DNA from: Streptomyces changanensis
GTDB lineage: Bacteria; Actinomycetota; Actinomycetes; Streptomycetales; Streptomycetaceae
Assembly: GCF_024600715.1 (NCBI RefSeq)
Contig: NZ_CP102332.1
Location: 4,650,001 to 4,714,000, forward strand
Direction of reading: 5' to 3'
DNA: 64,000 nt
Position 1 is the stretch's first letter, and every line of letters begins with the position of its first letter. Of the stretch, positions 1 to 64,000 are shown piece after piece. Below the pieces are notes generated by a model that did no database searches, was not told the DNA's origin, and was given only the letters and a program-made list of their open reading frames with translations. The position numbers and the translations under genes are program-made.

Positions 1-2
1 CC

Positions 3-2369
3 GTCGTCCTCGTCGACGACCTGGAGTTCGGCGGCGCCGCGCTCGACGACCTCCTCGACGCCGCGCCCGAGTGCGCCTTCCTCCTCGCCGCGACGCCTGA
101 CACGCCCGCCCCGTCCCCCGACGCGGCCGTCGAGGAGGTCTTCCTCACCGGCCTCGACCGGAGCACCACCCTCGAACTCCTCGAGCACGTCGTGGACCGG
201 CCCCTCACCGACGACGAGGCGAACTGGGCCGGCGACCTCTGGTTCGAGTCCGAGGGGCTGCCGCTGCGCTTCGTCCAGGCCGCCGCCCTGCTGCGGCAGC
301 GCGACACCCTGCGCACCCCGCCGTCCGGGGACGCGGACGACGCCGGCGACAGCGTCTTCACCGACCTGCACGACCACCCCCTGCCCAGCCTCGCCGAAGC
401 GGCCGCTCCCGCCGCGCTGCTCGCCTCCCGGCTCTCCGAGGCCGCCCGTGACACCCTGCGGTTCGCCGTCGCCCTGGGCGGCGAGCTGCCCCACCAGGCG
501 CACTTGCCGGCCCTCGTCGGCGACACCCACGCCGACGCCGCGCTGGGGGAGCTCGTCCGCTGCGGGCTGCTCACCCCGGTGGGCCCGCGCCACCGGCTGG
601 CCGCCGGCATCACCGAGCAGCTCCTGGAACACGGCTACGGCGAGGGCGCCCTGACCCGGGCCCACACCGCGGCGCAGCACTACGCCTGGTGGGCGGGCCA
701 CCCGTCGGTCGCCCCCGAGCGGGTGGCCGCCGAGGCCGACGCCGTACTGGCCGTGCTGCACGTGCTCTCCTCCAGCCAGGAGGCCGGCCACGCGAGCGCC
801 GCCGTGCTCCTCGCCCGCAGCGCGGCGCCGGCCCTCGCCGCCGCGCTCCACTGGGGCGCCTGGGAACGGGCGCTGCGCTCCGGCCAGGCCGCGGCCCGCC
901 TCGCGGGCGAGGTCGCCGAAGAGGCGTACTTCCACCACGAGCTGGGCGTCCTCGCCCTGTGCCAGGGCAACCTCGACCGGGCGCGCGCCGCGCTGGAGGC
1001 CTCCATCGGCCTGCGCGGCGCCCTCGCCGACAAGCGCGGCACGGTCGCCGGGCGGCGGGCCCTCGCCCTGGTCGCCGACCGGGAGCGCGGCATCGGCGAA
1101 AGCCGTACGGCGGCCGGTGAGCCGCCCGCGGCGCGCCAGGGCGAGTCGCCCGCGCCGTTCGCCGGCGCCTTCGGCCCCGGCCCCGGCCGCACCGCCCCCG
1201 GCGCGGGTGGGGGTGCGGGTGCGGCCGACGGCGGTACCGGCTCCGGCCGGCCCGGCCCGGCCGCCGGCGCGGGAGCCGCGGCCGGTGCGGCGGGCGGCTC
1301 CACCGGCGACGGCGGCACGGGCGCGGTGGGTGCGGCGGGCGCTGCCGGTCTCGGTGCGGCCGGGGCGGCGGGACGACCCTTCGGTACGGGCGCCGGCAGC
1401 CTCGGCGCCGCGGGTATGGCTTCGGGCGCCTCCGGTACGGGCACGGGCGGTGGTGCGACCAGCGCGGCGGCCGACTTCGACGCCGCGTTCGGCGAAGGCC
1501 CCGGCTCCGGCACCGCTTTGGGCACCGGCACCGGCCGTACGGCAGCCGCCGGGTCGGCCCACGGCGCCGTCGCCGACTCCGGGGCGGCCGGCACGTACGC
1601 GTACCCCCGGCAGGCCCGCCCCGTCCGCAAGGGGCTGCGGGGCACCCTGCTCAGCGGCGCCCGGCGCAACCTCGTCGCGGCCGCCTCGGGCGCCCTCCTC
1701 GCGGCCGTCCTCGGTACCGTCGTCACCCTCGGCGCCACCTCCGGCGACGCCACCGGCGGGGGCGGCTCCCCGGGCGGCAAGGTCACCACCGAGCAGTCGG
1801 CGGGCGACGGCGACACCGGCGGCGCCGGCGACACCGGCGTCGACGACTCGGACGGGCAGACGCCCGACGACGGCACCACGGGCGGCTCCGGCGGCGGTAC
1901 GGGCGGCGGCTCCACCGCCGTCCCCGGCGGCGGTGAGCCGAGCTCCTCCGCCCGCCCGGGCGCCACCGGCGCCACCGGCTCGACCGGCGACCCGTCCACC
2001 CCGGGCACCGACCCGTCGAAGCCCGGCGGCGGCACCACCGGCGGCGGCACCGGCCCCTCGACCGGCGGCACCTCCTCCTCGCCCGGTACGTCGGGCTCCC
2101 CGACCACGGGCGGCCCGACGACGACCAGCCCCGGCCCGTCCGGGTCCACGACGACCACGCCGGAGCCGACGGACACCGCCACGGACCCGGGCCCGACGGA
2201 GACGGCCACCGACCCGGCCACCACCGGGGGCGCCGCGGGCGGCACCACGGGCGGGGACGGCGGGGGCGACAGCTCCGGCGGCGACAGCGGCGGCGGAGCG
2301 TCGTCCACCGCCACCGGCACGCCCGCGGACACCGGCACGGCGACGGGCACAGCGGGCACCGCGGTCTGA
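3..2369 (+). CDS. STAND/NB-ARC-like regulatory ATPase, membrane-anchored (5' end missing)
   Basis: The frame is open from base 3, so the N-terminus with the P-loop lies outside the window. What remains starts with a Walker B-like stretch (VVLVDDLEF, bases 3-29), a sensor-like AFLLAAT strand and a GLPL motif (about bases 255-266), which is the order seen in AP/STAND ATPases. An alpha-helical, TPR-like region follows, to about base 1110. Then come a long Gly/Ala-rich linker, one hydrophobic segment (about bases 1669-1740) preceded by Arg/Lys, and a Gly/Ser/Thr/Pro tail of about 200 residues. By the positive-inside rule the ATPase is cytoplasmic and the tail is outside. A signalling role is inferred from the family; the target is unknown. 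The first internal start (GTG near 192) is not the real start. Confidence 0.6.
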   Translation, partial: VVLVDDLEFGGAALDDLLDAAPECAFLLAATPDTPAPSPDAAVEEVFLTGLDRSTTLELLEHVVDRPLTDDEANWAGDLWFESEGLPLRFVQAAALLRQRDTLRTPPSGDADDAGDSVFTDLHDHPLPSLAEAAAPAALLASRLSEAARDTLRFAVALGGELPHQAHLPALVGDTHADAALGELVRCGLLTPVGPRHRLAAGITEQLLEHGYGEGALTRAHTAAQHYAWWAGHPSVAPERVAAEADAVLAVLHVLSSSQEAGHASAAVLLARSAAPALAAALHWGAWERALRSGQAAARLAGEVAEEAYFHHELGVLALCQGNLDRARAALEASIGLRGALADKRGTVAGRRALALVADRERGIGESRTAAGEPPAARQGESPAPFAGAFGPGPGRTAPGAGGGAGAADGGTGSGRPGPAAGAGAAAGAAGGSTGDGGTGAVGAAGAAGLGAAGAAGRPFGTGAGSLGAAGMASGASGTGTGGGATSAAADFDAAFGEGPGSGTALGTGTGRTAAAGSAHGAVADSGAAGTYAYPRQARPVRKGLRGTLLSGARRNLVAAASGALLAAVLGTVVTLGATSGDATGGGGSPGGKVTTEQSAGDGDTGGAGDTGVDDSDGQTPDDGTTGGSGGGTGGGSTAVPGGGEPSSSARPGATGATGSTGDPSTPGTDPSKPGGGTTGGGTGPSTGGTSSSPGTSGSPTTGGPTTTSPGPSGSTTTTPEPTDTATDPGPTETATDPATTGGAAGGTTGGDGGGDSSGGDSGGGASSTATGTPADTGTATGTAGTAV

Positions 2370-2557
2370 ATCTCCCCCCGCCGTTCGTGCGGCGGCCGCC
2401 CCGCCGCACGCGGCGCCGTGCTCCGCCGCAGCCCGGCGCCCCCCGTTCGTGCGGTAGGGGCGTCCGGGGCGGGGGAGGGGCTCGGGACGTGACACGACGA
2501 CCCCCGGGTGGCGGGAGCCGCCCGGGGGCCGTCACGCGCCCGTCGCGGGCGGGGCCG

Positions 2558-3229
2558 TCAGAACAGCCGCAGCTTGTCGTCCTCGATGCCGCGCAGCGCG
2601 TCGTAGTCCAGCACCACGCAGTCGATGCCCCGGTCCGTCGCCAGGACGCGGGCCTGCGGCTTGATCTCCTGTGCCGCGAACACCCCGCGCACCGGGGCCA
2701 GGTGCGGGTCCCGGTTCAGCAGCTCCAGGTAGCGGGTGAGCTGTTCGACGCCGTCGATCTCGCCGCGGCGCTTGATCTCCACGGCGACGGTGGCGCCGTC
2801 GGCGTTCCGGCACAGGATGTCGACCGGACCGATCGCCGTCGGGTACTCCCGGCGGATCAGTGTGTACCCCGCGCCCAGTGTCTCGATCCGGTCGGCGAGC
2901 AGCTCCTGGAGGTGCGCCTCCACGCCGTCCTTGATCAGACCGGGGTCCACGCCGAGTTCGTGGGACGAGTCGTGGAGGATCTCCTCCATCGTGATGATCA
3001 GTTTCTCGCCCGCCTTGTTGACGACCGTCCAGACGCCCGCGGACTCGCCGTCACCCTCCTTGAGGGTGCACGGCGGGGACATCCAGTTGAGGGGCTTGTA
3101 GGCCCTGTCGTCGGCGTGGATCGAGACGCTGCCGTCCGCCTTGACCAGGATCAGACGGGGAGCGGAGGGCAGGTGGGCGGTGAGCCGGCCCGCGTAGTCC
3201 ACGGAGCAGCGGGCGATGACGAGACGCAT
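2558..3229 (-). CDS. nucS: Endonuclease NucS (mismatch-specific)
   Basis: NucS of Actinobacteria cleaves both strands at mismatches and replaces MutS/MutL in replication-error repair. The ATG at 3229 gives 223 aa, the usual length for the family; longer upstream extensions run through the neighbouring promoter. The C-terminal nuclease core shows D137 (GPVDILC), E151 and K153 (AVEIKRR) and Q163, matching the catalytic residues of the family. The protein ends in KLRLF, the type of C-terminal tail by which NucS binds the sliding clamp. It is transcribed divergently from the SCO5389-type gene and converges with the STAND gene. Confidence 0.95.
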
Positions 3230-3411
3230 GGTCGGCAACGCTACTCGACGCATGTGCTTCCGCGCGATTCGGTGCCAAACGCCCGTGATTCCCTGGCCTG
3301 TTGTGTCCCAATCTCCTGGTGCGGTCAAGGCGGCGCGCATACCGTGGAAGCGGGAGGTCGTCACTCGTGCACTCTGCGTGTCTACGGGGGCTCCTCCTTC
3401 CCTGCCCGTAA

Positions 3412-3431
3412 GACCCCGCTCCCGCGGGGTC
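3412..3431 (+). promoter_or_regulatory. Hairpin abutting the ribosome binding site
   Basis: Perfect 8-bp inverted repeat GACCCCGC/GCGGGGTC around a TCCC tetraloop. It ends directly before the gagagga Shine-Dalgarno sequence of the gene starting at 3447. The position suggests a 5'UTR structure that could affect ribosome loading or RNA stability; this is inference. Confidence 0.5.
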
Positions 3432-3446
3432 GCGAGAGGAGAACCC

Positions 3447-3839
3447 ATGTCGCTCGACGTCTCACCGGCGCTGTTGGAGCAGGCCGAGCGAGGCGAGGTC
3501 GACGAAGCGGCCTTCGTCGACTGCGTCCGGACCTCCCTGCCCTTCGCATGGGAGATGATCAGCTCTCTGGTGGTGCGGCTGAAGGTGGACGGGGGTGCGT
3601 TCGCCGACAACCAGACGCCCCCGCCGGACGAGCAGGCGCGTGGGCAGCTGCTGCGTGCGCTCGCGAGTGACGCGATCCGGGGGGCGCTGGAGCGCCACTT
3701 CGGTGTCCGTCTGGCCTTCCAGAACTGCCACCGCGTCGCGGTGTTCCCGCTCGACCCGTCGGTCGACGAGCGGTTGGCCCGGTTCACCTCGGCCCGGGCC
3801 CAGCTGCTGAACCAGTCGGCCGAGCTGCGCGACTGCTGA
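3447..3839 (+). CDS. SCO5389-family conserved protein
   Basis: 130 aa, soluble, with no signal peptide or membrane segment. The start ATG at 3447 has a good ribosome binding site (agagga, about 5 bases upstream); longer frames lack one. The protein is mostly helical by composition ([24 protein letters not shown], helical C-terminus ending in [10 protein letters not shown]) with a Pro-rich loop near residues 52-58. I recognise it as the small Streptomyces family named after SCO5389, always near nucS, but no function is known. Its fixed place between nucS and the filP/scy region is the only clue. Confidence 0.85.
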
Positions 3840-3945
3840 CGCCGCACGCGTGTTGCCGCTCCGCATCACCCGGGAGGTGTGATCGGTGCAGGGGCGGCAG
3901 CAGGTCGGCGACCGGGCAGGTCCACCGCCGGGGCCGGCGGGCCGC

Positions 3946-4980
3946 TCACACCAGCAGCGGCAGGACCTCGGCGCCGAGGCGGCGTACGTTCTCCTCCGTC
4001 GCCGCGACCTCGCCCGAGCCCTCCACCAGCAGCGCGAACCGCCGGATGCCCGTCCGCTCCGCCGTGGCGGCCAGCCGGTCCGCCGCCAGCCGGGGCGTCC
4101 CCACCGGGTGCAGTCGGCAGAGCAGCTCCGTGTAGGCGACGGGGTCGCGCATCGATCGGCGTCGGCCGTCCACCGTCACGTGGGCGTCCAGCCCCTGCTT
4201 CAGCCACCCCGGCATCGCCTTCAGCAGCGCCTCCGCCGCGTCCGGCGTGTGGTCGGCGAGCTGCGCGACGCCCGCCGAGACGTGGCCCTCGGCGATCCGC
4301 GCCACCTCGTCCGGCGTGTGCCCGGCGGCCAGCGCCTCACGGCGCCACAGGGCGGTCATCTCCGCCTTGTCGTCGTCCCCGCAGTGCATGCCGAGCAGCA
4401 TCGGCAGCCCGCGCTCGGCGGCGAGCCGCACGCTCCTCGGCGACGTGCAGGCGAGGACCGTCTCCGGGGCCGGGGCCCCGTCGATCAGCTCGTCGGGCCG
4501 CGGTACGACCGCCACCTCCCGGAAGCGGTGGCGCGGCCCGTCCGCCCCGACGCGGTCGCGGCGCAGCCAGCGCAGCAGCACGTCGAGGGAGTCGGGGAAG
4601 TGCCGCTCGTACGCCTCCAGGCCCGCGGCGAACACCTCCAGGTCGACCCACGGGCCGCCGCGCCCCACCCCGAGGGTGAAGCGCCCGCCGGAGGTGATGT
4701 GCAGCAGCGCGGCCTGCTCGCCCAGCGCCACCGGGTGCGCCGTCGGCAGCACGCTGACCGCCGTGCCCACCCGGATACGGCGGGTGCGGCCGAGCAGCAG
4801 CGCCGCCAGGGTGATCGCCGACGGGCACACGCCGTACGGCACGAAGTGGTGCTCGGCCAGCCACACCGAGTCCAGCCCGGCCTCCTCGGCGGCCTCGGCG
4901 GACCGCACGGCCCGGTGCAGGGCCTCGCTGTGTCCCTGACCGGGAAACTGGGCCGCCAGTACGAAAGTTCCCACGCGCAT
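3946..4980 (-). CDS. LLM-class flavin-dependent oxidoreductase
   Basis: 344 aa, bacterial luciferase-like TIM-barrel monooxygenase using reduced flavin (F420 or FMN). Family signs are the N-terminal strand MRVGTFVLAAQFPGQ, the AEEAGLDSVWLAEHHF motif around residues 31-46, LGRTRRIRVGTAV and the GRFTLGVGRG segment. The start has an AAGGAGG ribosome binding site ten bases upstream. It is monocistronic, divergent from the small gene at 5294. Substrate cannot be told from sequence. Confidence 0.88.
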   Translation of the reverse strand: MRVGTFVLAAQFPGQGHSEALHRAVRSAEAAEEAGLDSVWLAEHHFVPYGVCPSAITLAALLLGRTRRIRVGTAVSVLPTAHPVALGEQAALLHITSGGRFTLGVGRGGPWVDLEVFAAGLEAYERHFPDSLDVLLRWLRRDRVGADGPRHRFREVAVVPRPDELIDGAPAPETVLACTSPRSVRLAAERGLPMLLGMHCGDDDKAEMTALWRREALAAGHTPDEVARIAEGHVSAGVAQLADHTPDAAEALLKAMPGWLKQGLDAHVTVDGRRRSMRDPVAYTELLCRLHPVGTPRLAADRLAATAERTGIRRFALLVEGSGEVAATEENVRRLGAEVLPLLV

Positions 4981-5193
4981 CGCCTGATGCCTCCTTGCCG
5001 GCCGACGCGGCTTCCCTCACGGGCAACAACGCCTGACACGTGCCAAAGGCAACGGCCGTGCGGAGAGTTCTTGCGATTTTCCGCTAACCGCCTCCTCGCG
5101 GGGGGCGTTCGTCCACCGGGAGCGCCCCCGCCCGCCCCTCCCCGCCGGCGCCCCCGCGCCCCCGCCCGCGACGTGCGCCTTCCGCCCGGTACG

Positions 5194-5236
5194 GCACCGG
5201 GGGCGCCCGCCGGGCCGTGCCGGGCGCCCCCGGTGC
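5194..5236. promoter_or_regulatory. Strong 16-bp hairpin upstream of the 5294 gene
   Basis: Perfect inverted repeat of 16 bp (5194-5209 and 5221-5236, arm GCACCGGGGGCGCCCG) with an 11-base loop. It lies between two divergent genes, so no obvious transcript ends here. A TAGGCT -10-like box follows at 5243-5248, placing the hairpin over the expected -35 region of the small gene at 5294. The rest of the 313-bp gap (4981-5293) shows only C-rich sequence. Confidence 0.45.
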
Positions 5237-5293
5237 GGCCCTTAGGCTGGACCGGAGACCGCAGCCCGTACCCGCGCCCCCGTGAGGTGTTCC

Positions 5294-5632
5294 GTGTCCC
5301 CGCGCCGCAACCAGCCCCCGAAGCGGGGCGGAGCGAAGTACCCCGACCTCCCGGGCGCGGGTGAGGGCGACCGGTACGGCGGCTTCCAGCGGACCGAGAC
5401 CTGGCAGGGCGAGGAGTGGTCGGTGCGGCACGTCGCCGGGGCGAGCGCGATGGGCAAGCGCTACCGCTGCCCCGGCTGCGACCAGGAGATCCCCTCGGCC
5501 GTCGCCCACGTCGTCGCCTGGCCGCAGTACGGGGGCGTGGAGGACCGCCGGCACTGGCACAAGGCGTGCTGGAACGCGAAGGACCGCCGCACCTCCCGGG
5601 TGCAGCGGTCCCGCAACGCACCCCGGTACTAG
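5294..5632 (+). CDS. Small conserved protein with CxxC...H...C zinc-type motif
   Basis: 112 aa, basic. The GTG at 5294 is chosen because gagg lies six bases upstream; an in-frame GTG at 5282 has no such site. The middle holds CPGCDQEIP followed by HVVAW and HWHKACW, a pattern like a zinc ribbon or degenerate HNH fold. Orthologues in Streptomyces are often labelled ATP/GTP-binding, but I see no P-loop here. No signal peptide. Role unknown. Confidence 0.75.
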   Translation: MSPRRNQPPKRGGAKYPDLPGAGEGDRYGGFQRTETWQGEEWSVRHVAGASAMGKRYRCPGCDQEIPSAVAHVVAWPQYGGVEDRRHWHKACWNAKDRRTSRVQRSRNAPRY

Positions 5633-5648
5633 GGGACGTCTCCGGCGC

Positions 5649-6461
5649 CTACACGTCCCGGCGGTCGAGGGCGACGTACGCCCCGCCGAGGGCCACGGCG
5701 GTCACCACGAGCATGATGCCCAGCGACTGCCAACCCGTCGGCCCCGGGCCGCCGGCCATCGCGCCGCCGCTGTACATGACCGCCAGCATGCTCGGGATGG
5801 AGTACTCGACGAGCGCGTTGCGCAGGCCCTGCAGGGACTCGGTGTAGAGGCCGATCGCCAGGACGAACGGCATCAGCACGAGGCCGATCACGGTCGTGAT
5901 CGCCCCGGCCGAGTGGCGCAGCAGGGCGCCCACGGCGAGCGACAGCAGGCCGAGGGTGGCCATGAAGAGGCCCACGCCGACGGTCGCGCGCACCCACTGC
6001 GCGGCGGTGGCGCCGCCGGTCGTGCCGAGGACCGCGGACTGCGCGGCGGCGGTGAACGCCGAGACGAGCGTGGTGATGGTGAAGACCAGCCCGAAGAAGA
6101 CGACGCACTTGGCCGTGAGGACCCGGCCGCGGCTGGGGCAGGCCGTCAGCGAGGTGCGGATCATCCCGGTGCCGAACTCGGAGGTGATCGTCAGCACGCC
6201 GAGGGTGATCACGCAGACGGTGCCGAGCAGCATCCCGACCATGCCGAGGTCCAGCGCCGTGCCGCCGACCTCGCCGCCCTCCGGGATCCGGCCGATCGCC
6301 ACGGCCAGCATGATCCCGATCCCGGCGACGACCGCGACCATGACGCCGAGCGTCCAGACCGTCGACCGCAGTGACCTGATCTTGGTCCACTCGGAGGCGA
6401 TGGCGTCCCCGAGGTGGGCGCGGCGCACGGGGATGGGGGAGGTGTACGGGGTGGTGGTCAT
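5649..6461 (-). CDS. ABC-2 type transporter permease (copy 1)
   Basis: 270 aa with about six hydrophobic helices (first about residues 34-56, last GIMLVVTAVALGGAYVAL at the C-terminus) and the SEWTKIRSLRSTVWTL entry sequence typical of actinobacterial ABC-2 permeases. Its ATG overlaps the stop of the upstream ATPase gene by four bases (ATGA at 6458-6461), so the two are translationally coupled. Acts in the membrane with that ATPase as an exporter of unknown substrate; drug or lipid efflux is a common role for the family. Confidence 0.88.
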   Translation of the reverse strand: MTTTPYTSPIPVRRAHLGDAIASEWTKIRSLRSTVWTLGVMVAVVAGIGIMLAVAIGRIPEGGEVGGTALDLGMVGMLLGTVCVITLGVLTITSEFGTGMIRTSLTACPSRGRVLTAKCVVFFGLVFTITTLVSAFTAAAQSAVLGTTGGATAAQWVRATVGVGLFMATLGLLSLAVGALLRHSAGAITTVIGLVLMPFVLAIGLYTESLQGLRNALVEYSIPSMLAVMYSGGAMAGGPGPTGWQSLGIMLVVTAVALGGAYVALDRRDV

Positions 6462-7600
6462 CGGGTGTCCTCGGTGCTGTTCTCGTGCGTACGGCTCTCT
6501 CGGGCGCCGCCCCCACGTCCGGCGCCCGGGCCGGGCGCACCGGACGGGCCGGGGGTACCGGACGGGCCGGCGGGGCCGGACGGTGCCGTGCCGGGCGGCG
6601 GTGGCGCGTACCAGCCCTCCAGCGGGACGTCCGGGACGACCGGCCCCTGCTCCGGCAGCGGGCCGAGCTCGGCCAGCCGGTCGTCGGTGGAGCGGTAGTC
6701 CACGGCCGACTGCGTCAGCCGCATGTACGCCTCCTCCAGCGACGCCTGGTGCGGCGAGAGCTCCCACAGCCGCACCCCGGCGCCGTGCGCCAGGTCGCTG
6801 ATGCGGGAGAGGGCCAGCCCGGTCACGCGCAGCGCCCCGTCGCGCTCGGGCAGGACGAAGCCGCCGGCGCCGGTGAGGGCGGCCGTCAGCTTCTCGCGCT
6901 GCTCCGGCTCGTCCGAGGGGACCCGGACGCGGGCGAAGCCGGCGGAGTTGGCGGCGATGAACTCACGGACGCTCATGTCGGCGAGCAGCCGGCCGCGGCC
7001 GATGACGATGAGGTGGTCGGCGGTGAGGGCCATCTCGCTCATCAGGTGCGAGGAGACGAACACCGTGCGGCCCTCGGCGGCCAGCGCCTTCATGAGGTTG
7101 CGCACCCACAGGATGCCCTCGGGGTCCAGGCCGTTGACCGGCTCGTCGAAGAGCAGCACCTGCGGGTCGCCCAGGAGCGCCGCGGCGATCCCCAGCCGCT
7201 GGCCCATGCCGAGCGAGAAGCCGTTGGACCGCTTGCGGGCCACGTCCTGCAGGCCGACGACGCCCAGGACCTCGTCCACCCGGCCCGCGGGGATCCCGGC
7301 GAGCTGGGCGAGGGCGAGGAGGTGGTTGCGGGCGGTGCGGCCGCCGTGCACGGCGCGGGCGTCGAGCAGGGCGCCGACCTGGCGCGGGGCGTTCGGCAGC
7401 TCCCGGAACGGGTGGCCGCCGATGGTGACCCGCCCGGAGGTGGGCCGGTCCAGGCCGAGGATCATGCGCATCGTCGTCGACTTGCCGGAGCCGTTCGGCC
7501 CGAGGAAGCCGGTGACGACGCCGGGCCGGACCTGGAACGAGAGGTCGTCGACGGCGGTCTTGGCGCCGTAGCGCTTGGTCAGGCGGACAGCCTCGATCAT
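6458..7600 (-). CDS. ABC transporter ATP-binding protein (copy 1)
   Basis: 380 aa. The nucleotide-binding domain has Walker A GPNGSGKST (about residues 35-43), a divergent signature SLGMGQR in place of LSGGQ, Walker B VLLFDEP and the VSSHLMSEM switch region. DrrA/CcmA-like exporters share these features. Unlike copy 2 it carries a C-terminal Pro/Gly-rich tail of about 60 residues, absent from typical family members. It is the first gene of a two-gene unit with the permease at 5649-6461. Confidence 0.92.
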   Translation of the reverse strand: MIEAVRLTKRYGAKTAVDDLSFQVRPGVVTGFLGPNGSGKSTTMRMILGLDRPTSGRVTIGGHPFRELPNAPRQVGALLDARAVHGGRTARNHLLALAQLAGIPAGRVDEVLGVVGLQDVARKRSNGFSLGMGQRLGIAAALLGDPQVLLFDEPVNGLDPEGILWVRNLMKALAAEGRTVFVSSHLMSEMALTADHLIVIGRGRLLADMSVREFIAANSAGFARVRVPSDEPEQREKLTAALTGAGGFVLPERDGALRVTGLALSRISDLAHGAGVRLWELSPHQASLEEAYMRLTQSAVDYRSTDDRLAELGPLPEQGPVVPDVPLEGWYAPPPPGTAPSGPAGPSGTPGPSGAPGPGAGRGGGARESRTHENSTEDTR

Positions 7601-7734
7601 TCTCCAGCCCCAGCACAGGTCGGTTCGTCAAGGGGCGCCGCCGCGGACGGGACGCGGGGGCCACCCGTAGGAGGTAAGAGGGGGATCCGGCCGTAGCGGT
7701 TCCCGCCTCCACCCACAACCTACGCGTCCACAAC

Positions 7735-8514
7735 TCACGCGTCGCGCCGCTTCAGCACCACGTAGCCGCCGACCAGGGCCGCCACCACCCACAGCAGCAT
7801 GATCCCGAGCCCGCCCCACGGCCCGTACGGGGCGGGGTCCTGGCCCATGGCGTCCGGGACCACCTGCATGATCTTGGAGCCCGCCTGGTCGGGGAAGTAC
7901 CGGGCGACCTCCCTCGCCTTCGGCACCGCCGCCAGGATCTGGGACACCAGGAAGAAGAACGGCACGAGGATGCCCAGCGACAGCAGCGGGGAGCGCAGCA
8001 TCGCCGCGACACCCATCGAGAAGACCGCGATGAGCCCCATGTAGAGGCCGCCGCCGACCACCGCGCGCGCCACGTTGTCCTCGGTGATCGTCGTGCTGTG
8101 CTCACCGAGGAGGGCCTGCCCGACGAAGAACGACAGGAAGCTGGTGACCAGCCCCACGGCCAGGGCCAGCAGCCCCGCCACCGCGATCTTGCAGAAGAGG
8201 AACGCCGCCCGCTGCGGCACCGCCGCCAGCGACGTGCGGATCATGCCGGAGCTGTACTCCGTGCCGACGACCAGGACGCCGAAGACGACCATGGCCAGCT
8301 GGCCGAGCATCATCCCGGAGAAGCTGACCACCGTGGGGTCGAAGGTCAGCCGCTCCGCCTCCGGCAGGTCGTCGAAGAGCGACCGGGTCAGCGCGCTCAG
8401 CCCCGCGCCGACCGCGACCGTCACGACCAGGGCGCTCGCCAGCGTCCAGACCGTCGAGGCGACCGTGCGGATCTTGGTCCACTCCGACCGGAGTACCGCC
8501 GGTACCGATGCCAT
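7735..8514 (-). CDS. ABC-2 type transporter permease (copy 2)
   Basis: 259 aa, multi-spanning, with the same opening (SEWTKIRTVASTVWTL) and GMIRTSLAA motif as the permease at 5649-6461, so the two are paralogues. It starts four bases after the stop of its ATPase (8518-9462) and is surely co-transcribed with it. The C-terminal KRRDA mirrors the DRRDV end of copy 1. Substrate unknown. Confidence 0.88.
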   Translation of the reverse strand: MASVPAVLRSEWTKIRTVASTVWTLASALVVTVAVGAGLSALTRSLFDDLPEAERLTFDPTVVSFSGMMLGQLAMVVFGVLVVGTEYSSGMIRTSLAAVPQRAAFLFCKIAVAGLLALAVGLVTSFLSFFVGQALLGEHSTTITEDNVARAVVGGGLYMGLIAVFSMGVAAMLRSPLLSLGILVPFFFLVSQILAAVPKAREVARYFPDQAGSKIMQVVPDAMGQDPAPYGPWGGLGIMLLWVVAALVGGYVVLKRRDA

Positions 8515-8517
8515 CGT

Positions 8518-9462
8518 TCAGGCCCCCTTCACGCCCGCGCCCCACTGGGGCTGGGCGGCAGTGTGTGCGTGGTACTCGACCGCTCCGGCGGTCATGCGCA
8601 TGAAGGCCTCCTCCAGCGAGGCCCGCTGGGCGCTCAGCTCGTGGAGGACGAGGCCGTGCCGCGCGGCCAGCTCGCCGACCCGCTCCGTCGACGCCCCGTC
8701 GATCTCCAGCGCCCCGTCGGTGCCGTCCACCGGCGTCATCCCCTCCCGCTGGAGGACGTCCCGGGCGCGTTCCGGCTGCGGCGTGCGCAGGCGTACGAAC
8801 GCGCGCGAATTCCGCTGGATGAAATCCGCCATCGTCGTGTCGGCCATCAGCCTGCCCTGCCCGATGACGATCAAGTGATCCGCCGTCAGCGCCATTTCGC
8901 TCATGAGATGGCTCGACACGAAGATCGTTCTTCCTTCGGCCGCGAGCTGTTTCATCAGATTGCGGATCCAGTGAATTCCCTCGGGATCCAGCCCGTTGAC
9001 CGGTTCGTCGAACATGAGAATCCGTGGATCACCCAGCAGCGCGGCGGCGATTCCGAGCCGCTGTCCCATACCCATCGAGAAGTTCTTGGACTTCTTGCGC
9101 GCCACCGCCGTCAACCCGACGATGTCGAGCACCTCCCCGACCCGCCGCTCGGGGATGCGGTTCGCCTGCGCCAGGCAGAGCAGGTTGTGGTACGCGCTGC
9201 GTCCGCCGTGCATCGCCTTGGCGTCCAGCAGGGCGCCGATGTACTTCAGCGGCTCCTGGAGCTGCTGGTACCGCATCCCGTCGATCCGCACCGTCCCGCT
9301 CGTCGGGGCGTCCAGACCGAGCATCATGCGCATCGTCGTCGACTTGCCCGCGCCGTTGGGTCCGAGGAAACCCGTGACCATTCCGGGACGGATGGTGAAG
9401 GAGAGTCGATCGACGGCCGTCTTCGTACCGAAACGCTTCGTCAGGCCCTCTGCTTCGATCAT
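8518..9462 (-). CDS. ABC transporter ATP-binding protein (copy 2)
   Basis: 314 aa. Walker A GPNGAGKST, signature SMGMGQR, Walker B ILMFDEP, switch VSSHLMSEM. The N-terminus MIEAEGLTKRFGTKTAVD is nearly the same as in copy 1 (MIEAVRLTKRYGAKTAVD), showing a tandem duplication of an ATPase-permease pair. The part around 8880-9100 is locally less GC-rich than its surroundings, with more A/T-ended codons than copy 1. Confidence 0.92.
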   Translation of the reverse strand: MIEAEGLTKRFGTKTAVDRLSFTIRPGMVTGFLGPNGAGKSTTMRMMLGLDAPTSGTVRIDGMRYQQLQEPLKYIGALLDAKAMHGGRSAYHNLLCLAQANRIPERRVGEVLDIVGLTAVARKKSKNFSMGMGQRLGIAAALLGDPRILMFDEPVNGLDPEGIHWIRNLMKQLAAEGRTIFVSSHLMSEMALTADHLIVIGQGRLMADTTMADFIQRNSRAFVRLRTPQPERARDVLQREGMTPVDGTDGALEIDGASTERVGELAARHGLVLHELSAQRASLEEAFMRMTAGAVEYHAHTAAQPQWGAGVKGA

Positions 9463-9482
9463 GCGCCCACGCTACGGAAGCG

Positions 9483-9518
9483 GATGGCCCCCCGCCACCT
9501 GAATGACGGAGGGCCATC
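9483..9518 (-). terminator. Hairpin terminator of filP
   Basis: Inverted repeat GATGGCCC (9483-9490) and GGGCCATC (9511-9518), about 90 bases downstream of the filP stop codon on the minus strand. No T-run follows, as is usual in Streptomyces. Confidence 0.5.
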
Positions 9519-9607
9519 GGGAGTACGCGCACGGCGGTCCTCACGGGGGAACAGGACCGGGTCGCGCGGCGGCCGCGCCGGGGCGCGGCGGCTCGTACGC
9601 CGGGGTG

Positions 9608-10546
9608 TCAGCGGGACTGCTGCGCCGGGACGCCGCGGGTCGTCGACTCGTCGTCGCTCGGCACGTTGGCCGCGGCGACCGCCGCACCGGTCAGCGTCGC
9701 CAGCATCTCGCGGACGTTGGTCAGCTGGGCGTTGATGGAGTCGCGGCGGTTCGTCAGCGCCGCCAGCTCGCGCTCCGATTCGCTGCGGATGCGGTCCGCC
9801 TTGGCGTTCGCGTCGGCCACGATGTCCTCGGCCTGGCGCTGCGCGGTCTCCACCGTCTGGCGGGCGCGGCGCTCCGCGTCCGTCCGCAGCTTCTCCGCCT
9901 CCAGGCGCAGCTGCTCGGCGCGGTGCTCGATCTCCGCGAGCCGCTTCTCCGCCTTCGCCTGACGCGAGGCCAGGTCCCGCTCGGACTGCTCCCGCCGCTT
10001 GGCGAGGTTCGTCTCGAAGTCGGCGGCGGCCTGCGCGGCCTTGGCGCGGGTCTCCTCGAAGAGCGCCTCCGCCTCCTCGCGCTTGGACTGGGCGTCCTTC
10101 TGCGCCTCGGAGCGCAGCGAGTTCGCCTCGGACTGGGCCTTCTCGACGATGCGGACGCCCTCGTCCTCCGCCTTCGCCTTGCGGTCCGCGGCGAACGACT
10201 CGGCGTCGTTGCGCACCTGCTGGGCCGCCGACTCGGCGAGCTCGCGGTGCTGCTCGGCGGCGCGACGGGCCTCCTCGCGCAGGTCCTTGGCCTCCTCCTC
10301 GGCGAGGCGGAGGATCTTCTCGACGCGGGCGCCGAGGCCGGCGTACGACGGCTCGGCGTCGCTGACCTGCGCCTGGGCGTTCTGCGTCTCGAGGTGCAGC
10401 TCCTCGATGCGCTTTTCCAGAGCGGTGATTCGGGCCAGAGCACTGTCACGGTCGGCGACGAGCTTGGTAATGCGGTCGTCCACCTGACCGCGGTCGTAAC
10501 CACGCCGCACGAGCTCGAAGCCGAAGGGGGAGGATGTGTCGCTCAT
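9608..10546 (-). CDS. filP: Intermediate filament-like coiled-coil protein FilP
   Basis: 312 aa, almost entirely coiled coil from about residue 30 to 280 (heptads rich in Ala, Glu, Arg), with a short ordered N-terminus SPFGFELVRRGYDRGQVDDRI and a disordered C-terminus. FilP is a filament-forming cytoskeletal protein at the subapical hypha that gives stiffness and works with DivIVA and Scy; older annotations call it cellulose-binding. The size and the place directly downstream of scy fit FilP (SCO5396). The N-terminal segment resembles the membrane-binding end of DivIVA-like proteins. Confidence 0.92.
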   Translation of the reverse strand: MSDTSSPFGFELVRRGYDRGQVDDRITKLVADRDSALARITALEKRIEELHLETQNAQAQVSDAEPSYAGLGARVEKILRLAEEEAKDLREEARRAAEQHRELAESAAQQVRNDAESFAADRKAKAEDEGVRIVEKAQSEANSLRSEAQKDAQSKREEAEALFEETRAKAAQAAADFETNLAKRREQSERDLASRQAKAEKRLAEIEHRAEQLRLEAEKLRTDAERRARQTVETAQRQAEDIVADANAKADRIRSESERELAALTNRRDSINAQLTNVREMLATLTGAAVAAANVPSDDESTTRGVPAQQSR

Positions 10547-10661
10547 GGGGTTCCTGTCGAATGAGACCGGTGAGGTGTTAGAGGGAATCCTAGGGGCCGA
10601 GGCGGCGTGTCATCGAGCGGATGACCGTTTGATTGGGAGAATGTCCAGCCTTTTGAGTGGC

Positions 10662-13600
10662 CTAGTCGGTGTTTGACTTGCCACTCGAACGGGTACTCCC
10701 GGCTGCCGCTCCGGCCTTCACGCCGCTGTCCTTGGCGCCACCGGTCGGTGCCTCGAAGGACTCCAACGCCTCCAGTACCGCCTGGACACGGGAGATCTCC
10801 GTCTGGATGTCCCCCTGCCGACGCACGAGCACCTCCAACTCCTGCCGTCCGTCCGCCACCACACGGGCGGCCTCCGCCTCCGCCTCCTCGCGGATGCGCT
10901 GCGCCTCGCGGTCCATGTCGGCCTTCTTCTGGTTGGCCTCCTTCAGCAGGCCCTCGGCCTTCCTCACCGCGGCGATACGGACCTTGCTCGCCTCCGAGTT
11001 GGCGCCGGAGAGCAGCTCCTCGGCCTTCGCCTCCGCCTCGGCCAGCTGCTGCTCGGCGGTCTTCACCAGCTTGTCCGCCCGCTCGCCCGCGACGCGCACC
11101 TGCTCGGCGCCCTCCCGGCGGGCGCGCTCGTGCAGCTCCTCGATCTCCGACTCGGTCCGCGTCCGGAGCTCCTCCATGCGCTCCCTTATGGCGTTGGCGT
11201 CGCTGCGCGCGCCGACCAGCAGCTCGTCGGCGTCCGTACGGGCCTTCTCCACCAGGGCGTTGCCCTCGATGGTCGCCTCGGACACGATGCGCTCGGCCTC
11301 CTTGCGGGCGGCCCCGACCATGGTGTCGGCCTGCGACTCGGCGTCCGTCGTGGCGCGCAGCGCCTCCTCCTGCGCCTTCGCCACCAGCTGGTCCGCCTGC
11401 TCGGCGGCGTCGGCGCGCCGCTTGTCGGCGGCCTCCCGCGCCTCGTCCAGCAGCCGGTCCGCCTCCGTACGGGCCTCCGCGCGCAGCTGCTCGGCCACCT
11501 CCTCGGCCTCCCGGAGGTGCTGCTCGGCCTCCTCGCGGAGCCGCTCGGCGGCCCGCTGCGCGGAACCGACCGTCTCGGCGGCCTCCGTCCGCAGCCGCTC
11601 GGCCTCGCCGCTCGCCTCCGCCACCAGCTGGTCCGCCTGCTCGGCGGCGTCGGCGCGCCGCTTGTCGGCGGCCTTGCGGGCCTCGTCCCGCAGCTGCTGG
11701 GCGTCCGCGCGCGCCGCGGCGCGCAGCCGCTCGGCCTCCGCCTCGCCGTCGGCCTTCACCCGCTCGGCCTCCGCGCGCAGGCGGGCCGCCTCCGCGCGCG
11801 CCCCGTCGAGCGCCGCGGTCGCCTCGGCCGCCAACCGGCCGGCCTCCTCGGACGCCAGGGCGGTGACGCGCTCGGCCTCGCCCGTCGCGTCGCCGACGAT
11901 CACCTCGGCACGGGCCGTGGCGTCGCCGACGAGCTTGTCGGCCTCGTTCGACGCCTCCGTGACGAGCCGGTCGGCCTGGGTGGCCGCCTCGGACCGGATG
12001 CGGTTGGCGTCGCCCCGGGCCTCGGCCCGCGTCCTCGCCGCGTCCTGTTCGGCCGCGGCGAGCGAGTCCGACGCCTCGGTGCGCACCCGCTGCGCGTACT
12101 CGGAACTGTCGGTCTTGAGGCGCTCGGCCTCCGCGAGGGCGTCCCGGACGGTCCGGTCGGCGAGCGCCTTCGCCGCCTCGGTCTCCTCCTGCGCCCGCTC
12201 GCGGACCCGCGCGGCGTCCTCGGCCGCGCGCTCCCGCTCCTGGTAGGCGTCGGCGCGGACGCGGTCCGCCTCCTCCTGCGCCTCGGTCCTGGTCCGCTCG
12301 GCGGCGTGCTCGGCGGCCGACCGCAACCCGGCGATCTCCTCCTCGGCGGCCTCCTGGAGCCCGGCCACCGATTCGCGCACCTGCTGCGCGGTCTGCTCGG
12401 CCGCGGAGACCAGCTCCGTGGCGCGCTGGTCCGCCTCCTCGACGAGCCGCTGCGCCTCCGCCTGGGCCTCCTCGACCCGGGTGCGGGCCGACGCCAGCAG
12501 CTCCTCGCTCTGCCGCCGGGCCCGGTCGCGCTCCTGGTCGGCCTCGGCGCGGGCGGTGCCGAGGGTCTCCTCGGCCTCGCGGCGGCGCCGGTTGGCCTCC
12601 TCCTGCGCGGCCGCCAGCTCCTCGGCGGCCTCCGTCTTGAGCCGCTCGGCCGCGGCCTGGGCCTCGGCGCGTACCCGGTCGGCGGTCTCCTGCGCCTCCG
12701 TGCGCAGCCGCTCGGCCTCGGCGGCCGCCTCGGCGCGCAGCCGTACGGCGGCGTTCTCCGCCTCGGCGCGGGCGCCCGACGCGTCCGCGGCCGCCTCGGT
12801 GCGCAGGCGCTCGGCCTCCTGCTCGGCCTGCTCCTGGAGGGCGCGCCGGCGCTCGGCCGCCTCGGTGCGCAGTCGCTCGGTCTCCTCGGCCGCCTCCCGG
12901 CGCAGGCCCTCGGCCTGCGCGCGGGCGTCGGCGAGGGTCTGCTCCGCCGACGTGAGGCGGGACTCGGCCTCCTCGTGGAGCCGGGCCAGCTCCTCGGCGG
13001 CCTCCGCGCTCCGCGCCGCGACCCCGCGCTCGGCCTCCTCGCGCAGCGCGGTCGCGGCGGTCTCGGCGGCCGCCCGTACGGACTCGGCCTGCTCCTCGGC
13101 TTCGGCGCGCAGCCGGTCGGCCTCGGCGCGGGTGCGCTCCAGGATCTCCTCGGCCTGGGCGCGCAGGGTGGTCGCGCGCTCGATGGCCTCGGCGCGGACC
13201 CGCTCGCTGTCGGCGGCGGCCGCGGTGCGCAGCTCGTCGGCGTCGGACTTCGCCTTGGTCAGCAGCTCCTCGGCGGTCCCGGCCGCCTCCTCGATCTGCT
13301 GGAGCGCCTCGCGCCGGGCCTCGGCGCGGATCCGCTCGCCCTCGGCGACGGCCTCCGACCGCAGCTGCTCGGCCTCCCCGCGCAGTCGGCGGGCCTCCTC
13401 CTGGAGCTCGACCGTCTTGGCGCGGTACTCCTTGGTGTCGTCCTTCGCGGCGCCGCGCAGCTGATCGGCGGTGTCCGCGGCCTCCCCCACCAGGCGGTCG
13501 GCCTCGGCCTCGGCCTCGCGACGGATCCGCTCGGCCTCCTCGCTCGCCTTGCGGGTGGTGGCCTGGGCGTCCTCGGACGCCTTGCCGAGCATCTCCTCGG

Positions 13601-14717
13601 CGGCGCGGGCGGCCTTCGCCAGCTGCGCGGCGGAGTCCTCGGCCGCCTTGGTGCGGGACTTCTCGGCGGCCTCGGCGACGAGCTTCTCCGCCTCGGCGCG
13701 GGCGTCGGCGAGCGCCTGCTCGGCCTCCGCCTTGAGGGCCTCGGCCTCCTTGGTGGCCTCGCCGACCAGGCGCGCGATCTCCGTCTTCGCGGTACGGCTG
13801 CGCTGCTCGTTGGCCGACTCGGCGGCGGCGAGCCGCTTCGCGGCGTCCTCGGTGGCGGCGGCGACGACCTTGTCGGCCTCGGCGCGGGCGAGCCGCAGCC
13901 GCTCCTCGGCCTCCTGCATGCGCTGCTCGGCGCCCCGGCTGAGCTCGGTGGCCTGCTGCCGGGCCTGCTCGGCCTCGGTGGCGGTGGCGGTACGCAGCCG
14001 CTCGGCGTGGCTGGTGGCCTCCTGGGCCTGGGCGGAGGCGGCGTTGAGCAGCCGCTCGGCGTCCCGGCGGGCACGCAGCAGCGTCGCCTCCGCCTCGGCG
14101 CGCGCGGCCTCGGACTCGGCGGCCAGCCGCTGGCGGGCCTCCTCGGCGACCCGGGCGGCCTCGGCGCGGGCGGCGGCGAGCGCCTGCTCCGCCTCGGCGC
14201 GCGACTCCTCCATCAGGCGCCGCGCCTGGGCCTCGGTACGGGCCCGCAGCTGCTCGGCCCAGGCCACGTTCTCGTTGACGTGCGCCTCGACGGTCCGGCG
14301 GCGCTCGGCCAGCTCCTGGTCGAGCTGCTGGCGCCGCTGCACGGCCTCGTGGTGCAACTCGGCCTGGAGGCGGGCCTGGTGCTCGGCGTGCTCCTGCAGG
14401 ATGCGCTGGGTCTGGGCGCGGGCCTCGCGCAGCTCGCGCTCCGCGTCGGTGCGCATCTGCTCGGCCTGCATCTGGGCGTTGCGCAGCATCTGTTCGGCCT
14501 GGTAGCCGATGTCCGCGCTGTCGTAGGCAGGCCGGGAGGCGATGGCACGCCGGGCCTCGTGGAGCTTGGCGCGCAACACCTCGACCTGGTAACCGAGGTC
14601 CTCGGCGTGCTGGACGGCCTTCTCCCGCTCGGTCTTCAGCCGGTCCATCTCGGCTTCGAACCGCGAAAGGTGGTCGTCGTCAGCCCGGTGGCTCTCCTGG
14701 CGTTCGTAGCCCCGCAC
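10662..14717 (-). CDS. scy: Polarity coiled-coil scaffold Scy
   Basis: 1351 aa from a GTG at 14717 (RGYERQESHRADD follows; ggga about seven bases upstream). The open frame continues further up without a good start. An N-terminal heptad part (about residues 10-80) is followed by over 1200 residues of Ala/Glu/Arg coiled coil with long-period repeats, ending in a short Ser/Gly tail. Scy is the organiser of the tip polarisome, binding DivIVA and FilP and setting where tips emerge. S. coelicolor Scy is about 1326 aa, so this one is slightly longer. Repeat-rich DNA makes indels here likely. Confidence 0.92.
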   Translation of the reverse strand: MRGYERQESHRADDDHLSRFEAEMDRLKTEREKAVQHAEDLGYQVEVLRAKLHEARRAIASRPAYDSADIGYQAEQMLRNAQMQAEQMRTDAERELREARAQTQRILQEHAEHQARLQAELHHEAVQRRQQLDQELAERRRTVEAHVNENVAWAEQLRARTEAQARRLMEESRAEAEQALAAARAEAARVAEEARQRLAAESEAARAEAEATLLRARRDAERLLNAASAQAQEATSHAERLRTATATEAEQARQQATELSRGAEQRMQEAEERLRLARAEADKVVAAATEDAAKRLAAAESANEQRSRTAKTEIARLVGEATKEAEALKAEAEQALADARAEAEKLVAEAAEKSRTKAAEDSAAQLAKAARAAEEMLGKASEDAQATTRKASEEAERIRREAEAEADRLVGEAADTADQLRGAAKDDTKEYRAKTVELQEEARRLRGEAEQLRSEAVAEGERIRAEARREALQQIEEAAGTAEELLTKAKSDADELRTAAAADSERVRAEAIERATTLRAQAEEILERTRAEADRLRAEAEEQAESVRAAAETAATALREEAERGVAARSAEAAEELARLHEEAESRLTSAEQTLADARAQAEGLRREAAEETERLRTEAAERRRALQEQAEQEAERLRTEAAADASGARAEAENAAVRLRAEAAAEAERLRTEAQETADRVRAEAQAAAERLKTEAAEELAAAQEEANRRRREAEETLGTARAEADQERDRARRQSEELLASARTRVEEAQAEAQRLVEEADQRATELVSAAEQTAQQVRESVAGLQEAAEEEIAGLRSAAEHAAERTRTEAQEEADRVRADAYQERERAAEDAARVRERAQEETEAAKALADRTVRDALAEAERLKTDSSEYAQRVRTEASDSLAAAEQDAARTRAEARGDANRIRSEAATQADRLVTEASNEADKLVGDATARAEVIVGDATGEAERVTALASEEAGRLAAEATAALDGARAEAARLRAEAERVKADGEAEAERLRAAARADAQQLRDEARKAADKRRADAAEQADQLVAEASGEAERLRTEAAETVGSAQRAAERLREEAEQHLREAEEVAEQLRAEARTEADRLLDEAREAADKRRADAAEQADQLVAKAQEEALRATTDAESQADTMVGAARKEAERIVSEATIEGNALVEKARTDADELLVGARSDANAIRERMEELRTRTESEIEELHERARREGAEQVRVAGERADKLVKTAEQQLAEAEAKAEELLSGANSEASKVRIAAVRKAEGLLKEANQKKADMDREAQRIREEAEAEAARVVADGRQELEVLVRRQGDIQTEISRVQAVLEALESFEAPTGGAKDSGVKAGAAAGSTRSSGKSNTD
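11379..11434. repeat. 56-bp exact direct repeat inside scy (copy 1)
   Basis: Identical to 11619-11674, offset by 240 bp (80 codons), so the frame is kept. Encodes the AADKRRADAAEQADQLVA segment. Other Scy repeats are much more diverged at DNA level, which suggests a recent duplication or gene conversion. Confidence 0.9.
11619..11674. repeat. 56-bp exact direct repeat inside scy (copy 2)
   Basis: Partner of 11379-11434. The flanking sequence diverges at once on the 3' side and after one base on the 5' side. Confidence 0.9.
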
Positions 14718-14894
14718 TGCGCGGTCCCATCCGTCCCCTGGTCGCGAACTCTCTTCGTACGGGCACCGTTCGCCGGCGAACGGACCCCCGGGGAATGGTC
14801 TCAGATCGACGCTTCCGACGACGACGCCGTGGCGCGGCACCGACCCGGCCCCGGCCCGGAGCCGCCCACTCTACCGGGCCGGGAATCCGTCAGG

Positions 14895-15335
14895 TCAGTG
14901 CTCCGCTGAGGCGGGCTCAGCGGACGTGACCAGTTCGGTGAGGACGCCGTGGCAGTCCTTGGGGTGCAGGAACGTGATCCGGGACCCCATGGAGCCGCGG
15001 CGCGGCTCGTCGTAGAGGACCCGCACGCCCTTGTCGCGGATGTCCGCCGCGTCGCCGTCGACGTCCGCGGTGCCGAACGCGATGTGGTGGACGCCCTCGC
15101 CGTTCTTGGCGAGCCACTTCGCGACGGTCGAGTCCTCGCGGGTGGGTTCCAGGAGCTGGAGGTAGGAGGCGCCGCCGTCCGAGGTGCCGTTGATCCTCAG
15201 CATGGCCTCGCGGACGCCCTGCTCCTCGTTGACCTCGGTGTGGAAGACCTCGAAGCCGTAGGTGGAGCGGTAGAACTCCACGGTCGTGTCGAGGTCGTGA
15301 CAGGCGATCCCGATGTGGTCGATTCTGGTGAGCAT
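14895..15335 (-). CDS. mce: Methylmalonyl-CoA epimerase
   Basis: 146 aa from the ATG at 15335; the longer open frame runs into the divergent promoter. Vicinal-oxygen-chelate fold with the metal ligands in place: H7 (RIDHIGIA), Q60 (SYLQLLEP), H84 (VHHIAF) and E134 (VLTELV), the same spacing class as the Propionibacterium enzyme. It interconverts (R)- and (S)-methylmalonyl-CoA, linking propionyl-CoA carboxylase to methylmalonyl-CoA mutase. Located upstream of scy and divergent from the thiolase gene. Confidence 0.94.
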   Translation of the reverse strand: MLTRIDHIGIACHDLDTTVEFYRSTYGFEVFHTEVNEEQGVREAMLRINGTSDGGASYLQLLEPTREDSTVAKWLAKNGEGVHHIAFGTADVDGDAADIRDKGVRVLYDEPRRGSMGSRITFLHPKDCHGVLTELVTSAEPASAEH

Positions 15336-15483
15336 GCGACCAGTGCAGCGCTCCACGGGGTGGTTACGCAACGTGCGCGCCGTCACACCGACCGCCCGGT
15401 GACCGGGGGCAGTACCGCTCAGTACATTGGCGGTAAACCCTCGTTCACTCCGCAGCCCCCCAGGCTGGAAGGGGATCGTCCTC

Positions 15484-16695
15484 ATGTCTGGAACGACCGG
15501 TACCACCTCCGTCATCGTCGCGGGCGCACGCACGCCCATGGGTCGACTGCTCGGCTCGTTGAAGTCCTTCTCCGGTGTCGACCTCGGCGGCTTCGCCATC
15601 AAGGCCGCCCTCGACCGGGCGGGCATCGGCGGCGACCAGGTGCAGTACGTGATCATGGGGCAGGTGCTCCAGGCGGGCGCCGGGCAGATCCCCGCCCGTC
15701 AGGCCGCCGTCAAGGCCGGCATCCCGATGAACGTCCCGGCGCTCACGATCAACAAGGTCTGCCTCTCCGGCCTCGACGCCATCGCCCTCGCCGACCAGCT
15801 GATCCGCGCGGGCGAGTTCGACGTGATCGTCGCCGGCGGCCAGGAGTCCATGACCAACGCGCCGCACCTGCTCCCGAAGTCCCGTGAGGGCTACAAGTAC
15901 GGCGCCATCGAGATGCTCGACGCCATGGCGTACGACGGCCTCACCGACCCCTTCGACAACATCGCCATGGGCGCGTCCACCGAGCGGCACAACACCCGCC
16001 TCGGCATCCGCCGCCCCGAGCAGGACGAGATCTCCGCCCTGTCGCACCAGCGCGCGGCGGCCGCCCAGAAGAACGGGCTGTTCGAGGCGGAGATCACGCC
16101 CGTGGAGATCCCGCAGCGCAAGGGCGAGCCCGTCCTCTTCGCCAAGGACGAGGGCATCCGGCCGGAGACCACGGCCGAGACGCTGGCCAAGCTGCGCCCG
16201 GCGTTCTCCAAGGAGGGCACGATCACGGCCGGCTCCTCGTCGCAGATCTCCGACGGTGCCGCCGCGGTCGTCGTGATGAGCAAGGCCAAGGCCGAGGAGC
16301 TGGGCCTGGAGTGGATCGCGGAGATCGGCGCGCACGGCAACGTCGCGGGCCCGGACAACGCGCTGCAGTCCCAGCCGTCCAACGCGATCCAGCACGCCCT
16401 GAAGAAGGAGGGCATGGATGTGGCGGACCTCGACCTGATCGAGATCAACGAGGCGTTCGCCGCCGTGTCCGTCCAGTCGATGAAGGATCTGGGCGTATCC
16501 CCTGAAAAGGTGAACGTCAACGGTGGCGCGATCGCCCTGGGCCACCCGATCGGCATGTCCGGTGCCCGTATCGTGCTCCACCTGGCGCTGGAGCTCCGGC
16601 GGCGCGGCGGCGGGACCGGCGCGGCGGCGCTGTGCGGCGGCGGCGGCCAGGGCGACGCGCTGATCCTCCGCGTCCCGAGCGCTTCGGCGAAGTAA
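15484..16695 (+). CDS. Acetyl-CoA C-acetyltransferase (thiolase)
   Basis: 403 aa from ATG 15484, preceded by aagggg. Thiolase signatures: nucleophile C93 in [11 protein letters not shown], the NEAF motif ([10 protein letters not shown]), the catalytic His in [12 protein letters not shown] and the second Cys in [11 protein letters not shown]. It condenses or cleaves acetoacetyl-CoA in fatty and branched-chain acyl-CoA metabolism. Fourteen bases separate it from meaB, whose ribosome binding site overlaps this gene's stop region, so the two form an operon. Confidence 0.93.
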
Positions 16696-16709
16696 GGAGT
16701 CTGTACGAG

Positions 16710-17666
16710 ATGGTGGACGTCCCCGCACTGGTCGCCCAGGCACGGGAGGGCAGGCCACGGGCCGTGGCCCGGTTGATCTCGCTCGTGGAGGGGGCGTCCC
16801 CGCAGCTCCGTGAGGTGATGGCGGCCCTCGCCCCGCTCACGGGCGGCGCGTACGTGGTCGGCCTGACGGGTTCGCCCGGGGTCGGCAAGTCCACGTCGAC
16901 GTCGGCGCTGGTCTCCGCGTACCGCAGGGCGGGCAAGCGGGTCGGCGTCCTCGCCGTGGACCCGTCGTCGCCGTTCTCCGGCGGCGCGCTGCTGGGCGAC
17001 CGGGTCCGGATGTCCGAGCACGCCTCGGACCCGGGCGTCTACATCCGCTCCATGGCCACCCGCGGGCACCTGGGCGGTCTTGCGTGGTCGGCCCCGCAGG
17101 CGATCCGCGTCCTGGACGCGGCCGGCTGTGACGTGGTGCTCGTCGAGACGGTCGGCGTGGGTCAGTCCGAGGTGGAGATCGCCTCGCAGGCGGACACGTC
17201 GGTGGTGCTGCTGGCGCCCGGCATGGGCGACGGCATCCAGGCGGCGAAGGCCGGCATCCTGGAGATCGGCGACGTGTACGTGGTGAACAAGGCCGACCGG
17301 GACGGCGCGGACGCCACGGCACGCGAGCTCAACCATATGCTGGGCCTCGGGGAGGCGCGGGCGCCGGGCGACTGGCGGCCGCCGATCGTGAAGACGGTCG
17401 CCGCGCGCGGCGAGGGCGTCGACGAGGTCGTGGAGGCGCTGGAGAAGCACCGCGCCTGGATGGAGGAGCACGGCGTCCTGGCGGAGCGCCGCAGGGCCCG
17501 CGCCTCGCACGAGGTGGAGACCGTCGCGGTCACCGCGCTGCGCGAGCGCATCGGCGACCTGCGGGGCGACCGGCGCCTGGGCGTGCTGGCGGAGCGGATC
17601 GTGTCGGGCGAGCTCGACCCGTACGCGGCCGCCGACGAGCTCGTGGCGGGCCTGACGGGCCGCTGA
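16710..17666 (+). CDS. meaB: MeaB/ArgK-type G-protein chaperone of acyl-CoA mutase
   Basis: 318 aa; start ATG 16710 with aaggag at 16694-16699, overlapping the thiolase TAA. Walker A GSPGVGKST (residues 54-62), VDPSSPFSGGALLGDRVRM switch region, VLVETVGVGQSE and NKADRDG (G4). MeaB loads adenosylcobalamin onto, and protects, B12-dependent methylmalonyl- or isobutyryl-CoA mutases using GTP. The likely clients include the icmA product at 27807. Confidence 0.94.
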   Translation: MVDVPALVAQAREGRPRAVARLISLVEGASPQLREVMAALAPLTGGAYVVGLTGSPGVGKSTSTSALVSAYRRAGKRVGVLAVDPSSPFSGGALLGDRVRMSEHASDPGVYIRSMATRGHLGGLAWSAPQAIRVLDAAGCDVVLVETVGVGQSEVEIASQADTSVVLLAPGMGDGIQAAKAGILEIGDVYVVNKADRDGADATARELNHMLGLGEARAPGDWRPPIVKTVAARGEGVDEVVEALEKHRAWMEEHGVLAERRRARASHEVETVAVTALRERIGDLRGDRRLGVLAERIVSGELDPYAAADELVAGLTGR

Positions 17667-17674
17667 GCGGGCGT

Positions 17675-17719
17675 ACGCGAAGGGCCCCGCCCCCGATCGG
17701 GGGGCGGGGCCCTTCGCGT
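17675..17719. terminator. Bidirectional terminator between meaB and absC
   Basis: Near-perfect long inverted repeat beginning acgcgaagggcccc and ending ggggcccttcgcgt around a short GAT centre, just after the meaB stop. It sits between convergent genes and can serve both. Confidence 0.85.
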
Positions 17720-17815
17720 GTCACGGTCCCGTGGAGGGTCGGTCGGCGTGGCCCCCACCGGGAGGAGAGGCGCCCCGCGGGGCAGCGCGGGGTCGTGCGG
17801 AGGTGCGCGGGGCCG

Positions 17816-18292
17816 CTAGGGCTTGCCGCGCAGGCCGCGGAGGTGTTCCGCGATCGGCCGCAGCGAGGCGTGGAGGTCGGTCAGCGCCTCGGGGGCCAGC
17901 CGGTCGATGAAGTGCCTGCGCACCGACTCGACGTGGTGCGGCGCCACCTTGTGCATGGTCTCCATGCCCTGGTCGGTGAGGACCGCGTACAGTCCGCGCC
18001 GGTCCGACTCGCAGTTCTCGCGTCGGACCAGGCCGGCGTTCTCCATCCGGGTGATCTGGTGGGAGAGCCGGCTCTTGGACTGGAGGGTCGCCGCGGCGAG
18101 GTCGCTCATCCGCATGCGCCGCTCGGGCGACTCCGAGAGGTTCACGAGGATCTCGTAGTCGTTGTAGGTCAGGCCGAACGGCTGGAGGTCCTTCTCCAGC
18201 TGGTAGGTGAGTAGTCGGTTGACGTCGAGATAGGTGCGCCAGGCGCACTGCTCGCCATCGCTCAGCCACGAGGTGGCCGTCTCGGTCTCCAT
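17816..18292 (-). CDS. absC: MarR-family regulator AbsC
   Basis: 158 aa winged-helix protein: dimer helix LTYQLEKDLQPFGLTYNDYEIL, recognition region MSDLAAATLQSKSRLSHQITRMENAGLV, wing RRGLYAVLTDQG. Length and position match AbsC (SCO5405), a zinc-responsive MarR regulator that controls antibiotic production and zinc/coelibactin genes in S. coelicolor. No Shine-Dalgarno precedes the ATG, and a TAGAAT -10-like box lies only seven bases upstream (18299-18304), which suggests a leaderless mRNA. Confidence 0.85.
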   Translation of the reverse strand: METETATSWLSDGEQCAWRTYLDVNRLLTYQLEKDLQPFGLTYNDYEILVNLSESPERRMRMSDLAAATLQSKSRLSHQITRMENAGLVRRENCESDRRGLYAVLTDQGMETMHKVAPHHVESVRRHFIDRLAPEALTDLHASLRPIAEHLRGLRGKP

Positions 18293-18421
18293 ATGTGGAT
18301 TCTACCTAAGATGTTGAATATTGGACGAAGTAGTGACGCCGCTTCGCTCCCCGTCCCCCGTCCTCGACCGACCACGCACGTGCGCAGGCGTTCGAGCGCG
18401 TCACACTCCGCAGACTACCGC

Positions 18422-19216
18422 TCACAGCCCGAAGCGACGCTGGAGGTCCCCCAGCTGGCCGGGAAGGCGCGGTGACGCACCGTGCGACCCCTGGCCGGAA
18501 CCCTGTCCGGTGTGCGGCGCCCCGCCCCCCGGGACGCCCGGCTCGTGCGGGACGGTTCCGGTGCCCTGCTCCGGCACCAGCGTCTCCGTCGACTGGAGCA
18601 GCACCGTTCCCGCCCCGACGAACTCGAACTGGTGCTCCTCGCCGGACGCCCCACCGAGCCCGGTGAGCGCCCGTACCCCCCCGAGGACGCCCCGTAGGTA
18701 GCCGTGGTCATAGTGGTGGCACGGCGAGGGGCAGTCCGCCCACCCGACGAGCGCCTGCGGGTCGACGCGGATCGGCGGCTCCATGAAGACCACCTCGCCG
18801 TTGGACGCGGCGACGAACTTGCCCGTGCCGATCAGCGTGAGGAAGCCCGGCACGATCGACTGCTTCAGCGACAGCGACGGCTCGAAGGCCAGGAGGCTGC
18901 CGGCCCGGATCGTGAGGTTGCCGTCCTCCAGGTCGAAGGAGTTCACGTCGAAGGCCCGGTCCGCCAGGAGCATCCGGCCACTGCCCTCCGCCACGACCCA
19001 GTCACCCGCGTGCATCGGCGAGTGGAAGCTCGTGCGCACCAGCCGCTCCAGGGCGCCGTGCCCGACGCCGTTGAAGGCGATGTCGCCGTAGTAGGCGATC
19101 ATCTTGCCCTTCTGCAGGAACCACCGGGAGCCCTTGAGTTCCACGCAGAAGGTGTACGGGTTGACGTTGTCGTCACTCGGGAGGTTCGACGGGTCGAACA
19201 CCGCGGACGGGCTCAC
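18422..19216 (-). CDS. AIM24-family protein (third gene of the cassette)
   Basis: 264 aa. The GTG start at 19216 overlaps the stop of the gene upstream (GTGA, four bases). AIM24 proteins have a TRAP-like beta barrel; typical strands here are KGSRWFLQKGKMIAYYGDIAF, GSGRMLLADRAFDVNSFDLE and GTGKFVAASNGEVVFMEP. This member is longer than its two siblings, with a Gly/Pro/Gln-rich C-terminal tail of about 55 residues. Function in bacteria is unknown; the mitochondrial namesake affects MICOS assembly. Confidence 0.85.
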   Translation of the reverse strand: MSPSAVFDPSNLPSDDNVNPYTFCVELKGSRWFLQKGKMIAYYGDIAFNGVGHGALERLVRTSFHSPMHAGDWVVAEGSGRMLLADRAFDVNSFDLEDGNLTIRAGSLLAFEPSLSLKQSIVPGFLTLIGTGKFVAASNGEVVFMEPPIRVDPQALVGWADCPSPCHHYDHGYLRGVLGGVRALTGLGGASGEEHQFEFVGAGTVLLQSTETLVPEQGTGTVPHEPGVPGGGAPHTGQGSGQGSHGASPRLPGQLGDLQRRFGL

Positions 19217-19863
19217 AGCTTCTCCTCCGACGCCTGGACGTACACCGCGCCACTGCCGCTCAGCTCCAGCTGGAACGCCTCGCCCGAGCCGCGCCCCACC
19301 ATGTCGCGCCACCCGAGCGCCGTGGAGAGCTTGTTCCGCACGTCGCCGTGGTGGGCGACGTACGCCTGGGGGTCCACGTGGACCGACCGCCCGGGGGTGA
19401 TCGGCAGCTCGATCACCCCGCCGTGCGCCATGACGGCGACGGCGCCGTGCCCCTTGAGGGTCGTGGTGAACAGGCCCTGCCCCGTCACCTGGCCGCGCAC
19501 CATGCCCATGACGCCGCCCTGGGAGCCCATGAACATCGTGCCCTGCTCCAGGGTCCCGTCGAAGGCCAGCAGCCGGTCCGCCTCGACGTACAGGGTGTCC
19601 CCGGTCAGCCGGATCACCTGCACGTGGTGGCCGCCGTGCCCGAACATGACCGTGCCGTCGCCCTCCACCGTCATCAGCGGCGCGGCCTCCCCGGCGACGC
19701 GCCGCCCGATCATCGCCATGACGCCGCCCTGACCGCCGGCGGTGTTCGGCGTGAAAGTGACCTCCCCGCGGTACGCCAGCATCGCGCCCCGCTGGCTGAA
19801 CAGCCGCTGCCCCGGGGCGACGGTGGCCTCGACCATCTTGGAGTTGACCTCCCGGAACGGCAT
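19213..19863 (-). CDS. AIM24-family protein (second gene)
   Basis: 216 aa, compact AIM24 domain with no tail: LFSQRGAMLAYRGEVTFTP, GDGTVMFGHGGHHVQVIRLTGDTLYVEADRLLAFDGTLEQGT, AFQLELSGSGAVYVQASEE. Its ATG shares one base with the stop of the upstream gene (TGATG at 19861-19865). Tight coupling of three paralogues suggests a fixed stoichiometry, perhaps a hetero-oligomer; that is inference. Confidence 0.85.
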   Translation of the reverse strand: MPFREVNSKMVEATVAPGQRLFSQRGAMLAYRGEVTFTPNTAGGQGGVMAMIGRRVAGEAAPLMTVEGDGTVMFGHGGHHVQVIRLTGDTLYVEADRLLAFDGTLEQGTMFMGSQGGVMGMVRGQVTGQGLFTTTLKGHGAVAVMAHGGVIELPITPGRSVHVDPQAYVAHHGDVRNKLSTALGWRDMVGRGSGEAFQLELSGSGAVYVQASEEKL

Positions 19864-20501
19864 CAGACGTCGCCCCCCACGGTGTTGCGCTCGCTCGGCT
19901 GCACGTACACGATCCCGTCGCCCTCGAACCGGATCTGGAACGCCTCGCCGCCGCCCTCGCCCACGAGGGTGCGGAAGGTGACGCCGGACTGGAAGGTCTG
20001 CCGCAGGTCGCCCTGGTGCGCCACGTACGCGCCCGGGTCCACGGCGAGCGGGTGCTGCGGCGTCACGCGCAGCACGACGGCCGGGCCGTCGGAGGTGATC
20101 GCGACCTGGCCCGAGCCCTCGACGGTCGTCGTGAACAGGCCGTTGCCGCTCGCGCCACCGCACAGCCCGGTGAAGGTCGTACCGGTCCGCAGGCCGGCGT
20201 CGACGCACAGCAGGTTGCTCGCCTCGACCCACAGCCGGTCGCCCTGGAGCCCCAGCACGGTCACGTCCGAGGCCCGGTCGGCGAAGTAGCAGGTGCCCTG
20301 CCCCCTCACCTCCATGACCTCCATCTGCTCCCCGGTCAGCCGCCGGGTGACCATGCCGCGGAGGCCCTCGCCGCCGCCGCTCATCTTCTTGAAGGCCATC
20401 TGGCCCTCGTACGCCACCATCGCGCCGTTCTTCGCCTTGACGGCGTCGCCGGCCAGGTCGACGGCGAGCGCTTTGCTGCCCTGGAGTCGGAAGGTTGCCA
20501 C
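19863..20501 (-). CDS. AIM24-family protein (first gene)
   Basis: 212 aa from a GTG at 20501 (ATFRLQGSKALAVDLAGD follows). Same domain pattern as its neighbours: NGAMVAYEGQMAFKKMSGGGEG, GQGTCYFADRASDVTVLGLQGDRLWVEASNLLC, ending GIVYVQPSERNTVGGDV. Contains two Cys (CYFAD, LLCVD) not present at these places in the second gene. The ribosome binding site is weak. Divergent from the DUF3817 gene at 20653, with a 151-bp shared promoter region. Confidence 0.85.
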   Translation of the reverse strand: MATFRLQGSKALAVDLAGDAVKAKNGAMVAYEGQMAFKKMSGGGEGLRGMVTRRLTGEQMEVMEVRGQGTCYFADRASDVTVLGLQGDRLWVEASNLLCVDAGLRTGTTFTGLCGGASGNGLFTTTVEGSGQVAITSDGPAVVLRVTPQHPLAVDPGAYVAHQGDLRQTFQSGVTFRTLVGEGGGEAFQIRFEGDGIVYVQPSERNTVGGDV

Positions 20502-20652
20502 GCACCGACCGTAACGGGCGCGGCCGGGCCGGGGACAGCGCCCCGGGCGGGTCGCCGCCCCTGATGGAGTCTTGGGGGGCGCACCTGACAGAATGGGCGC
20601 ACGCTTGTGCATCCATTCACAAGATCGACCCCGCGCAGAAGGTGCTCGTCCC

Positions 20653-20997
20653 GTGGACATCAAGACCGCATCCGCCCTCCACCGCCTCCGGCTCGTCTCC
20701 GGTCCCGAGGCCACCTCCTTCCTCGTGCTGCTCGTCTGCTCGGTCCTCAAGCGCACGACGGAGTTCAACGCCGTCCCGTTCATGGGCGCCGTCCACGGCT
20801 TCCTCTTCCTGCTGTACGTGGTCTTCTGGCTGGACGCGTGGAAGAACGCGAAGTGGGACGTGAAGACGGGCGTGCTGTTCTTCGTGCTCTCCGTCGTCCC
20901 CCTCGGCGGCTTCTACGGCGACCGGAAGCTCAAGCGCGCCGCCGACGACGCGGTGATCGCCTCCCGCGCCCGCACCGAGGGCACGGTGGGCGCGTGA
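20653..20997 (+). CDS. DUF3817 small integral membrane protein
   Basis: 114 aa from a GTG at 20653. Three hydrophobic helices: about residues 20-33, 43-60 ([18 protein letters not shown]) and 71-87, with the conserved pattern [10 protein letters not shown] and a basic GDRKLKR end typical of DUF3817. Overlaps the next gene by four bases (GTGA), so the pair is coupled. A second DUF3817 gene lies at 27390. Function unknown. Confidence 0.88.
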
Positions 20998-21284
20998 TCG
21001 TCGCCTTCTCCGTCACCCCGCTCGGGGTCGGCGAGGACGTCGGGGAGTACGTCGCCGACGCCGTCCGCGTCGTCCGCGAGTCCGGTCTGCCGAACCGCAC
21101 GGACGCCATGTTCACCTCCGTCGAGGGCGAGTGGGACGAGGTCATGGACGTCGTCCGGCGCGCGGTCGCGGCCGTCGAGGCGCGCGCCCCGCGCGTCTCC
21201 CTGGTCCTCAAGGCCGACATCCGGCCGGGGGTGACGGACGGCCTCACCTCGAAGGTCGCCACCGTGGAGCGCCATCTGGCCTGA
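20994..21284 (+). CDS. MTH1187-family thiamine-binding protein
   Basis: 96 aa, GTG start overlapping the DUF3817 stop. Ferredoxin-like fold signatures [23 protein letters not shown] and ALNR-type region [23 protein letters not shown], then [11 protein letters not shown]. Members of this family (DUF77/MTH1187/YkoF-like) bind thiamine or related ligands. Coupling to a membrane protein suggests a role in vitamin handling, but this is unproven. Confidence 0.85.
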
Positions 21285-21368
21285 GCGCCGCGGGCGCGCG
21301 GTGGCCGCACCCGCGCGCGGCGCCGAGGGGTGCCGCGCCGAGGGGCGCCGCCCCGCCCGAGTGGCCGT

Positions 21369-21399
21369 GAGCCCGGCCGGCGGTCCGCCGGCCGGGCTC
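21369..21399 (+). terminator. Terminator of the DUF3817-MTH1187 operon
   Basis: Perfect 15-bp inverted repeat GAGCCCGGCCGGCGG around a single T, 85 bases past the stop. The rest of the gap to 21570 holds the presumed promoter of the csl genes; no other structure is clear. Confidence 0.75.
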
Positions 21400-21570
21400 C
21401 GTCGTGCCCGGGCGCGTTCCGCCGTGCCCGACGGGCTGACATGACGTCAGGGCAGGGGGTCAAACCCGTACGCGGTCGATACGCCCACTCGGATGCCCTC
21501 CGTTCGACATGTACTGGTGTGTCCACTTCTGTGGGGACAAGCGATCCCGCTCGACAGGCTGGAGGCACCC

Positions 21571-23391
21571 GTGCTGCGGTCGGAGAGCATCGGCGACAGC
21601 GACAGCAGGAGCCCGCGCCTCGGCGGGGACCGGGCCGGGGCCGCGGGCGGCCCCGGCGGCTACGACTACGACGCCCACAGCCGCCTCGCCGGGCCCCTGA
21701 CGGAGCCGGGCCCGTCGGCGTACACCGTCCGCTACCGCTCCCTGCTGGCCCGGCAGCCGCACCGCGGACGCGCCGTCCTCCTCATGACGCTCGCCCCCGT
21801 GCTCTCCGCCGCCCTCCTCGCCTACCTCGTCTGGCCCGGCCACTGGACCCGCCGGGAGGGCGGCGACCGGTGGCTGGTGGCCTTCGACGCGGTCATGCTC
21901 GTCTCGATCGCACTGATCTGCCTGTTCATGCTGGTCAACGTCGTGTCGATCGCGCACGCCACGCTCGTGGCGCGCGACCCCGTGCCCGTGCGCCCCGTGG
22001 AGGGCACCCGCGTCGCCTTCCTCACCACGTACGTGCCCGGCAAGGAACCGCTCGCCATGGTCCGCGCCACCCTGGAGGGCGCCGTGCGGGTGCGCCACGC
22101 GGGCGTGCTGGACGTGTGGCTGCTCGACGAGGGCGACGACGACCGGGCACGGGCCCTGTGTGCGGAGCTCGGCGTCCGCCACTTCACCCGCAAGGGCATA
22201 CCCGAGTGGAACCGGCCGGCCGGCGTGCACAAGACGCGCTCCAAGCACGGCAACCACAACGCGTGGATCGCCATGCACGGCCACGACTACGAGTTCCTCG
22301 CGTCCGTCGACACCGACCACGTCCCGCTCCCCGGCTTCCTGGAGCGCATGCTCGGCTACTTCCGCGACCCCGACGTCGCGTTCGTCGTCGGCCCGCAGGT
22401 GTACGGGAACTACGCCTCGCCCGTCACGAAGGCCGCCGAGTCCCAGCAGTTCCTCTTCCACGCCCTGATCCAGCGCGCCGGCAACCGCTACCGCGCCCCG
22501 ATGTTCGTCGGGACCAACAACGTCGTCCGGCTGAGCGCCGTCTTCCAGGTCGGCGGGTTCCAGGACTCCGTCACCGAGGACATGGCGACCGGCTTCGAGA
22601 TCCACCGCCGCAGGAACCCCCGGACCGGCCGGCACTGGCGGTCCGTCTACACGCCCGACGTCCTCGCCGTCGGTGAGGGCCCGGCCTCCTGGACGGACTT
22701 CTTCACCCAGCAGATGCGCTGGTCGCGGGGGACGTACGAGACGCTCGTCAAGCAGTACTGGAAGGCTTCCTTCCGGTTCCCGCCCGGGCGGCTCCTGAAC
22801 TACACCCTCCTGCTCGTCTACTACCCGATGACCGCCGTCAACTGGTTCCTCGGCGTCCTCAGCTGCACCCTCTACCTGTGGCTCGGCGCCTCCGGCACGC
22901 AGGTCTCGTCCTCCGTGTGGCTGATGCTCTACAGCGACGCCGCGGCCCTCCAGATCGGCCTGTACCTGTGGAACCGGCGCCACAACGTCTCCCCCCACGA
23001 GCCGGAGGGCTCCGGCGGCCTCGCCGGCATGGCGATGTCGGCGCTCTGCGCGCCCGTCTACCTCCTGTCGCTGACCGCCGCGGTCCGGCGCACCGGCGGC
23101 CGGTTCGTCGTCACGCCCAAGGGCGGCGCGGCCAGCCCCGACCGGCTGGGCACCTTCCGGATCCATCTGGGCTGGGCGGCCGTGCTGGCCGCCGGCCTCG
23201 TCGTCTCCGCGCACCTCGACCACACGCACGTGGCCATGCGCACCTGGGCCGTCCTGGCCCTCGCCGTCTGCCTCGCCCCCGTCGCGGTCTGGGGGTGGAC
23301 CACCGCCCGGGAGCGCCGCGTCACCGGGCGGACGGCCGAGCTCGGGGACGAGCCCGGGGTCGCCCTCGCCACCACACCGGGAGGGAGCTGA
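21571..23391 (+). CDS. cslA: Cellulose synthase-like glycosyltransferase CslA
   Basis: 606 aa from GTG 21571 (ggaggc six bases upstream). Family 2 processive glycosyltransferase: two N-terminal membrane helices, then the cytoplasmic domain with WLLDEGDDD, ASVDTDH, TEDMATG and QQMRW (Q380-W384), then four to five C-terminal helices. CslA makes a beta-glucan at the hyphal tip, recruited by DivIVA, and is needed for normal tip growth and pellet formation. The start of glxA lies four bases on. In S. coelicolor the pair is SCO2836-2837, a different locus, so this is either a relocation or a second copy. Confidence 0.88.
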   Translation: MLRSESIGDSDSRSPRLGGDRAGAAGGPGGYDYDAHSRLAGPLTEPGPSAYTVRYRSLLARQPHRGRAVLLMTLAPVLSAALLAYLVWPGHWTRREGGDRWLVAFDAVMLVSIALICLFMLVNVVSIAHATLVARDPVPVRPVEGTRVAFLTTYVPGKEPLAMVRATLEGAVRVRHAGVLDVWLLDEGDDDRARALCAELGVRHFTRKGIPEWNRPAGVHKTRSKHGNHNAWIAMHGHDYEFLASVDTDHVPLPGFLERMLGYFRDPDVAFVVGPQVYGNYASPVTKAAESQQFLFHALIQRAGNRYRAPMFVGTNNVVRLSAVFQVGGFQDSVTEDMATGFEIHRRRNPRTGRHWRSVYTPDVLAVGEGPASWTDFFTQQMRWSRGTYETLVKQYWKASFRFPPGRLLNYTLLLVYYPMTAVNWFLGVLSCTLYLWLGASGTQVSSSVWLMLYSDAAALQIGLYLWNRRHNVSPHEPEGSGGLAGMAMSALCAPVYLLSLTAAVRRTGGRFVVTPKGGAASPDRLGTFRIHLGWAAVLAAGLVVSAHLDHTHVAMRTWAVLALAVCLAPVAVWGWTTARERRVTGRTAELGDEPGVALATTPGGS

Positions 23392-23394
23392 CCC

Positions 23395-25362
23395 ATGGCC
23401 CACCGGCCGTCCGGGAAGTTCAGGAAGACGCTGCTCGGCGGCGGCGCCCTCGTCGTCCTCGCCGGCCTCAACGCGCCGGCGGCCCTCTCCTTCGCCGAGG
23501 AGAAGTACCACGCCTACAAGATCGCCCAGCCCGGCTACAAGGCGCGGTACGGCTCCTGGGCGCCGGTGGAGGTCCCCGGCGAGTACCGCCTCAACGCCAT
23601 CCACGCGGCGCTCCTGCGCACCGGCAAGGTCCTGCTGATCGCCGGCTCGGGCAACAACCAGAAGAACTTCGACGCCGGGTCGTTCAGGACCGTCCTGTGG
23701 GATCCCGCCGCCGGCGCCTTCGAGGACGTCGACACCCCGGAGGACTTCTTCTGCGCCGGCCACAGCCAGCTCCCGGACGGCCGCCTGCTGGTGGCCGGCG
23801 GCACGGCCCGCTACGAGGTCCTGGACGGCGAGGTGAAGCGGGCGGGCGGCGCCATGCGTGTCAAGAACGAGAGCCCCGACAAGGCGGTCACCCTCCCCAA
23901 GGGGACCGTCTTCCGCTCGCCCTCGGGCGTCGAGTACGTCTCCCGCTTCGACGTCACCGTGCCCAGGGCGAAGCGCGAGTTCGCGGTCTCCTACGACCGC
24001 GGCGGCCGGATGAAGCCCTGGGAGACCAAGGTCACCGCCGCGGAGGCCCGGGTCTTCGTCGAGGCCAGGAAGGAGGGTCCGGAGGGGCTGACGACGCAGG
24101 CGGCCCAGTACCGGGTCGTCGGGCTGACCGGCCGGGACGCCCGGAACGTCTACGGCCTCGCGCAGAAGCTCACCACCGGGAAGCAGGACTTCCAGGGCAT
24201 CAGGTCGGCGTACGAGTTCGACCCGCTCGCCGAGCGGTACGTGCCCGTCGCGCCCATGAAGGACGCCCGCTGGTACCCCACGCTCGTCACCCTCCAGGAC
24301 GGCCGGGTCCTCGCCGTGTCAGGGCTCAACGACGTCGGCGACGTCGTCCCCGGCGACAACGAGGTCTACGACCCGAGGACCGGGAAGTGGACGAAGGGCC
24401 CCACCCGCTACTTCCCGACCTACCCGGCCCTCTTCCTCACGAAGGGCGGCAAGCTCTTCTACACCGGCTCCAACGCCGGCTACGGCCCCGCCGACGAGGG
24501 TCGCGTCCCCGGCCTGTGGGACCTGCGCAGGAACGTCTTCCAGGAGATCCGCGGCATCGACGACCCGGACCAGCTGGAGACCTCCGCCTCCCTCCTGCTG
24601 CCACCGGTCCAGGACCAGAGGCTGATGGTCCTCGGCGGGGGCGGGGTCGGCGAGTCCCCGTTGTCCACCCCGCGCACGGCGATCATCGACCTCAAGGAGG
24701 AGAGCCCCGTCTTCCGCCCCGGCCCCTCCCTCCCGCAGGGCACCCGCTACCTCAGCAGCGTCCTGCTGCCGGACGACACGGTCTTCACCACCGGCGGCTC
24801 GTCCGACTACCGCGGGCGCGGCGCCAGCGACGTCCTCAAGGCGCAGTTCTACGACCCCGCGGCGGGCACCTTCCGCCCGGCCGCCGACCCCACCGTCGGC
24901 CGCAACTACCACTCCGAGGCGCTGCTGCTGCCGGACGGGCGCGTCGCCACCTTCGGCTCCGACCCGCTCTTCGGGAACAAGGACGGCACCAAGCTCGGCA
25001 CCTTCGAGCAGCGCGTGGAGGTCTACACCCCGCCCTACCTCCAGGGCGACGCCGCGCGCCGGCGCCCGGTGCTCGGCGCGGGGCCGCGGGAGCTGGACCG
25101 CGACGGCCGGGCCACCTTCCGCACCCGGGACGCCGCCCGCATCACCAAGGCCCGGCTGCTGCGCCCCAGCGCCGTCACCCACACCACGGACGTCGAGCAG
25201 CGGTCGGTCGAGCTGGGCCTGACGCGCACCGCGGACTCGGTGACCGTCGAGGCGCCCCTCGACCCGAGCCTGGTGCCGCCCGGCTGGTACATGCTGTTCG
25301 CCCTGGACGCCGAGGGCCGCCCGTCGGTGGCCCGCTGGATCCAGGTCCCCGCCCGGGGCTGA
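23395..25362 (+). CDS. glxA: Copper radical oxidase GlxA (galactose oxidase-like)
   Basis: 655 aa. An N-terminal hydrophobic segment (about residues 11-31) anchors or exports it. Seven-bladed Kelch/galactose oxidase fold with a C-terminal Ig-like domain. Likely copper and cofactor residues: C120 (DFFCAGHSQ) and Y294 (ARWYPT, with stacking W293) for the Tyr-Cys link, Y505-H506 (RNYHSE) and H596 (VTHTTD). GlxA acts outside the membrane on the CslA glycan and is needed for its deposition. Co-transcribed with cslA (four-base gap). Residue roles are assigned by analogy with galactose and glyoxal oxidases. Confidence 0.9.
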   Translation: MAHRPSGKFRKTLLGGGALVVLAGLNAPAALSFAEEKYHAYKIAQPGYKARYGSWAPVEVPGEYRLNAIHAALLRTGKVLLIAGSGNNQKNFDAGSFRTVLWDPAAGAFEDVDTPEDFFCAGHSQLPDGRLLVAGGTARYEVLDGEVKRAGGAMRVKNESPDKAVTLPKGTVFRSPSGVEYVSRFDVTVPRAKREFAVSYDRGGRMKPWETKVTAAEARVFVEARKEGPEGLTTQAAQYRVVGLTGRDARNVYGLAQKLTTGKQDFQGIRSAYEFDPLAERYVPVAPMKDARWYPTLVTLQDGRVLAVSGLNDVGDVVPGDNEVYDPRTGKWTKGPTRYFPTYPALFLTKGGKLFYTGSNAGYGPADEGRVPGLWDLRRNVFQEIRGIDDPDQLETSASLLLPPVQDQRLMVLGGGGVGESPLSTPRTAIIDLKEESPVFRPGPSLPQGTRYLSSVLLPDDTVFTTGGSSDYRGRGASDVLKAQFYDPAAGTFRPAADPTVGRNYHSEALLLPDGRVATFGSDPLFGNKDGTKLGTFEQRVEVYTPPYLQGDAARRRPVLGAGPRELDRDGRATFRTRDAARITKARLLRPSAVTHTTDVEQRSVELGLTRTADSVTVEAPLDPSLVPPGWYMLFALDAEGRPSVARWIQVPARG

Positions 25363-25388
25363 CCGGCGGCGGACCGACCGGACGGACC

Positions 25389-25414
25389 CCGGCCGGCCTC
25401 CCGGGGCCGGCCGG
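25389..25414. terminator. Terminator between glxA and the GH6 gene
   Basis: 10-bp perfect inverted repeat CCGGCCGGCC/GGCCGGCCGG with a six-base loop, between convergent genes. Confidence 0.6.
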
Positions 25415-25486
25415 CGGCGGGCCGGGCCGGTCGCGCGGGGCCGGGCCGGCCGCGGTGGCCCGTCGCGCGGGGGTCGGCCGCGCGGG

Positions 25487-26578
25487 TCAGTCGGCGGCGC
25501 CCGGCCCGCCGCGCGCGGGTCGGTCGGCGGCGCGACGGGCCAGGCCGAGGGCGTACTCCGGCCACCAGGTGCCCGCCGCGGGGCCGCCCCGGCAGGTGCC
25601 GTCGGACTCGCCGGGCCGCTTGATCCACAGGTACGCGTCCACCAGCCGGTCGCCGGTGCGGACGGTGGGCGGCGTGCCCAGGGCGCGGCCGGGCGGGTTG
25701 CACCAGGACTCCTCGCCGCCCTCCGCGCCGGAGAGCGGGCCGAGGCCGTTGCGGCTGCTGTCGACGGTGAAGTGGAGGCCGCCGAGGAGGCCGGACAGCC
25801 GCTTTCCGAAGGCCACCACGACCTCGTCGGTCTGGAAGTTCGAGACGTTCAGCGCGAAGCCGTCCGCCCGCTCGGCACCGGCCCGCCGCAGCGGTTCGAC
25901 GAGCTTGCCCGGGTCCTTGATCCACGCCGGGTTGCCGGCGTCCAGGTACACCTTCGTGCGCGGTTGCCGCTTCAGCCGGTCCACCGCCTCCGACAGCAGC
26001 CGGTACCGCTCCTCGGCGGAGCCGCCCGCGCAGCCGTCCACCAGGTGCGGCACGGCGTCCGGCTCCAGCACGACGACGGCGGGCGCGTCGCCGACGGCCC
26101 CGGCGAAGGCGTCGATCCACGCCCGGTAGGCGTCCGCGTCCGGCGCTCCGCCGGCGGAGTACCGGCCGCAGTCGCGCTGCGGGATGTCGTACGCGACGAG
26201 GACGACCGTGCGCCCGTCGCGGGCGGCGCCGCGCACCGCCTCGGTGACGTCCGGCACGGGGTCGTCGCCGGCCGGCCAGACGGCGGCCGGGCGGTCGGCG
26301 ATGCGCCGCATGAGGCGCGCGTCCTCGGTCCGGCCGGCCGCCTCGTACGCCGCGGCCTGGCGGGCGGCGTCGCTCCGCGGGTCGACCCAGAAGGGGGAGT
26401 CGGCGTGGGGCGCCGCGGCCTCGCCCCGCCCGGCGGAGGCGGCGGACGGCCGCTCCCCGGCCCTGTCGCCGACCCCCGCGCCGCCGGGCGAGCAGCCTGC
26501 GGCGGGGAGCGCGGCGGCGAGGGCGGCGGTGAGCGTCAGGAGGAGCGGCGCGCGGGACGACGAACGGCGACCGGACAT
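25487..26578 (-). CDS. Glycoside hydrolase family 6 lipoprotein (endoglucanase-like)
   Basis: 363 aa from ATG 26578. The signal peptide ends in a lipobox-like ALPAAGC (C29), so it is probably a lipoprotein. The GH6 domain shows AYDIPQRDC (D131, D136), VVVLEPDAVPH with the general acid D174, KVYLDAGNPAWI, FALNVSNFQT and WIKRPGESDG. GH6 enzymes cleave beta-1,4-glucan. The csl locus of S. coelicolor also has a GH6 gene (cslZ) next to glxA. Here it is convergent, not co-directional, so the partnership is inferred from proximity. Confidence 0.88.
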   Translation of the reverse strand: MSGRRSSSRAPLLLTLTAALAAALPAAGCSPGGAGVGDRAGERPSAASAGRGEAAAPHADSPFWVDPRSDAARQAAAYEAAGRTEDARLMRRIADRPAAVWPAGDDPVPDVTEAVRGAARDGRTVVLVAYDIPQRDCGRYSAGGAPDADAYRAWIDAFAGAVGDAPAVVVLEPDAVPHLVDGCAGGSAEERYRLLSEAVDRLKRQPRTKVYLDAGNPAWIKDPGKLVEPLRRAGAERADGFALNVSNFQTDEVVVAFGKRLSGLLGGLHFTVDSSRNGLGPLSGAEGGEESWCNPPGRALGTPPTVRTGDRLVDAYLWIKRPGESDGTCRGGPAAGTWWPEYALGLARRAADRPARGGPGAAD

Positions 26579-26733
26579 CACGATCCCTTGGCTGGCTGCG
26601 AACAGTCCGGGCAATCGTGGCATAACGGGCAAGGGGCGGCGGGGTGCGACACCGCGGGCCCCGGGTGCGCGGGGGTCGACCGAAGCGTGAGACCGGGCTG
26701 ACCGCCATGTGGCCACTCGGTAAGGTCGACCGC

Positions 26734-27243
26734 GTGCCGAAGCCGCTCAGTCTCCCCTTCGACCCCATCGCCCGCGCCGACGAGCTCTGGCGGCAGCGCT
26801 GGGGCCCGGTGCCCTCGATGGGCGCGATCACCTCGATCATGCGCGCCCACCAGATCCTGCTGGCCGAGGTCGACGCCGTGGTCAAGCCGTACGGGCTGAC
26901 CTTCGCGCGGTACGAGGCACTGGTGCTGCTCACCTTCTCCAAGGCGGGCGAGCTGCCCATGTCGAAGATCGGCGAGCGGCTCATGGTCCACCCCACGTCC
27001 GTGACCAACACCGTCGACCGGCTGGTCCGCTCCGGTCTCGTGGGCAAGCGCCCCAATCCGAACGACGGCCGCGGCACCCTCGCCGCGATCACGGAGAAGG
27101 GGCGCGAGGTGGTCGAGGCCGCCACGGCCGACCTGATGGCCATGGACTTCGGCCTGGGCGCGTACGACGCGGAGGAGTGCGCCGAGATCTTCGCGATGCT
27201 GCGGCCGCTGCGGGTGGCGGCGGGCGACTTCGACGAGGGGTGA
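26734..27243 (+). CDS. MarR-family transcriptional regulator
   Basis: 169 aa from GTG 26734 (aagg eight bases upstream); ATG 26707 is an alternative start. Dimer region MGAITSIMRAHQILLAEVDAVVKPYGLTFARYEALVLL, recognition helix MSKIGERLMVHPTSVTNTVDRLVRSGLV, wing NPNDGRGTLAAITEKG. Followed 146 bp later by a DUF3817 gene and then icmA. Ligand unknown. Confidence 0.88.
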   Translation: MPKPLSLPFDPIARADELWRQRWGPVPSMGAITSIMRAHQILLAEVDAVVKPYGLTFARYEALVLLTFSKAGELPMSKIGERLMVHPTSVTNTVDRLVRSGLVGKRPNPNDGRGTLAAITEKGREVVEAATADLMAMDFGLGAYDAEECAEIFAMLRPLRVAAGDFDEG

Positions 27244-27389
27244 GCGGGGTCCCGGGGGCGCCGCCGGGCGGCGGGCGACCGGGACGGCCGGCGGGGCCGG
27301 CGGCCGGGGCGGGGGCCCTGCCGGCGGCGGTCGGCGGAGGTGAGGGGGCGCGCGAAGATCGCCCGGATCGGGTGGTTACGCTCGATGCC

Positions 27390-27722
27390 ATGAAATCCAG
27401 CGTGCTGACCCGTTACCGGGTGATGGCCTACGTCACGGCCGTCATGCTCCTCGTGCTCTGTACGTGCATGGTCGCCAAGTACGGCTTCGGCGTGGGTGAG
27501 GACGTCACCTTCGTGGTCTCGCAGACCCACGGCGTGCTGTACATCATCTACCTCGTCTTCGCCTTCGACCTGGGCTCCAAGGCCCGCTGGCCGTTCGGCA
27601 AGCTGCTGTGGATCCTGCTGAGCGGCACGATCCCCACCGCGGCCTTCTTCGTCGAGCGCAAGGTCGCGCGCGAGGTCCGGCCGCTGGTCGTCGACGCCAC
27701 GCCGGTCACGGCCAAGGCGTAA
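27390..27722 (+). CDS. DUF3817 small membrane protein (second copy)
   Basis: 110 aa, three hydrophobic helices: about residues 11-30, 43-60 (SQTHGVLYIIYLVFAFDLG) and 71-88. The THGVLYIIYLVFAFDLG stretch aligns with [16 protein letters not shown] of the gene at 20653. ATG 27390. Located between the MarR gene and icmA, all co-directional. Confidence 0.87.
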   Translation: MKSSVLTRYRVMAYVTAVMLLVLCTCMVAKYGFGVGEDVTFVVSQTHGVLYIIYLVFAFDLGSKARWPFGKLLWILLSGTIPTAAFFVERKVAREVRPLVVDATPVTAKA

Positions 27723-27775
27723 CCGCACCCTCCCGACCGCCGGGCGCGGGGCGCGCCCGGCGGTCGGCCATCGAC

Positions 27776-27799
27776 ATTTACTAGGACGTCCTAGTAAAT
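27776..27799. promoter_or_regulatory. Perfect 24-bp palindromic operator at the icmA start
   Basis: Half-site ATTTACTAGGAC followed by its exact complement GTCCTAGTAAAT, ending seven bases before the icmA ATG. AT-rich in a very GC-rich setting. The right half contains TAGTAA at about -10 relative to a start site at or near the ATG, so a bound TetR-type repressor would block transcription. Confidence 0.8.
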
Positions 27800-27806
27800 T
27801 CGAGGT

Positions 27807-29507
27807 ATGGACGCTGACGCCATCGAGGAAGGCCGCCGACGCTGGCAGGCCCGCTACGACGCCGCCCGCAAGCGCGACGCCGACTTCACCACGCTCTCCG
27901 GCGACCCCGTGGAGCCCGCGTACGGGCCCCGGCCCGGCGACACCTACGACGGCTTCGAGCGGATCGGCTGGCCCGGTGAGTACCCCTTCACCCGCGGCCT
28001 GTACGCGACCGGCTACCGGGGCCGCACCTGGACCATCCGCCAGTTCGCCGGCTTCGGCAACGCCGAGCAGACCAACGAGCGGTACAAGATGATCCTCGCG
28101 GCGGGCGGCGGCGGCCTCTCCGTCGCCTTCGACATGCCGACGCTCATGGGCCGCGACTCCGACGACCCCCGCTCCCTCGGCGAGGTCGGCCACTGCGGCG
28201 TCGCCATCGACACCGCCGCCGACATGGAGGTCCTCTTCCAGGGCATCCCGCTCGGGGACGTCACCACGTCGATGACGATCAGCGGCCCCGCCGTGCCCGT
28301 CTTCTGCATGTACCTCGTCGCCGCCGAACGGCAGGGCGTCGACCCGTCCGTCCTCAACGGCACGCTCCAGACGGACATCTTCAAGGAGTACATCGCCCAG
28401 AAGGAGTGGCTCTTCCAGCCCGAGCCCCACCTGCGGCTCATCGGCGACCTGATGGAGCACTGCGCGGCGCACATCCCCGCGTACAAGCCCCTGTCGGTCT
28501 CCGGCTACCACATCCGCGAGGCCGGCTCGACGGCCGCGCAGGAGCTCGCGTACACCCTCGCCGACGGCTTCGGCTACGTGGAGCTCGGCCTCTCGCGCGG
28601 CCTGGACGTCGACGTCTTCGGCCCCGGTCTGTCCTTCTTCTTCGACGCGCACCTCGATTTCTTCGAGGAGATCGCAAAGTTCCGCGCGGCCCGCCGTATC
28701 TGGGCCCGCTGGATGAAGGAGGTCTACGGCGCCAAGACGGACAAGGCGCAGTGGATGCGCTTCCACACGCAGACCGCGGGTGTCTCCCTCACCGCCCAGC
28801 AGCCCTACAACAACGTCGTGCGCACGGCGGTCGAGGCGCTCGCCGCGGTGCTCGGCGGCACCAACTCCCTGCACACCAACGCCCTCGACGAGACCCTCGC
28901 CCTCCCCTCCGAGCAGGCCGCCGAGATCGCCCTGCGCACCCAGCAGGTCCTCATGGAGGAGACCGGCGTCGCCAACGTCGCCGACCCGCTGGGCGGCTCC
29001 TGGTACGTCGAGCAGCTCACGGACCGCATCGAGGCGGACGCCGAGAAGATCTTCGACCAGATCAAGGAGCGCGGCCTGCGGGCCCACCCCGACGGCCGGC
29101 ACCCCATCGGTCCCATGACCTCCGGCATCCTGCGCGGCATCGAGGACGGCTGGTTCACCGGCGAGATCGCCGAGGCCGCCTTCCGCTACCAGCAGTCCCT
29201 GGAGAAGGGCGACAAGAAGGTCGTCGGCGTCAACTGCCACACCGGCTCCGTCACCGGCGACCTGGAGATCCTGCGCGTCAGCCACGAGGTGGAGCGCGAG
29301 CAGGTCCGCGTCCTCGCCGCCCGAAAGGCCCGGCGCGACGACGCCCGTGTGCGCTCCGCGCTCGACGCGATGCTCGCCGCCGCCCGGGACGGCTCCAACA
29401 TGATCGGGCCCATGCTCGACGCGGTACGCGCCGAGGCGACCCTCGGCGAGATCTGCGACGTCCTGCGCGACGAGTGGGGGACGTACACCGAACCGGCGGG
29501 CTTCTGA
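27807..29507 (+). CDS. icmA: Isobutyryl-CoA mutase large subunit
   Basis: 566 aa, exactly the length of known IcmA. The substrate-defining positions are F80 ([12 protein letters not shown]) and Q198 (EYIAQKEW), which in methylmalonyl-CoA mutases are Tyr and Arg; so this is the isobutyryl-CoA/n-butyryl-CoA enzyme. The B12-binding small subunit IcmB is encoded elsewhere. The reaction links valine breakdown to butyryl-CoA and polyketide precursor supply. The ribosome binding site (gagg) is only one base from the ATG and the operator above is very close, so the mRNA may be nearly leaderless. MeaB at 16710 is the likely chaperone. Confidence 0.95.
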
Positions 29508-29534
29508 CCGCCCCGCGCCCCCGCCGCCGAGGGC

Positions 29535-29609
29535 CGCTCGGTCCCGGCGGGGCGCTCGGCTCCGGCGGGGGGCGTTCGGCTGCGCCGGAAACCGTTCGAC
29601 CCCGGCGGA
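29535..29609. repeat. Four degenerate 18-20-bp tandem units after icmA
   Basis: Units begin cgctcg, cgctcg, cgttcg, cgttcg at 29535, 29553, 29573 and 29593, each followed by a ccggcgg-like core. Fills most of the 125-bp gap between icmA and the GNAT gene. Confidence 0.6.
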
Positions 29610-29632
29610 TCCCGGCGTGCATGCTGGGCCCC

Positions 29633-30127
29633 ATGCACGTCGAGATCCGTGAGGCCACCGCCGGCGACTGGCCCGCCATCTGGCCCTTCTTCCGGAAGAT
29701 CGTCGCCGCCGGCGAGACCTTCACCTACCCGGTGGACCTCGCCGAGGACGAGGCGGGCGGCTGGTGGCTCCTGGAGCCGCCGCACCGCACGGTCGTCGCG
29801 GTCGACCCGGCCGGCACGGTCGTGGGGACGGCGAAGATGAACCGCAACCAGGCCGGCAACGGCGCGCACGTCGCCAGCGCCAGCTACATGGTCGACCCGG
29901 CCCACGGCGGGCGCGGCATCGGACGGGCCCTCGTCCGCCACAGCCTCGACTGGGCCCGGGCGGCGGGGTACCGGGGCATGCAGTTCAACGCCGTCGTGGA
30001 GACCAACGAGCACGCGGTACGGCTCTACGAGGACCTGGGGTTCCGGGTCGTCGGCACCGTCCCGGGGGCCTTCCGCCACCCGGTGCGCGGCTACACCGGC
30101 CTGCACGTGATGTACCGGGAGCTGTGA
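29633..30127 (+). CDS. GNAT-family N-acetyltransferase
   Basis: 164 aa from ATG 29633 (in-frame ATG at 29621 possible). Acetyl-CoA binding motif A: YMVDPAHGGRGIGRALVRHSLDWA; motif B: NAVVETNEHAVRLYEDLGFRVVGTVPGAF. Resembles the phosphinothricin/L-amino acid acetyltransferase group, but the substrate is unknown. Its stop codon lies inside a 14-bp tandem repeat. Confidence 0.88.
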   Translation: MHVEIREATAGDWPAIWPFFRKIVAAGETFTYPVDLAEDEAGGWWLLEPPHRTVVAVDPAGTVVGTAKMNRNQAGNGAHVASASYMVDPAHGGRGIGRALVRHSLDWARAAGYRGMQFNAVVETNEHAVRLYEDLGFRVVGTVPGAFRHPVRGYTGLHVMYREL

Positions 30128-30160
30128 CCCGCGAGCTGTGACCCGCGAGCCGTGACCCGC
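30119..30160. repeat. 14-bp tandem repeat across the GNAT stop codon
   Basis: Three units of GAGCTGTGACCCGC (third has one change) at 30119, 30133 and 30147. The first unit contains the TGA stop of the GNAT gene. Confidence 0.8.
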
Positions 30161-30177
30161 GGGTGGCGGCTCGCGGG
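30142..30177. terminator. Terminator between GNAT and TetR genes
   Basis: 10-bp perfect arms CCCGCGAGCC (30142-30151) and GGCTCGCGGG (30168-30177), with a second palindrome ACCCGCGGGT in the loop. Lies between convergent genes. Confidence 0.7.
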
Positions 30178-30208
30178 CGGTGGTGCCGCCGGGACGCCCC
30201 CCGGCGGG

Positions 30209-30862
30209 TCAGTCGGGGGAGACGGCGGCGAGTCCGCCGAGGAGCAGCGCCGTGAACCGCCGGGCCCACTCCCGGTCGACGGGCTCCCCGCTCACCAGCG
30301 CCCGGTGGACCACCGCGCCCGCGATCACGTCGAAGATCAGGTCGTCCGTGCCGTCCGCCGTGCCGCCGCCCTCCTGGCCCTCGGCGGGCGGGGGCAGCTC
30401 CCCCCGGGCCTGGGCGCGGGCCCTGCCCTGCAGGACGAGGCGCTTCTGCCGTTCGACGATCGAGGTGCGGATCCGCTCGCGCAGCGGCTCGTCGCGGGTC
30501 GACTCGGCGACGACGGCCATCAACGCCGTCTTCGCCTCCGGCCGCTCCAGCAGCGCGGCGAACTGGCGCACCACGCCCTCGACGTCCGCCGCGAGACTGC
30601 CCCGGTCGGGGAGCTCCAGCTCGTCGAAGAGGACGGCGACGGCGTCCACGACGAGCTCGTTCTTGCCCGCCCAGCGCCGGTACAGGGTGGTCTTGGCGAC
30701 GCCCGCGCGGGTGGCGACGTCGCTCATCGACAGCTTGGACCAGCCCAGCTCGACCAGGGCCGCGCGGGTCGCCTCCAGGATCGCGGTGTCCGCCGCGGCG
30801 CTGCGCGGACGCCCGGGGCGGCCGGGGCCGGTGGGGGGAGTGGCGGCGGGGCGGCTGCACAT
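30209..30862 (-). CDS. TetR-family transcriptional regulator
   Basis: 217 aa from ATG 30862 (alternatives 30874 and GTG 30925). N-terminal HTH: ILEATRAALVELGWSKLSMSDVATRAGVAKTTLYRRWAGKNELV. The C-terminal domain has the TetR_C-like MAVVAESTRDEPLRERIRTSIVERQK. Its promoter region contains an inverted repeat at 30963-30979. Possible regulator of itself, the CnoX-like gene or the icmA operator; unproven. Confidence 0.88.
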   Translation of the reverse strand: MCSRPAATPPTGPGRPGRPRSAAADTAILEATRAALVELGWSKLSMSDVATRAGVAKTTLYRRWAGKNELVVDAVAVLFDELELPDRGSLAADVEGVVRQFAALLERPEAKTALMAVVAESTRDEPLRERIRTSIVERQKRLVLQGRARAQARGELPPPAEGQEGGGTADGTDDLIFDVIAGAVVHRALVSGEPVDREWARRFTALLLGGLAAVSPD

Positions 30863-30962
30863 GACGGCGACCATACCGGCGGGTAGCTCGGCTGCCCCCG
30901 ATGCCACGCGTGTGAGCCACTTCACTCCGCTCGCCCGGCCCGCGTCCCCCGCGCCCCAGTTA

Positions 30963-30979
30963 CGCTACGACGCGTAGCG
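30963..30979. promoter_or_regulatory. Candidate TetR operator
   Basis: Inverted repeat CGCTACG-ACG-CGTAGCG in the 230-bp region between the divergent TetR and thioredoxin genes. Size and symmetry are typical of TetR autoregulatory sites. Confidence 0.6.
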
Positions 30980-31092
30980 AAAGGCTGGGACCAGCCCGCA
31001 GCGACGACCACGGCACCCGGTGGGGACCCGGTGCCACCACGGCTCGAGCCATGACGTACCGGTAACGCGCGCGGAAGGGGGAGGATGTACCC

Positions 31093-32064
31093 ATGCAGCC
31101 TAGGAACATGTCCATGAGCGGCGTCGTCGACCTCGCCGCGGTGAAGGCGGCCACAGAGGCCAAGGCGAAGGCGGAGCAGTCCCGCGCGCAGGCGTCCCGG
31201 GAGGGCGGCTCCGGCGCCGTGCCCCCGTCCGCCCTGGTGATCGACGTCGACGAGGCCGGCTTCGAGCGCGACGTCATCCAGCGGTCGGCCGAGGTGCCGG
31301 TCGTCATCGACTTCTGGGCCGAGTGGTGCGAGCCCTGCAAGCAGCTCGGGCCGCTGCTGGAGCGCCTGACCGTCGAGTACGGCGGCCGCGTCCTCCTGGC
31401 GAAGGTCGACGTCGACGCCAACCAGATGCTCATGCAGCAGTTCGGGATCCAGGGGATCCCGGCGGTCTTCGCGGTCGTCGCCGGTCAGGCGCTGCCGCTC
31501 TTCCAGGGCGCGGCGCCCGAGGCCCAGATCCGCCAGACCCTCGACCAGCTGGTCCAGGTCGCCGAGCAGCGCTTCGGCCTCACCGGTCTGGTCGTCGACG
31601 CGGAGGGCGAGGGCCCCGGGGCCGGCGCCGCCGCCGTGCCGGCCGGGCCGTACGACGCCCTGCTGGAGGCGGCGGTGCGCGCGCTGGACGCGAACGACAT
31701 CCCGGGCGCCGTCCAGGCGTACAAGAACGTCCTGGTCGACGACCCCGGCAACACCGAGGCGAAGCTGGGCCTCGCCCAGGCCGAACTCCTCGGCCGCGTG
31801 CAGGGCGCGGACCCGCAGCAGGTCCGCAAGAACGCCGCCGACGACCCCGCCGACGTGCCGGCGCAGCTCGCCGCCGCCGACCTGGACCTGGTGGGCGGAC
31901 ACGTCGAGGACGCCTTCGGGCGGCTCGTCGACACCGTGCGGCGCACGGCCGGTGACGACCGCGACGCGGCGCGGGTGCGGCTGCTGGAGCTGTTCGAGGT
32001 CATCGGTTCCGACGACCCGCGCGTGATCAAGGCCCGCGGCGACCTGGCGCGCGTGCTGTTCTGA
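31093..32064 (+). CDS. CnoX-like thioredoxin with TPR tail
   Basis: 323 aa from ATG 31093 (gaggat upstream). The thioredoxin domain is about residues 47-155, with active site WCEPC (C79, C82) and cis-Pro motif GIPAVF. The C-terminal half is helical and TPR-like (AVRALDANDIPGAVQAYKNVLVDDPGNTEAKLGLAQAELL), as in YbbN/CnoX co-chaperones, which hold and redox-protect clients for chaperonins. N-terminal 46 residues are charged and probably disordered. Cytoplasmic. Confidence 0.9.
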   Translation: MQPRNMSMSGVVDLAAVKAATEAKAKAEQSRAQASREGGSGAVPPSALVIDVDEAGFERDVIQRSAEVPVVIDFWAEWCEPCKQLGPLLERLTVEYGGRVLLAKVDVDANQMLMQQFGIQGIPAVFAVVAGQALPLFQGAAPEAQIRQTLDQLVQVAEQRFGLTGLVVDAEGEGPGAGAAAVPAGPYDALLEAAVRALDANDIPGAVQAYKNVLVDDPGNTEAKLGLAQAELLGRVQGADPQQVRKNAADDPADVPAQLAAADLDLVGGHVEDAFGRLVDTVRRTAGDDRDAARVRLLELFEVIGSDDPRVIKARGDLARVLF

Positions 32065-32113
32065 GCCGCGCACCGGCCTGACGGTCCGTCGAACCGGCGG
32101 AGAGCGAGGGACG

Positions 32114-32151
32114 GCGGCCGCGCTTTGCCAAATCTTGGCAAACGCGGCCGC
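32114..32151 (+). terminator. Terminator after the thioredoxin gene
   Basis: Stem GCGGCCGCG-c-TTTGCCAA, loop ATC, TTGGCAAA-CGCGGCCGC: 17 paired bases with one bulged C, 50 bases past the stop. Ends with a short T-containing stretch. Confidence 0.8.
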
Positions 32152-32280
32152 TGTTACTTCCAGTAAGTCGACGCCGCCCTTATGTCCCGCCATCGCCCCC
32201 GAAATCACCTTCTGTCGAACCGGTGGGTAGCACCGTGAGTGCCTGGGCGACGGCACGCCGTCGCACCCGGTTTATCGAGT

Positions 32281-32298
32281 CGTTACTAGCGGGTAACG
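32281..32298. promoter_or_regulatory. Inverted repeat upstream of the DUF6230 gene
   Basis: CGTTAC-TAGCGG-GTAACG, a TetR-like site in the 594-bp gene-free stretch 32065-32658. It resembles the TTAC...GTAA sites of actinobacterial acyl-CoA-responsive TetR repressors. The remaining part down to 32640 shows no further clear structure. Confidence 0.5.
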
Positions 32299-32658
32299 AA
32301 CCCCCTTGTGCCCCGGGCCCGAATGGACCACGATCGGCCACGCTCGGTCCAACCCCGTACCAGCCCGGCCATCAGCCGCGCCGCGAGTGGTTGGGTCCCC
32401 ACCGAGTGGGCCGGGGCACCTGCGCCGGCCGTGGACAGGGGGGTTCCTGCCGACCGGCAGGGCCTGTCCGAACGGGCCGCGCGGACGCCTGCGCCGAGCG
32501 GCACGGTGGTTGTCGCTCGGGGGTGATCGCCGGTGATCCGGACGCTGTTCGCGCCCGATCCGCGGGCGTTCCCCTTCCCGAGGACGTAGCACTTCTCCCA
32601 TCCCAGGACGGGCCTTCCGGGTCCGGCCCGGAGATGTACGTCCGAGAAGGAGGAATCT

Positions 32659-33327
32659 ATGCAGTCCCAGATGCGCGGTGGGACCAGATGGAAGCGGTTC
32701 GCCGTCGTGATGGTCCCCGGTGTGGCCGCGACGGCCGCGATAGGCGTCGGGCTCGCCCAGGGCGCGCTCGCCGCGTCGTTCGCCGTCTCCGGCCAGGAGT
32801 TCAAGGTCACGGCGGAGTACCTCGACGGCCGCGGGTTCGCCCAGTACGGCGGCGTCGACATGGGGTACGCGAACGTCAAGGAAGGTGACCAGGTCGTCCC
32901 GCGGCCGGTCGCGATCTCGACGTTCAAGAACGCCAGGATCACCAACATGTGCCAGTCGGTGGTCACGCCGGACGTCCCGGTCTTCGGCAAGATCACGCTG
33001 AAGCTGAAGGCCGGCGAGGACCCGAAGAACCCGGTCGTCGCGGAGAACCTGTACCTCGACGTCACGGATCTGAAGGCCGACGCCGAGTTCGACAACATCG
33101 ACATCGGCATGGCGGCCAAGGACACCGGCCAGGGCGGCAAGTTCGCCAAGGGCCCGGTCGTCAAGGACCACAACATCAACCAGAACGGCTTCGCCCAGCA
33201 GGCGACCCGTGCCCAGCTCCGCAACGTCGAGCAGAGGGCGTGGGCGACCACGGCCGCGTCCTTCAAGCTGAGCGGTCTCAGCATGAAGCTGCTCAAGGGC
33301 GACGGCCCGGGCGTCGAGTGCTACTGA
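32659..33327 (+). CDS. DUF6230 exported protein
   Basis: 222 aa, ATG 32659 with a perfect AAGGAGG at 32647-32653. N-terminal hydrophobic segment (about residues 15-39, VVMVPGVAATAAIGVGLAQGALA) followed by AASFAVSGQEF, so a signal peptide or anchor. The mature part is beta-rich with two Cys (NMCQSV, VECY at the end) that could form a disulfide. Older Streptomyces annotations say cholesterol esterase; nothing in the sequence supports that (no lipase motif). First gene of a three-gene cluster. Confidence 0.85.
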   Translation: MQSQMRGGTRWKRFAVVMVPGVAATAAIGVGLAQGALAASFAVSGQEFKVTAEYLDGRGFAQYGGVDMGYANVKEGDQVVPRPVAISTFKNARITNMCQSVVTPDVPVFGKITLKLKAGEDPKNPVVAENLYLDVTDLKADAEFDNIDIGMAAKDTGQGGKFAKGPVVKDHNINQNGFAQQATRAQLRNVEQRAWATTAASFKLSGLSMKLLKGDGPGVECY

Positions 33328-33419
33328 CCGGTGAACCGTGAGGGCGGGTGGGGCGCTCGCAGCGTCCCCACCCGCCCGACTCCCACCTCGACAAGCAACA
33401 CCAGTACCAGGGAGCTTCC

Positions 33420-33941
33420 ATGAGCGCCGAGTCGCCGGAGCAGAACGAGCACTACGTCCGCGTCCTCAGGAGGCGGTTCCGTGACTGGCGGGGCAGCCGG
33501 CCGTTCTGGGCGGGCCTCTTCACCCTGCTGGGTGGAATCCCCATCGCCTACTTCCCGTACGCGAGTCTCCAACTCGGGCAGATGACCCTTTCGATGGCGA
33601 CGACCACGGGCGCCGGAGCACTGATCATCGGGGGGCTGCTGGTCACCCTCGGCCTGACCATGTGGTACCAGCAGGCCGTACGCATCTTCGCGGGCGTCGC
33701 CGCCATCCTCCTCGCCCTCGTCTCCATCCCGGTGGCGAACCTGGGCGGTTTCGTCATCGGTTTCCTCATGGCCCTCGTCGGTGGAGCGCTCTCCATCGCC
33801 TGGGCGCCCGGCCGGCCGGAGGACGAGCCGGAACACGACCTGCGGCCCCGCGCGGACGACCCGCTGGAGCCGTTCCACGCACGCACGTACGACACCGAGA
33901 CGACTGTCGACGCCAACGGCGGGAGGAACAGTGCGGGGTGA
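33420..33941 (+). CDS. DUF6114 integral membrane protein
   Basis: 173 aa. Short basic N-terminus (RVLRRRFRDWRGSRPFWAG), four hydrophobic helices between about residues 32 and 135, and an acidic cytoplasmic or external tail of about 40 residues. Ribosome binding site ggagc upstream of ATG 33420. The 3' end overlaps the next gene by 11 bases, so they are coupled. DUF6114 is found almost only beside DUF6230 in Streptomyces (as I recall); function unknown. Confidence 0.85.
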   Translation: MSAESPEQNEHYVRVLRRRFRDWRGSRPFWAGLFTLLGGIPIAYFPYASLQLGQMTLSMATTTGAGALIIGGLLVTLGLTMWYQQAVRIFAGVAAILLALVSIPVANLGGFVIGFLMALVGGALSIAWAPGRPEDEPEHDLRPRADDPLEPFHARTYDTETTVDANGGRNSAG

Positions 33942-35304
33942 CGAGACGCAGCCGGCGGTGGCCGACGGCGAGGCCGCACGCACCAGGAGGGGGCCGCGGC
34001 ACGCGGCTCCGCGCAAGTCGCTGCTGACGAAGTTGCAGGCCCCGGCGGGCAAGGCGCTGGCCCTGGCCGCGATGCCCACGGCCGTCCTGGTCGGCATCAG
34101 CCTGACGCCGAGGCCGGCGCTCGCCGACGAGAAGGACATCCCCTTCGCACCCGGTCCGTGCGTCACGCAGTCGGACGAGCCGGCCGAGTCGCAGGAGCCG
34201 AAGCCGAGCACGTCCGCGACGGCCTCGCCCTCCCCGTCCCCGTCGCCCTCCGCGACCGCCTTTCCGGACGGCGGCGGTACGGGTACGGGCCCGAAGCCGC
34301 CCGTACCGACGAAGACCCCGTCCGCGGACGCGGCGACGAAGCCGGCGGCGCCCGGGAAGGACCCGCAGGCCGGTACGACGGCCCCGGCCGCCACCCCGTC
34401 CCCGGCCGCCACCCCCGCGCCCACGCCGTCCGCGTCCCGCCACCCGCTGGACCCGCTGGGGGTCGGTGGCGCCGTCAAGGACCTGCTCGGCGGACTGGCC
34501 GGCGAGCAGGAGGCCTCGGCGCCCACACCCTCCGCGCCCACGGCCGCACCGACACCCGCCCCCTCGTTCACGGCCACCGCGAAGCCGCCCGTGCCCGACG
34601 GGCCCGACCGGCCGGAGCGCCCCGACACGGACGGCGACACCGCCCTGGGGACGAAGCCGGGGACCGGGACCGCGGACGGGACCGGGACCGGGGACGCGAC
34701 CAAGGAGGCGATCAAGGACGCCGCCGACCAGGTCGGCGCCGAGGTCGAGGAGCTGCCCGAGGACGTCAAGGGACGCGAGCCGAAGAAGGACGAGGACGTC
34801 CCCGACGGCGCCAAGCCCCCGTTCCCCTGCCCCACCCCGGACCCGCAGGCCCTCGCCGACGCGGAGCCCGAGCCCGGCGTGCCGCACGTCGCGGACCACC
34901 CGTGGCGGCTGGAGAGCACGCGGCTCACGCTGCGCGGGCTGAAGTACCACGGCATCGTCGAGGTCCGCACGGGCAGCGGCACGCTGAAGAAGGCCCTGAA
35001 GTTCACCGCGTCCGAGGTGGACATCAAGGACCTGCACCAGCTCACCGTCCACGGCGAGGGCCGCACCGGGCACGTCACGTCCCGTCCGGGCTCCACCTCG
35101 ACGATCACCGGCGGCACGGTGACCATGTACACCGAGAAGCTGAAGGGCAACCTCTTCGGCCTCATACCGATCACCTTCAGCCCGGAGACCCCGCCCCCGC
35201 TGGACGTCCCCTACGCCTTCTTCACCGACGTCGAGGTCGTCCAGGCGGCCCAGTTCGGCGGCACCCTCAAGGTGCCCGGCCTGAAGAACTTCATCGAGGG
35301 CTGA
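33931..35304 (+). CDS. Secreted or membrane-tethered Pro/Thr-rich protein with C-terminal conserved domain
   Basis: 457 aa from GTG 33931 (gggagg at 33921-33926). Hydrophobic signal/anchor around residues 38-58 (ALALAAMPTAVLVGISLTP, then ALADE). A long Pro/Thr/Ala/Ser linker fills about residues 65-300. The C-terminal 150 residues (from HVADHPWRLESTRLTLRGLKYHG to LKVPGLKNFIEG) form a beta-rich domain of unknown fold resembling the DUF6230 pattern in composition. Orthologues carry the misleading label HypF. Likely a cell-surface partner of the two preceding genes. Confidence 0.8.
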   Translation: MRGDETQPAVADGEAARTRRGPRHAAPRKSLLTKLQAPAGKALALAAMPTAVLVGISLTPRPALADEKDIPFAPGPCVTQSDEPAESQEPKPSTSATASPSPSPSPSATAFPDGGGTGTGPKPPVPTKTPSADAATKPAAPGKDPQAGTTAPAATPSPAATPAPTPSASRHPLDPLGVGGAVKDLLGGLAGEQEASAPTPSAPTAAPTPAPSFTATAKPPVPDGPDRPERPDTDGDTALGTKPGTGTADGTGTGDATKEAIKDAADQVGAEVEELPEDVKGREPKKDEDVPDGAKPPFPCPTPDPQALADAEPEPGVPHVADHPWRLESTRLTLRGLKYHGIVEVRTGSGTLKKALKFTASEVDIKDLHQLTVHGEGRTGHVTSRPGSTSTITGGTVTMYTEKLKGNLFGLIPITFSPETPPPLDVPYAFFTDVEVVQAAQFGGTLKVPGLKNFIEG

Positions 35305-35345
35305 CACCACCCCGGCACGACGGCGGGTGGACCGGCGTCCGCGGG

Positions 35346-36776
<1,431 letters not shown>

Positions 36777-36805
36777 AAGGCGGATCCTATCGGTTTGTTT
36801 CTGTG

Positions 36806-36817
36806 CGGAATATTCCG
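36806..36817. promoter_or_regulatory. CGGAATATTCCG palindrome upstream of pyk
   Basis: 12-bp perfect palindrome 30 bases upstream of the pyk ATG, with a third GGAAT box in inverted relation at 36823-36828 (ggcggaatg). Candidate regulator site controlling pyk. Confidence 0.45.
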
Positions 36818-36888
36818 TCTGGCGGAATGTACAAATGGGCGGGTGACCGCTCAGCCGAGTTCATCGAAGTGCGTGGAGTTTCCCGTTT

Positions 36889-38121
36889 TCAGTTGCTTAC
36901 CAGCGAGTACGTCTGTCGTGCGATCTCCAGTTCCTCGTCCGTCGGGACGACCGCCACGGCCACCCGCGCGCCCTCCGGCGAGATCAGCCGCGGCTCGCCG
37001 GACCGTACGGCGTTGAGCTCGGGGTCCACCGCGAGGCCCAGCTGCTCCAGGCCCGCCATCGCAGCTTCCCGCACGGGCGCCGCGTTCTCGCCGACACCGG
37101 CCGTGAACGCCACGGCGTCCACCCGGCCGAGCACCGCGCAGTACGCCCCGATGTACTTCTTCAGCCGGTGGACGTAAATGTCGAAGGCGAGCCTTGCCCG
37201 TTCGTCGCCCTCGTCGATCCGGCGGCGGATCTCCCGCATGTCGTTGTCGCCGCACAGGCCGACGAGGCCGCTCTTCTTGTTCAGCAGCGTGTCGATCTCG
37301 TCCACCGACATCCCCGCCACCCGCCGGAGGTGGAAGGTGACGGCCGGGTCGACGTCACCGGAACGCGTGCCCATCACCAGGCCCTCCAGGGGCGTCAGGC
37401 CCATCGACGTGTCCACGCACCGCCCGCCCGCCACCGCCGAGGCGGACGCGCCGTTGCCGAGGTGCAGCACGATCACGTTGACCTCGGACGGGTCCTTGCC
37501 CAGCAGCCGGGCCGTCTCCCGCGAGACGTACGCGTGCGAGGTGCCGTGGAAGCCGTAGCGCCGGATGCGGTGGGCGTCGGCGGTCTCCACGTCGATCGCG
37601 TACCGGGCCGCGTACTCCGGCATCGTGGTGTGGAACGCCGTGTCGAAGACCGCCACCTGCGGCAGGTCGGGCCGCAGCGCCATCGCCGTGCGGATGCCGG
37701 TGATGTTCGCCGGGTTGTGCAGCGGGGCGACGGGGACCAGCCGTTCCACCTCCGCCAGCACCTCGTCGGTGACGACGGTCGGCGCGGAGAACCGCAGCCC
37801 GCCGTGGACGACCCGGTGGCCGACGGCCGCCAGGTCGGGGGAGTCCAGGCCCAGGCCGTCGGTGGCCAGCTCCTCGGCGACCGCCCCCAGCGCGGCCGTG
37901 TGGTCGGCCATCGGCGCGGTCCGCTCGCGCCGCTCCCCGCCCCGCGCGAGCGGCGTGTGCACCAGCCGCGAACCGGACTCGCCGATCCGCTCCACGAGGC
38001 CGGCCGCGAGACGGGAGCCGTCACCCATGTCGAGGAGCTGGTACTTCACCGAGGAGGAGCCGGAATTGAGGACGAGGACGCGGGTCGGGCTGGTCACGGT
38101 GGCGGTGCTTTCTGTCGTCAC
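36889..38121 (-). CDS. ackA: Acetate kinase
   Basis: 410 aa from GTG 38121; GTG 38097 (402 aa) is equally possible, neither with a clear ribosome binding site. ASKHA motifs: VLVLNSGSSSVKYQLL, RVVHGG, HNPANITGI, VFDTAFHTTMP, RYGFHGTSHAYVS, HLGNGAS, GTRSGDVDP, FTAGVGENA. Makes ATP from acetyl phosphate supplied by pta just upstream. The 89-bp gap to pta is almost pure G/C. Confidence 0.95.
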   Translation of the reverse strand: MTTESTATVTSPTRVLVLNSGSSSVKYQLLDMGDGSRLAAGLVERIGESGSRLVHTPLARGGERRERTAPMADHTAALGAVAEELATDGLGLDSPDLAAVGHRVVHGGLRFSAPTVVTDEVLAEVERLVPVAPLHNPANITGIRTAMALRPDLPQVAVFDTAFHTTMPEYAARYAIDVETADAHRIRRYGFHGTSHAYVSRETARLLGKDPSEVNVIVLHLGNGASASAVAGGRCVDTSMGLTPLEGLVMGTRSGDVDPAVTFHLRRVAGMSVDEIDTLLNKKSGLVGLCGDNDMREIRRRIDEGDERARLAFDIYVHRLKKYIGAYCAVLGRVDAVAFTAGVGENAAPVREAAMAGLEQLGLAVDPELNAVRSGEPRLISPEGARVAVAVVPTDEELEIARQTYSLVSN

Positions 38122-38210
38122 GGGAGGGGCGGGGGCGGGGCGGGCCCGCGGGGCCGGGGCGGCGGGCCCCCGGGGGTGGGAGGGGCGGCCGCCCCCGCCC
38201 GCGCGGGGGG

Positions 38211-40289
38211 TCACGCGGGCCGGGTGGCCTGCGCCTGGATGGCGGTGATGGCCACGGTGTTCACGATGTCGCTGACGAGGGCGCCGCGCGACAGGTCGTT
38301 CACCGGCTTGCGCAGGCCCTGGAGGACGGGGCCCACGGCCACCGCGCCCGCCGAGCGCTGCACGGCCTTGTAGGTGTTGTTGCCCGTGTTCAGGTCGGGG
38401 AAGACCAGCACGGTCGCCCGGCCCGCGACCTCCGACTCGGGCAGCTTGGTCGCGGCGACGGTCGGCTCCACGGCCGCGTCGTACTGGATGGGGCCCTCGA
38501 TCCTCAGCTCCGGGTGCGCCGCGCGCACCAGCTTCGTCGCCTCGCGGACCTTGTCCACGTCCGCGCCGGTGCCGGAGGTGCCCGTCGAGTACGACAGCAT
38601 CGCGATCCGCGGCTCGACGCCGAACCGGGCCGCCGTGGCCGCCGACTGCACGGCGATGTCGGCGAGCTGGTCGGCGTCCGGGTCGGGGTTGACCGCGCAG
38701 TCGCCGTAGACGAGCACCTTGTCCGCCAGGCACATGAAGAAGACCGACGACACGATCGACGCGTCCGGCTTCGTCTTGATGATCTCGAAGGCGGGCCGGA
38801 TCGTCGCCGCCGTCGAGTGCACCGACCCGGAGACCATGCCGTCGGCGAGCCCCTCCTGCACCATCAGCGTGCCGAAGTAGTTCACGTCCGACACGACGTC
38901 GTAGGCGAGCTCCACCGAGACGCCCTTGTGGGCGCGCAGCTCGGCGTACCGCTCCGCGAACCGCTGCCGCAGCTCCGAGGTGACCGGATCGATCAGCTGG
39001 GCACCGGACAGGTCGATGCTCAGGTCGGCCGCCTTGCGGCGGATCGCCTCCGGGTCGCCGAGCAGCGTCAGGTCGCACACGTCGCGGCGGACCAGCACGT
39101 CGGCGGCGCGCAGGACCCGCTCCTCCGTGCCCTCCGGCAGGACGACCCGGCGGCGGTCCGCCCGGGCCTGCTCCAGCAGCTCGTGCTCGAACATCATCGG
39201 CGTGACGCGGCCGCTGCGGGCCACCGAGATCCGCTTCAGCAGGTCGGCGGTGTCCACGTGCCGCTCGAAGAGGCCGAGCGCGGTCTCCGCCTTGCGCGGC
39301 GTCGCCGCGTTCATCTTGCCCTCCAGGGCGAAGAGCTCCGTGGCGGTGGGGAAGCTGTTGCCGCTGACGGCGACGACCGGGGTGCCGGGGGCGAGGCGGG
39401 CGGCCAGGGTGAGGATCTCCTCGCTGGGCTGCTCGTTCAGCGTCAGCAGCACGCCCGCGATCGGCGGCGTGCCGGCCGAGTGCGCGGCCAGCGCGCCCAC
39501 CACCAGGTCGGCGCGGTCGCCGGGGGTCACCACCAGGCAGCCCGGGGTCAGCGCGTTGAGGAAGTTCGGCAGCATCGCGCCGCCGAAGACGAAGTCGAGG
39601 GCGTCGCGCGCCAGGCCCGCGTCGTCACCGAGGACCACCCGGGCGCCCAGCGCGTGGGTGATCTGCGCGACCGTGGGCGCGGACAGCGACGGCTGGTCGG
39701 GCAGGACGTAGCAGGGGACGGGGAGGCGGGCGGAGAGCCGCTCGGCTATGGCCTCCCGGTCGTCGGCGGCGACCCGGTTCACCACCATCGCGAGGACGTC
39801 GCAGCCCAGCCCCTCGTACGCGCGGAACGCGTTGCGCGCCTCGGCCCGCACCGCGTCGGCCGGCCGGCCCTTGCCCCCGACGACGGGGATGACGGAGGCG
39901 CCGAACTCGTTGGCGAGGCGCGCGTTGAGGGCGAGCTCGTCGGGCAGCTGGGTGGCGGCGAAGTCCGTACCGAGCACGAGCACCACCTCGTACTCCCGCG
40001 CCACCGCGTGGAACCGCTCGACCAGCTGGGACACCAGCTCGTCCGTGCCCTGCTCGGCCTGGAGCGCGGACGCCTCCTGGTAGTCCATGCCGTACACGGT
40101 CGCGGGGTCCTGCGGGAGGCGGTAGCGGGCGCGCAGCAGCTCGAAGAGGCGGTCGGGCCCGTCGTGCACCAGCGGGCGGAACACCCCCACCCGGTCCACC
40201 TGGCGGGTCAGGAGTTCCATGACCCCCAGCTCCACGACCTGGCGGCCGTCCCCGCGCTCGATCCCGGTCACGTACACGCTGCGCGCCAC
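38211..40289 (-). CDS. pta: Phosphate acetyltransferase (long form)
   Basis: 692 aa from GTG 40289 (aggag upstream). N-terminal P-loop-less BioD-like domain (VYVTGIERGDGRQVVELGVME), DRTGG-type middle domain (about residues 220-330), and C-terminal PTA_PTB catalytic domain (RVTPMMFEHELLEQA through VFPDLNTGNNTYKAVQR). The long form is typical of regulated enzymes. Converts acetyl-CoA to acetyl phosphate; operon with ackA. Confidence 0.95.
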   Translation of the reverse strand: MARSVYVTGIERGDGRQVVELGVMELLTRQVDRVGVFRPLVHDGPDRLFELLRARYRLPQDPATVYGMDYQEASALQAEQGTDELVSQLVERFHAVAREYEVVLVLGTDFAATQLPDELALNARLANEFGASVIPVVGGKGRPADAVRAEARNAFRAYEGLGCDVLAMVVNRVAADDREAIAERLSARLPVPCYVLPDQPSLSAPTVAQITHALGARVVLGDDAGLARDALDFVFGGAMLPNFLNALTPGCLVVTPGDRADLVVGALAAHSAGTPPIAGVLLTLNEQPSEEILTLAARLAPGTPVVAVSGNSFPTATELFALEGKMNAATPRKAETALGLFERHVDTADLLKRISVARSGRVTPMMFEHELLEQARADRRRVVLPEGTEERVLRAADVLVRRDVCDLTLLGDPEAIRRKAADLSIDLSGAQLIDPVTSELRQRFAERYAELRAHKGVSVELAYDVVSDVNYFGTLMVQEGLADGMVSGSVHSTAATIRPAFEIIKTKPDASIVSSVFFMCLADKVLVYGDCAVNPDPDADQLADIAVQSAATAARFGVEPRIAMLSYSTGTSGTGADVDKVREATKLVRAAHPELRIEGPIQYDAAVEPTVAATKLPESEVAGRATVLVFPDLNTGNNTYKAVQRSAGAVAVGPVLQGLRKPVNDLSRGALVSDIVNTVAITAIQAQATRPA

Positions 40290-40373
40290 GCCGTGGTCTC
40301 CTGTCCGTCAAGCGAGTGTGCGTCTGGTACCCGTACTGGCCCAAAACATCCCCTGGGAGATGGCCATACCCTC

Positions 40374-40402
40374 TTGACAATACCTCCGGGAGTGGGTAGA
40401 GC
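40374..40402 (+). promoter_or_regulatory. SigA/HrdB-type promoter of pfkA
   Basis: TTGACA at 40374-40379, 17-base spacer, TAGAGC at 40397-40402. Predicts a leader of about 160 bases before the pfkA ATG. Confidence 0.6.
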
Positions 40403-40569
40403 GCTTGCCGGGTGTCGGGGTCCGGAACCCCCTCCCGGGCGGCCGGCGGGGCGCTCGGCGCACCCGGCCGTGGGACAATTCGGAAAGGCGCGCCCCCGAC
40501 GAGTACCGGCCCTCCGGCGTCCGCGACACCGGCCCGACGACACGACTACCGAGCAGGAGACACAGCACG

Positions 40570-41595
40570 ATGCGCATCGGAGTTCTCACCGCAGGCGGCG
40601 ACTGCCCCGGCCTGAACGCCGTGATCCGGTCGGTCGTGCATCGCGCGCTCACCGGCTACGGGGACGAGGTGATCGGCTTCGAGGACGGGTTCAAGGGCCT
40701 CCTCGACGGCCACTACCGGCCCCTCGACCTCAACGCGGTGAGCGGCATCCTCGCCCGCGGCGGCACGATCCTCGGCTCGGCCCGCCTGGAGCGCGCCCGG
40801 CTGCAGGAGGCCGCCGAGAACTGCGGCGAGTTGCAGCGCCGGTACGGGATCGACGTCCTCATCCCCATCGGCGGCGAGGGCACCCTGACGGCGGCGCGCA
40901 TGCTGTCGGACGCGGGCATGCCGGTCGTCGGCGTCCCCAAGACCATCGACAACGACATCTCCTCGACCGACCGGACCTTCGGCTTCGACACGGCCGTGAT
41001 GGTCGCCACCGAGGCCATAGACCGGCTGAAGACCACCGCCGAGTCCCACCAGCGCGTGATGGTCGTCGAGGTGATGGGGCGTCACGCCGGGTGGATCGCC
41101 CTGGAGTCCGGGATGGCCGGCGGCGCCCACGGCATCTGCCTGCCGGAGCGGCCCTTCCAGATCGACGACCTGGTCAAGATGGTCGAGGAGCGGTTCGCGC
41201 GGGGCAAGAAGTTCGCGGTGGTCTGCGTCGCGGAGGGCGCGCACCCGGCCGAGGGCACGATGGAGTACCGCAAGGGCGAAATCGACCAGTTCGGCCACGA
41301 GCGCTTCCAGGGCATCGGCACCCGGCTCGCCAAGGAGCTGGAGAAGCGGCTCGGCAAGGAGGCCCGCCCGGTGATCCTCGGCCACGTCCAGCGCGGCGGC
41401 ACGCCGACCGCGTACGACCGCGTCCTCGCGACCCGCTTCGGCTGGCACGCGGTGGAGGCCGCCCACCGCGGCGACTTCGGCCGGATGACGGCGCTGCGCG
41501 GCACCGCCATCGCGATGGCGCCGCTCGCGGACGCGACGACCCGGCTGAAGACCGTGCCCGAGGACCGCGTGCTGGAGGCCGAGTCGGTCTTCTGA
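40570..41595 (+). CDS. pfkA: 6-phosphofructokinase (ATP-type, group III)
   Basis: 341 aa. GGDCPGLN near the start, GGEGT (G104) and PKTIDNDI (K124), VMGRHAGWIA. G104 points to ATP as donor while K124 is otherwise seen in PPi enzymes; this mixed pair marks the actinobacterial group III ATP enzymes. Ortholog by position of the main S. coelicolor enzyme PfkA2 (SCO5426). Divergent from pta-ackA, making this a glycolysis/overflow hub. Confidence 0.94.
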   Translation: MRIGVLTAGGDCPGLNAVIRSVVHRALTGYGDEVIGFEDGFKGLLDGHYRPLDLNAVSGILARGGTILGSARLERARLQEAAENCGELQRRYGIDVLIPIGGEGTLTAARMLSDAGMPVVGVPKTIDNDISSTDRTFGFDTAVMVATEAIDRLKTTAESHQRVMVVEVMGRHAGWIALESGMAGGAHGICLPERPFQIDDLVKMVEERFARGKKFAVVCVAEGAHPAEGTMEYRKGEIDQFGHERFQGIGTRLAKELEKRLGKEARPVILGHVQRGGTPTAYDRVLATRFGWHAVEAAHRGDFGRMTALRGTAIAMAPLADATTRLKTVPEDRVLEAESVF

Positions 41596-41683
41596 CCGGC
41601 GCCCACCCGCGACCCGCGCCGACCGCGACCCGCGGCACCCGCATCACCCCAGCGACCCGCCCGCGGGCGGTCGCGCCGGCGCC

Positions 41684-41727
41684 CGAGCGGCCTTGATCGT
41701 CCCCCCGTGGAGGATCAAGGCCGCTCG
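41684..41727 (+). terminator. Terminator of pfkA
   Basis: Perfect 15-bp arms CGAGCGGCCTTGATC and GATCAAGGCCGCTCG with a 14-base loop, about 90 bases after the stop. Confidence 0.85.
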
Positions 41728-41839
41728 TGCGTGGTGCGGCCGAAACCCACTCTTGAGCCTCTCCGCCGGATCAACAAGGCTGGGGCCTTGTCCCGGACAT
41801 GTCCCACCCCTGTCCGGGGCGGGCCAGGGAGGGGATGGC

Positions 41840-43156
41840 ATGTCCGACCGGGAGAGGGCGCCCGGCCCGGCGGAGGCACGGGACCCCGCGGCGTTCGTCG
41901 CCCGCTTGCAGGCGCTCAAGGACTGGTCCGGCCTCACCTACCGCGAGCTGTCCGCCCGTGCCGAGGCGGTCGGCGACAGCCTGCCGCGCTCCACCGTGGC
42001 GAACATGCTGGCGCGGGCGACCCTGCCCCGCGAGGAGCTGCTCGCCGTCTTCGTCCGCGCGTGCGGGGCGGGCCCGGCGGAGACGGAGCGGTGGATGGCG
42101 GCCCGCGAGGAGATCGCCACCCGCGAGGCCCGCGCCACGACGGGCTGCGGGGCCGCGGCGGCCGAGGGCGCGTCGGGTGACGGGGCTTCACCGGTCCGGG
42201 GCGCCGCGGGTGACGGGGCGGCGGGCCGCTGGGGCGGCTCCGGGGCGGGCGGGATCCGGGCGGACGGGGCCGGGGGCGCGGGCCGCAACGGCTCCGGAGG
42301 TGCGTCGGACGGGACGCGCCGAATGCCCGGCGGGTTCGCCGCGTGGCCGGGCCGCGGGGGCGGCGACGCCACGGGATCCGGCCACGCGGCGGGCGACGGG
42401 AACGGATCCGCGCCCGGCGGCCGGAGCGGTACCGGGGGAACGGGCCGCCCCGCAGGCCCCGCAGGCCCCGGAAGTGCCGGCGGCAGCGGTGGCAGCGGCT
42501 CCGCGGCCGGTGGACCGGCCGCGCGCGGGTCCGGACGGGGGACGGCCGGTGCCGGCGTGCGGCGGTGGTGGACGGCGCGGCTCGTGGTGCCGGTCCTCGG
42601 CGGTCTCACCCTGGTCGTGGCGCTCACCACCGTCGCCACCCTGCTGCGCGGCACGGACGAGCGGGGCCACGACGACCGGCCCCGGGTCACGGCGCCCGCG
42701 CCCGGCCCCGTCCACGTCCGGGCCGTGCACTCCGGACTCTGCCTCAACGAGCGGCCCGGCCAGGACAGCGGTCAGGTGTACCAGGTGGAGTGCGCGGGCG
42801 CGGACGTGCCGCGGTACTCCCTCGACCGCCTCGACGGCGGGCTGTGGCGCCTCGTCACCGACCACCCGGACTTCGGGCGCGGCTGCTCCGGCGCCCCGGT
42901 CGACGCCCCCGCCGACGTCGAGGCGCCCCTCGCCGACCAGGAGTGCGGCAAGCGGGGCGCCAAGGAGGCGTACGGCATCGAGCCCGCCGAGGGCGGGGCC
43001 CACCGGGGCCACCGCGTCCGCAACGCCGCCACCGGCCTGTGCGTGACCGTGCCGGACGGGGAACGCCGGGCGTGGACGGCGGTGGTCCACCGGCCCTGCG
43101 CCCCGGACGCGGCGGGCCAGCTCTTCAGCTTCGACCCGCGCCCCCACGAGCGGTGA
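41840..43156 (+). CDS. Membrane-spanning HTH protein with outer ricin-like domain
   Basis: 438 aa from ATG 41840 (ggaggg six bases upstream). N-terminal XRE-like HTH (about residues 17-75: FVARLQALKDWSGLTYRELSARAEAVGDSLPRSTVANML), a Gly/Ala-rich linker of about 170 residues, one membrane helix (LVVPVLGGLTLVVALTTVATLL, about residues 250-272) and a Cys-containing C-terminal domain with VHSGLCLNERPG, RGCSGAP and NAATGLCVTVPDG, resembling a ricin-type beta-trefoil. Topology: DNA-binding end in, sugar-binding-like end out. A one-component surface sensor is inferred. Confidence 0.75.
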   Translation: MSDRERAPGPAEARDPAAFVARLQALKDWSGLTYRELSARAEAVGDSLPRSTVANMLARATLPREELLAVFVRACGAGPAETERWMAAREEIATREARATTGCGAAAAEGASGDGASPVRGAAGDGAAGRWGGSGAGGIRADGAGGAGRNGSGGASDGTRRMPGGFAAWPGRGGGDATGSGHAAGDGNGSAPGGRSGTGGTGRPAGPAGPGSAGGSGGSGSAAGGPAARGSGRGTAGAGVRRWWTARLVVPVLGGLTLVVALTTVATLLRGTDERGHDDRPRVTAPAPGPVHVRAVHSGLCLNERPGQDSGQVYQVECAGADVPRYSLDRLDGGLWRLVTDHPDFGRGCSGAPVDAPADVEAPLADQECGKRGAKEAYGIEPAEGGAHRGHRVRNAATGLCVTVPDGERRAWTAVVHRPCAPDAAGQLFSFDPRPHER

Positions 43157-43190
43157 CCCCGTCGGCCCCGCGAGCCGGTGACACCCCGGA

Positions 43191-43310
43191 GACCGTGACG
43201 CCCCCGAGACCGTGACGCCCCCGAGACCGTGACGCCGCGCCAGACGGTCACGCCCCCGAGACCCTCACGCCCCCGAGACCCTCACGCCCCCGAGACCCTC
43301 ACGCCCCCGA
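43191..43310. repeat. Seven 17-bp tandem repeats between two HTH genes
   Basis: Unit like GACCCTCACGCCCCCGA; copies at 43191, 43208, 43225 (18 bp, degenerate), 43243, 43260, 43277 and 43294. The last three are identical. They fill the gap between the genes ending at 43156 and 43372. Confidence 0.9.
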
Positions 43311-43371
43311 GACCGGCACGTCCCGCCGCCCCGGCGCGCGGTGACCCCGCGCGCCCGCGCGGACGGGGCCG

Positions 43372-44064
43372 CTACAGCCGGGCCAGCGCCCAGAAGTGGT
43401 CCACGATGCGGTCCAGGAACTCCCGCCCGGCCTCGCCGCCGCTCCCCCCGGAGTCGCCCCAGCTGTACGTGGCGACCATCCGCGCCTGGTAGTCGGCGTG
43501 CAGCCGCTGGAGCACCTCCTCCAGGTGGTCGCGGCGCAGGGGCAGCAGCTTCGCGGCGGGCCGGACGTACGCCTGCCAGCGCGTGGTCGCCGCGTCGCGC
43601 AGGACCGCCGCCAGCTCCTCGTCCCTGCCGGTGGCGTTGAGCAGTTCCCGGGGGCCGAGGCCGAGGGCCTCGGCGAGCGCGGCGGTCTGGCGCTCGTTGC
43701 CGCGCCAGCGGCCGGACTCCTCCATCCTCAGGTACGACCGGGTGTCCACGCCGACCCGGCGGGCCAGGTCCTCCGGCGCCATGGCGCGCGCCAGCCGGTG
43801 CTCGCGCAGGGTGGTGGCGGCGGCCAGCAGGTCGCCCGGGGAGCACCACAACACGCCCGCCAGGGCGGTGAGCTCGCGGTTGCCGGGCCGGGCCGTGCCG
43901 CGTTCCCAGGCGACGACGGTCTCGGGCGGGACGTCCAGCCCGTACTGCGCGCGCAGGCCGTAGGCCACGTGACCGGGCGCCATGCCGAGGCCCTCGCGCA
44001 GCCGGCGCGCGGCCAGGGCGTTGAACGGAGGAGGGGAGGAAGGGGGAGACGGGTGCACGCGCAC
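43372..44064 (-). CDS. XRE-family transcriptional regulator
   Basis: 230 aa. Two HTH_XRE-like units: residues about 15-75 (RRLREGLGMAPGHVAYGLRAQYGLDVPPETVVAWERGTARPG) and 84-140 (REHRLARAMAPEDLARRVGVDTRSYLRMEESGRWRG). The C-terminal part is helical. GTG start at 44064, with an inverted repeat just upstream that may be its own operator. Target and ligand unknown. Confidence 0.8.
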   Translation of the reverse strand: MRVHPSPPSSPPPFNALAARRLREGLGMAPGHVAYGLRAQYGLDVPPETVVAWERGTARPGNRELTALAGVLWCSPGDLLAAATTLREHRLARAMAPEDLARRVGVDTRSYLRMEESGRWRGNERQTAALAEALGLGPRELLNATGRDEELAAVLRDAATTRWQAYVRPAAKLLPLRRDHLEEVLQRLHADYQARMVATYSWGDSGGSGGEAGREFLDRIVDHFWALARL

Positions 44065-44069
44065 AAGCT

Positions 44070-44089
44070 AGGTGTGCGGCGTCACACCT
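44070..44089. promoter_or_regulatory. Inverted repeat at the XRE regulator start
   Basis: AGGTGTG-CGGCGT-CACACCT, five bases upstream of the GTG at 44064. Likely autoregulatory operator. Confidence 0.5.
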
Positions 44090-44205
44090 GGCTACGGTGT
44101 GTTCGACCAAGACCGAATGTTGGAGGAACGTCCAGAACGTACCTACTCCTAGGTAATTAAAGACCCTGTGAAGGGACCCGGTCAACGGCGCCGTCCACGG
44201 CGCCC

Positions 44206-44904
44206 TCAGCGGCCGCCCGGCGCCGGCCCGGTGAGCCACCGGTACTGGAACTCCGGGCGCCCGACCTGCCCGTACTGCGGGGTGCGCTCGGCCCGTCCGG
44301 TGGTCACCAGGTGCTCCAGGTAACGGCGGGCGGTGATCCGGGAGATGCCCACGGCGGTGCCCGCCTCGGCGGCGGTGAGCCCGGCGGGGGCCTCGCGCAG
44401 GGTGCGGGTGACGGCGGAGAGCGTGGGTCCGCTGAGCCCCTTGGGCAGCGCGGCGGGCTGCGGCGTGCGGAGCGCCGCGAGGGCGCGGTCGACCTCGTCC
44501 TGGCCCGACGCCTCGCCGACGGCCGCGCGGAACTCGGCGTACCGGGCGAGCCGGTCCCGCAGGGTGGCGAAGGTGAACGGCTTCAGCACGTACTGCACGA
44601 CGCCGAGCGACACGCCCTCGCGGACGACCGCGAGGTCCCGCGCCGAGGTCACCGCGATCACGTCGGCCGCGTGCCCCGCGGCGCGCAGCGAGCGCAGCAG
44701 CTGGAGCCCGTAGCCGTCGGGCAGGTACAGGTCCAGGAGGATCAGGTCGACGGGCGTGCGCTCCAGCAGCCGGACGGCGGCGGTGCGGGAGTGGGCGACG
44801 CCGACGACGGTGAAGCCGGGCACGCGCCCGGCGTACAGGGCGTGCGCGTCCGCGGCGACGGGATCGTCCTCGACGACCAGCACTCTGATGGCGTCCCCGG
44901 TCAC
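44206..44904 (-). CDS. Response regulator, CitB/DcuR type
   Basis: 232 aa from GTG 44904, overlapping the kinase stop (GTGA). Receiver domain with acidic pocket VVEDD, phospho-acceptor D58 (LILLDLYLPDG), T (VTSA) and K (VLKPF). C-terminal HTH: GLTAAEAGTAVGISRITARRYLEHLVTTGRAE, as in the citrate/C4-dicarboxylate regulators. It should activate dctA, which is divergent from the kinase gene. Confidence 0.9.
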   Translation of the reverse strand: MTGDAIRVLVVEDDPVAADAHALYAGRVPGFTVVGVAHSRTAAVRLLERTPVDLILLDLYLPDGYGLQLLRSLRAAGHAADVIAVTSARDLAVVREGVSLGVVQYVLKPFTFATLRDRLARYAEFRAAVGEASGQDEVDRALAALRTPQPAALPKGLSGPTLSAVTRTLREAPAGLTAAEAGTAVGISRITARRYLEHLVTTGRAERTPQYGQVGRPEFQYRWLTGPAPGGR

Positions 44905-46568
44905 GAGGCCGCCTCCCCGCCGGCCACCGGAAGCGCCGCGCCCGCCCCGCCCGCGGCGCGCGCCGGTGCCGGGGCCGGTGCCGGCGCCGCCGTCGGGCCC
45001 AGGGGCAGCCGTACCGTGAACTCCGCGCCGCCGTCCGGGCCCCGGCCCAGGTCGATGCGCCCACCCGCGCGGTGCACGGCCTGGCGGACCAGGGCCAGGC
45101 CGATGCCGCGCCCCGGGCCGCGCGTCGACCAGCCGCGCTCGAACACCGACTCCGCGTCGCCGGTGGGCACCCCGGGCCCCGAGTCCGCCACGCGCAGCAG
45201 CAGCTCGCCGCCGGCCGTGCCGAGCGCCACGGTGACGCGGGACCCGGCCGAGCCCTGCGCCGCGTCGACGGCGTTGTCGACGAGGTTGCCGAGGACGGTG
45301 ACCAGGTCGCGCGCGGCCAGGCCGGGCGGCAGGACGCCGTCGTCGACGCGGCTGTCCCCGGTGAGGACGAGTTCGACACCGCGCTCGCTCGCCTGCGCCG
45401 ACTTGCCGAGCAGCAGCGCCGCGAGCACCGGCTCGCCGACCGCGTCGACCACCCGGTCCGTCAGCGCCTGGGCGAGCTCCAGCTCGGCCGTCGCGAACTC
45501 GACGGCCTCCTCCACCCGGCCCAGCTCGATCAGCGAGACGACGGTGTGCAGCCGGTTGGCCGCCTCGTGCGCCTGGGCGCGCAGCGCCTGGGTGAAGCCG
45601 CGTTCGGAGTCCAGCTCGCCGGAGAGCGCCTGGAGCTCGGTGTGGTCCCGCAGCGTCACGACCGCGCCGCGCCGCTCGCCGCCGACCACCGGCCGGGTGG
45701 AGACCACCAGCACGCGGTCGGCGGTCAGGTGCAGCTCGTCCTCGCGCGGCTCCGTGGCGAGCAGCGCGTCCGTCAGCGACGGGGGCAGCCCCAGCTCGGC
45801 GACGGGGGTGCCGACGGCGTCCGGCGGCAGGCCCAGCAGCTCCCGCGCGCCGTCGTTGACGAGCGCGATCCGCCGGTGGCCGTCCAGCATCAGCAGCCCC
45901 TCGCGCACCGCGTGCAGGGCGGCCTGGTGGTAGTCGTGCATGCGGCTCAGCTCGGCGGCGTTCATGCCGTGGGTGTGCCGCCGCAGCCGGGCGTTGACGA
46001 CGTACGTACCGACGGCTCCGAGCGCCAGCGCCCCGGCGGCGAAGCCGAGCAGCGCGGTCACCTGCCGCCGCACCTGCTCGCTGATCCGGTCGATGGTGAT
46101 GCCCGCGCTGACCAGGGCGACGACCCGGTCGCGGTCCCACACGGGCGTCACCGTGCGCACGGAGGGGCCGAGCGTGCCCTCGTACGTCTCCGTCACCGTG
46201 CCGCCCCGCCGCGCGCCGTCGATGTGGCCGAGGTACCTCCCGCCTATGCGGTCCGGCTCCGGGTGCGTCCACCGCCGGCCGTCCGGCGCCATGATCACCA
46301 CGAAGGTCACGCCGCCCTCGCCGGTGAGCGCGTCGGCGTAGGGCTGGAGGGCCGTGGTCGGGTGGTCCGAGCGGACCGCGGTGAGGACGGCGGGGGAGCG
46401 GGCCACGGCCGTGGCGGTGGCGGTCACCTGCCGCCGGGCGGTCTCCTCCGCCTGGGCGTGGTCGGTGAGGTACGCGAAGACGGCGCACCCCGCCACGATG
46501 GCCGCCACCAGCACGGCCTGCATCGCGAAGAGCTGCCCGGCGAGGCTGCGGGGGCGGGGTAGGCGCAT
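44901..46568 (-). CDS. Sensor histidine kinase, CitA/DcuS type
   Basis: 555 aa from ATG 46568. TM1 about 11-34, extracytoplasmic PASc-like sensor 35-169, TM2 about 170-191, cytoplasmic PAS 220-300 (LLMLDGHRRIALVNDGARELLG), H-box AQAHEAANRLHTVVSL with H334, N-box NLVDNAVDAA and DSGPGVP. This is the HPK5-like layout of kinases that sense citrate or C4-dicarboxylates outside the cell. Ends in an Ala/Pro-rich tail. Confidence 0.92.
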   Translation of the reverse strand: MRLPRPRSLAGQLFAMQAVLVAAIVAGCAVFAYLTDHAQAEETARRQVTATATAVARSPAVLTAVRSDHPTTALQPYADALTGEGGVTFVVIMAPDGRRWTHPEPDRIGGRYLGHIDGARRGGTVTETYEGTLGPSVRTVTPVWDRDRVVALVSAGITIDRISEQVRRQVTALLGFAAGALALGAVGTYVVNARLRRHTHGMNAAELSRMHDYHQAALHAVREGLLMLDGHRRIALVNDGARELLGLPPDAVGTPVAELGLPPSLTDALLATEPREDELHLTADRVLVVSTRPVVGGERRGAVVTLRDHTELQALSGELDSERGFTQALRAQAHEAANRLHTVVSLIELGRVEEAVEFATAELELAQALTDRVVDAVGEPVLAALLLGKSAQASERGVELVLTGDSRVDDGVLPPGLAARDLVTVLGNLVDNAVDAAQGSAGSRVTVALGTAGGELLLRVADSGPGVPTGDAESVFERGWSTRGPGRGIGLALVRQAVHRAGGRIDLGRGPDGGAEFTVRLPLGPTAAPAPAPAPARAAGGAGAALPVAGGEAAS

Positions 46569-46617
46569 GCGGACCAGTCTGCCTGGCCGAAAACGCGTGA
46601 ACGAAACGTACGCAACG

Positions 46618-46631
46618 GTGACCGGGGTCAC
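46618..46631. promoter_or_regulatory. GTGACC-GG-GGTCAC inverted repeat between kinase and dctA
   Basis: Perfect 6-bp arms in the 125-bp divergent promoter region. Candidate site for the response regulator. Confidence 0.45.
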
Positions 46632-46693
46632 AGGCGTGATGGATAGTCGCGGGGATCCACCGGGACGTGGAGCGCACTCATCGAGGAGGACCC

Positions 46694-48139
46694 GTGGCCG
46701 CACGGCGGGAACGTACCCACTATCTGTATCTGGCCGTCATCGCGGCGGTGGTGCTCGGCATCGTCGTGGGCTTCGCCGCCCCGGGCGTCGCGCAGGAGCT
46801 CAAGCCGCTGGGCACCGGCTTCGTCAACCTCATCAAGATGATGATCTCGCCGGTGATCTTCTGCACGATCGTGCTGGGGGTCGGCTCGGTGCGCAAGGCG
46901 GCGAAGGTGGGCGCCGTCGGCGGTCTGGCCCTCGGGTACTTCATGGTCATGTCGACCGTCGCCCTCGCCATCGGCCTGGTCGTCGGCAACCTGCTGGAAC
47001 CCGGCTCCGGCCTGCACATCACCGACGAGACCCGTGCCGCCGGCGAGAAGCAGGCCGAGGGGGCGAGCCAGGGCACGGTCGACTTCCTGCTCGGGATCAT
47101 CCCCAAGACGCTGGTGTCGGCGTTCACCCAGGGCGAGGTCCTGCAGACCCTGCTGGTCGCGCTGCTCGCGGGCTTCGCGCTGCAGGCCATGGGCCGGGCG
47201 GGTGAGCCGGTCCTGCGCGGCATCGGCCACATCCAGCGGCTGGTCTTCCGCATCCTGGCGATGATCATGTGGGCGGCGCCCGTCGGCGCGTTCGGCGCCA
47301 TCGCCGCGGTGGTCGGCTCGACCGGCGTGGACGCGCTGAAGTCCCTCGCCGTGATCATGCTGGGCTTCTACGCGACCTGCGTCGTCTTCGTCTTCCTCGT
47401 CCTCGGCACCCTGCTGCGGCTGGTCGCGGGCGTGCACATCGTGCCCCTCCTCAAGTACCTGGGGCGCGAGTTCCTGCTGATCCTCTCCACCTCGTCCTCC
47501 GAGTCGGCACTGCCGCGCCTGATCGCGAAGATGGAGCACCTGGGCGTCAGCAAGCCGGTCGTCGGGATCACCGTCCCGACCGGCTACTCCTTCAACCTCG
47601 ACGGCACCGCCATCTACCTGACGATGGCCTCCCTCTTCGTCGCCGAGGCGATGGGCCAGCCGTTGGCGGTGGGCGAGCAGATCTCGCTGCTGGTCTTCAT
47701 GGTCATCGCCTCCAAGGGTGCCGCCGGCGTCACCGGCGCGGGCCTGGCCACGCTCGCCGGCGGGCTGCAGTCCCACAAGCCGGGCCTGGTCGACGGCGTC
47801 GGCCTGATCGTCGGCATCGACCGGTTCATGAGCGAGGCGCGTGCGCTGACCAACTTCGCGGGCAACGCCGTGGCGACGGTGCTGATCGGCACCTGGACCA
47901 AGGAGATCGACAAGGAGCGGGTGTCCGAGGTGCTCGCCGGGCGGCTGCCGTTCGACGAGACGACGCTGCTCGACGACGGCCACGGCGCCCCGGATGACGA
48001 GCACGCCGACACCGACGCCGACCGCGCCCGGGGCGACGCGCCCCGCGGCGCCACCCCGCCCGCCGGTACCGGCTCCGACGGCACCCCGGCCGACGGCCGG
48101 CAGCAGCCCGCCCAGGCGGCGCCGCCCGCCAAGGTCTGA
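46694..48139 (+). CDS. dctA: C4-dicarboxylate/proton (sodium) symporter
   Basis: 481 aa from GTG 46694 (gaggagga upstream). DAACS family: eight or more helices, substrate motif STSSSESALPRL, and GYSFNLDGTAIYLTMASLF. Imports succinate, malate and fumarate. Carries a polar, Asp/Pro/Ala-rich C-terminal tail of about 60 residues not needed for transport in other members. Divergent from and probably controlled by the two-component pair. Confidence 0.93.
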   Translation: MAARRERTHYLYLAVIAAVVLGIVVGFAAPGVAQELKPLGTGFVNLIKMMISPVIFCTIVLGVGSVRKAAKVGAVGGLALGYFMVMSTVALAIGLVVGNLLEPGSGLHITDETRAAGEKQAEGASQGTVDFLLGIIPKTLVSAFTQGEVLQTLLVALLAGFALQAMGRAGEPVLRGIGHIQRLVFRILAMIMWAAPVGAFGAIAAVVGSTGVDALKSLAVIMLGFYATCVVFVFLVLGTLLRLVAGVHIVPLLKYLGREFLLILSTSSSESALPRLIAKMEHLGVSKPVVGITVPTGYSFNLDGTAIYLTMASLFVAEAMGQPLAVGEQISLLVFMVIASKGAAGVTGAGLATLAGGLQSHKPGLVDGVGLIVGIDRFMSEARALTNFAGNAVATVLIGTWTKEIDKERVSEVLAGRLPFDETTLLDDGHGAPDDEHADTDADRARGDAPRGATPPAGTGSDGTPADGRQQPAQAAPPAKV

Positions 48140-48453
48140 CGACCGCGCCTTAGGGGCGTACGGAGCCCGGCGCGGGGCGTCCCCCCCCGCCCTGTGCGGC
48201 GAACCCCCCGCCCCACAGGGGGCGCACCCCGCCGCCGCGCGGTACACCGCGCCGGGCGCGGCACCGGGAGAGGAGCCCGGTCCCGCGCCCGGCGCGTCAC
48301 TGCGTGCCGCGCGGGGACGGTTCCGCCGCTCCGTCCGGGGTCCGGATGCCGCTACCGCCGGTAACATGGCGAGTCGTGCAGTGGATGACATGCGCATGAC
48401 CTTGAGCTGACGACGACCGCCACCCGGTACCGGTGCGAAGGGATGGTCCCCCC

Positions 48454-49698
48454 ATGTCACGTCTGGCCCGCTCGACCGCCGCGCTCGCCCTCCTCCTCCC
48501 GCTCACCCTCGCCCTCCCCGCCGCCTCGGCCACCGCCCCCGCCGCCGGGGCCGCCCCCACCGCGCTGCGAGCCGCCCCGGCACCCGCCGAACCGCTGAGG
48601 GACGTCGTCCTCGTGGGCAACAGCGCGGACGGCACGGTGAGCTTCCTCGACTCCCGTACCTACCGGAACCTCGGCACGCTCGACGTCGCGCCGGACCTGG
48701 AGGAGGTGCTCGCCGGCATGGACGTCCTGCGGCGGGCCGCCTACGAGGTGGTGCGCCAGCAGGCGGGCGGTGACAAGTTCGTGGACGACGCCCACCTCTC
48801 GCCCGACGGCCGCACCCTGTACGTCTCGCGCGGCAACCTCGGTGACGCAGCCGCGTTCGACGTGGCCACCGGCCGGCAGCTGTGGCGCACGCACCTCGCC
48901 GGGCTGAAGGCCGACCACGCGGCGCTCTCCGCCGACGGCCGTACGTTCGTCGTCTCGGCGATCACCGCCGCCAAGGCGCAGGCCCTCGACACCGCCACCG
49001 GCCGCGTCACCGGCGAGTTCGCCACCGGGACGTACCCGCACGAGAACATCTACTCGGCCGACGGTTCGCTCGTCTACAACATGTCCATCGGTGTGACCTC
49101 CCTGCCGAAGGCCCTCGACTTCCTCAAGGGCGCCAAGCAGGTGACGGTCGCCGACGCCCGCACGTGGAAGGTCCTGCGCACGTACACCTTCGACAAGGGG
49201 ATCCGCCCGGCCGTCGTCACGCCGGACGGCTCGACGATGTACGCCCAGCTGTCGTACCTGAACGGCTTCGTCGAGTACGACCTGCGGGCCGGCCGTACGC
49301 TGCGTACCGTCGAGATGCCGTTCAGCGCGGCGGGCGCCGCGCTGAAGCCCGACGACTATCCGCAGAACTCCGCGCACCACGGCATGGCGATGAACGGGGC
49401 GCAGGACAAGCTGTGCGTCGCGGGCACCATCGACGACTACACGGCCGTCGTCTCCCGCCCCGGCCTCACCACCGACGGCTTCGTCCACTACCCGCAGGGC
49501 TCCCTGCCGTACTGGTCGGTGACGGGCCAGGACGGGAGGCACTGCTGGGTGACGCTCTCCGAGCGCGACGAGGTGTCGGTCGTCGACTACACGACCGCGA
49601 AGGAGGTCGCGCGTGTCAAGGTCGGTGACTTCCCGCAGCGCGAGCGGACCGGCCGGGTCGCCCCCGAGGCCCTGTCCGGCCTGACCCCGCAGGGCTGA
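48454..49698 (+). CDS. Secreted beta-propeller (YVTN-like) protein
   Basis: 414 aa. Classic Sec signal peptide (STAALALLLPLTLALPAASA), then repeated propeller strands: VVLVGNSADGTVSFLDSRTYRNLGTLDV, LSPDGRTLYVSRGNLGDAAAFDVATG, LSADGRTFVVSAI, DGSLVYNMSIG, TPDGSTMYAQLS, with a conserved HH near HHGMAMNG. No catalytic motif is evident. Extracellular. The 314-bp gap before it shows only C/G-rich repeats with weak hairpins. Confidence 0.8.
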   Translation: MSRLARSTAALALLLPLTLALPAASATAPAAGAAPTALRAAPAPAEPLRDVVLVGNSADGTVSFLDSRTYRNLGTLDVAPDLEEVLAGMDVLRRAAYEVVRQQAGGDKFVDDAHLSPDGRTLYVSRGNLGDAAAFDVATGRQLWRTHLAGLKADHAALSADGRTFVVSAITAAKAQALDTATGRVTGEFATGTYPHENIYSADGSLVYNMSIGVTSLPKALDFLKGAKQVTVADARTWKVLRTYTFDKGIRPAVVTPDGSTMYAQLSYLNGFVEYDLRAGRTLRTVEMPFSAAGAALKPDDYPQNSAHHGMAMNGAQDKLCVAGTIDDYTAVVSRPGLTTDGFVHYPQGSLPYWSVTGQDGRHCWVTLSERDEVSVVDYTTAKEVARVKVGDFPQRERTGRVAPEALSGLTPQG

Positions 49699-49800
49699 AC
49701 GGACCGCCGCCCGCCGCCCGCCGTCGCCTCCCGCGCGGCCGGCGGCGGGGAGGGGCGGAAGCCCGCAGAGGCGGGCGGAGGCGCGCGGGACATGAAAAAG

Positions 49801-49825
49801 CCCCGCACCGCTGAGGCGGTCGGGG
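49801..49825 (-). terminator. Rho-independent terminator with T-run on the minus strand
   Basis: Stem of 5+5 bp with one bulge and a 4-base loop; read on the minus strand it ends in GGGGCTTTTT. No minus-strand gene lies just to the right, so it either ends an unannotated antisense or small RNA, or serves the plus-strand propeller gene without a T-run. Confidence 0.6.
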
Positions 49826-49916
49826 GCGGGTGACGCGTATACTCGTGGATTCGCGTGCGGGCACGACAAAGTGAGCACGTGAATTGACGAAGTCACAGTA
49901 TCGCGTCGGGAGTGGA

Positions 49917-52193
49917 ATGTCAATCGACGAGTCCGAGGCAGTACGGACGGAACAGCGCTTCGTGAGTGGGCTCCACGCCCGGCTGGACGTCCTGCGCGAG
50001 CGGGCCGAAGCGGCCGTGCGGGACGCCCTGCGGGCCGGTGGCACCAGTGCCCAGGCGAGGCTGGAGCGCGACGTGTTCATCGCCGAGCAGTCCGGGCTCC
50101 TCGCCGCGTACGACGCGGGCGACCACGGGCTGTGCTTCGGCCGGCTCGTCTTCCGCGACGGCCGGGACCACCACATCGGCCGGATCGGCATCCGCGACGA
50201 CGACGACGAGCGCACCCCGCTCGTCGTCGACTGGCGCGCCGACGTCGCCCGTCCCTTCTACCTGGCCACCGGCCACACCCCCATGGGCCTGTCCCGGCGC
50301 CGCCACATCACCATGGAGGGCCGCCGGGTCACCGGCCTCCACGACGAGATCCTCGACCTGCGCGACACCACCCGCAGCGGCCACGAGGGGCGCGACGCGG
50401 ACGCCGTCCTCCTCGCCGCGCTCGACTCCGCCCGCACCGGCCGGATGAGCGACATCGTGCAGACCGTCCAGGCCGAGCAGGACCGGATCATCCGCGCGCC
50501 CCACCAGGGCGTCCTCGTCGTCGAGGGCGGCCCCGGCACCGGCAAGACCGCGGTCGCCCTGCACCGGGCCGCGTACCTGCTGTACGCGCACCGCGAGCTG
50601 CTCGCCCGCCGGGCGGTCCTCGTGGTCGGCCCCAACCCGGCCTTCCTCGGGTACATCGGGGAGGTCCTGCCGAGCCTCGGCGAGACGGGCGTCCTCCTCG
50701 CCTCCCCGGGCGAGCTCTTCCCCGGCGTGCGCGCCACCGGCACCGACACCCCCGAGGCCGCGGAGATCAAGGGCCGCGCCGCCATGGCCGAGGTGCTCGC
50801 CCGGTACGTGCGCGACCGGCAGACCGTGCCGCCCACCGAGGAGCCCGTCGAGATCGACCACGAGGACCACGGCACGCTCTTCCTCACGCGCGACATGGCG
50901 GAGGACGCCCGCTGGGACGCCCGGGGCACCGGGTTGCCCCACAACCTCGCCCGGCCCCGCTTCGCGACCCGGATCGTCGACGCGCTCACCGCGCAGCTCG
51001 TGGAGCGCATCGGCGCCGACCCCTACGGCGGGCCCAACCTCCTCGACCCGTCGGACGTCGCCCAGCTCGGCAAGGAGGTCGCCGCGAGCGACGCGGTGCA
51101 CGCCGCGATCGACGGGCTGTGGCCCGTGCTGACGCCGCAGGAGCTGGTCGCCCGCTTCCTCGCCGATCCCTTCGGCTACCTCCCCGACGGCGAGGCCGAG
51201 TTCGTCCGGCGCGACCCCGCCGACGCGTGGACCGGCGCCGACGCGTGGACCCCCGCCGACGTGCCGCTCCTCGACGAGGCGGCCGAACTCCTCGGCGAGG
51301 ACGACTCCGCCGCCCGCGCCGCCGCCGCCCGGGAGCGCGCCGAGCGGATCGCCTACGCGCAGGGCGTCCTCGACGTGGCGTACGCCTCGCGGACCTACGA
51401 GTTCGAGGACGAGGAGTCGGAGGTCCTCGGCGTCCAGGACGTGATCGACGCGGAGCGGTTCGCCGAGCGCCACGAGGAGGCGGACCACCGCAGCGCCGCC
51501 GAGCGCGCCGCCGCCGACCGCACCTGGGCGTTCGGGCACGTCATCGTGGACGAGGCGCAGGAACTGTCCGCGATGGCCTGGCGCCTGCTGATGCGGCGCG
51601 TGCCCACCCGCTCGATGACCCTCGTCGGCGACCCCGCCCAGACCGGCGACGCGGCGGGCTGCGGCTCCTGGCGGGAGATCCTCGCCCCGTACGTCGGGGA
51701 CCGCTACGAGCAGGTCACGCTCGGCGTCAACTACCGCACGCCCGCCGAGATCATGGAGCTCGCCGCCGAGGTGCGCCGCGCCGTCGAGCCGGACTTCCGG
51801 CCGCCGCGCTCGGTGCGCTCCACGGGCGTGCCGCCCTGGGAGACGACCGCCGACGACGTGCCGGCCGCCGTCGCCGACGCGGTCGCCCGCGAGGTCCGCG
51901 ACGAGGGGCGGCTCGCCGTGGTGGCGCCCGCCGCGCGGCTGCCCGCGCTCGCCGCAGCGCTGCCCGGGGCGTCCTGGGGCGCCGAACCGGACCTGACCCG
52001 GCCGGTGGTCCTGCTCGAACCGCGGCAGGCGAAGGGCCTGGAGTTCGACACGGTCGTCGTGGTGGACCCGGAGGCCATCCGCACCGCCGGGCCGCACGGG
52101 GTCAACGACCTGTACGTGGCGCTGACCCGCGCGACCCAGCGGCTCGGGGTGGTGCGGTCGGCGGCCGGAGCGCCGGCCGCACCGGCCGCCTGA
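49917..52193 (+). CDS. helD: HelD-family RNA polymerase-associated helicase
   Basis: 758 aa from ATG 49917 (gggag upstream). N-terminal coiled-coil arm (about 1-60), Walker A GGPGTGKTA at about 204-212, DEAQELS at 545, GDPAQTGD, and the C-terminal helicase motifs NYRTPAEI and LYVALTRATQRLG. UvrD-like but with the HelD domain order. HelD frees stalled RNA polymerase and can protect it from rifampicin. Synteny fits SCO5439. The long insert rich in Asp/Glu (about 330-520) is typical. Confidence 0.88.
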   Translation: MSIDESEAVRTEQRFVSGLHARLDVLRERAEAAVRDALRAGGTSAQARLERDVFIAEQSGLLAAYDAGDHGLCFGRLVFRDGRDHHIGRIGIRDDDDERTPLVVDWRADVARPFYLATGHTPMGLSRRRHITMEGRRVTGLHDEILDLRDTTRSGHEGRDADAVLLAALDSARTGRMSDIVQTVQAEQDRIIRAPHQGVLVVEGGPGTGKTAVALHRAAYLLYAHRELLARRAVLVVGPNPAFLGYIGEVLPSLGETGVLLASPGELFPGVRATGTDTPEAAEIKGRAAMAEVLARYVRDRQTVPPTEEPVEIDHEDHGTLFLTRDMAEDARWDARGTGLPHNLARPRFATRIVDALTAQLVERIGADPYGGPNLLDPSDVAQLGKEVAASDAVHAAIDGLWPVLTPQELVARFLADPFGYLPDGEAEFVRRDPADAWTGADAWTPADVPLLDEAAELLGEDDSAARAAAARERAERIAYAQGVLDVAYASRTYEFEDEESEVLGVQDVIDAERFAERHEEADHRSAAERAAADRTWAFGHVIVDEAQELSAMAWRLLMRRVPTRSMTLVGDPAQTGDAAGCGSWREILAPYVGDRYEQVTLGVNYRTPAEIMELAAEVRRAVEPDFRPPRSVRSTGVPPWETTADDVPAAVADAVAREVRDEGRLAVVAPAARLPALAAALPGASWGAEPDLTRPVVLLEPRQAKGLEFDTVVVVDPEAIRTAGPHGVNDLYVALTRATQRLGVVRSAAGAPAAPAA

Positions 52194-52245
52194 ACCACGG
52201 GTCGGGCCGGCCCGCACCCCGGGTCCGGCCGGCCCGTGCCGCGCG

Positions 52246-54528
52246 TCAGGCCGGCCGGAACCACACGGTCGCCAGCGGCGGCAGCGTCATCCGCACGCCC
52301 TCCGGCTCCCGCTTGACCGGGTCGGCGTTGCGGACGCCGCCGCCGCCGTACTCCACCGCGTCGGTGTTGAGGACCTCGACCCAGGCGGGGACGGACTCCG
52401 GCGCCCACAGCCGGTAGTCGTGGCGCACGACCGGCGAGAAGTTGCTCACCGCCAGCAGCGGGTCGCCCTGCGCGTCGTACCGGACGAAGGCGAAGACGTT
52501 GTCGTCCGCGGCGTCGCCCAGCGCCCAGCGGAAGCCCTCCGGGGAGGTGTCCCGCTCCCACAGGGCGGGCGTCACGGCGTACACGGCGTTCAGGTCGCGG
52601 ACGAGGTCGCGCACGCCCCGGTGGTCGCCGGCCGAGTGGTAGTCGTCGGCCAGCAGCCACCACTCCGGGCCGTGCTGCTCGGACCACTCGGCGCCCTGCG
52701 CGAACTCCTGCCCCATGAACAGCAGTTGCTTGCCGGGATGGGCCCACATGAAGCCCAGGTACGCGCGGTGGTTGGCGCGCCGCTGCCACCAGTCGCCGGG
52801 CATCTTCGTGACGAGGGACTGCTTGCCGTGGACCACCTCGTCGTGCGAGATCGGCAGGACGTAGTTCTCGCTGTACGCGTACACCATCGAGAACGTCATC
52901 TCGTTGTGGTGGTACCTGCGGTGCACCGGCTCCTTGGAGACGTACACCAGCGAGTCGTGCATCCACCCCATGTTCCACTTCAGCCCGAAGCCCAGGCCGC
53001 CGTGTTCGGTCGGGCGGGTCACGCCCTCCCAGGCGGTGGACTCCTCGGCGATGGTGACCACGCCGGGGCAGCGGCGGTAGACGGTCGCGTTCATCTCCTG
53101 GAGGAAGCGGACCGCGTCGAAGTTCTCCCGTCCGCCGTGCTCGTTGGGCGCCCACTCGCCGTACTCGCGCGAGTAGTCGAGGTACAGCATGGACGCGACG
53201 GCGTCGACGCGCAGGCCGTCGATGTGGAACTCCTGGCACCAGTAGACGGCGTTGGCGACGAGGAAGTTGCGCACCTCCGTCCGGCCGTAGTCGAACTCCA
53301 GCGTCCCCCAGTCCGGGTGCTCGGCCCGGCGCGGGTCCGGGTGCTCGTACAGCGGTGTGCCGTCGAAGCGGGCCAGCGCCCAGTCGTCCTTCGGGAAGTG
53401 CGCCGGCACCCAGTCGACGAGGACGCCCACCCCGGCCTGGTGCAGCCGGTCCACCAGGTACTTGAAGTCGTCGGGCGAGCCGAGCCGGGCGGTCGGCGCG
53501 TAGTAGGAGGTGACCTGGTACCCCCACGACGGGCTGTACGGGTGCTCCGCGACGGGCATCAGCTCCACGTGCGTGAAGCCGAGCTCCGTGACGTACGCCG
53601 TCAGCTCGTCCGCCAACTGACGGTACGTCAGCCCGGGACGCCAGGACGGCAGGTGCACCTCGTACACGGAGAAGGGCGCCTCGTGCACGGGCCGCTCGCC
53701 GCGGCGGGCCATCCACGCGGCGTCGCCCCACTCGTGGTGCGAGGCGGTGACGACGGACGCCGTCTCCGGCGGGCACTGGGTGCGGCGGGCCATCGGGTCG
53801 GCGCGCAGCGAGTGGTGGCCGTCGGGGCCGACGACCTCGAACTTGTACAGGGCGCCCTCGTCGACGCCGGGGACGAACAGCTCCCACACGCCGGTGGAAC
53901 CGAGGGACCGCAGCGGCAGACCCGTGCCGTCCCAGTACGTCCAGTCGCCGGCGAGCCGCACGCCGCGCGCGTTCGGCGCCCACACGGTGAAGCGCGTACC
54001 GGTGACGCCCTGGTGGGTCATCACCCGCGCGCCGAGCGCGGTCCACAGCTCCTCGTGGCGGCCCTCCCCGATGAGGTGGAGGTCGAGATCGCCCAGGGCG
54101 GGCAGGAAGCGGTACGGGTCGACGACCTCCAGTTCGGCCGACTCGTACGAGACGAGCAGCCGGTAGTCGGCCGGGACCTCGCGCAGCGGCAGCACGCCGG
54201 AGAACAGGCCGTCCCCGTCGTCGTGGAGCGCGTGCCGCTCCCCGTCGGCGAGGAGGACGGCGACCGCGCGGGCGTGCGGGCGCAGGGCCCGGAACACCAC
54301 GCCGTCGGGCAGCGGGTGGGCGCCCAGCAGCCCGTGCGGGTCGTGGTGCTCGCCGGCGAGCAGCCGGGCCCGGTCGGTGTCCCCGAGGGGGTGGGCCGGC
54401 ACGCCGTCGGCGCCGTCCCGGGGCCTTGGCGGCCGGCCGGGGACGGCGGTCTGCGGCGCCTGCAGGGCGGTGACGAGCGGCTGGGCGGTCGTCGCGGGCG
54501 GTTTGCGGGTCGGACGGCGGGGGGTCAC
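52246..54528 (-). CDS. glgB: 1,4-alpha-glucan branching enzyme
   Basis: 760 aa. Start GTG 54528 is chosen because GAGGAGG lies nine bases upstream; GTG 54555 would overlap the maltokinase stop but lacks a site. N-terminal N1 and CBM48 domains, then GH13_9 with nucleophile D442 (GLRVDAV), acid E495 (TIAEESTAW) and [14 protein letters not shown]. Introduces alpha-1,6 branches into the glucan made by GlgE. Last gene of the minus-strand pathway. Confidence 0.95.
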
Positions 54529-54551
54529 GGGGGAGAGCCTCCTCGGTGCGG

Positions 54552-56027
54552 TCACGTCAGGGTGTCGGGAGCGAGCCGGGGGCGACGGGAGCGCGCCCGG
54601 CCGGGGGAGTGCGGTCCGGCGCCCGCGCCGTCCTGCGGCGCGGCGAGGCGGTGGATGGCCGCCATCGGGACCCGGAGCCAGTCGGGGCGGTGGCGGGCCT
54701 CGTACACGACCTCGTACACCGCCTTGTCGGTCTCGTAGGCCCGCAGCAGCGCCTCTTCGGCGCGCGGGTCGGTGCCGGACGCCTCGGCGTACCCGGCGCA
54801 GTACGCCTCGCGGCAACGTTCCGCCCACTCCGCTTGCCAGGGGTGGTGCGAGTGGGCGGCGTAGTCGAAGGAGCGCAGTATCCCGGCGACGTCCCGGACC
54901 GCCGGCTGGGGGCGGCGGCGCTCGGCGAGCGGCTTCGTGGGCTCCCCCTCGAAGTCGATCACCGCCCAGTCGCCGCGCGGCGTGCGCAGCGCCTGTCCCA
55001 GGTGCAGGTCGCCGTGGACCCGCTGGGCGCGCCAGGTGCTGCCCTCCTCGGCGAGGACGGCGACCGCCTCGAAGGCGGCGCGCAGTCCCGGGGCGTACGG
55101 CAGGAGCGCGGGCACCGCCTGCGCGGCGGCGTCCAGCCGGCGGCCCATCGCGACGGCCAGGTGCCGTGCCTGCGGCCGCGCGAGCGTCACCGTGGGCAGC
55201 GCGTCGGCGAGCGCGGTGTGCACCTCGGCCGTGGCCCGGCCCAGCGCCCGGGCCTCGTCGGTGAAGTCCCGCCCCTTGGCCAGCGCGTCGAGCGCGAGCT
55301 GCCAGCCGTCCTGCGAACCGCGCAGGAAGGGCTGCAGCACGCCGAGCGTGGCGCCGTCGGGGTGGCCGGGACCCGACTCGAACCAGGCGACGGGGGCCGG
55401 CACGCGGGCGCAGCCGGCCCTGGCCAGGGCGAGCGGCAGCTCCAGGTCCGGGTTGGCCCCCGGGTGGATCCGCCGGAAGATCTTCAGGATGTACGCGTCG
55501 CCGTAGACGAGGGACGTGTTCGACTGCTCGGCGTCCAGCACGCGCGGGGCCAGCCCGTCGGGGATGGGCTCCGTGCGGTGGAAGGTCAGCGGCCCGATGG
55601 TGCCCGGCGACCGCAGCCGTTCCAGGAGCAGGGCGGCGAGCCGCGGGTCGTGGAGCGCCTCGTACACCGTGCGCCCGGCGAGCGGGCCCTGGGTGACGCG
55701 GCCGATGTGGGCGGGGGCGAGCCGCGGGGGCAGGGTGTCGCAGACGCCCAGCAGCAGTTGGTAGCAGTCACCGGGCGGTGTGGTCGGCGTGGGTGACGTG
55801 GTCGGCCCGCCGGGGCCCGGCTGCTGCACGCGGACGAGCAGGTGCAGCAGAGCGGGTCCGGCGGTGTCGAGCGGGAGCAGCTCGGTGGCCGACACGAGGG
55901 CGAAGCCGGTGACCGGCCGGCCCTTCCCGGCGAACCATCGTCTGCGGGGGAGCCATTCGTGGAGCAGTGGTGCCAGCGACGGCAGCAGGGCGACGGGGGC
56001 CCGGGCGGTGGATGCGGTCTCCGACAT
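54552..56027 (-). CDS. mak: Maltokinase
   Basis: 491 aa, aminoglycoside-phosphotransferase-like fold: catalytic loop [11 protein letters not shown] and DFEGEPTKP metal site, typical of Mak/Pep2. Phosphorylates maltose to maltose 1-phosphate, the GlgE substrate. Followed 23 bases later by glgB. The Pro-rich linker [18 protein letters not shown] near residue 75 is unusual. Confidence 0.93.
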
Positions 56028-56255
56028 GGCAGCGCGTCCTTTCCCCGGGTACTACAGAATGCACGGAACGTGCAGAGTGTCCCGGAATGCGGCATGGGCT
56101 GTCCGGCTGTGCGGGACGTGTCGGGCGGGGATGGTCCTTATAGACCCGAATCGACGTATGAGGTGGACAGTGCCCAGGGCGGAGCGAGGGAAACGCCCCG
56201 CCCCGGACGTACGGGGGCGTGGGGCCGGAGGGGGTCCCGAGGGGCTGAGGATCCG

Positions 56256-58169
56256 TCAGTGCCGCGGGAGCCGGGCGGGATCGCCGCCCGGTCTCCCGGC
56301 CGGGGCCGCCGTCGGCACGGCCGGCGCGACCACTCCCGGGGCCGGTCCGGCCGTCGGGCCGGGGCCCGCGCCGGGGGCCGGGCCGGGGACCGCGCCCGGG
56401 GCGGGGTGCGGGGCGGTGTCGGCGGGCGCGGTGGGCCACCTGGTGGACCGGGCCGCCGTCTTCGTGGGCAGCACCGCGTCCGCGCGCAGCCGGAACCAGT
56501 AGAAGCCGTGCCCCGCGAGGGTGAGCAGGTACGGCAGCTCGCCGACGGCGGGGAAGCGGACCCCGCCGATGAGCTCCACCGGGTGCAGCCCGTCGAACTG
56601 GCGCAGGTCCAGCTCGGTCGGCTGCGGGAAGCGCGAGAAGTTGTGGACGCACATCACCAGGTCGTCGCCGTACTCCCGGAGGAAGGCGAGGACCGCGGGG
56701 TTCGACGACGGCAGCTCGGTGTACGAGCCGAGGCCGAAGGCCGGGTTCTGCTTGCGGATCTCGATCATGCGGCGGGTCCAGTGCAGCAGCGACGACGGCG
56801 AGGCCATCGACGCCTCCACGTTCGTCACCTGGTAGCCGTAGACCGGGTCCATGATCGTCGGCAGGTAGAGCCGTCCCGGGTCGCAGGACGAGAAGCCCGC
56901 GTTGCGGTCGGGCGTCCACTGCATCGGGGTGCGGACGCCGTCGCGGTCGCCGAGCCAGATGTTGTCGCCCATCCCGATCTCGTCGCCGTAGTAGAGGATC
57001 GGCGAGCCGGGCAGGGAGAGCAGCAGGGCGGTGAACAGCTCGATCTGGTTGCGGTCGTTGTCGAGGAGCGGGGCCAGGCGCCGCCGGATGCCGATGTTGG
57101 CGCGCATCCGCGGGTCCTTGGCGTACTCCGCGTACATGTAGTCGCGCTCCTCGTCGGTGACCATCTCCAGGGTCAGCTCGTCGTGGTTGCGCAGGAAGAT
57201 GCCCCACTGGCAGTTCGCCGGGATCGCCGGGGTCTTGGCCAGGACTTCGGAGACGGGGTAGCGGGACTCCCGGCGCACCGCCATGAAGATGCGCGGCATC
57301 ACCGGGAAGTGGAACGCCATGTGGCACTCGTCGCCACCGCCGGCGAAGTCGCCGAAGTAGTCGACGACGTCCTCCGGCCACTGGTTGGCCTCGGCGAGCA
57401 GCACGGTGTCGGGGTAGGCGGCGTCGATCTCCTTGCGGACCCGCTGGAGGAAGGCGTGGGTCTCCGGGAGGTTCTCGCAGTTGGTGCCCTCCTCCTGGTA
57501 GAGGTACGGCACGGCGTCGAGGCGGAAGCCGTCGATGCCCAGGTCCAGCCAGAACCGCAGCGCGGAGAGGATCTCCTGCTGCACGGCCGGGTTCTCGTAG
57601 TTCAGGTCCGGCTGGTGCGAGAAGAACCGGTGCCAGTAGTACTGCTTGCGCACCGGGTCGAAGGTCCAGTTCGACGTCTCGGTGTCGACGAAGATGATCC
57701 GCGCGTCCTGGTACTGCTTGTCGTCGTCGGCCCAGACGTAGTAGTCGCCGTACGGGCCGTCGGGGTGGGCGCGGGACTCCTGGAACCACGGGTGCTGGTC
57801 GCTGGTGTGGTTCATGACGAAGTCGATGATCACCCGCATGCCGCGCTGGTGCGCGGCGTCCACGAACTCGACGAAGTCGGCGAGGTCGCCGAACTCCGGC
57901 AGCACCGCCGTGTAGTCCGACACGTCGTAACCGCCGTCGCGCAGCGGCGACTTGAAGAACGGCGGCAGCCACAGGCAGTCGACGCCGAGCCACTGCAGGT
58001 AGTCCAGTTTGGCCGTGAGGCCCCTGAGGTCGCCGATGCCGTCGCCGTTGCTGTCCTGGAAGGAGCGGACCAGCACCTCGTAGAACACGGCCCGCTTGAA
58101 CCAGTCGGGGTCCCGGTCCTTGGCGGGTGTGTCCTCGAACGTGTCGTGGACGGGCTCGTTGACGGTCAT
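56256..58169 (-). CDS. treS: Trehalose synthase (maltose isomerase)
   Basis: 637 aa; ATG overlaps the glgE stop (ATGA). GH13_16 with nucleophile D218 (GFRLDAV), acid E260 (LLAEANQW) and D330 (LRNHDELT). The three positions have the same spacing as D230/E272/D342 of the mycobacterial enzyme. Interconverts trehalose and maltose. The C-terminal extension of about 70 residues rich in Pro/Ala/Gly is not part of the catalytic fold. A 228-bp gap to mak holds a TATAAG box (minus strand, 56137-56142), a possible internal promoter. Confidence 0.95.
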
Positions 58170-60211
58170 GATGTGGGTGACCCTCCGATCGGGGGAGACG
58201 GTCGCAGGACCGAACCGTGCTGATCAGGGGGGCAGCCCCCGGATCCCCGGCACACCACGAACACGTGCGCGGGCGATACGCCCGGCTCCAGGCGCACGTA
58301 GTTGGTCCTGCCCCAGTGATAGGTCTCGCCGGTGAGCTCGTCGCGCACCGGTACGGTCTCGTGCCAGTCGAGGCCGAGATCCGGCATGTTCAACGAAACC
58401 GTGGCTTCCTGGGTGTGGTGGGGGTCGAGGTTCACGACCACCAGAACAACGTTCGAACCCGTCCGCTTGCTGTACGCGATGATCGCGTCGTTGTCGACGG
58501 GGTGGAAGCGCAGGTTCCGTAGCCGCCGCAGCGCCGGGTGGCGGCGCCGCAGCCGGTTCAGCGCGGTGATGAGCGGGGCGATGCCGCGGCCCTCCCGCTC
58601 GGCCGCCGCCCAGTCGCGGGGGCGCAGCTGGTACTTCTCCGAGTCGAGGTACTCCTCGCTGCCCTCCCGGACCGGGGTGTTCTCGCACAGCTCGTACCCG
58701 GCGTACACGCCCCACGTCGGCGACAGCGTCGCCGCCAGCACCGCGCGGGCCTCGAAGGCCGGCCGGCCGCCGTGCTGGAGGTAGGCGTGCAGGATGTCCG
58801 GGGTGTTGACGAAGAGGTTCGGCCGCATGGTGGCGGCGGACTCCGTCGACAGCTCCGTCAGGTACTCGGTCAGCTCCTGCTTGGTGTTGCGCCAGGTGAA
58901 GTACGTGTACGACTGCTGGAAGCCGATCGCGCCGAGCGTGCGCATCATCGCGGGCCGCGTGAACGCCTCCGCCAGGAAGATCACGTCCGGGTCCGTGCGG
59001 TTGACGTTGGCGATCACCTTCTGCCAGAACACCACCGGCTTGGTGTGCGGGTTGTCCACGCGGAAGATCCGCACCCCGTGCGCCATCCAGTGCCGCAGCA
59101 CCCGCACGGTCTCGCGGACGAGGCCGCGCATGTCCTTGTCGAAGGCGATCGGGTAGATGTCCTGGTACTTCTTCGGCGGGTTCTCGGCGTACGCGATGGT
59201 GCCGTCCGCCCGGTGGTGGAACCAGGCCGGGTGCCGCTTCACCCACGGGTGGTCCGGCGAGCACTGGAGCGCGAAGTCCAGCGCGACCTCCAGCCGCAGG
59301 TCACGGGCGCGGGCGACGAACGCGTCGAAGTCCTCGATCGTGCCGAGGTCCGGGTGGACGGCGTCGTGGCCGCCGTCGGCCGAGCCGATGGCCCACGGCA
59401 CGCCCGGGTCGTCCGGGCCGGCCTCCAGGGTGTTGTTCGGGCCCTTGCGGTGCGTGGTGCCGATCGGGTGGATCGGCGGCAGGTACACCACGTCGAAGCC
59501 CATCGCCGCGATCGCCGGGAGCCGGTCGGCGGCCGTGCGGAACGTGCCCGACACCAGCCGTCCGCCGGCGTCGCGGTAGGCGCCCTCGGACCGCGGGAAC
59601 ATCTCGTACCAGGACCCGTACAGCGCCCGCTCCCGTTCGACGAGCAGCGGCAACCGCCGGGAGGCGGTCACCAGTTCGCGCAGCGGGTGGCGGTCCAGGG
59701 CCTCGCGGACCTCGGTGGCGAGCGCGGCGGCGAGCCGCTGCGCGGGGGCGCGGCGCGTGTCGCGCAGCGCGTCGACGGCGGCGAGGACGGTCTCGCGGCC
59801 CTCGTCCTTCGGCACCCCTTCGGCGGCCCGCTCGTGGAGGGCTGCGCCCTCGGTCAGGACCAGCTCCGTGTCGATCCCCGCGGGCACCTTGATGCCGGCC
59901 TGGTGGCGCCAGGTCGCGACCGGGTCGCTCCACGCCTCGACGTGGTACGTCCAGCGGCCCTCGCAGGTGGGGGTCACCTCGGCGCCCCACCGGTCGGTGC
60001 CGGGCGCCAGCTCTCTCATGGGGGTGAACGGGCCGGTCCGCCCCGACGGGTCCGTGAGGACCACGTCGGCGCCGACCGCGTCGTGACCCTCGCGGAAGAC
60101 CGTGGCCGAGACCTGGAAGGTCTCACCGGCCACCGCCTTCGCGGGCCTCCTGCCGCAGTCGACGATCGGGGAGAGGTCCAGGACGGGAATGCGACCAATC
60201 AGCGGGTTCAC
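58166..60211 (-). CDS. glgE: Alpha-1,4-glucan:maltose-1-phosphate maltosyltransferase
   Basis: 681 aa from GTG 60211 (aggtga six bases upstream). GH13_3: nucleophile D386 ([12 protein letters not shown]) and acid E415 ([10 protein letters not shown]), spaced as D394/E423 of the S. coelicolor enzyme. Extends alpha-glucan chains from maltose 1-phosphate. First gene of the operon glgE-treS-(mak-glgB). C-terminal Pro/Ser tail. Confidence 0.95.
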
Positions 60212-60413
60212 GGCATCACCTGAGGGTTGCTTACGGGGTATCGCTCTTTGTAACTGCTCCGTTGACGCGTGGCGCGGCGCAGGCATCACCGCTCCTCTCC
60301 GGGTTCACTCGGGTGGGCGGGGTACCGGAGGAGCCTTCCCACCCCCTTCGGGTGCGCAATCAGCGGGTTTCACACCTGTCCGCCCGAAAAGCCGTCCGGC
60401 CAGACAGCCGAGA

Positions 60414-60446
60414 ACCGACCCCGTTCGATGGAATCGCGGGGTCGGT
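60414..60446 (-). terminator. Hairpin after the NmrA-like gene
   Basis: Perfect 10-bp arms ACCGACCCCG and CGGGGTCGGT with a 13-base loop, 54 bases downstream of the 60501 stop on the minus strand. The remaining part down to 60212 should contain the glgE promoter; I see no clear boxes. Confidence 0.7.
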
Positions 60447-60500
60447 CCGCAGGTCGGGAGTGTCAGGCGGCCGTTCGGGCCGCTCCGACAAGGGCCGGAT

Positions 60501-61430
60501 TCATCTCCCCGCCCCGGTCGCCTCCCCGGCCCAGATCTGCCACGGCCGGCGGGCCACCCAGTCCTCGACCGGTCCCGGACGCACCCCCAGCAGCCGGGCC
60601 GCGGCGCCGGCGTCACCCGCCATCAGATCGGGGTCGGCCCCTGACGCCATGTGGTGGTACAGCCCGGCGACGCCCGCCGCCGCCCCGGCGCCCAGCACCC
60701 CGGCGAGGCGCTCCTCGAAGACCGCCGGGTCCAGGGGCACGTACCGCACCGAGCGCCCCAGGCCGCGGGCGAAGGCCGCCGCCAGGTCGTCACCCGTCAG
60801 GGTCAGCGCGCCGCCGACGTCGAGGACGCGCCCCTCGACGCCGTCCGCGGTGAGCGCCGCGCACACCGCCTCCGCCAGGTCCTCGTGGGAGAGCCACGCC
60901 GTCGGGGTGTGCGCGGGCAGCGGGTAGGCGAGGACGCCGTCGTCGACCAGGGCCGGGCCGTTCCAGGGGCTGAAGAGGTTGTCGAGGTAGACCGGCGGGC
61001 GCACCACCACCAGCGGCACCCCGCTCCCGCGCAGCGCCTCCTCGGCGGCCCGCCGCGTCTCGAACGCCGCCGTCCGGGTGGGCCGGGCCGGGACGCGGGT
61101 GTTGGCGTTGTAGACGATCCGGCGCACCCCGGCCGCGCGGGCGGCCGCGGCGACGTTCCGCGCGTACCGGGCGACGCGCTCCGCGTCGTACACGAGCGGC
61201 ATCGTCACGGCGGCGTGCGTCGCGCCCTCGAAGAGCGCCCGGACGTCCTCCGCCCGGCCCAGGTCGCCCGAGGCGCAGGCGACCCCCGGCAGCGGTGGCC
61301 GGTCCCCCTCGGGGCGGCGCGACAGGGTCCGTACGCGGTGGCCGCGCGCGGCCAGGAGGCGGGCCACCGCGCCGCCCTGGAATCCGGTCGCCCCCACCAC
61401 GGCGACGCGCATCGGAATGTGATCGGACAT
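60501..61430 (-). CDS. NmrA-like NAD(P)-binding oxidoreductase
   Basis: 309 aa from ATG 61430 (61412 and 61478 are alternatives). Rossmann motif GATGFQGGAVARLL, atypical short-chain dehydrogenase: no YxxxK catalytic pair in the usual place, VVRPPVYLDNLF conserved. NmrA-like proteins sense redox state or reduce small substrates. Divergent from the AraC regulator, which probably controls it. Confidence 0.85.
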   Translation of the reverse strand: MSDHIPMRVAVVGATGFQGGAVARLLAARGHRVRTLSRRPEGDRPPLPGVACASGDLGRAEDVRALFEGATHAAVTMPLVYDAERVARYARNVAAAARAAGVRRIVYNANTRVPARPTRTAAFETRRAAEEALRGSGVPLVVVRPPVYLDNLFSPWNGPALVDDGVLAYPLPAHTPTAWLSHEDLAEAVCAALTADGVEGRVLDVGGALTLTGDDLAAAFARGLGRSVRYVPLDPAVFEERLAGVLGAGAAAGVAGLYHHMASGADPDLMAGDAGAAARLLGVRPGPVEDWVARRPWQIWAGEATGAGR

Positions 61431-61547
61431 ATGGCTGAAGGGCCCTTCGATAGGGTGTCTCTGCTGACTGGACGGCACCTTTCAGGCTGGCGGCGGCGGC
61501 TTTGGCCGATCAATTAACAAACCGGGGCGGGGGTTGAAGGATCGTCC

Positions 61548-62501
61548 ATGGACACGACCGAGAACGACGGCGACGACCTCCTGAGCGAACTGCTGAAACC
61601 ACTGCGGCTCACCGGCGTGTTCGACAGCCGCTGGCACGTGCGGGCGCCCTGGGCCATCGAGGGCGACGCCGAGCGCAGCTGCGCGGTCCTGCACTACGTC
61701 GTCGAGGGCGACTGCTGGATCAGCGGGACCGACCACCCCCCGCAGCGGCTGGTCACCGGCGACCTCGCCCTCTTCCCGACCGGCGCGGCCCACCGCCTCT
61801 CCGATCGGCCCGACCGGCAGTGCGTGCCCCTGCGGACGGTCCTGCCCGAGCGCCAGCCCGGCACCTCCGGCGCGATCAGCTTCGGCGGCGAGGGTCCCGA
61901 GACCCGGCTGCTGTGCGCCGGGTTGCACTACGACTCCAGCGCCGCGTCCGGCCTGTACCGCGCGCTGCCCTGGGCACTCGTCCTCGACACCACCCAGGTG
62001 GACCGGGAGCCCCTGCTGCGCGACACGCTGCGGCTGCTCGCCTCACCCGACCGGCCCACCGGTCCCGGCGACCGGCTCATCACCCTGCGCGCCTTCGAGA
62101 TGGCGCTCGTCCTGGCGCTCCGGCCCCTGCTGCGCGACCTCACCGAGAAGCCGGGCGTCCTGCCCGTCCTGCACCACCCGGGCATCAGCCGCGCCATGGT
62201 CATGATCGCCACCCGGTTCGCCGAACCCTGGACGATCGAGTCCCTCGCCCGCGAGGTCGGCATGTCCCGCTCGGCCTTCACCGCCGCCTTCCGCGAGCTC
62301 GTCGGCGAGGCGCCCGCCCGCCACCTGACGGGGCGGCGGATGCAGGAGGCGGCCCGGCTGCTGTGCGAGACCTCGCTGCCGCAGTCGGCCGTGCCGCAGC
62401 GGGTGGGGTACCAGAGCGCGGTCGGCTTCCACCTGGCGTTCCGCAAGTGGTTCGGCAAGACCCCGGGGGAGTACCGGTCGCACGCGGCGAACGTCGCGTG
62501 A
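61548..62501 (+). CDS. AraC-family transcriptional regulator
   Basis: 317 aa from ATG 61548 (gaagga seven bases upstream). N-terminal cupin_6-type sensing domain (HYVVEGDCWISG, TGDLALFPTGAAHRL) and C-terminal double HTH (WTIESLAREVGMSRSAFTAAFRELVGEAPARHLTGRRMQEAARLL, then VGYQSAVGFHLAFRKWFGKTPGEYR). This type often controls a divergent oxidoreductase gene. The intergenic 61431-61547 contains CAATTAACAAACC, an AT-rich spot. Confidence 0.9.
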   Translation: MDTTENDGDDLLSELLKPLRLTGVFDSRWHVRAPWAIEGDAERSCAVLHYVVEGDCWISGTDHPPQRLVTGDLALFPTGAAHRLSDRPDRQCVPLRTVLPERQPGTSGAISFGGEGPETRLLCAGLHYDSSAASGLYRALPWALVLDTTQVDREPLLRDTLRLLASPDRPTGPGDRLITLRAFEMALVLALRPLLRDLTEKPGVLPVLHHPGISRAMVMIATRFAEPWTIESLAREVGMSRSAFTAAFRELVGEAPARHLTGRRMQEAARLLCETSLPQSAVPQRVGYQSAVGFHLAFRKWFGKTPGEYRSHAANVA

Positions 62502-62698
62502 CCCGGCCCCGGCCCGGCCCGGGCGGTCGCGTGACGCCGCCCCGGCCGGGCGCGCCGCTCCCCGCGTACGGGAACATTCCGGTCGCAACGGTACGCGAAG
62601 GCTGGCCGGTTCTTAAGGACCGCTGGACGGTCGTTCATTGCCGCAGGTGGCCGGGGGCGGACAGGCTCTGCAGGGCGCAGCCGTTCCGCGGAGGAGAC

Positions 62699-62863
62699 AT
62701 GGTGACCAGGTCGGGTCAGGATTACTCGCAGTCGCGACGCGACGGCCGCGTGACGGGGCCCGACGGCATGCCCGGCGCGGCGGCCACTGCCGGTACCTCC
62801 CCGCGCTCCGCCCCGCGTGCCGCGGCGGCCTCGCCGCTCCCGCCGGCCCGCCGGGAGCGGTGA
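62699..62863 (+). CDS. Putative small protein (54 aa), low confidence
   Basis: ATG 62699 or GTG 62702; ggaggag lies right upstream, five bases before the GTG. Short, basic, Ser/Arg/Ala rich (SGQDYSQSRRDGR). One base separates its stop from the next possible start. No homologue recognised; it may be a leader peptide or not coding. Confidence 0.35.
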   Translation: MVTRSGQDYSQSRRDGRVTGPDGMPGAAATAGTSPRSAPRAAAASPLPPARRER

Positions 62864-62864
62864 C

Positions 62865-63266
62865 GTGCCTGCGGCGGGTACGGCGCGGGCACCGCACGCC
62901 TGCGCCCCGCCGCCCCTGACCGCGGCCCCGGCGGCCACCGGCGCCGCGCCCCCACCCCCCGGCGACGGCCCCCCGCGCACGAGCGGGGACCACCCCGCCG
63001 ACGCGGCGGCCACCACCCGCACCACCCCCGGGGCCCCGGCCGCCCCCGCGGCTCCCGCCGCCCCCGCCGTCCCCGCGGCCTTCGCCGCCGCTCGCGTCCG
63101 TACCCCCGGACGGGCGGCGCCGCCCGCGCGGACCCCCTGCTCGCGTACGGCCCCGCCGTCCGGCGCCGTCCTCGCGGCGGCCGCCCCGCGCCCCGTGCGA
63201 CCGCGCCCGCCCGCCCCCGTACCGGCGGCCACCCCGCGCCAGGGCCGGGTGAGCGCCCCGCGGTGA
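62865..63266 (+). CDS. Putative Pro/Ala-rich protein (133 aa), low confidence
   Basis: GTG 62865 with gggag nearby. Composition is almost only Ala, Pro, Arg and Thr, with three Cys. Low complexity in this GC content can arise by chance in any frame. Its place between a regulator and the PrnB-like gene, in the same direction, is the only argument for it. Bases 62502-62698 show nothing else. Confidence 0.25.
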   Translation: MPAAGTARAPHACAPPPLTAAPAATGAAPPPPGDGPPRTSGDHPADAAATTRTTPGAPAAPAAPAAPAVPAAFAAARVRTPGRAAPPARTPCSRTAPPSGAVLAAAAPRPVRPRPPAPVPAATPRQGRVSAPR

Positions 63267-63384
63267 CGCCGGGGGCCCGGCGGGGCGCACACGCCACACC
63301 GCCACCCCCGCCGCGGTCCGCCCGAGGGCCCGACCGCGACCACCCCGTCCACACCCGCCACACCCGCCCGAGAGGGGCCTTCCG

Positions 63385-64000
63385 TTGAGCCTGTACGACG
63401 TCGTCGAGCCAGGACTCGTCACCTGCGCCGAACCGCGCTACCGCATCGCCGAGATACGCGCCGCCGACCCGCTCGGCGCCGACGCGGTCCTCGCCGCCGT
63501 CCCCGGCATCAACCGGGACGCGGACACCGCCGCCCTCACCGTCGCCCTGCGCGCCCTCGTCCCCGACCTCGACCGGGTCGCCGGGTGGAGCGTCGTGGAG
63601 GCCCTGGCCGGAATGCGGGACCTGGGGGTGCTCCTCGGCTCCCTCAAACGCCACGGCACCGAACCCGTCGCCGCGGTGCCGGAGGTCCTGCCCGTCCTGG
63701 AGGAGCTGGGCCGCCGCACCGACATGGTGCCGCGCGACACGGTCCACCACTACACGACCTGGAACCCGCTCGGCCGGCGCCGCCGCAGCTACACCGGATC
63801 GGAGACGGAGGCCCACCTCCAGGACGCCGTCCGGATGGTCTTCCCGGGCCTCGTCGCCGCCCTCGGCACCTGCGGGGAGCTGGCCCGCCTCGAACCGTAC
63901 GACCCGGGCTTCGCCTGCGCACTGGACCGCACCGCACAGCACGTCCAGTCCATGGTCGACTCGATCGACTTCACCGTCGCCCACGTCGCGCCCGAGTTCT
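63385..64000 (+). CDS. PrnB-family enzyme (pyrrolnitrin-type ring rearrangement), 3' end missing
   Basis: The frame is open from a TTG at 63385 (gagggg seven bases upstream) to the window end, 205 codons. Motifs match PrnB (monodechloroaminopyrrolnitrin synthase, IDO/TDO-like heme fold): AVPGINRDADT, VAGWSVVEALAGMRDLGVLLGSLKRHG, LEELGRRTDMVPRDT, TTWNPLGRRRRSYTG, EAHLQDAVRM, and QSMVDSIDF. In pyrrolnitrin synthesis PrnB rearranges the indole ring of 7-chlorotryptophan. Heme-binding C-terminus is outside the window. Identification is by recalled sequence; the TTG start is unusual. Confidence 0.75.
   Translation, partial: MSLYDVVEPGLVTCAEPRYRIAEIRAADPLGADAVLAAVPGINRDADTAALTVALRALVPDLDRVAGWSVVEALAGMRDLGVLLGSLKRHGTEPVAAVPEVLPVLEELGRRTDMVPRDTVHHYTTWNPLGRRRRSYTGSETEAHLQDAVRMVFPGLVAALGTCGELARLEPYDPGFACALDRTAQHVQSMVDSIDFTVAHVAPEF

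Follow-up and report, generated by a model that had tools for sequence, protein, structure and literature searches.

A PrnB-like gene lies across the edge of the stretch of DNA analysed here, 64,000 nucleotides of the 6.9 Mb genome of Streptomyces changanensis (contig positions 4650001-4714000; hereafter the window). An earlier note on this sequence saw in the gene the possible beginning of an uncharacterised tryptophan-derived pathway, perhaps without chlorination. This raises three questions: what the enzyme is, whether it belongs to a pyrrolnitrin cluster, and which genes accompany it. The features of the locus are as follows.

60501..61478, minus strand: NmrA-like NAD(P)-binding protein, divergent from the AraC gene; conserved cluster member
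61548..62501, plus strand: AraC-family regulator (Cupin_6 + HTH_18); conserved cluster member
62602..62698, plus strand: putative promoter/leader block of the ancestral operon, conserved; 94/97 identical to Streptomyces sp. DH12 (L156), no gaps
62699..62767, plus strand: hpaB-like relic, first ~23 codons, MVTRSGQDYSQSRRDGR..; tblastn E 2.9e-6; common to DH12
63049..63266, plus strand: MFS relic, last ~70 codons, frame broken, ending ..AATPRQGRVSAPR and a stop; blastn against L050
63267..63384, plus strand: prnB 5' flank with GAGAGGGG ribosome-binding site; aligns with the MFS-prnB spacer of relatives
63385..64000, plus strand: 5' part of the prnB-like gene (full gene 373 aa), PrnB-type His-ligated heme enzyme
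Window-equivalent 64521-66296 (L006:2522-4297): FMO, a 591-aa FAD monooxygenase, 14 bp past the prnB stop

The PrnB-like protein and its family

The open reading frame that starts with TTG at 63385, as the earlier note had proposed, is intact and ends at window-equivalent 64506 (L006:1386-2507, its end being L006:2507). All six motif blocks named in that note (GINRD, GWSVVEA, MRDLG, GSLKRHG, SYTG, EAHL) are in its translation. The 373-aa protein matches the Pfam family PF08933 (PrnB) with an E-value of 5.6e-37 and is significantly similar, over its full length, to characterised PrnB. Its sequence matches in the PDB are 2v7i (PfPrnB of P. fluorescens, monodechloroaminopyrrolnitrin synthase; E 8.3e-66, residues 22-364) and 9dfg (FbPrnB of a Flavobacteriales bacterium; E 5.1e-51), and we consider this similarity to be far beyond chance. 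When the three proteins are aligned, our residue equals that of PfPrnB at 132 of 338 positions (39%) and that of FbPrnB at 108 of 338 (32%). The name "monodechloroaminopyrrolnitrin synthase PrnB family protein" occurs at NCBI among the 120 matches listed of 340. We regard the TTG start as credible, and as a conserved trait that is not peculiar to this strain, because 14 of the 17 genes picked from its clade (the glg-locus clade described below, own gene counted) use TTG, mostly preceded by a GAGAGGGG-like site. The remaining three are called at ATG, in L039 at the identical position; the calls in L171 and L063 probably give another start than the true one.

An AlphaFold model of the protein (pLDDT 88.9) has the PrnB/IDO fold. 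Its top 12 structural matches in the PDB are PrnB chains, complexes with tryptophan included, with TM scores of 0.86-0.88 normalised by the model and 0.93-0.95 by the chain, hence 0.86-0.95 overall (0.86-0.94 for the 2v7i family). The earlier note had suggested this comparison, together with a check of the heme-ligand histidine, which it called distal. The histidine is conserved, since H320 aligns with H313 of PfPrnB; we take H313 to be the proximal heme ligand, and presumably the residue to be checked in PrnB is the proximal and not the distal one. Residues F316, R317, H320, and G338 are invariant across 38 aligned sequences. In the pocket, Y123 corresponds to Y104 of FbPrnB and S339 to its S319, on the assumption of a 20-residue tag offset in the FbPrnB PDB chain; these are the pocket tyrosine and carboxylate-binding serine described for FbPrnB (PMC11791213), an enzyme that binds both tryptophan and 7-chlorotryptophan (PMC11791213). 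The serine of the substrate-carboxylate loop is common to PfPrnB as well. There are also differences from PfPrnB: its V117 is replaced by Y123, and the pocket segment that separates pyrrolnitrin PrnB from our group reads G223-A224-V225-E226 (GAVE) in PfPrnB but A228-A229-A230-Q231 (AAAQ) here. Gly210-Gly211 of FbPrnB (same assumed offset) is Ala-Ala in our protein and Ala-Val in PfPrnB.

We compared 148 loci, of which 68 came from genome draws (own locus included) and 80 from named records (the best 80 of 141); the two sets overlap in strains and were counted apart. In overlapping genome draws, PF08933 matched 49 of 392 genomes at the level of the genus, 9 of 394 at that of the class, and 19 of 200 at that of the family. 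Among the 68 genome-draw loci, 65 hold a PrnB-type gene (in L116 just a fragment where the contig ends), L038 and L100 are of the SO4414/DUF1864 type, and L117 gave no PrnB-type gene. The SO4414/DUF1864 heme proteins (1zee/2nwb) share the Pfam family and the fold class with our protein, but its identity to them in the structural alignment is 15%. L038 scores 319 bits on the Pfam model, versus 88-128 for four actinobacterial PrnB-type proteins, pyrrolnitrin PrnB not being scored.

The two highest PF08933 scores, 319 and 316 bits, belong to L038:8964-10196 and L100:9468-10718, against about 78-148 for full-length actinobacterial PrnB-type proteins. We rejected both as true PrnB, L038 being of the SO4414/DUF1864 type and L100 joining it in the tree. 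The Pfam name "PrnB" is over-annotating and misleads the annotation of such proteins.

In a maximum-likelihood tree of 55 rows, rooted on the very distant DUF1864 proteins, the pyrrolnitrin rows form one clade (support 100/99) that lacks our gene and joins six Bacteroidota rows (100/98). Our gene falls inside a clade of loci placed near glg genes (100/100), which groups with a second, KS-type clade (91/92) and three other rows (98/94) within a larger actinobacterial clade (97/96). The link of the KS-type clade to L176, L178, and L198 has support 83/53. The branches of FbPrnB and type E are long and the root is distant, so the placement of both is unsure; FbPrnB is a distant relative of our protein. 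The tree places the protein in the PrnB family, in an actinobacterial clade that lies beside the pyrrolnitrin clade and outside it.

The 80 named loci comprise 21 prn clusters (20 from Proteobacteria and one from a myxobacterium) and 59 loci of Bacteroidota or actinobacteria, so the earlier picture of PrnB as known from proteobacterial pyrrolnitrin clusters was too narrow. PrnA, PrnC, and PrnD, searched in called genes with phmmer at E<=1e-10, are all present in the 21 named prn loci, our control (Pseudomonas, Serratia, Burkholderia, Trinickia, Citreicoccus). In the other 127 loci we found no PrnC or PrnD, and a PrnA-like piece in one (L057). At our locus, the called genes hold no relative of the three as far as ~18 kb beyond the window edge (window-equivalent ~82 kb), which rejects a pyrrolnitrin cluster with its halogenases in the next 15 kb. 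The earlier note had seen no halogenase on the near side and had proposed reading those 15 kb for halogenases and tailoring genes; the reading yielded a PhzS-like FMO. Compared with PfPrnB, our gene differs in clade, in its surroundings devoid of prnA, prnC, and prnD, and in having an FMO next downstream.

Several other PrnB-like loci differ in their surroundings. In L057 (5775-10351, genus Streptomyces), a PrnB-like gene 46% identical to ours is split over two frames, near an aminotransferase-like gene and the PrnA-like piece, which is 56% identical over 168 residues; this may be a chlorinating PrnA/PrnB locus in decay. Another PrnB-like clade of the genus, more distant from ours (L083-L086, L072, L079, L081, L082; 29-34% identical to the query proteins) has, by eye, neighbours such as a GHMP-type kinase, a SAM methyltransferase, a PLP decarboxylase, and mostly a glycosyltransferase, and its clusters are without FMO and without prn-type halogenase. 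In Microtetraspora sp. NBRC 13810 (L173:7144-14021), an adenylation enzyme, a possible carrier protein (by eye), and a PhyH-type dioxygenase precede prnB, FMO, and KS in a single row, which puts the PrnB-type gene next to a peptide-synthetase-like loading unit. A further PrnB-like group (L103, L105, L113, L114, L115, and L198), from other genera of the family and from Saccharopolyspora, is without an FMO, and a methyltransferase-like gene (by eye) lies convergently after the prnB-like gene; in L110 and L112, which belong to this group too, the gene calls do not show that neighbour.

The cluster between glgE and glgP and the gap upstream of prnB

Flanks of the compared loci reach at most ~10 kb, and some stop at contig ends. 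Within these limits, 39 of the 68 genome-draw loci have glgE or glgP within 9 kb of the PrnB-type gene and show a conserved order between the two: NmrA on the opposite strand, then AraC, HpaB, MFS, prnB, FMO, and glgP in the same direction. NmrA, AraC, and HpaB are each present in 36 of these 39 loci, MFS in 35, FMO in 38, glgE in 35, and glgP in 38; the named set has 34 loci of this type, with HpaB in 31, MFS in 30, and FMO in 33. The HpaB of intact relatives has both HpaB domains (PF11794+PF03241), and its top three solved relatives are 4-hydroxyphenylacetate 3-monooxygenases (6b1b, E 2e-74). Since 39 of 68 loci lie near glgE/glgP and the 13 tree rows of this type form one clade, a recent acquisition at a random site can be ruled out. 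The other genome-draw loci include six of the KS type and three with the FMO in other surroundings (L064, L078, L080), while 18 of 68, the DUF1864-type L100 among them, have no such FMO nearby. It is missing near 17 of the 65 PrnB-type loci, as it is near L176, L178, and L198 of the larger actinobacterial clade. Hence, not every actinobacterial PrnB-type gene has the FMO as a fixed partner.

The AraC regulator and the NmrA-like oxidoreductase reported upstream in the earlier note are members of this cluster. Beyond NmrA lie glgE, treS, pep2, and glgB (named by eye), and after the FMO comes glgP (DUF3417 + phosphorylase; glycogen phosphorylase), a housekeeping gene. The closest solved relative of the FMO is 2rgj (E 2e-81); the PDB titles 2rgj and 3c96 flavin-containing monooxygenase, and we take both to be PhzS, 5-methylphenazine-1-carboxylate monooxygenase. 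PhzS is an enzyme of the phenazine pathway; our FMO differs from it in being paired with a PrnB-type gene and in carrying an N-terminal low-complexity extension. The earlier note had left room for an unrelated family or for housekeeping genes next in line. The protein belongs to the PrnB family, although outside the pyrrolnitrin clade, and the next gene is the FMO, the housekeeping glgP following it.

The N-terminal extension of the FMO is rich in Pro, Thr, and Ala and spans ~140 aa (window-equivalent 64521-64950). If truncated versions such as that of L041 (176 aa) are set aside, called FMO lengths in glg-locus relatives lie between about 427 and 591 aa.

In S. changanensis the gap between AraC and prnB is 883 bp and holds the relics of the hpaB start and of the MFS 3' end. 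The MFS relic with the prnB flank is identical to L050 at 243 of 348 positions (blastn). The hpaB gene is reduced here to a 23-codon relic, the rest of it and most of the MFS gene having been deleted. The short gap is common to Streptomyces sp. DH12 (L156), the closest named relative in the tree, whose PrnB-like protein is 97% identical to ours (898 versus 884 for our locus by the same measure). In TRM49041 (L166), the next relative, the stretch is complete at 3.2 kb and includes HpaB and MFS. With these relics upstream, prnB cannot open a new cluster at the window edge. The pathway genes start upstream, with NmrA/AraC (60.5-62.5 kb) and the relics (62.6-63.3 kb), and end at the FMO, so this part of the earlier claim does not stand. 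Our locus is what remains of a conserved cluster, widespread in Streptomyces and partly deleted here.

Between our locus and DH12, the ungapped block before the lost hpaB start (listed above) is followed by the hpaB relic, identical at 66/69 positions without gaps. Between the two relics, 178/215 positions are identical and there are 186 gap columns; the corresponding values are 193/218 and 3 for the MFS relic, and 92/108 and 10 for the prnB 5' flank. The block before hpaB is present in all 14 relatives searched, over 41-109 bases. We read the locus as a shortened prnB-FMO operon that would still be driven from the old promoter. One or both of HpaB and MFS have been lost in other patterns in L068/L187, L069, L192, L200, and L101, the last retaining prnB alone of the cluster set; the loci were retrieved via prnB, so such counts of prnB kept and others lost are biased towards prnB.

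The prnB gene and the FMO are under purifying selection after the loss of HpaB and MFS. In pairwise NG86 estimates for a single strain pair (S. changanensis and DH12), dN/dS is 0.116 for prnB and 0.092 for the FMO core, as compared with 0.032 for AraC, 0.080 for glgP, 0.126 for glgE, 0.203 for treS, and 0.285 for NmrA. It rises to 0.336 for the whole FMO when its low-complexity part is counted.

The sister cluster and tryptophan supply

The KS-type clade corresponds to a sister cluster, laid out as AraC, FMO', HpaB, MFS, NmrA, KS, prnB, FMO, DsbA, (BBE), and trpC, with BBE often present. It was found in 6 genome-draw and 10 named loci and spans three actinobacterial families. Its hosts are Plantactinospora, Kitasatospora, Actinokineospora, a Pseudonocardiales MAG, and Streptomyces, the latter including S. 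parvulus, S. harbinensis, and S. coelicoflavus.

Eight of the 10 named loci and four of the six genome-draw loci contain trpC; in those without it (L109/L159, L116, L175), the contig ends 0.4-4.0 kb from prnB. The trpC gene is an additional copy in genomes G200, G345, G098, and G277, which have 2, 2, 2, and 3 IGPS genes, respectively. G000, G042, G210, and G855 have a single IGPS gene (G855 is of the KS type and its contig ends inside the cluster), and G005, which lacks a PF08933 match, has two IGPS matches, one of them weak (119 bits).

Genes adjacent to trpC were scored in the sister loci whose contig extends far enough. They have Pfam domains that fit an anthranilate phosphoribosyltransferase, a MocR-type regulator, a glutamine amidotransferase, and a chorismate-binding enzyme, so that trpD/G/E-like genes flank the sister-cluster trpC. 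The Actinokineospora locus (L163) also encodes a PALP enzyme (trpB-like) and a tryptophan synthase alpha (trpA-like). That the trpD near the KS-type cluster is an ordinary housekeeping gene is doubtful, since trpG/trpE-like genes, and in L163 trpB/trpA-like genes, adjoin it.

Given the extra trpC and the trpD/E/G- or trpBA-like genes, tryptophan is likely the precursor of the sister pathway and, by homology, would likely be that of ours too. Tryptophan-supply genes are absent from our own locus, and the S. changanensis genome has one trpC.

Proposed function and alternative explanations

With moderate confidence, we propose that the gene encodes a PrnB-type, His-ligated heme enzyme that would act on L-tryptophan and not on 7-chlorotryptophan, and whose product, tailored by the FMO, would be 3-(2-aminophenyl)pyrrole or an oxidised analogue close to it. 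The substrate, the reaction, the order of steps, the regulation, and the product suggested for the S. changanensis enzyme are derived from PrnB and from the relatives of the cluster. By analogy with PrnB, which binds tryptophan with the amine on the heme iron (PMC11791213), the tryptophan amine would coordinate the iron held by H320, the carboxylate would be held by S339, and O2 at the ferrous heme would oxidise the indole. Ring opening, recyclisation, and decarboxylation would then give 3-(2-aminophenyl)pyrrole or the oxidised analogue, which the PhzS-like FMO next door would hydroxylate. In intact relatives, the HpaB-type flavin hydroxylase encoded ahead of MFS and prnB may add another hydroxyl, the MFS pump may export the compound, and AraC may control the cluster. 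In S. changanensis, HpaB and MFS have been lost and the shorter prnB-FMO operon is kept under selection. From the gliding bacterium Rapidithrix thailandica, the unchlorinated 3-(2'-aminophenyl)pyrrole has been isolated as a natural product (PMC2630848). The chemistry of PrnB cannot be transferred with certainty, because its activity has been seen only in fresh crude extract and none with the purified enzyme (PMC11791213).

The strongest alternative is simple monooxygenation of tryptophan, which we consider less likely: a monooxygenase of another kind would hydroxylate the indole or form a cyclic hydroxypyrroloindoline, to which FMO and HpaB would add hydroxyls, and no aminophenylpyrrole would arise. 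Tryptophan monooxygenation is known from His-ligated heme relatives, IDO being able to yield a cyclic product and MarE a 2-oxindole (PMC12921851, PMC11904535), a PrnB homologue of a Paenibacillus lipopeptide cluster was predicted, untried, to hydroxylate tryptophan (PMC13036774), and the flavin hydroxylases of our cluster would suit a phenolic indole. However, the tryptophan hydroxylase BifE was described in a new subfamily of tryptophan 2,3-dioxygenases (PMC13285481), another paper (PMC12921851) does not class heme tryptophan hydroxylases in the aromatic oxygenase family, and the PrnB homologue PdnC did not form a clade with the hydroxylase Luz15 (PMC13036774). Among the PDB sequences searched, the closest characterised proteins are PrnB proper, and in a separate alignment-based search no Actinomadura luzonensis protein (Luz15-type) is among the 120 matches listed of 380.

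It seems improbable that the protein is an IDO/TDO-like enzyme making N-formylkynurenine for catabolism or for an anthranilate-type product. The superfamily fold is the same, and IDO1 chains reach query-normalised TM scores of 0.57-0.69 among the matches listed, but identity in the structural alignment is 13-17% to IDO versus 32-37% to PrnB, no IDO/TDO sequence matches at E<=0.001, and the tryptophan-making genes of the sister cluster are ill-suited to tryptophan catabolism. Slow decay of prnB and FMO as a dead remnant after the loss of HpaB and MFS would fit that deletion, the losses in the other loci named above, the low-complexity N-terminus of the FMO, and the dN/dS of 0.336 obtained when it is counted. 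We find it very unlikely, since prnB and the FMO core evolve in the deletion-sharing pair like glgE, and 186 gap columns have accumulated between the relics against none in the promoter block. Last, a true pyrrolnitrin prnB with halogenases and a Rieske oxygenase elsewhere in the genome is largely refuted and hardly credible: although the actinomycete Actinosporangium vitaminophilum is listed as a pyrrolnitrin producer (PMC6769897) and L057 has its PrnA-like piece, our gene lies in a separate clade, no PrnC/PrnD relative was found near any of the 127 non-prn loci, and the tryptophan-halogenase model PF04820 reaches at best 50.8 bits in the S. changanensis genome, over part of the model, in a search that also gave matches in 5 of the 14 control genomes, E. 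coli among them.

Returning to the PrnB-type enzyme acting on tryptophan, the pathway appears uncharacterised although the gene family is known to databases: no member of the actinobacterial clade has a known product in the sources searched, and no description of the cluster was found by title or abstract opening in the literature searched, whose coverage of subscription journals is small. The earlier suggestion of an uncharacterised tryptophan-derived pathway lacking chlorination is probable. More tentatively, we suggest an old chlorine-free branch of PrnB in actinobacteria, in which a PrnB-type enzyme and a PhzS-like FMO would turn tryptophan into undescribed oxidised phenylpyrrole-type compounds. 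It would come in at least three layouts (the glg-locus type, the KS/trp type, and an FMO-methyltransferase type), and the prnB-FMO core may be self-sufficient, selection having retained the pair once the second enzyme and the exporter were gone.

PrnB is an unusual heme enzyme: purified protein has yet to reproduce its reaction, and it is suspected that some component of the cell is missing (PMC11791213). The many PrnB relatives with fixed neighbours (FMO, HpaB, NmrA, tryptophan-biosynthesis genes) offer orthologues, as well as candidate partners and downstream steps. Databases carry over the name "monodechloroaminopyrrolnitrin synthase" to these proteins, though no chlorination genes were found beside the prnB-type genes. 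These results suggest that Streptomyces make a class of tryptophan-derived compounds which this naming has caused to be overlooked.
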